From: Cyanobacteriota bacterium
Lineage (GTDB): Bacteria; Cyanobacteriota; Cyanobacteriia; Leptolyngbyales; Leptolyngbyaceae
Assembly (NCBI GenBank): GCA_027482985.1
Contig: JAIXVO010000725.1
Coordinates: 1 to 11,715 of the forward strand
Direction: 5' to 3'
Length of the DNA: 11,715 nucleotides
Below are positions 1 through 11,715 of the stretch, in pieces. Each line of letters starts with the position of its first letter. Position 1 is the stretch's first letter. Made by a program: the position numbers and the translations under genes. The notes below the pieces were generated by a model. It was not told the DNA's origin. It did not search any database and was given only the letters and a program-made list of their open reading frames with translations.

Positions 1-2
1 AC

Positions 3-632
3 AAGCTGAATGAAGGCTATGACCTGGTGAGCGGCTGGCGCAAAAATCGGCAGGATGCCACCATTACGCGCAAAGTGCCCTCCAAAATTGCCAACTGGTT
101 GATCGCTCAAGTGACTGGCGTGAGAGTCCACGACTACGGCTGCTCGCTCAAAGCCTACCGGTCGGAACTCGTCGCCGATATGAATTTGTATGGGGAGTTG
201 CATCGCTTCCTGCCCGCCCTGGCCTTCATCGAAGGTGCCCGGATTGCCGAAATTCCCGTCCGTCACCATCCCCGCAAATTCGGCAAAAGTAAGTATGGCC
301 TCGATCGCACCTTCCGCGTCGTGATGGATCTGACCACTGTCTTCTTCATGCGCAAATTTCTCACCCGCCCGATGCACGTCTTCGGCTCCATGGGCTTGAT
401 CTCGATTGTGATGGGCATGGCGATCGGGCTGTATCTCACCTCGCTCAAACTCGGCTTCGGCGAAAGTATCAACCGCCCCTTATTGACGCTCGCGGTCGTC
501 CTGCTGCTGGCAGGCGTGCAACTGTTCAGCTTCGGTCTCCTCGCCGAACTCCTGATGCGCACCTACCACGAATCCCAGGGTCGCCCCATTTACCGCGTCC
601 GCGCAGTTATTGAACCAGGAACAGACAAGTAA
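3..632 (+). CDS. Family 2 glycosyltransferase with C-terminal membrane helices (5' end missing)
   Basis: This is the C-terminal part of a GT2 (dolichyl-phosphate-mannose synthase / GtrB-like) glycosyltransferase. The frame is open to the left edge, reading KLNEGYDLVSGWRKNRQD before the first possible GTG at 27, so the gene starts outside the window. Family landmarks are VSGWRKNRQD, the NWL-x5-TGV segment and HDYGCSLKAYR, followed by the H-HPRKFGKSKYG stretch. Two hydrophobic segments follow, at about 372-455 and 478-560, ending in LLAELLMRTYHESQ; paired C-terminal helices are usual for membrane-anchored members that charge a polyprenyl phosphate with a sugar. By family, it should transfer a sugar from a nucleotide-sugar to a lipid carrier or glycan on the cytoplasmic face. 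The exact substrate cannot be told. The gene ends convergently with the small gene at 686-904. The family call is secure; the substrate is not. Confidence 0.9.
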   Translation, partial: KLNEGYDLVSGWRKNRQDATITRKVPSKIANWLIAQVTGVRVHDYGCSLKAYRSELVADMNLYGELHRFLPALAFIEGARIAEIPVRHHPRKFGKSKYGLDRTFRVVMDLTTVFFMRKFLTRPMHVFGSMGLISIVMGMAIGLYLTSLKLGFGESINRPLLTLAVVLLLAGVQLFSFGLLAELLMRTYHESQGRPIYRVRAVIEPGTDK

Positions 633-639
633 CAGCTGT

Positions 640-661
640 CGGAGGTTTAGCAAAACCTCCG
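640..661. terminator. Perfect 9-bp hairpin between convergent genes
   Basis: CGGAGGTTT at 640-648 pairs exactly with AAACCTCCG at 653-661 around the loop AGCA. It sits 8 nt after the glycosyltransferase stop and 25 nt beyond the 3' end of the convergent small gene, where a shared bidirectional terminator would be expected. There is no T-run on either side, so it is not a canonical intrinsic terminator; it may only stabilise transcript 3' ends. Confidence 0.45.
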
Positions 662-685
662 ATATCTCGCCGACACCGCCGGGGC

Positions 686-904
686 TTACCAGGATTCTCC
701 ATCCTCTGGCAATACCCACTGCGTCGGTGCAGTCATTTTTTTGAGTCGCGCCGCTTCGGCAATTTCCAGCATTTTGTCGAGGGAGGTGTCATTCACAAAC
801 TTGACAGCTTCCTCTTTGTAGCCCAGGTTGGGACAGCGATCGCCCAACACACAGCCATTCACACAGGCTTCAGCACAGTTAATCGTGGTTGTCTGATTTT
901 CCAT
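686..904 (-). CDS. Small conserved cyanobacterial protein with CX3CX3CX5C motif
   Basis: A 72-aa soluble protein. The N-terminal third carries four cysteines (C10, C14, C18, C24) in CAEACVNGCVLGDRC, followed by PN. The rest is a charged helical segment (SLDKMLEIAEAARLKK) and a short tail, TQWVLPEDGESW. I remember similar short proteins in cyanobacteria but know of no assigned function. The cysteine spacing suggests metal or Fe-S binding, or a redox or structural role, which is inference. There is no signal peptide or membrane helix. The start is the only reasonable ATG, and no Shine-Dalgarno sequence lies upstream (the leader is T/A-rich). It is transcribed alone, convergent with the glycosyltransferase gene and with over 500 bp of gene-free DNA behind it. 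The reading frame is sound; the function is unknown. Confidence 0.8.
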   Translation of the reverse strand: MENQTTTINCAEACVNGCVLGDRCPNLGYKEEAVKFVNDTSLDKMLEIAEAARLKKMTAPTQWVLPEDGESW

Positions 905-1141
905 AATAAAAAACGGAGTAATTCAAAAACGCTGGGCAACATTCATCCTTTCGTATTCTACCGTTGTCATTTTGCTTTCTTAGCAGCGCCCTCACAACCC
1001 ACCCACGACATAAAAAACCCGTCTGAATTGAACACAGACCAAATTGAAGGGCGATCGCAACAGACTGCATAGACGTGAATAGTGACCATGCACTTCCACT
1101 TCAGCTCGTTTCTAGAGGATCGCTCAACAACGTCACCACTA

Positions 1142-1161
1142 GGGACTGAATGCGCAGTCCC
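1142..1161. repeat. 7-bp perfect hairpin (GGGACTG/CAGTCCC)
   Basis: GGGACTG at 1142-1148 pairs with CAGTCCC at 1155-1161 around the 6-nt loop AATGCG. It is in gene-free DNA, 20 bp before a second, longer hairpin with a related GGGAC/GTCCC core, so the two may be parts of one REP-like intergenic repeat element. Confidence 0.6.
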
Positions 1162-1180
1162 AGCGTTGCCCTTTGGAGGG

Positions 1181-1210
1181 AGTTCGGGGGACGCAACCGT
1201 CCCCTGAATT
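1181..1210. repeat. Strong 13-bp hairpin, REP-like
   Basis: Positions 1181-1193 pair with 1198-1210 around the loop CAAC. The core GGGGACG/CGTCCCC is perfect and the outer six pairs include two G:T wobbles (1186:1205 and 1182:1209). It is followed by G-rich runs (GGGGGG at 1212-1217 and again near 1221-1226). It sits more than 200 bp from the next gene and has no T-tail, so a repetitive extragenic palindrome or transcript-stability element fits better than a terminator. Confidence 0.65.
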
Positions 1211-1451
1211 CGGGGGGTTTGGGGGGCTGCCACCCAAGCCCAGAATCTTGGTTCTAGTCAGAGACTCGCGCAACTACTAGACTTGGATGTCTTCAGGTAG
1301 CTCTGTGTTGGGATCAATGGCGAGGGTTTGAGGTCAGGCTAAAAGCCTTCTACAGCCAAGGTTTTAGCTACGGAAATTGCTCATGATTTTGAGATTTGCT
1401 GGAAGAATTAACATCTTTTTTCCTGAACTCGCGATCGCCCCGTTGTGAAAG

Positions 1452-2384
1452 GTGATCAGAGTTTCCCTGCAATCGATGACTGAGCCCTTCTCTTTAGCGG
1501 CAACCGCGATCGCGGCACAAACTGCCCGCACTGCCACCCTGAATTCGCCACCCGCCGTCACTCGGCAACAACAGATACAAGCGGAAAAAGCGCGATTGGA
1601 TCGGATTTTGCGCCAACTGAGACAGAATACCCGCCCCGAAACCAGCTCCACTACCGAATTCGGGCAATCGAACAGACCCCAAACGGGGAGCCAACTTTTT
1701 CGCCAGCGCACCGCCGCCCTCGCCATCCGCCAAATTTCCACTCGCCTCTCCGCCTCTCATTTGGCAACCATTGGGGATACCAGCGAGGCTCAACCCACGT
1801 ATCAACAATGGCGATCGCTCTTGGCGCAAGAAGCCCGTCAGATCAACGCTCAAACCCCAACGCTGGGGATCTTTTTGGGTGATTCATTAAGCCAGTGGTT
1901 TCCCAGCGATCGCCTCCCCGCGCAACGGCTCTGGCTTAATCAATCGATTTCTGGCGATACAACCGGAGGCATTTTGCGCCGATTGTCTACTTTCGCTCAC
2001 ACTCGTCCCCAAGTGGTGTATCTCATGGCAGGGGTAAATGATCTCAAAACAGGCGCATCCGATCAAACCATTGTGAGCACCTTGCGCCAAATTCTGCAAC
2101 GACTGCGGCAGACCCATCCCGACAGCAAAATTGTCTTGCAGTCCATTTTGCCAACGCGATCGCTGCCCGTTGCCAGCCAGCGCATCGTCAACTTAAATCG
2201 CCAGTTGCAAGCGATCGCCCAGCAGCAGGGAGCCTATTACCTGGATGTCCACTCGGCGATGACCGATGCCGATGGCTTCCTGCGCCTCGACCTCACCACC
2301 GACGGTTTACACCTCAATGCCAATGGTTACGCCATCTGGCAAGCCGTCCTCCAACAAGCCGACACCACCCTCGCCCACCGATAA
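1452..2384 (+). CDS. SGNH/GDSL-family hydrolase (esterase/lipase-like)
   Basis: Predicted serine hydrolase of 310 aa from GTG 1452, or 302 aa from ATG 1476. All four SGNH blocks are present, numbering from the GTG: the nucleophile in IFLGDSLSQWFP (S145); the oxyanion glycine in NQSISGDTTGG; GVND with N196; and the D-x-x-H pair in TTDGLHLNANGY (D284, H287). The catalytic domain fills roughly residues 135-305. The first 130 residues are Q/R/T-rich low-complexity sequence with no clear domain, a coiled-coil-like stretch (QQQIQAEKARLDRILRQLRQ), and an alanine-rich N-terminus that may be a weak signal or anchor. The family hydrolyses ester bonds in lipids, acylated sugars or acetylated glycans; the substrate cannot be inferred here. 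Start choice: AAGG lies too close to the GTG and nothing precedes the ATG, so it stays open. Confidence 0.88.
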   Translation: MIRVSLQSMTEPFSLAATAIAAQTARTATLNSPPAVTRQQQIQAEKARLDRILRQLRQNTRPETSSTTEFGQSNRPQTGSQLFRQRTAALAIRQISTRLSASHLATIGDTSEAQPTYQQWRSLLAQEARQINAQTPTLGIFLGDSLSQWFPSDRLPAQRLWLNQSISGDTTGGILRRLSTFAHTRPQVVYLMAGVNDLKTGASDQTIVSTLRQILQRLRQTHPDSKIVLQSILPTRSLPVASQRIVNLNRQLQAIAQQQGAYYLDVHSAMTDADGFLRLDLTTDGLHLNANGYAIWQAVLQQADTTLAHR

Positions 2385-2496
2385 TCCTTTTACCGTAAAA
2401 TTCCATCATTGTGGAAGTAGACCTCGGCGGTTTTGGCCACCTTCGAGGTTTCAAAGCGATAGAATCAGGGCGATCGCTCCCACAGCTGAGGTGTTT
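2385..2496 (+). other. Intergenic spacer with short inverted repeats
   Basis: Between the hydrolase and the aspartic protease gene are two small inverted repeats: TTCCA 2401-2405 with TGGAA 2412-2416, and ACCTCG 2421-2426 with CGAGGT 2444-2449. Neither has a T-tail. A HIP1 octamer lies at about 2471. The Shine-Dalgarno sequence of the next gene, GAGGT, is at 2488-2492. No promoter can be assigned with confidence. Confidence 0.4.
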
Positions 2497-2940
2497 ATGC
2501 CAACGAAAGACACATTAAACATGGGAAAAGTCTTTGCCACACTGACGATTACCAACCGCGCCGATCAAATTCGGGCTGGAGACGGCACGATTGCGCCAGA
2601 TCAAGTCCGCACTGTTACCCTATCTAACGTTCTGGTAGACACTGGCGCAACCACCCTCTGTTTACCGCCTGAAATCGTGGCTCAACTGGGACTAGAACTT
2701 TTGAAAGAAGTTGATGTTGCGACGGCGATGGGAATCGGGAAGGCTCGCATTTTCCGAGATGCCTCGATTGCCATTGGCGATCGCGAGGGCACTTTTGAAT
2801 GTCTGGAGTTACCCGGTGGCAGCAATCCGTTATTAGGCGTGATTCCGCTAGAAGCCCTGGGGCTGGAACCCGATCTGAAAAACCAAACGCTCAAAGTCCT
2901 GCCCATCACTTCAAATGACACCTATCTGACCATTTTGTAA
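2497..2940 (+). CDS. Clan AA retropepsin-like aspartic protease, single domain
   Basis: A 147-aa protein with one retroviral-type catalytic motif, VLVDTGATTLCLP (D48-T49-G50), and the later hydrophobic-Gly segment LLGVIPLEALGLEPD that packs the active site in this fold. One DTG per chain and the short length imply that a homodimer forms the active site, as in retropepsins. It resembles the bacterial/archaeal clan AA family that includes AF_0612-type proteins, which are common in cyanobacteria and mostly uncharacterised. There is no signal peptide, so it should be cytoplasmic. The start at 2497 is chosen because GAGGT lies 4 nt upstream; an internal ATG at 2521 (MGKVFATLTI) matches where many relatives begin but has no ribosome binding site. 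The frame extends upstream inside the hydrolase gene, but that part is out-of-frame shadow. Natural substrates are unknown. Confidence 0.85.
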   Translation: MPTKDTLNMGKVFATLTITNRADQIRAGDGTIAPDQVRTVTLSNVLVDTGATTLCLPPEIVAQLGLELLKEVDVATAMGIGKARIFRDASIAIGDREGTFECLELPGGSNPLLGVIPLEALGLEPDLKNQTLKVLPITSNDTYLTIL

Positions 2941-2966
2941 GGTTCACTTAGCCGTGGTGTTTGCTC

Positions 2967-3656
2967 ATGTTTAATCCTTGTCAGGGGGCGATCGCCCACC
3001 TCATTCCGACCCTCGCCATCAGCCTGATCAGCTTTCCCCTCCCGCCCGCGATCGCTCAGGACACAACGCTGCGCCAACGACTTCAGCAAGTGAACGAAGT
3101 CGCCGCGATGCTGGAAGGAGTCATGGATACCACCGCACAAGCCCGAACCAACCCCAAAGCCCCTAGCGTCCAGATGACCACCTGCCGAGTCACCGTGGAA
3201 TCCGCTGCCCTGGATCGCTTCAAACTCCCCCCCGCCACCATCCTGCTGTACCAGGAACAGGCCCTCACCACCAAACTGACCGAACCCTACCGCCAACGCC
3301 TCCTCGCGATCGCCCCCTACGCTCCCGAAACCCCCGTCGCCTCTGTTTCTTTCCGCTTCCAGCAACCCGCCCAACTAGCTGGCTTCTGCAACCTCGCCAT
3401 CGGTCAACGCCGTCTCCCCCTCACCGCGATCGGGGATGCCGTCTGCACCGTTTACCTCCAAAAAACCAAAACCGGCTATCGCGGCGAAACCCCCGCCCAA
3501 GGTTGTCCCGCCAACGTCCGGGGCGCAGTTCGCATCACCAACGCGATCGAACTCACCCCCGCTGGCATGAACACCTGGGATCGCGGCTTTAATGCCGATG
3601 GCAAGCAAGTCTGGGGAGCGCAAGCGGAGTCGTATCAGTTTAGGCGGAAGGAATAG
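2967..3656 (+). CDS. CpeT/CpcT-family protein with putative signal peptide
   Basis: A 229-aa protein. From about residue 40 it follows the CpeT/CpcT (DUF1001) pattern: MLEGVMDTTAQA, then ILLYQEQALTTKLTEPYRQRLLAI, SVSFRFQQP, a cysteine-containing GCPANVRGAVRITNAIEL, and the C-terminal WDRGFNADGKQVWGAQAESYQF. Characterised members are phycobiliprotein lyases (CpcT attaches phycocyanobilin to a beta-phycocyanin cysteine), but the family has many members without a proven lyase role. Unusually, the first 30 residues are hydrophobic and end in PPAIAQ, like a signal peptide cleaved after A30. The N-region has no Lys or Arg, which weakens that prediction. If exported, the protein cannot be a standard cytoplasmic lyase. 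The start is ATG 2967; TTG 2961 is the only upstream option before an in-frame stop at 2949. No phycobilisome gene is adjacent. Family confident, function open. Confidence 0.82.
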   Translation: MFNPCQGAIAHLIPTLAISLISFPLPPAIAQDTTLRQRLQQVNEVAAMLEGVMDTTAQARTNPKAPSVQMTTCRVTVESAALDRFKLPPATILLYQEQALTTKLTEPYRQRLLAIAPYAPETPVASVSFRFQQPAQLAGFCNLAIGQRRLPLTAIGDAVCTVYLQKTKTGYRGETPAQGCPANVRGAVRITNAIELTPAGMNTWDRGFNADGKQVWGAQAESYQFRRKE

Positions 3657-3773
3657 TAGGGTATCCTGTTAGCCCCTTCCCCATCTGGGGTACCTTGAAT
3701 GAGAAGCCGATGTCGTACGGCTATGCTTGAAGCATCAGCAGGTCAAGGGTTCAACGGCGGGAGGGAGTTAGGC
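3657..3773 (+). promoter_or_regulatory. Leader of the RsbU-like/RsbW-like operon, strong Shine-Dalgarno
   Basis: This 117-bp gap must hold the promoter of the following two-gene unit if that unit is transcribed on its own; I cannot assign -35/-10 boxes. The clear signal is the purine run at 3759-3767 (GGGAGGGAG), ending 6 nt before ATG 3774. It decides the start of the phosphatase gene against the upstream in-frame ATGs at 3699 and 3723. Confidence 0.5.
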
Positions 3774-5468
3774 ATGGTGGAAGACGCAGAGGGCAAGCTG
3801 AAGCTGATGGTGGTCGATGATGAGCCAGATAACCTGGCTTTGCTCTATCGCACCTTTCGGCGGGATTTTCAGGTGGTGAAGGCAGAAAGCGCGATCGCGG
3901 CGCTGGAAATTTTGGATCAAGAGGGCGAGATGGCCATCATCATCTCGGATCAACGGATGCCGGAGATGTTGGGCACGGAGTTTTTGAGTAAAACGGTCGA
4001 TCGCTTTCCCGATACGATTCGGATTGTGCTGACGGGCTACACCGATGTCGAAGATCTGGTGGAAGCGATTAATGCCGGGAAGGTGTTCAAGTACATCACG
4101 AAGCCGTGGGTGCCGGATCAGCTCAAGGTGGTAGTGCAACAGGCGGCAGAGACTTACAAGGTGGTGAAACAACGCACCTATGAACTGAGTCGCGCCTTAC
4201 GTCGGGAATCTCTGTTTAATGAGATTACGACGGCAATTCGGGAGTCGCTGGACTACGAGAGTATGTTGCACACGATCGCTGCTACCCTCAGCCGCGCCTT
4301 CTCCGCCCAACAGTGCATTTTGCAACCAGTGGAAGAAGCACAACTGGCGGCGACCGTGTTCCATTATCAGGCGGGACAGCCAGCGATCGAGACGAATGGC
4401 TCAACCCCGCTGCGATTAACGGCAACTGATCCGATTATTCAACGCGTCTTGACTCAGCCTCAGATTGAAATTGAGTCGCTGCCAGACCGCGATCGCCAAC
4501 GTATCGTCGTGCCCCTCGTCTATCAACAAGATTTTCTGGCAATCCTGGCGTTGGATCGAGATACCACCGCCTGGTCTACTGCCGACGTTGATCTCCTGCA
4601 AGGCGTTGCGGCCCAAGCATCCGTTGCCATTTCGCAAGCCAAACTCTATCAGCGCATCCAGAATCAGACCGAACAAATGCGGGCGGAGTTGGAAGTCGCG
4701 CGGCAGATTCAGGGCAATTTACTGCGCCAAAGCTTACCCGACCTGGATGGCATGAAGGTGCAAGCCTGCTGCTATCCGGCGCGCGAAGTGGGGGGCGATT
4801 TCTTTGAAGTCTACACCCATCCTCAAGGCGACATCTGGCTGGCCGTGGGGGATGTATCGGGTAAGGGCGTTCCGGCGGCGCTGTTTATGGCCAGTGCCAT
4901 TTCGGTGCTGCGGCGCGAACTCTCCCAGGAGTCACCGCCCGACCCACACCTGGTGATGCAAAATCTGAATCACACCCTATCCGATGACCTGACCAGCGCC
5001 AACTGCTTTATCACGATGGTGCTGGCGCGGTACACCCCTTCCACACAAAAGTTGGTTTATGCCAACGCGGGTCACATTTATCCCCTAGTCTGGTCAGGCG
5101 ATGCGATCGCAGCCCGCCAAACTGGACACCCCGATAGTGACTCTCTGGAACCCAACTATCTGAAAGTGCGAGGCATCCCACTGGGCATTTTGCCCAACTG
5201 GAAGGCGGCAGCGGGTAGTCTGGATTTGAAGTCGGGTGAAGTCTTGCTCCTCACCAGTGATGGCATCACCGAAGCCACGGTGCAATCCACCGCACCTACG
5301 GCTACGGGTGTCCCCCCCGCCAGTGCCATGCTCCAGCAAACTGGACTCTGGCAACTCCTGTTAAACGCTCAACAGCCCTTAGATTTGACCCACTTGTTGG
5401 CTCAAATTCGAGCGCATAACGTCGTGCAAGAAGACGATCAAACGATTCTCTCTCTGGAGGTCCTGTAA
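3774..5468 (+). CDS. Response regulator with GAF and SpoIIE-type PP2C phosphatase domains (RsbU-like)
   Basis: A 564-aa protein in three parts. An N-terminal receiver (about residues 8-130) has acidic residues D15/D16, the phosphoacceptor D59 in IISDQRMPEM, T87 in LTGYTD and K110 in ITKPW, so it looks phosphorylatable. A GAF-like sensor spans about 150-300, followed by a coiled linker (YQRIQNQTEQMRAELEVARQIQ). A C-terminal PPM/SpoIIE phosphatase spans about 315-564, with metal-binding aspartates D342 (GGDFF), D360 (GDVSGKG), D496 (SDGITE) and D554/D555 (DDQT). The expected role is to dephosphorylate an anti-sigma-factor antagonist (STAS protein) in response to a histidine-kinase signal and a GAF ligand. 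The next gene, 3 nt downstream, encodes the matching RsbW-like kinase. The start is set by the GGGAGGGAG Shine-Dalgarno run. The cognate histidine kinase and STAS protein are not in the window. Confidence 0.93.
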   Translation: MVEDAEGKLKLMVVDDEPDNLALLYRTFRRDFQVVKAESAIAALEILDQEGEMAIIISDQRMPEMLGTEFLSKTVDRFPDTIRIVLTGYTDVEDLVEAINAGKVFKYITKPWVPDQLKVVVQQAAETYKVVKQRTYELSRALRRESLFNEITTAIRESLDYESMLHTIAATLSRAFSAQQCILQPVEEAQLAATVFHYQAGQPAIETNGSTPLRLTATDPIIQRVLTQPQIEIESLPDRDRQRIVVPLVYQQDFLAILALDRDTTAWSTADVDLLQGVAAQASVAISQAKLYQRIQNQTEQMRAELEVARQIQGNLLRQSLPDLDGMKVQACCYPAREVGGDFFEVYTHPQGDIWLAVGDVSGKGVPAALFMASAISVLRRELSQESPPDPHLVMQNLNHTLSDDLTSANCFITMVLARYTPSTQKLVYANAGHIYPLVWSGDAIAARQTGHPDSDSLEPNYLKVRGIPLGILPNWKAAAGSLDLKSGEVLLLTSDGITEATVQSTAPTATGVPPASAMLQQTGLWQLLLNAQQPLDLTHLLAQIRAHNVVQEDDQTILSLEVL

Positions 5469-5471
5469 TCA

Positions 5472-5927
5472 ATGAGAACTGAACTACACGTACCCAGCGA
5501 CCTCAAGTTCCTGGCGATCGTCGAGAACTGGTTGTTAGGCAGTCTGGAAGTCGAGTTAGGCAATCATGTGGATTGGCCGAAACAGTCCAACCGCCTCCGT
5601 CTCGTGTTGGTCGAAGCCTATTCCAATGTGGTACGCCATGCCCACCGCGAACAACCCAATCTGCCCGTGTTGATCCGGTTGGAGCTGCGCGATCGCGATA
5701 TTGCCCTGGAGATTTGGGATCACGGGCAGGGGTATGACCTCTCAACCTATCTCCCACCCACCCCGGAAGCCAAACAAGAAAATGGCTATGGCTGGTTGAT
5801 TCTGAACCGCTTGATGGATCGAGTGGAATATCGCCTGCAAGTGAATGGCCGTAATTGCCTGAAACTGGAAGCCAGCCTACCCGAACCCAAGCAACCCGCC
5901 CCCACGTTTTCGGGGAAAGAAGGGTAA
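5472..5927 (+). CDS. RsbW-like anti-sigma factor / serine kinase (HATPase_c)
   Basis: A 151-aa single-domain GHKL ATPase of the RsbW/SpoIIAB type. The N-box is LRLVLVEAYSNVVRHAHRE (E48, N52), the G1 box is IWDHGQGYD (D83, G85, G87) and the G2 region is NGYGWLILNRLMDRVEY, where a typical member has G-x-G-x-x-L-I. There is no histidine-kinase dimerisation domain. In the family, such proteins phosphorylate a STAS antagonist and bind or release a sigma factor or another target. The ATG follows the upstream stop by 3 nt and has a GGAGGT Shine-Dalgarno at 5456-5461, inside the end of the phosphatase gene, so the two are certainly co-transcribed and probably translationally linked. The C-terminal tail (PKQPAPTFSGKEG) is disordered. 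No sigma factor gene is nearby, so the final target is unknown. Confidence 0.9.
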   Translation: MRTELHVPSDLKFLAIVENWLLGSLEVELGNHVDWPKQSNRLRLVLVEAYSNVVRHAHREQPNLPVLIRLELRDRDIALEIWDHGQGYDLSTYLPPTPEAKQENGYGWLILNRLMDRVEYRLQVNGRNCLKLEASLPEPKQPAPTFSGKEG

Positions 5928-5959
5928 TTCGGAAACAAATCTTAAGCTTGAGTGATGAG

Positions 5960-5968
5960 TTTTCCACA
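5960..5968 (+). promoter_or_regulatory. DnaA box upstream of dnaA (TTTTCCACA)
   Basis: An exact match to the TTTTCCACA form of the DnaA box that is common in cyanobacteria. It sits about 80 nt upstream of the predicted dnaA -35 element, where DnaA could feed back on its own transcription. It could also be an outlying part of a bipartite origin. It is the only perfect box in this gap. Confidence 0.65.
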
Positions 5969-6048
5969 GGCGATCGCAAAACGCTAGACTACCTGCATCC
6001 TTGATTGGCTGCCCAGTTGCCGCCCGTGACTAGTAGTACGGATCAACC

Positions 6049-6076
6049 TTGGCAGCCCAGCACGACCTGATACACT
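6049..6076 (+). promoter_or_regulatory. Putative sigma-70-type promoter of dnaA
   Basis: TTGGCA (6049-6054, five of six matches to TTGACA) and TACACT (6071-6076, four of six matches to TATAAT) are separated by 16 nt. Transcription would start near 6083 and give a leader of about 170 nt before the GTG at 6254. Predicted by eye only; a shifted -10 (TATACC, 6076-6081) is possible. Confidence 0.4.
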
Positions 6077-6253
6077 ATACCTGGAGTTAGCTGAACAAGT
6101 TCAACCCCACCGTTAGTGTCTACCAGCGCCAATTTGAGTCATACTGGAAATCTCTTTTCCCGCCGACTGCATTCTGTTTGCGCCTGGTTTTGCTTGGGAT
6201 GCCGTGGTCAGTTCGCTTGTTTTGCCCTTGTCGGGGAGTCACTTGAGGTAGCC

Positions 6254-7693
6254 GTGGAAGTAGCAGCAGTCGATGATTTTTGGGTAGAAGCGTTGGAACG
6301 GTTGCAACTCTTGATCAACCGTCCCACCTACGAAGCCTGGATTAAAACCGCCGTCATTGAAGAATTTTCTGACACGCGCCTGGTATTGCGGACAGCGAAC
6401 CCGTTTGCCCGAAAATGGCTGCAAAAGTACTACATCAAGACCATGACGGATGTGGTGCAGGAAATTATTGGTCGCCCCATTGAAATTCAAATGACGGTGG
6501 CCAGTGACGAGGAAGGCAATCCCACCGATCCAGACTTCTGGGCCTTACCGATGGATGCGCCGCCCATGAGTCCGGCGGATGCCCCCAACGTGGAACCCGC
6601 CCGCTATCCGCAAGCGATCGCTCATGCGACTCCCGGCACCAACGATCGCCAGCGATCGACGGAATTAAACCCCAAATATGTGTTCTCCCGGTTGGTCGTC
6701 GGGTCTAACAACCGCATGGCGCACGCAGCATCATTGGCAGTCGCCGAATCTCCCGGACGAGAATTCAACCCGCTATTCCTGTGTGGCGGTGTCGGATTGG
6801 GGAAAACCCACTTAATGCAGGCGATCGGGCATTATCGCTTAGAAATTTGTCCCAGTTCCCGCGTGTTTTATGTCTCCACGGAGCAATTCACGAATGACCT
6901 GATTACAGCCATCCGGCGCGACAGTATGCAGACCTTCCGGGAACATTACCGGGCGGCGGATGTGTTGCTGGTGGATGACATTCAGTTCATTGAAGGCAAG
7001 GAATACACCCAGGAAGAGTTTTTCCACACCTTCAATACTTTGCACGAAGCTGGAAAACAGGTGGTACTAGCGAGCGATCGCCCCCCCAACCAGATTCCTC
7101 GTCTGCAAGAACGCCTCTGTTCCCGCTTCTCGATGGGCCTGATTGCCGACATTCAAACGCCCGACCTAGAAACTCGGATGGCGATTTTGCAGAAAAAGGC
7201 GGAATACGAGAACATGCGCCTGCCGCGAGAAGTGGTGGAATACATCGCTTCCAGCTACGTTTCCAACATTCGGGAACTGGAAGGGGCACTGATTCGCGCC
7301 GTCGCCTACACTTCTATTGCTGGACTGCCGATGACGGTCGAAAACATCGCCCCCGTCCTGAATCCACCAGTTGAGCAAGTCGAAGCCTCACCCGATGATA
7401 TTCTGACGGTGATTTCACAAGATTTTGATGTCTCGTTGGAAGACCTGAAAGGCAGTTCTCGCCGCCGGGAAGTGAGCACCGCCCGCCAAATTGGGATGTA
7501 TCTGATGCGCCAACATACCGACCTGAGCCTACCCAAAATCGGCGAAGTCTTCGGCGGCAAAGACCATACGACGGTGATGTATAGCTGCGACAAGATTTCG
7601 CAGTTGAAAGACAATGACCCCAACATGGCGCAGAACTTGAGACAACTGAGCGATCGCATTAACCAAACGGCTCAAACTCGGCACCAGGGCTAG
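6254..7693 (+). CDS. dnaA: Chromosomal replication initiator DnaA
   Basis: AAA+ initiator of 479 aa that binds DnaA boxes and opens the origin. Domain I begins at once ([27 protein letters not shown]). Domain II is a short P/A-rich linker at about residues 85-135. The AAA+ core starts near [16 protein letters not shown], with Walker [10 protein letters not shown] at about 178-186, Walker B VDDIQF at 240-245, and sensor/arginine motifs in LCSRFSMGL and the [15 protein letters not shown] [10 protein letters not shown]. Domain IV ends with the DnaA-box-reading signature GGKDHTTV (434-441). GTG 6254 is chosen because GAGGT lies 4 nt upstream (6245-6249) and the protein then starts where relatives start. 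The frame stays open 46 more codons to GTG 6116, with no family resemblance. A perfect DnaA box upstream suggests autoregulation. The gene is followed by the origin and dnaN. Confidence 0.97.
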
Positions 7694-7697
7694 GGAA

Positions 7698-7731
7698 GGC
7701 AGAGGGCAGTAGGCAGTAGGCAGTAGGCAGA
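7698..7731 (+). repeat. Heptanucleotide tandem repeat (GGCAGTA)n
   Basis: One variant unit GGCAGAG (7698-7704), three exact GGCAGTA units (7705-7711, 7712-7718, 7719-7725) and a partial GGCAG (7726-7730). It starts 5 nt after the dnaA stop codon. Heptamer arrays of this sort are known in cyanobacteria as STRR (short tandemly repeated repetitive) sequences. Confidence 0.9.
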
Positions 7732-7923
7732 AGTCAAACTAACTGAGCCAGCCCTGTGGAAAACTTTGTTGAGAACTGAGATCGATCAGTTCTAATTTGA
7801 TATGGCAAAACCCATGATCGGTTTTCATCTGGATTCCGGTCGTGGGTTTTGTTGTGAGATCGCGGTTTCGACTGGTTGGGCAAGGGGCAATCGGCCTGGG
7901 TGACTTGCCTTCTCCACAGGTTG

Positions 7924-7977
7924 GGAGACGTACCAACGGTGACAACCGATCAGGAGACGTTCCAACGGTACGTCTCT
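7924..7977. repeat. Nested direct repeat and palindrome (GGAGACGTNCCAACGGT)
   Basis: GGAGACGTACCAACGGT (7924-7940) is repeated with one mismatch at 7953-7969, 29 bp apart. The second copy runs into GGTACGTCTCT (7967-7977), whose first ten bases are the exact reverse complement of 7925-7934. Two hairpins can therefore form: a 10-bp stem between 7925-7934 and 7967-7976, or a 7-bp stem between 7954-7960 and 7970-7976. The GAGACGT/ACGTCTC ends resemble small palindromic elements scattered through cyanobacterial intergenic DNA, as I recall them. Confidence 0.7.
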
Positions 7978-8029
7978 ACCATGCCTTCTTACTCCTTCCC
8001 ATGCTTCTCCTCTCCTTCCCCTCCCTAAC

Positions 8030-8082
8030 TTCTGGCTTCTGGCTTCTGACTCCTGACTCCTTGCCCCTGTCCCCTGTCCCCT
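8030..8082 (-). repeat. Degenerate heptanucleotide tandem array in a CT-rich tract
   Basis: Seven successive 7-nt units drift in sequence: TTCTGGC twice (8030-8043), TTCTGAC, TCCTGAC, TCCTTGC, then CCCTGTC twice (8065-8078) and a partial CCCT. The phase is exact throughout, so it grew by heptamer duplication and then mutated. Read on the minus strand it is purine-rich with CAGAAG motifs, like the GGCAG-type array at 7698-7731, which runs in the opposite orientation. It lies within a pyrimidine-rich top strand from about 7981 to 8130. Confidence 0.8.
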
Positions 8083-8431
8083 CTTCCGATCAGCTTTGCT
8101 TATTCTCCCCAAATCCCCTTTTCCCCAGAATTTTCCAGTTATGCACAGGCGATCGCCCCCTTCTTGCCCAAACCAGAACTCGATCTGAGACAAGTGAGTC
8201 TGTCAATTTTTGCGTTTAAAGAATGTTAAGGAATGTAAAATGGCGATCTGCCTGTGGAAAACCCGGCTTTTTTCTGTGGAAAACCAGGGGAAAATCAGTT
8301 CATAACGATCTAGCGATCGGGGAAAGCGGGGGTAGTACGGATGGTCTGTGGAAAGGAGGGGGACTTTTCCCCAAGTTATCCACAGGCAAAAGATCGGGTC
8401 TAAAGCTTCAGTTTGAGGGATCTGAGCGATC

Positions 8432-8487
8432 GTTTCCACACTTTCCACAACCCCTACTACTACGGTTTAAATAAGTTTTACTTAAGT
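8432..8487 (+). other. Origin unwinding element: tandem DnaA boxes, DnaA-trio repeats, AT-rich tract
   Basis: Two abutting DnaA boxes, GTTTCCACA (8432-8440) and CTTTCCACA (8441-8449), each with one mismatch to TTTTCCACA, are followed by a short C-rich spacer, then CTA three times (8454-8462). On the complementary strand these read 3'-GAT-5' three times, the DnaA-trio described in Bacillus subtilis. An AT-rich stretch follows at 8466-8487. The order and the direction towards dnaN match the B. subtilis basal unwinding system. This is a pattern match by eye, not a demonstrated site. Confidence 0.7.
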
Positions 8488-8590
8488 CTAGGGATCTATC
8501 GCAATCCCAAAAATCGGCAAAACAGGCTCAGGTGGATCGTTTCAGGCATCAGTGGTAGGATCGCTGGGCAATGAATTCGAGTGCCGCTCA

Positions 8591-9754
8591 ATGAAACTGG
8601 TCTGCGCCCAAAACCAACTCAGCACGAATCTTTCGCTTGTCAGTCGCGCTGTCGCCGCACGACCATCGCATCCGGTGTTGGCGAATGTGTTGCTGATCGC
8701 AGACGCAGAAAACCAGCAAATCAAGCTCAGTGCCTTCGATCTGAGCCTCGGCATCCAAACCAGTTTCCCGGCAGACGTGGAAGAAGGCGGCAAATTGACC
8801 CTCCCCGCCCGCCTGTTCACGGATATTGTCTCGCGCTTGCCAGAAGGTGACATCACCCTCAGCACCGACACGGAAGCGGACGAACCCACCTACCTGACGA
8901 CGATCACCTGCGCCAATGGTCGGTATCAGGTGCGCGGTTTGGGAGCTGAAGAATTTCCCGCCTTACCGGAAGTGGAAGAAGGGGAAACGATTCAACTCTC
9001 GGCGATCGCCCTCACCGAAGGACTGCGCAATTCCCTGTTTTCCGCCAGCCCGGATGAGACGAAGCAAATCCTCACCGGCGTTCACCTGACGCTGAAGGAA
9101 GATGGCCTCGAGTTTGCGGCCACGGATGGACACCGGTTAGCAGTGGTGGAACCGCCCGTCCCGGAGGCGACCGAGGCCAGCAGCAAGAAGAAGGCGGATT
9201 TGCAAGAACTGGATGTCACCATTCCCGCCAAGGCGTTGCAAGAGCTGACGAAGATGCTCGATCGCCAATCGGAAAGTTCGGTTGCAGTGAAATTCGATCG
9301 CGGTCAAGCCGTCTTTGAATGGGTGGATCAACGCCTGACGACGCGCCTGCTGGAAGGGCAATATCCCAACTACCGCCAACTGATTCCCAAGCAATTTGGC
9401 TACCAGGCGACGGTGGAGCGCCGCTTGCTGTTGAGTGCCGTCGAACGGATCGCAGTGCTGGCGGATCAGAAAAACAACATTGTCAAAATGACGCTCAACA
9501 ACAGTAAGGGCACCCTCTCGCTGTCAGTCGATGCGCCGGATGTCGGGAGCGGTGAAGAAACCATTCCCGCCCAAATCACCGGCGAAGACTTGATCATCGC
9601 CTTCAATGTGAAGTACCTCCTGGATGGCCTCAAGACGCTCAACACCAGCGAAATCCAGATGCAGTTCAATACCCCCACCAGCCCCGCCATCTTCACCCCC
9701 CTCGGTGGCTTGAAAATGACCTACCTCGTCATGCCTGTGCAGATTCGGTCTTAA
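8591..9754 (+). CDS. dnaN: DNA polymerase III beta subunit (sliding clamp)
   Basis: The 387-aa sliding clamp, of usual length for the family. It begins MKLVCAQNQLSTNLSLVSRAV followed by the conserved PVLANVLLIADAENQQIKLSAFDLSLGI of clamp domain 1. The domain 2 landmark TDGHRLAVVEPPVPE is followed by a Lys/Ala-rich linker (ATEASSKKKADLQELD) before the IPAKALQEL repeat, then FEWVDQRLTTRLLEGQYPNYRQLIPK. Domain 3 ends in LKMTYLVMPVQIRS, the partner-binding pocket end (usual form YxxMP-x-R/QI). The protein dimerises around DNA and tethers Pol III and repair polymerases. ATG 8591 is chosen because the protein then starts as relatives do; only a weak GAG at 8579-8581 precedes it. The frame extends 13 codons upstream without family support. 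The AT-rich unwinding tract lies about 100 nt upstream, so its promoter probably overlaps the origin. Confidence 0.97.
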   Translation: MKLVCAQNQLSTNLSLVSRAVAARPSHPVLANVLLIADAENQQIKLSAFDLSLGIQTSFPADVEEGGKLTLPARLFTDIVSRLPEGDITLSTDTEADEPTYLTTITCANGRYQVRGLGAEEFPALPEVEEGETIQLSAIALTEGLRNSLFSASPDETKQILTGVHLTLKEDGLEFAATDGHRLAVVEPPVPEATEASSKKKADLQELDVTIPAKALQELTKMLDRQSESSVAVKFDRGQAVFEWVDQRLTTRLLEGQYPNYRQLIPKQFGYQATVERRLLLSAVERIAVLADQKNNIVKMTLNNSKGTLSLSVDAPDVGSGEETIPAQITGEDLIIAFNVKYLLDGLKTLNTSEIQMQFNTPTSPAIFTPLGGLKMTYLVMPVQIRS

Positions 9755-9781
9755 AGCGATCGCTTGAGTCATTTAGCCTGG

Positions 9782-10048
9782 ATGGTGCTGATGAAATACG
9801 AGAACGAAAACATCCCCGAAAATTTGAGTGATCATGCCAAAGCAGTTTGGGCAGCAAAAATTCTGGCAACCCATCGCCACCGTGACTATAGTGCCTGGAT
9901 TGTATTGACAACTGAAGAGTTTTCAGTCGATCGCGAAGTCAGTAAGATTGAAGTTTTGCCCAAAGATCGACTGACTGCGGCTGGACTGATTAGTGGCTGG
10001 ACTGCCAACGAAGCATGCGCGATCGCTAAGTCTTACGTGGGATGCTGA
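9782..10048 (+). CDS. Unrecognised small protein after dnaN
   Basis: An 88-aa ORF from ATG 9782; TTG 9764, GTG 9785 and ATG 9791 are alternatives, and none has a clear Shine-Dalgarno sequence. I do not recognise the family. Visible traits: an acidic start (KYENENIPENLSDHAKAVWAAKIL), a charged middle (HRHRDYSAWIVLTTEEFSVDREVSKIEVLPKDRL), and a helical end (TAAGLISGWTANEACAIAKSYVGC). It has no membrane segment and no signal peptide. It begins within 30 nt of the dnaN stop, so readthrough transcription from dnaN is likely, and it precedes the Uma2-family gene by 72 bp. Composition is somewhat more AT-rich than the neighbouring dnaN. A HIP1 octamer lies inside its end, near 10019. It is probably a real small gene, but function is unknown and it could be a chance ORF. 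Confidence 0.5.
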   Translation: MVLMKYENENIPENLSDHAKAVWAAKILATHRHRDYSAWIVLTTEEFSVDREVSKIEVLPKDRLTAAGLISGWTANEACAIAKSYVGC

Positions 10049-10120
10049 TGCCTCTCTCACCCGTGCAGTAAGGTAGTAAACAGGAATCCCTTTTTCCAGG
10101 CTGAACCTGAGGATAGTTGA

Positions 10121-10729
10121 ATGACCCAGGCAACAGGAAAACTGAGTTTTGAAGAATATGCCAGGTTGGATGCAGAAACCTGGGCACAGCAAGGATTGCC
10201 CGATGGACGGTGTGAGTATGTGGAATCAGGGGAGTTGAAACCATTGCCGTCAGAATCAGAATTGAATGATTTTATTGCTAACTTTTTGATGTTCGTTTTG
10301 GCCAGTAGTGGCGTGGTGCCGCTGCGATTAATTCGATCTCACACTTGCGAAATTGAAGTTTTGGGCAAACCGAAAACTCGCTTTCCTGATCTGGTGATTT
10401 TGCGGGAAGAACACCTGGCTTTGACGAAGAAACGACTGCTGCTTACTCTTGATATGCCTGCGCCCCGGTTAGTCGCAGAAGTAGTCAGCCCTGGCGATGC
10501 CAGTTATCAGCGAGACTATGCTGCGAAACGAGAACAGTATCAGCAACGCGGCATTCCTGAATACTGGTTACTGAATCCTGAAACGGAAACCATTGTGATC
10601 CTCGAATTGCATGACGGTCAGTATGTTGAATCAGGTCAGTTTTCCGGCTCCACGCTGATTCAATCCCCCGTCTTCCAGATTCTCCCCTTTACGGCTGCAC
10701 AAGTCTTTGCGGCTGGAAACGCAGGGTAA
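10121..10729 (+). CDS. Uma2-family (DUF820) PD-(D/E)XK endonuclease-like protein
   Basis: A 202-aa protein with the layout of the cyanobacteria-expanded Uma2/DUF820 family of the PD-(D/E)XK nuclease fold. It shows an N-terminal FEEYARLDAE segment, a G-R-x-E-like GRCEYVESGELKPLP, RFPDLVIL with D90, RLVAEVVSP with E120, DYAAKREQYQQRGIPEYWLLNPE with K136, and a beta-rich tail (YVESGQFSGSTLIQSPVF). The acidic pair and the lysine that would form the active site are present, so the fold looks intact. The biological role of these proteins is not settled; they exist in many copies in cyanobacterial genomes. ATG 10121 is supported by TGAGGA at 10108-10113, 7 nt upstream. Base composition is a little more AT-rich than dnaN. 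It stands alone, with about 270 bp of gene-free DNA after it. Confidence 0.88.
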   Translation: MTQATGKLSFEEYARLDAETWAQQGLPDGRCEYVESGELKPLPSESELNDFIANFLMFVLASSGVVPLRLIRSHTCEIEVLGKPKTRFPDLVILREEHLALTKKRLLLTLDMPAPRLVAEVVSPGDASYQRDYAAKREQYQQRGIPEYWLLNPETETIVILELHDGQYVESGQFSGSTLIQSPVFQILPFTAAQVFAAGNAG

Positions 10730-11000
10730 AGCAAAGCAGATATCCTGGGGGCAAGCGGTTAGCGATCGCAATTACTCCCGCACTACAGAATTTTCTCTAA
10801 CCTGTAGACGAAATTTTTGAGCGGCAGGACTTTCGGATGGCGAGGAAGCCGCTCGGCATATCGTAGGTGCGATCGTGCGTCTGGTCGAGGTTCACACCTG
10901 AGATAGATGTAACTCTTGGAACAAAATATTAAGCGATTGCCATTGTAGATTACAACATCACTACCTGAGGAACCTTAAAAGGCGATTTCATCTACTGGTA
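10730..11000. other. Intergenic region before the permease, little recognisable
   Basis: 271 bp between the Uma2-family gene and the permease. It holds one HIP1 site near 10761, an exact 7-bp inverted repeat GAGCGGC (10819-10825) / GCCGCTC (10848-10854) with a 22-nt loop, and a short dyad TTGTA-GAT-TACAA (10943-10955) about 45 nt before the permease start. The dyad could be an operator, but it does not match the NtcA spacing GTAN8TAC. I see no tRNA, no known riboswitch and no terminator with a T-tail. Confidence 0.5.
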
Positions 11001-11715
11001 ATGATGTTCATTGATTATGGGGCAACACCGAAGAGACTTATGACAGAAGTTAATCAAAGTCTGGCCGTAGATGATGTACCGGAAGCCGTTGAAGTGGCCG
11101 TTCCCAGCGATCTTCTCTATAAACTGAATGATCGCCCGCCCGTGGCTGAGTCGTTTTTTGTCGCATTTCAACATGTATTAGCCTCTTTTGTCGGCATCAT
11201 CACGCCGCCGTTACTGATCACCACGAGTTTGGGTCTCGATGCGGTTAATACTAGCTACATCATTAGTATGTCGCTGTTTGCGACAGGGCTTTGCACCTTT
11301 ATTCAATGCCGCACCTTTGGGCCAGTTGGCTCTGGATTACTGAGTCTGCAAGGAACGAGCTTTGCCTTCTTAGGGCCAATCATTGGGCTGGGAGCCTTTG
11401 CCTTGCAAAGTGGGCGATCGCCAGAGCAAGCCTTAGCCTAGATTTTTGGCATTTGCTTTTTTGGGGCATTCACAGAAATAATTTTGAGTCGCTTTCTCCA
11501 TCTCATGAGCAAAGTGATTACGCCAGTGGTGTCAGGAACGGTTGTGATGATTATTGGCTTGAGTTTAATCAGAACTGGGATGACGAGTTTAGCGGGTGGG
11601 GCTGCTGCTCGTCAGAACGGAACTTTTGGCAGCGTCCAAAACCTGATGCTTGGGTTGGGTGTCATGCTGATTGTGATCTTTCTGACTGTTTCTAAGAATC
11701 GGTATTTGCGGATGG
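11001..11715 (+). pseudogene. NCS2-family purine/xanthine permease interrupted by an in-frame TAG (3' end outside window)
   Basis: This encodes a nucleobase:cation symporter-2 (UraA/XanQ/PbuX-type) permease of the inner membrane. The first part reads RPPVAESFFVAFQHVLASFVGIITPPLLI, with the Q-H pair of the first helix (Q57, H58 counted from 11001), then FGPVGSGLLSLQGTSFAFLGPIIGLGAF. A TAG at 11439-11441 stops it after SPEQALA (146 aa), but the same frame continues at once with IFGICFFGAFTEIILSRF and then VVSGTVVMIIGLSLIRTGM, the next conserved NCS2 block, open to the window edge. No frameshift is involved: one nonsense codon (for example TTG to TAG) or a base-call error explains it. ATG 11001, 11004 and 11040 are possible starts, none with a clear ribosome binding site. 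Uptake of xanthine or uric acid is likely; the exact substrate is unknown. Confidence 0.82.

Follow-up and report, generated by a model that had tools for sequence, protein, structure and literature searches.

A probable basal unwinding system beside dnaN in a leptolyngbyacean cyanobacterium, and the distribution of DnaA-trios across the phylum

In a cyanobacterium of the family Leptolyngbyaceae, the gap between dnaA and dnaN holds a short stretch in which DnaA boxes, CTA triplets, and AT-rich DNA follow one another. This locus raises the question of whether the arrangement is the place at which DnaA opens the chromosomal origin, and of how its occurrence elsewhere in the phylum relates to the presence of DnaA. 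Triplets of this kind, known as DnaA-trios, are reportedly a discovery of Richardson in 2016. The window, that is, the whole stretch of 11,715 nucleotides analyzed here, is an entire contig (C577) of a genome that is 84% complete and divided into 838 contigs. The stretch at 8432–8487 very probably serves the chromosomal origin as its basal unwinding system (BUS). Direct support for this reading comes from the sequence, from its conservation with rigid spacing, from the weak duplex, and from the intact cognate dnaA gene alongside.

The locus and its sequence

The gap between dnaA and dnaN spans 897 bp and contains roughly eight DnaA boxes, distributed over both strands (Table 1), several of them of the type TTTTCCACA, the cyanobacterial DnaA box consensus (PMC6323995, PMC4674748, both in extract). 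A first-pass annotation had described two abutting DnaA boxes, a spacer, three CTA triplets, and an AT-rich stretch, in that order and pointing toward dnaN. This order was found at 8432–8487, with the start of dnaN downstream. The tandem boxes are imperfect, each with two mismatches to TTATNCACA and one to the cyanobacterial TTTTCCACA, and the exact boxes sit upstream of the pair. Between the end of the trios and the start of the AT-rich block lies CGG. Of the 11685 30-mers in the window, the one starting at 8466 has the lowest stability (nearest-neighbor energies); together with the conserved, rigid architecture described below, it supports the earlier suggestion of a likely unwinding site.

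Table 1. Positions of genes, DnaA boxes, and parts of the candidate unwinding element in the window
Feature	Position	Strand	Remark
dnaA	6116..7693	+	open frame from GTG 6116; Pfam Bac_DnaA, Bac_DnaA_C, DnaA_N
DnaA box TTTTCCACA	7755..7763	-	exact; far side of gap
DnaA box TTATGCACA	8139..8147	+	0 mismatches to TTATNCACA
DnaA box TTTTCCACA, cyanobacterial consensus	8253..8261	-	exact
DnaA box TTTTCCACA	8275..8283	-	exact
DnaA-box-like CTTTCCACA	8347..8355	-	2 mismatches to TTATNCACA, 1 to TTTTCCACA
DnaA box TTATCCACA	8376..8384	+	exact
Tandem pair, upstream box GTTTCCACA	8432..8440	+	read directly
Tandem pair, downstream box CTTTCCACA	8441..8449	+	abuts upstream box
Spacer ACCC, 4 nt	8450..8453	+	length, not letters, is the conserved feature
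Three DnaA-trios CTACTACTA	8454..8462	+	3′-GAT-5′ repeats on minus strand
AT-rich unwinding element TTTAAATAAGTTTTACTTAAGT	8466..8487		least stable 30-mer starts at 8466
dnaN (DNA polymerase III beta clamp)	8591..9754	+	Pfam

The published search rule for a BUS, in the extract available, comprises one or two DnaA boxes next to the trios, the better one with at most two mismatches, a gap of no more than 16 nt from box to first trio, and at least three 3′-NAN-5′ triplets, most commonly 3′-GAT-5′ (PMC8287927). In the window, both tandem boxes are within one mismatch of TTTTCCACA, the trio run begins 4 nt from the nearer box and 13 nt from the upstream box, and the three GAT triplets at 8454–8462 are exact. 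The adjoining weak AT-rich DNA at 8466 is a common BUS trait that lies outside the search rule. The window thus agrees with the published sequence rule, as extracted, and its element belongs to a known kind that has already been demonstrated in the phylum.

Several features of the surroundings were also recorded. The region 7700–8060, between dnaA and most of the boxes, appears by eye to be rich in repeats (GGCAGTAGGCAGTAGGCAG, CTTCTGGCTTCTGGCTTCTGACTCCTGACTCC). At 3699–5924, a response regulator-GAF-SpoIIE gene is followed by an HATPase_c_2 gene (Pfam), and this pair near dnaA resembles a partner-switching pair. A search of the whole window against Rfam at gathering scores gave no match. The local cumulative skew has its minimum at 9501–10000, approximately 1.3 kb past the element, in a window of 11.7 kb that is too short to give this weight.

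Conservation within the window's family

The DnaN protein of the window matched 41 of the 42 genomes of its family (f1), and the region upstream of dnaN was compared in 40 of them, the window's own included (G035 and G004, having no usable dnaN, were left out). The triplets and their distance to the boxes, which the first-pass annotation had proposed to look for in relatives, are indeed conserved: the module is present in both same-genus genomes and lies near dnaN in 20 of the 40, counting the window. The other 20 lack it there. With dnaA found in all 42 family genomes searched, the absence of the trio from half of the sample indicates that the module is dispensable in the family.

Among the 20 trio-bearing genomes, identity to the consensus is 0.98 for the triplets, 0.95 for the box pair, and 0.75 for the letters of the spacer. 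It is 0.81 over the 27 nt after the triplets and 0.47 over the next 24 nt; upstream, it is 0.50 in the 38 nt preceding the box pair and 0.63 farther off, where other boxes lie. These values bear on a classical AT-rich DUE, in which boxes and AT-rich block suffice and the triplets are incidental. Such a reading would account for the AT-rich block being the weakest duplex of the window and for the box pairs that trio-less family members often retain without triplets, but conservation of the triplets equals or exceeds that of the boxes and surpasses that of the AT-rich block, and the phase of the triplets relative to the boxes is fixed in 15 families. A classical DUE is therefore regarded as very unlikely.

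In most trio-bearing family members, the trio is followed by a lineage-specific block of TTTAAATAAG and then CTTAAGT, often with CCGGA; the window carries the TTTAAATAAG and CTTAAGT parts, but not CCGGA. In five trio-less loci of genus g11 (L023, L026–L028, and L044), a conserved CACA(A/G)GTCGTACAATAGTACT follows the box pair instead of a trio. A second DnaN-like gene, with 29–39% identity, is found in G001, G002, G009, G016, G017, G026, G034, G035, and G038 of the same family, with in-frame stops in the copies of G026 and G038.

Two candidate explanations for the retention or absence of the trio were rejected. Linkage to dnaA does not account for trio retention, as dnaA lies by dnaN in 7 of the 20 family members with a trio and in 9 of the 20 without (Fisher p 0.75, with contig breaks scored as non-adjacent). 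Nor was a consistent alteration of DnaA found in trio-less genomes when the Walker A, initiator-specific motif (ISM), arginine finger, sensor II, and helix-turn-helix regions of 31 sequences (11 trio-bearing, 20 trio-less) were compared by eye: the core motifs are kept, and scattered substitutions occur in both groups alike. The ISM Ile is replaced by Val in three trio-less family members (G001, G005, and G006), and the DnaA of G152 deviates most in sensor II.

Chromosome-wide skew was sampled in relatives, a check for a switch of sign at this site having been proposed by the earlier annotation; the result supports an origin here in one genome and not in another. In G015, in which the order dnaA-origin-dnaN is kept, the best half-chromosome skew contrast (0.018) falls at dnaN, with no sampled position scoring higher, in a sample of 20 segments of 20 kb of which a few, including the two beside dnaN, carry the contrast. 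In the same-genus G012 (32 segments), no skew split occurs at dnaN, and 47% of positions score higher. The dnaA gene of G012 lies approximately 180 kb away, and that of G015 lies beside the origin.

Trios and dnaA across the phylum

The phylum search covered 291 genomes, with a requested completeness of at least 95%, and gave 128 DnaN matches at E 1e-100. Together, the 40 family members and 117 others made up a set of 157 regions upstream of dnaN. The set excludes an additional DnaN copy in G036 and seven f19 records whose sequence begins close to dnaN (G138, G170, G219, G235, G287, G296, and G320); of these seven, the first three show box-4nt-CTACTA near the record start. The last 700 bp before dnaN were scanned for a box with at most two mismatches followed by a trio run 0–12 nt on. 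Matches were found in 50 of the 157 on the dnaN strand and in 3 of the 157 on the opposite strand. Of the 50, 43 are listed with a box-to-trio spacing of 4 nt and 2 with one of 5 nt; G003 and G306 are listed at other spacings, yet each also has a 4-nt site, and G018, G201, and G257, at other spacings, were excluded. The total of dnaN-linked modules is thus 47 of 157, with 45 at 4-nt and 2 at 5-nt spacing; the run is weaker (score 9–10 of 12) in seven of these (G024, G325, G251, G255, G212, G269, and G231). The phase of trio to box is fixed across 15 families, and the consensus of one representative from each of 14 families reads tTTtCCAca.TTTCCaCAgcccCTAcTACTActa. In G074, a 2.8-Mb genome of family f10, TTTTCCACA-gccc-CTATTACTACTG is found with the box 141 nt before dnaN and with dnaA and dnaN far apart, whereas in the window the two genes flank the origin. 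Of the loci that carry a species or genus name, that of Kaiparowitsia implicata has a trio ahead of dnaN, and those of Phormidesmis priestleyi ULC007 and of two Myxacorys genomes have none.

A trinucleotide repeat produced by chance might also be supposed, since short repeats arise randomly and CTACTACTA with at most one mismatch occurs three times in the window against 0.32 expected, the copy at 8454–8462 being the only exact one. The conservation just described, with dnaN-linked modules in 47 of the 157 regions and near-identical triplets in the trio-bearing family members, refutes this. Moreover, the combined pattern (box-N-box-N4-three CTA, at most three mismatches) occurs once in the window and in none of 200 window shuffles, and a stricter rule matches 37 of the 157 upstream regions, against a mean of 0.05 and a maximum of 1 in 20 shuffled sets. 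The probability of a chance repeat is negligible.

Modules away from dnaN were sought genome-wide with the exact pattern box-N{2,6}-CTACTA, and 20 such sites were inspected. Six, with 5–11 boxes within 400 bp, are origin-like: one in G068, downstream of dnaA and far from dnaN; four in f18 genomes (G310, G277, G210, and G120), away from both genes; and one in G045, from outside the class, approximately 150 bp upstream of its dnaN. Those of G068 and f18 have 7–11 boxes within 400 bp. The other 14 were taken as chance matches, having 0–2 boxes within 400 bp; 12 of them lie inside stop-to-stop frames of at least 121 aa, and the frames at the origin-like sites measure 38–177 aa. A box cluster far from both genes has been remarked on for one Synechococcus in DoriC 10 (PMC6323995, in extract), and the off-dnaN modules of G068 and f18 agree with that remark, as far as the extract goes.

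The stretch could instead be a promoter or operator of dnaN under DnaA control, since it precedes dnaN in most genomes bearing it. DnaA doubles as a transcription factor, a point that also counts for this reading. However, the box lies anywhere from 120 to 572 nt before dnaN, an approximately 5-fold range, whereas the spacing of box to trio is 4, rarely 5, nt. This rigid spacing, the variable distance to dnaN, and the copies off dnaN in G068 and the four f18 genomes together indicate the behavior of an origin module rather than of part of a gene leader. A consensus scan of 7690–8620, of a kind that would miss the true dnaN promoter too, found no sigma-70-like promoter, and a conserved promoter-like block is visible by eye nearer dnaN in the family. 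A regulatory role of this sort is thus considered highly improbable, and the reading as a BUS is kept.

At some trio loci, an inverted TAGTAG(TAG) on the other strand faces the trio across the AT-rich core, 19–23 nt past it. By eye, such facing trios are seen in L297–L299 (f18), in L295 (G068), and upstream of dnaN in G046, G093, and G149; they are weaker in G223, G251, and G255, and the inverted run has no visible adjoining box. TAGTAG occurs within 60 nt at 9 of 54 trio loci from six families (at only 9 nt in G251 and G255), against a mean of 1.07 and a largest value of 4 in 500 shuffles; the 54 loci were chosen by a rule slightly unlike that for the 52 trio genomes counted below. Through facing trios, DnaA or a hairpin could act on the second strand. 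The window has no facing inverted run, and a literature search on facing trios turned up nothing evident.

With the five off-dnaN sites of G068 and f18 included, trios are present in 52 of the 157 genomes. The remaining 105 are trio-less in the sense that none lies within 700 bp of dnaN, sites off dnaN being covered by the exact pattern and the 20 inspected sites. In the same genomes, dnaA was sought at E 1e-60 and is missing from 15 of the 157: from none of the 52 trio genomes and from 15 of the 105 trio-less ones. G084, G263, G048, and G051, with neither a dnaA match nor a DnaN match at the cut-off, stand outside the 157. By family, dnaA-less members occur in 0 of 15 trio-bearing and 6 of 13 trio-less families (Fisher p 0.0046, although families are not independent).

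The history of the trio was followed on a quick single-gene DnaN tree of 121 genomes (30 from f1, 90 others, and G045, on which it was rooted), with 53 of 118 inner branches well supported. The trio is present in most deep lineages and in the outgroup genome G045; f19 is mixed, with trios in 12 of its 19 members of the 157, several of them weak runs. At the fewest, the trio label changes 10 times, at least 7 of these on well-supported branches, and a loss-only model needs 12 losses, a number that falls to 9 if G208, with its long branch, is set aside. One loss corresponds to a clade of 11 genomes inside the window's family, with a support of 92 (below the mark of 95); box pairs without triplets are common among its members. 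The cyanobacterial trio thus looks ancestral and repeatedly lost. All seven inferred losses of dnaA fall below trio-less nodes, most of them in one large clade; the chance of this, if losses follow branch length, is 0.004–0.009, or 0.02–0.03 for five losses, and varies with the rows omitted. An independent-pairs test of trio against dnaA loss had no power, as dnaA differs in just 0–2 of the seven pairs.

These counts can be set beside published work. DnaA-dependent initiation has been lost several times in Cyanobacteria, and dnaA is non-essential in Synechocystis 6803, Nostoc 7120, and Synechococcus 7002 but essential in S. elongatus (Ohbayashi et al., 2020; PMC7198777, in extract). Trios are not expected where DnaA is unused (Pelliciari et al., 2021; PMC8287927), and their absence from dnaA-less genomes fits this expectation. 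A literature search that did not extend to the supplementary species-level BUS predictions of PMC8287927 made no paper evident that links trio distribution to DnaA dependence in Cyanobacteria.

The element of the window might then be a relic, namely a genuine, inherited BUS in a chromosome whose replication now starts elsewhere, or at multiple sites, independently of DnaA, as in Nostoc 7120 and Synechocystis 6803. The irregular skew of the same-genus G012 and the repeated origin of DnaA-independence in the phylum (PMC7198777, in extract) would be consistent with this. However, the near-identity of the triplets in the 20 trio-bearing family members contrasts with approximately 0.5 just outside, and triplets kept while adjoining sequence drifted point to selection that is current or recent. 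Furthermore, the trio is missing from all 15 dnaA-less genomes of the 157, which suggests that it is not retained without DnaA. A relic is accordingly judged unlikely, and a BUS in use is preferred.

It is tentatively proposed, as a scenario given slightly less than an even chance, that the CTA-trio BUS is ancestral in Cyanobacteria, that loss of the trio came first and freed a lineage from DnaA, and that loss of dnaA followed. If so, sequence alone would suffice to predict, from the presence of trios, whether a cyanobacterium needs dnaA. The window's family, trio-bearing and trio-less yet everywhere equipped with dnaA, would then represent a natural experiment at the stage between these two losses. 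The trio split within this family is open to bench testing, and the pattern of distribution merits follow-up. The 157 genomes provide a phylum-wide check of the expectation of Pelliciari et al. on trios and DnaA use: the rigid box-4nt-CTA module occurs in deep lineages and one outgroup genome, and is absent from the six sampled families with dnaA-less members.

Proposed mechanism and known systems

According to the published model, DnaA bound to the boxes guides an oligomer onto the trios, and strand opening follows (PMC8287927; PMC6669920, in extract). By analogy, the helix-turn-helix domain of DnaA would bind the double-stranded tandem boxes, and further subunits would spread from the downstream box over the 4-nt spacer onto the minus strand, each reading one 3′-GAT-5′ triplet through its ISM. 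The filament may then stretch the minus strand such that the weak AT-rich block at 8466–8487 opens and the helicase is loaded there. Binding, filament formation, opening, helicase loading, and use in vivo are thus inferred from work on B. subtilis, H. pylori, and S. elongatus. The DnaA proteins tested, that of S. elongatus included, require their own boxes and trios in vitro, and in H. pylori mutated boxes or trios could not be introduced in vivo (PMC8287927). Either ADP or ATP allows S. elongatus DnaA to open its scaffold, and the complex formed may therefore be unlike the one in B. subtilis (PMC8287927). In addition, several cyanobacteria possess dnaA without depending on it (PMC7198777, in extract), so function in vivo is not a given. 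When the DnaA of the window (the portion from 6272) was aligned with that of B. subtilis (8btg), the Ile matching I190 and the Arg matching R264, as counted from the alignment, were found to be kept; these are the single-stranded-DNA-binding Ile of the ISM and the arginine finger.

The first-pass annotation saw in the locus an extension of the trio model to a new phylum. This view is outdated, as a 2021 study demonstrated in vitro that S. elongatus DnaA depends on boxes and trios (PMC8287927), and DoriC and Ori-Finder, as far as extracts describe them, already scan for trios. The element is real, conserved, correctly described, and ordinary in kind.

With the BUS of B. subtilis oriC (DnaA-boxes 6/7 and trios), the window shares tandem boxes, a short spacer, at least three 3′-GAT-5′ triplets, and AT-rich DNA beyond, in a comparison by described layout rather than letter by letter (PMC8287927; PMC6669920, in extract). 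Unlike those of the B. subtilis BUS, its boxes follow the cyanobacterial form TTTTCCACA. The distance from upstream box to trio falls within the peak of 10–13 nt reported for bacteria (PMC8287927). In the oriC regions of Cyanothece ATCC 51142 and Anabaena 7120, as in the window, clusters of TTTTCCACA boxes lie upstream of dnaN together with AT-rich DNA; the extract of the paper on them (PMC4674748), which predates the term, mentions no trio. The BUS of S. elongatus, studied in vitro (PMC8287927), comes from the same phylum and another family; the window's family differs in having a conserved AT block of its own. Overall, a BUS of this kind was already known in Cyanobacteria from S. elongatus (2021, PMC8287927). 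Taken alone, the site adds one BUS to those known; what makes it valuable is the comparison across the phylum, which is the fresh part of this work.
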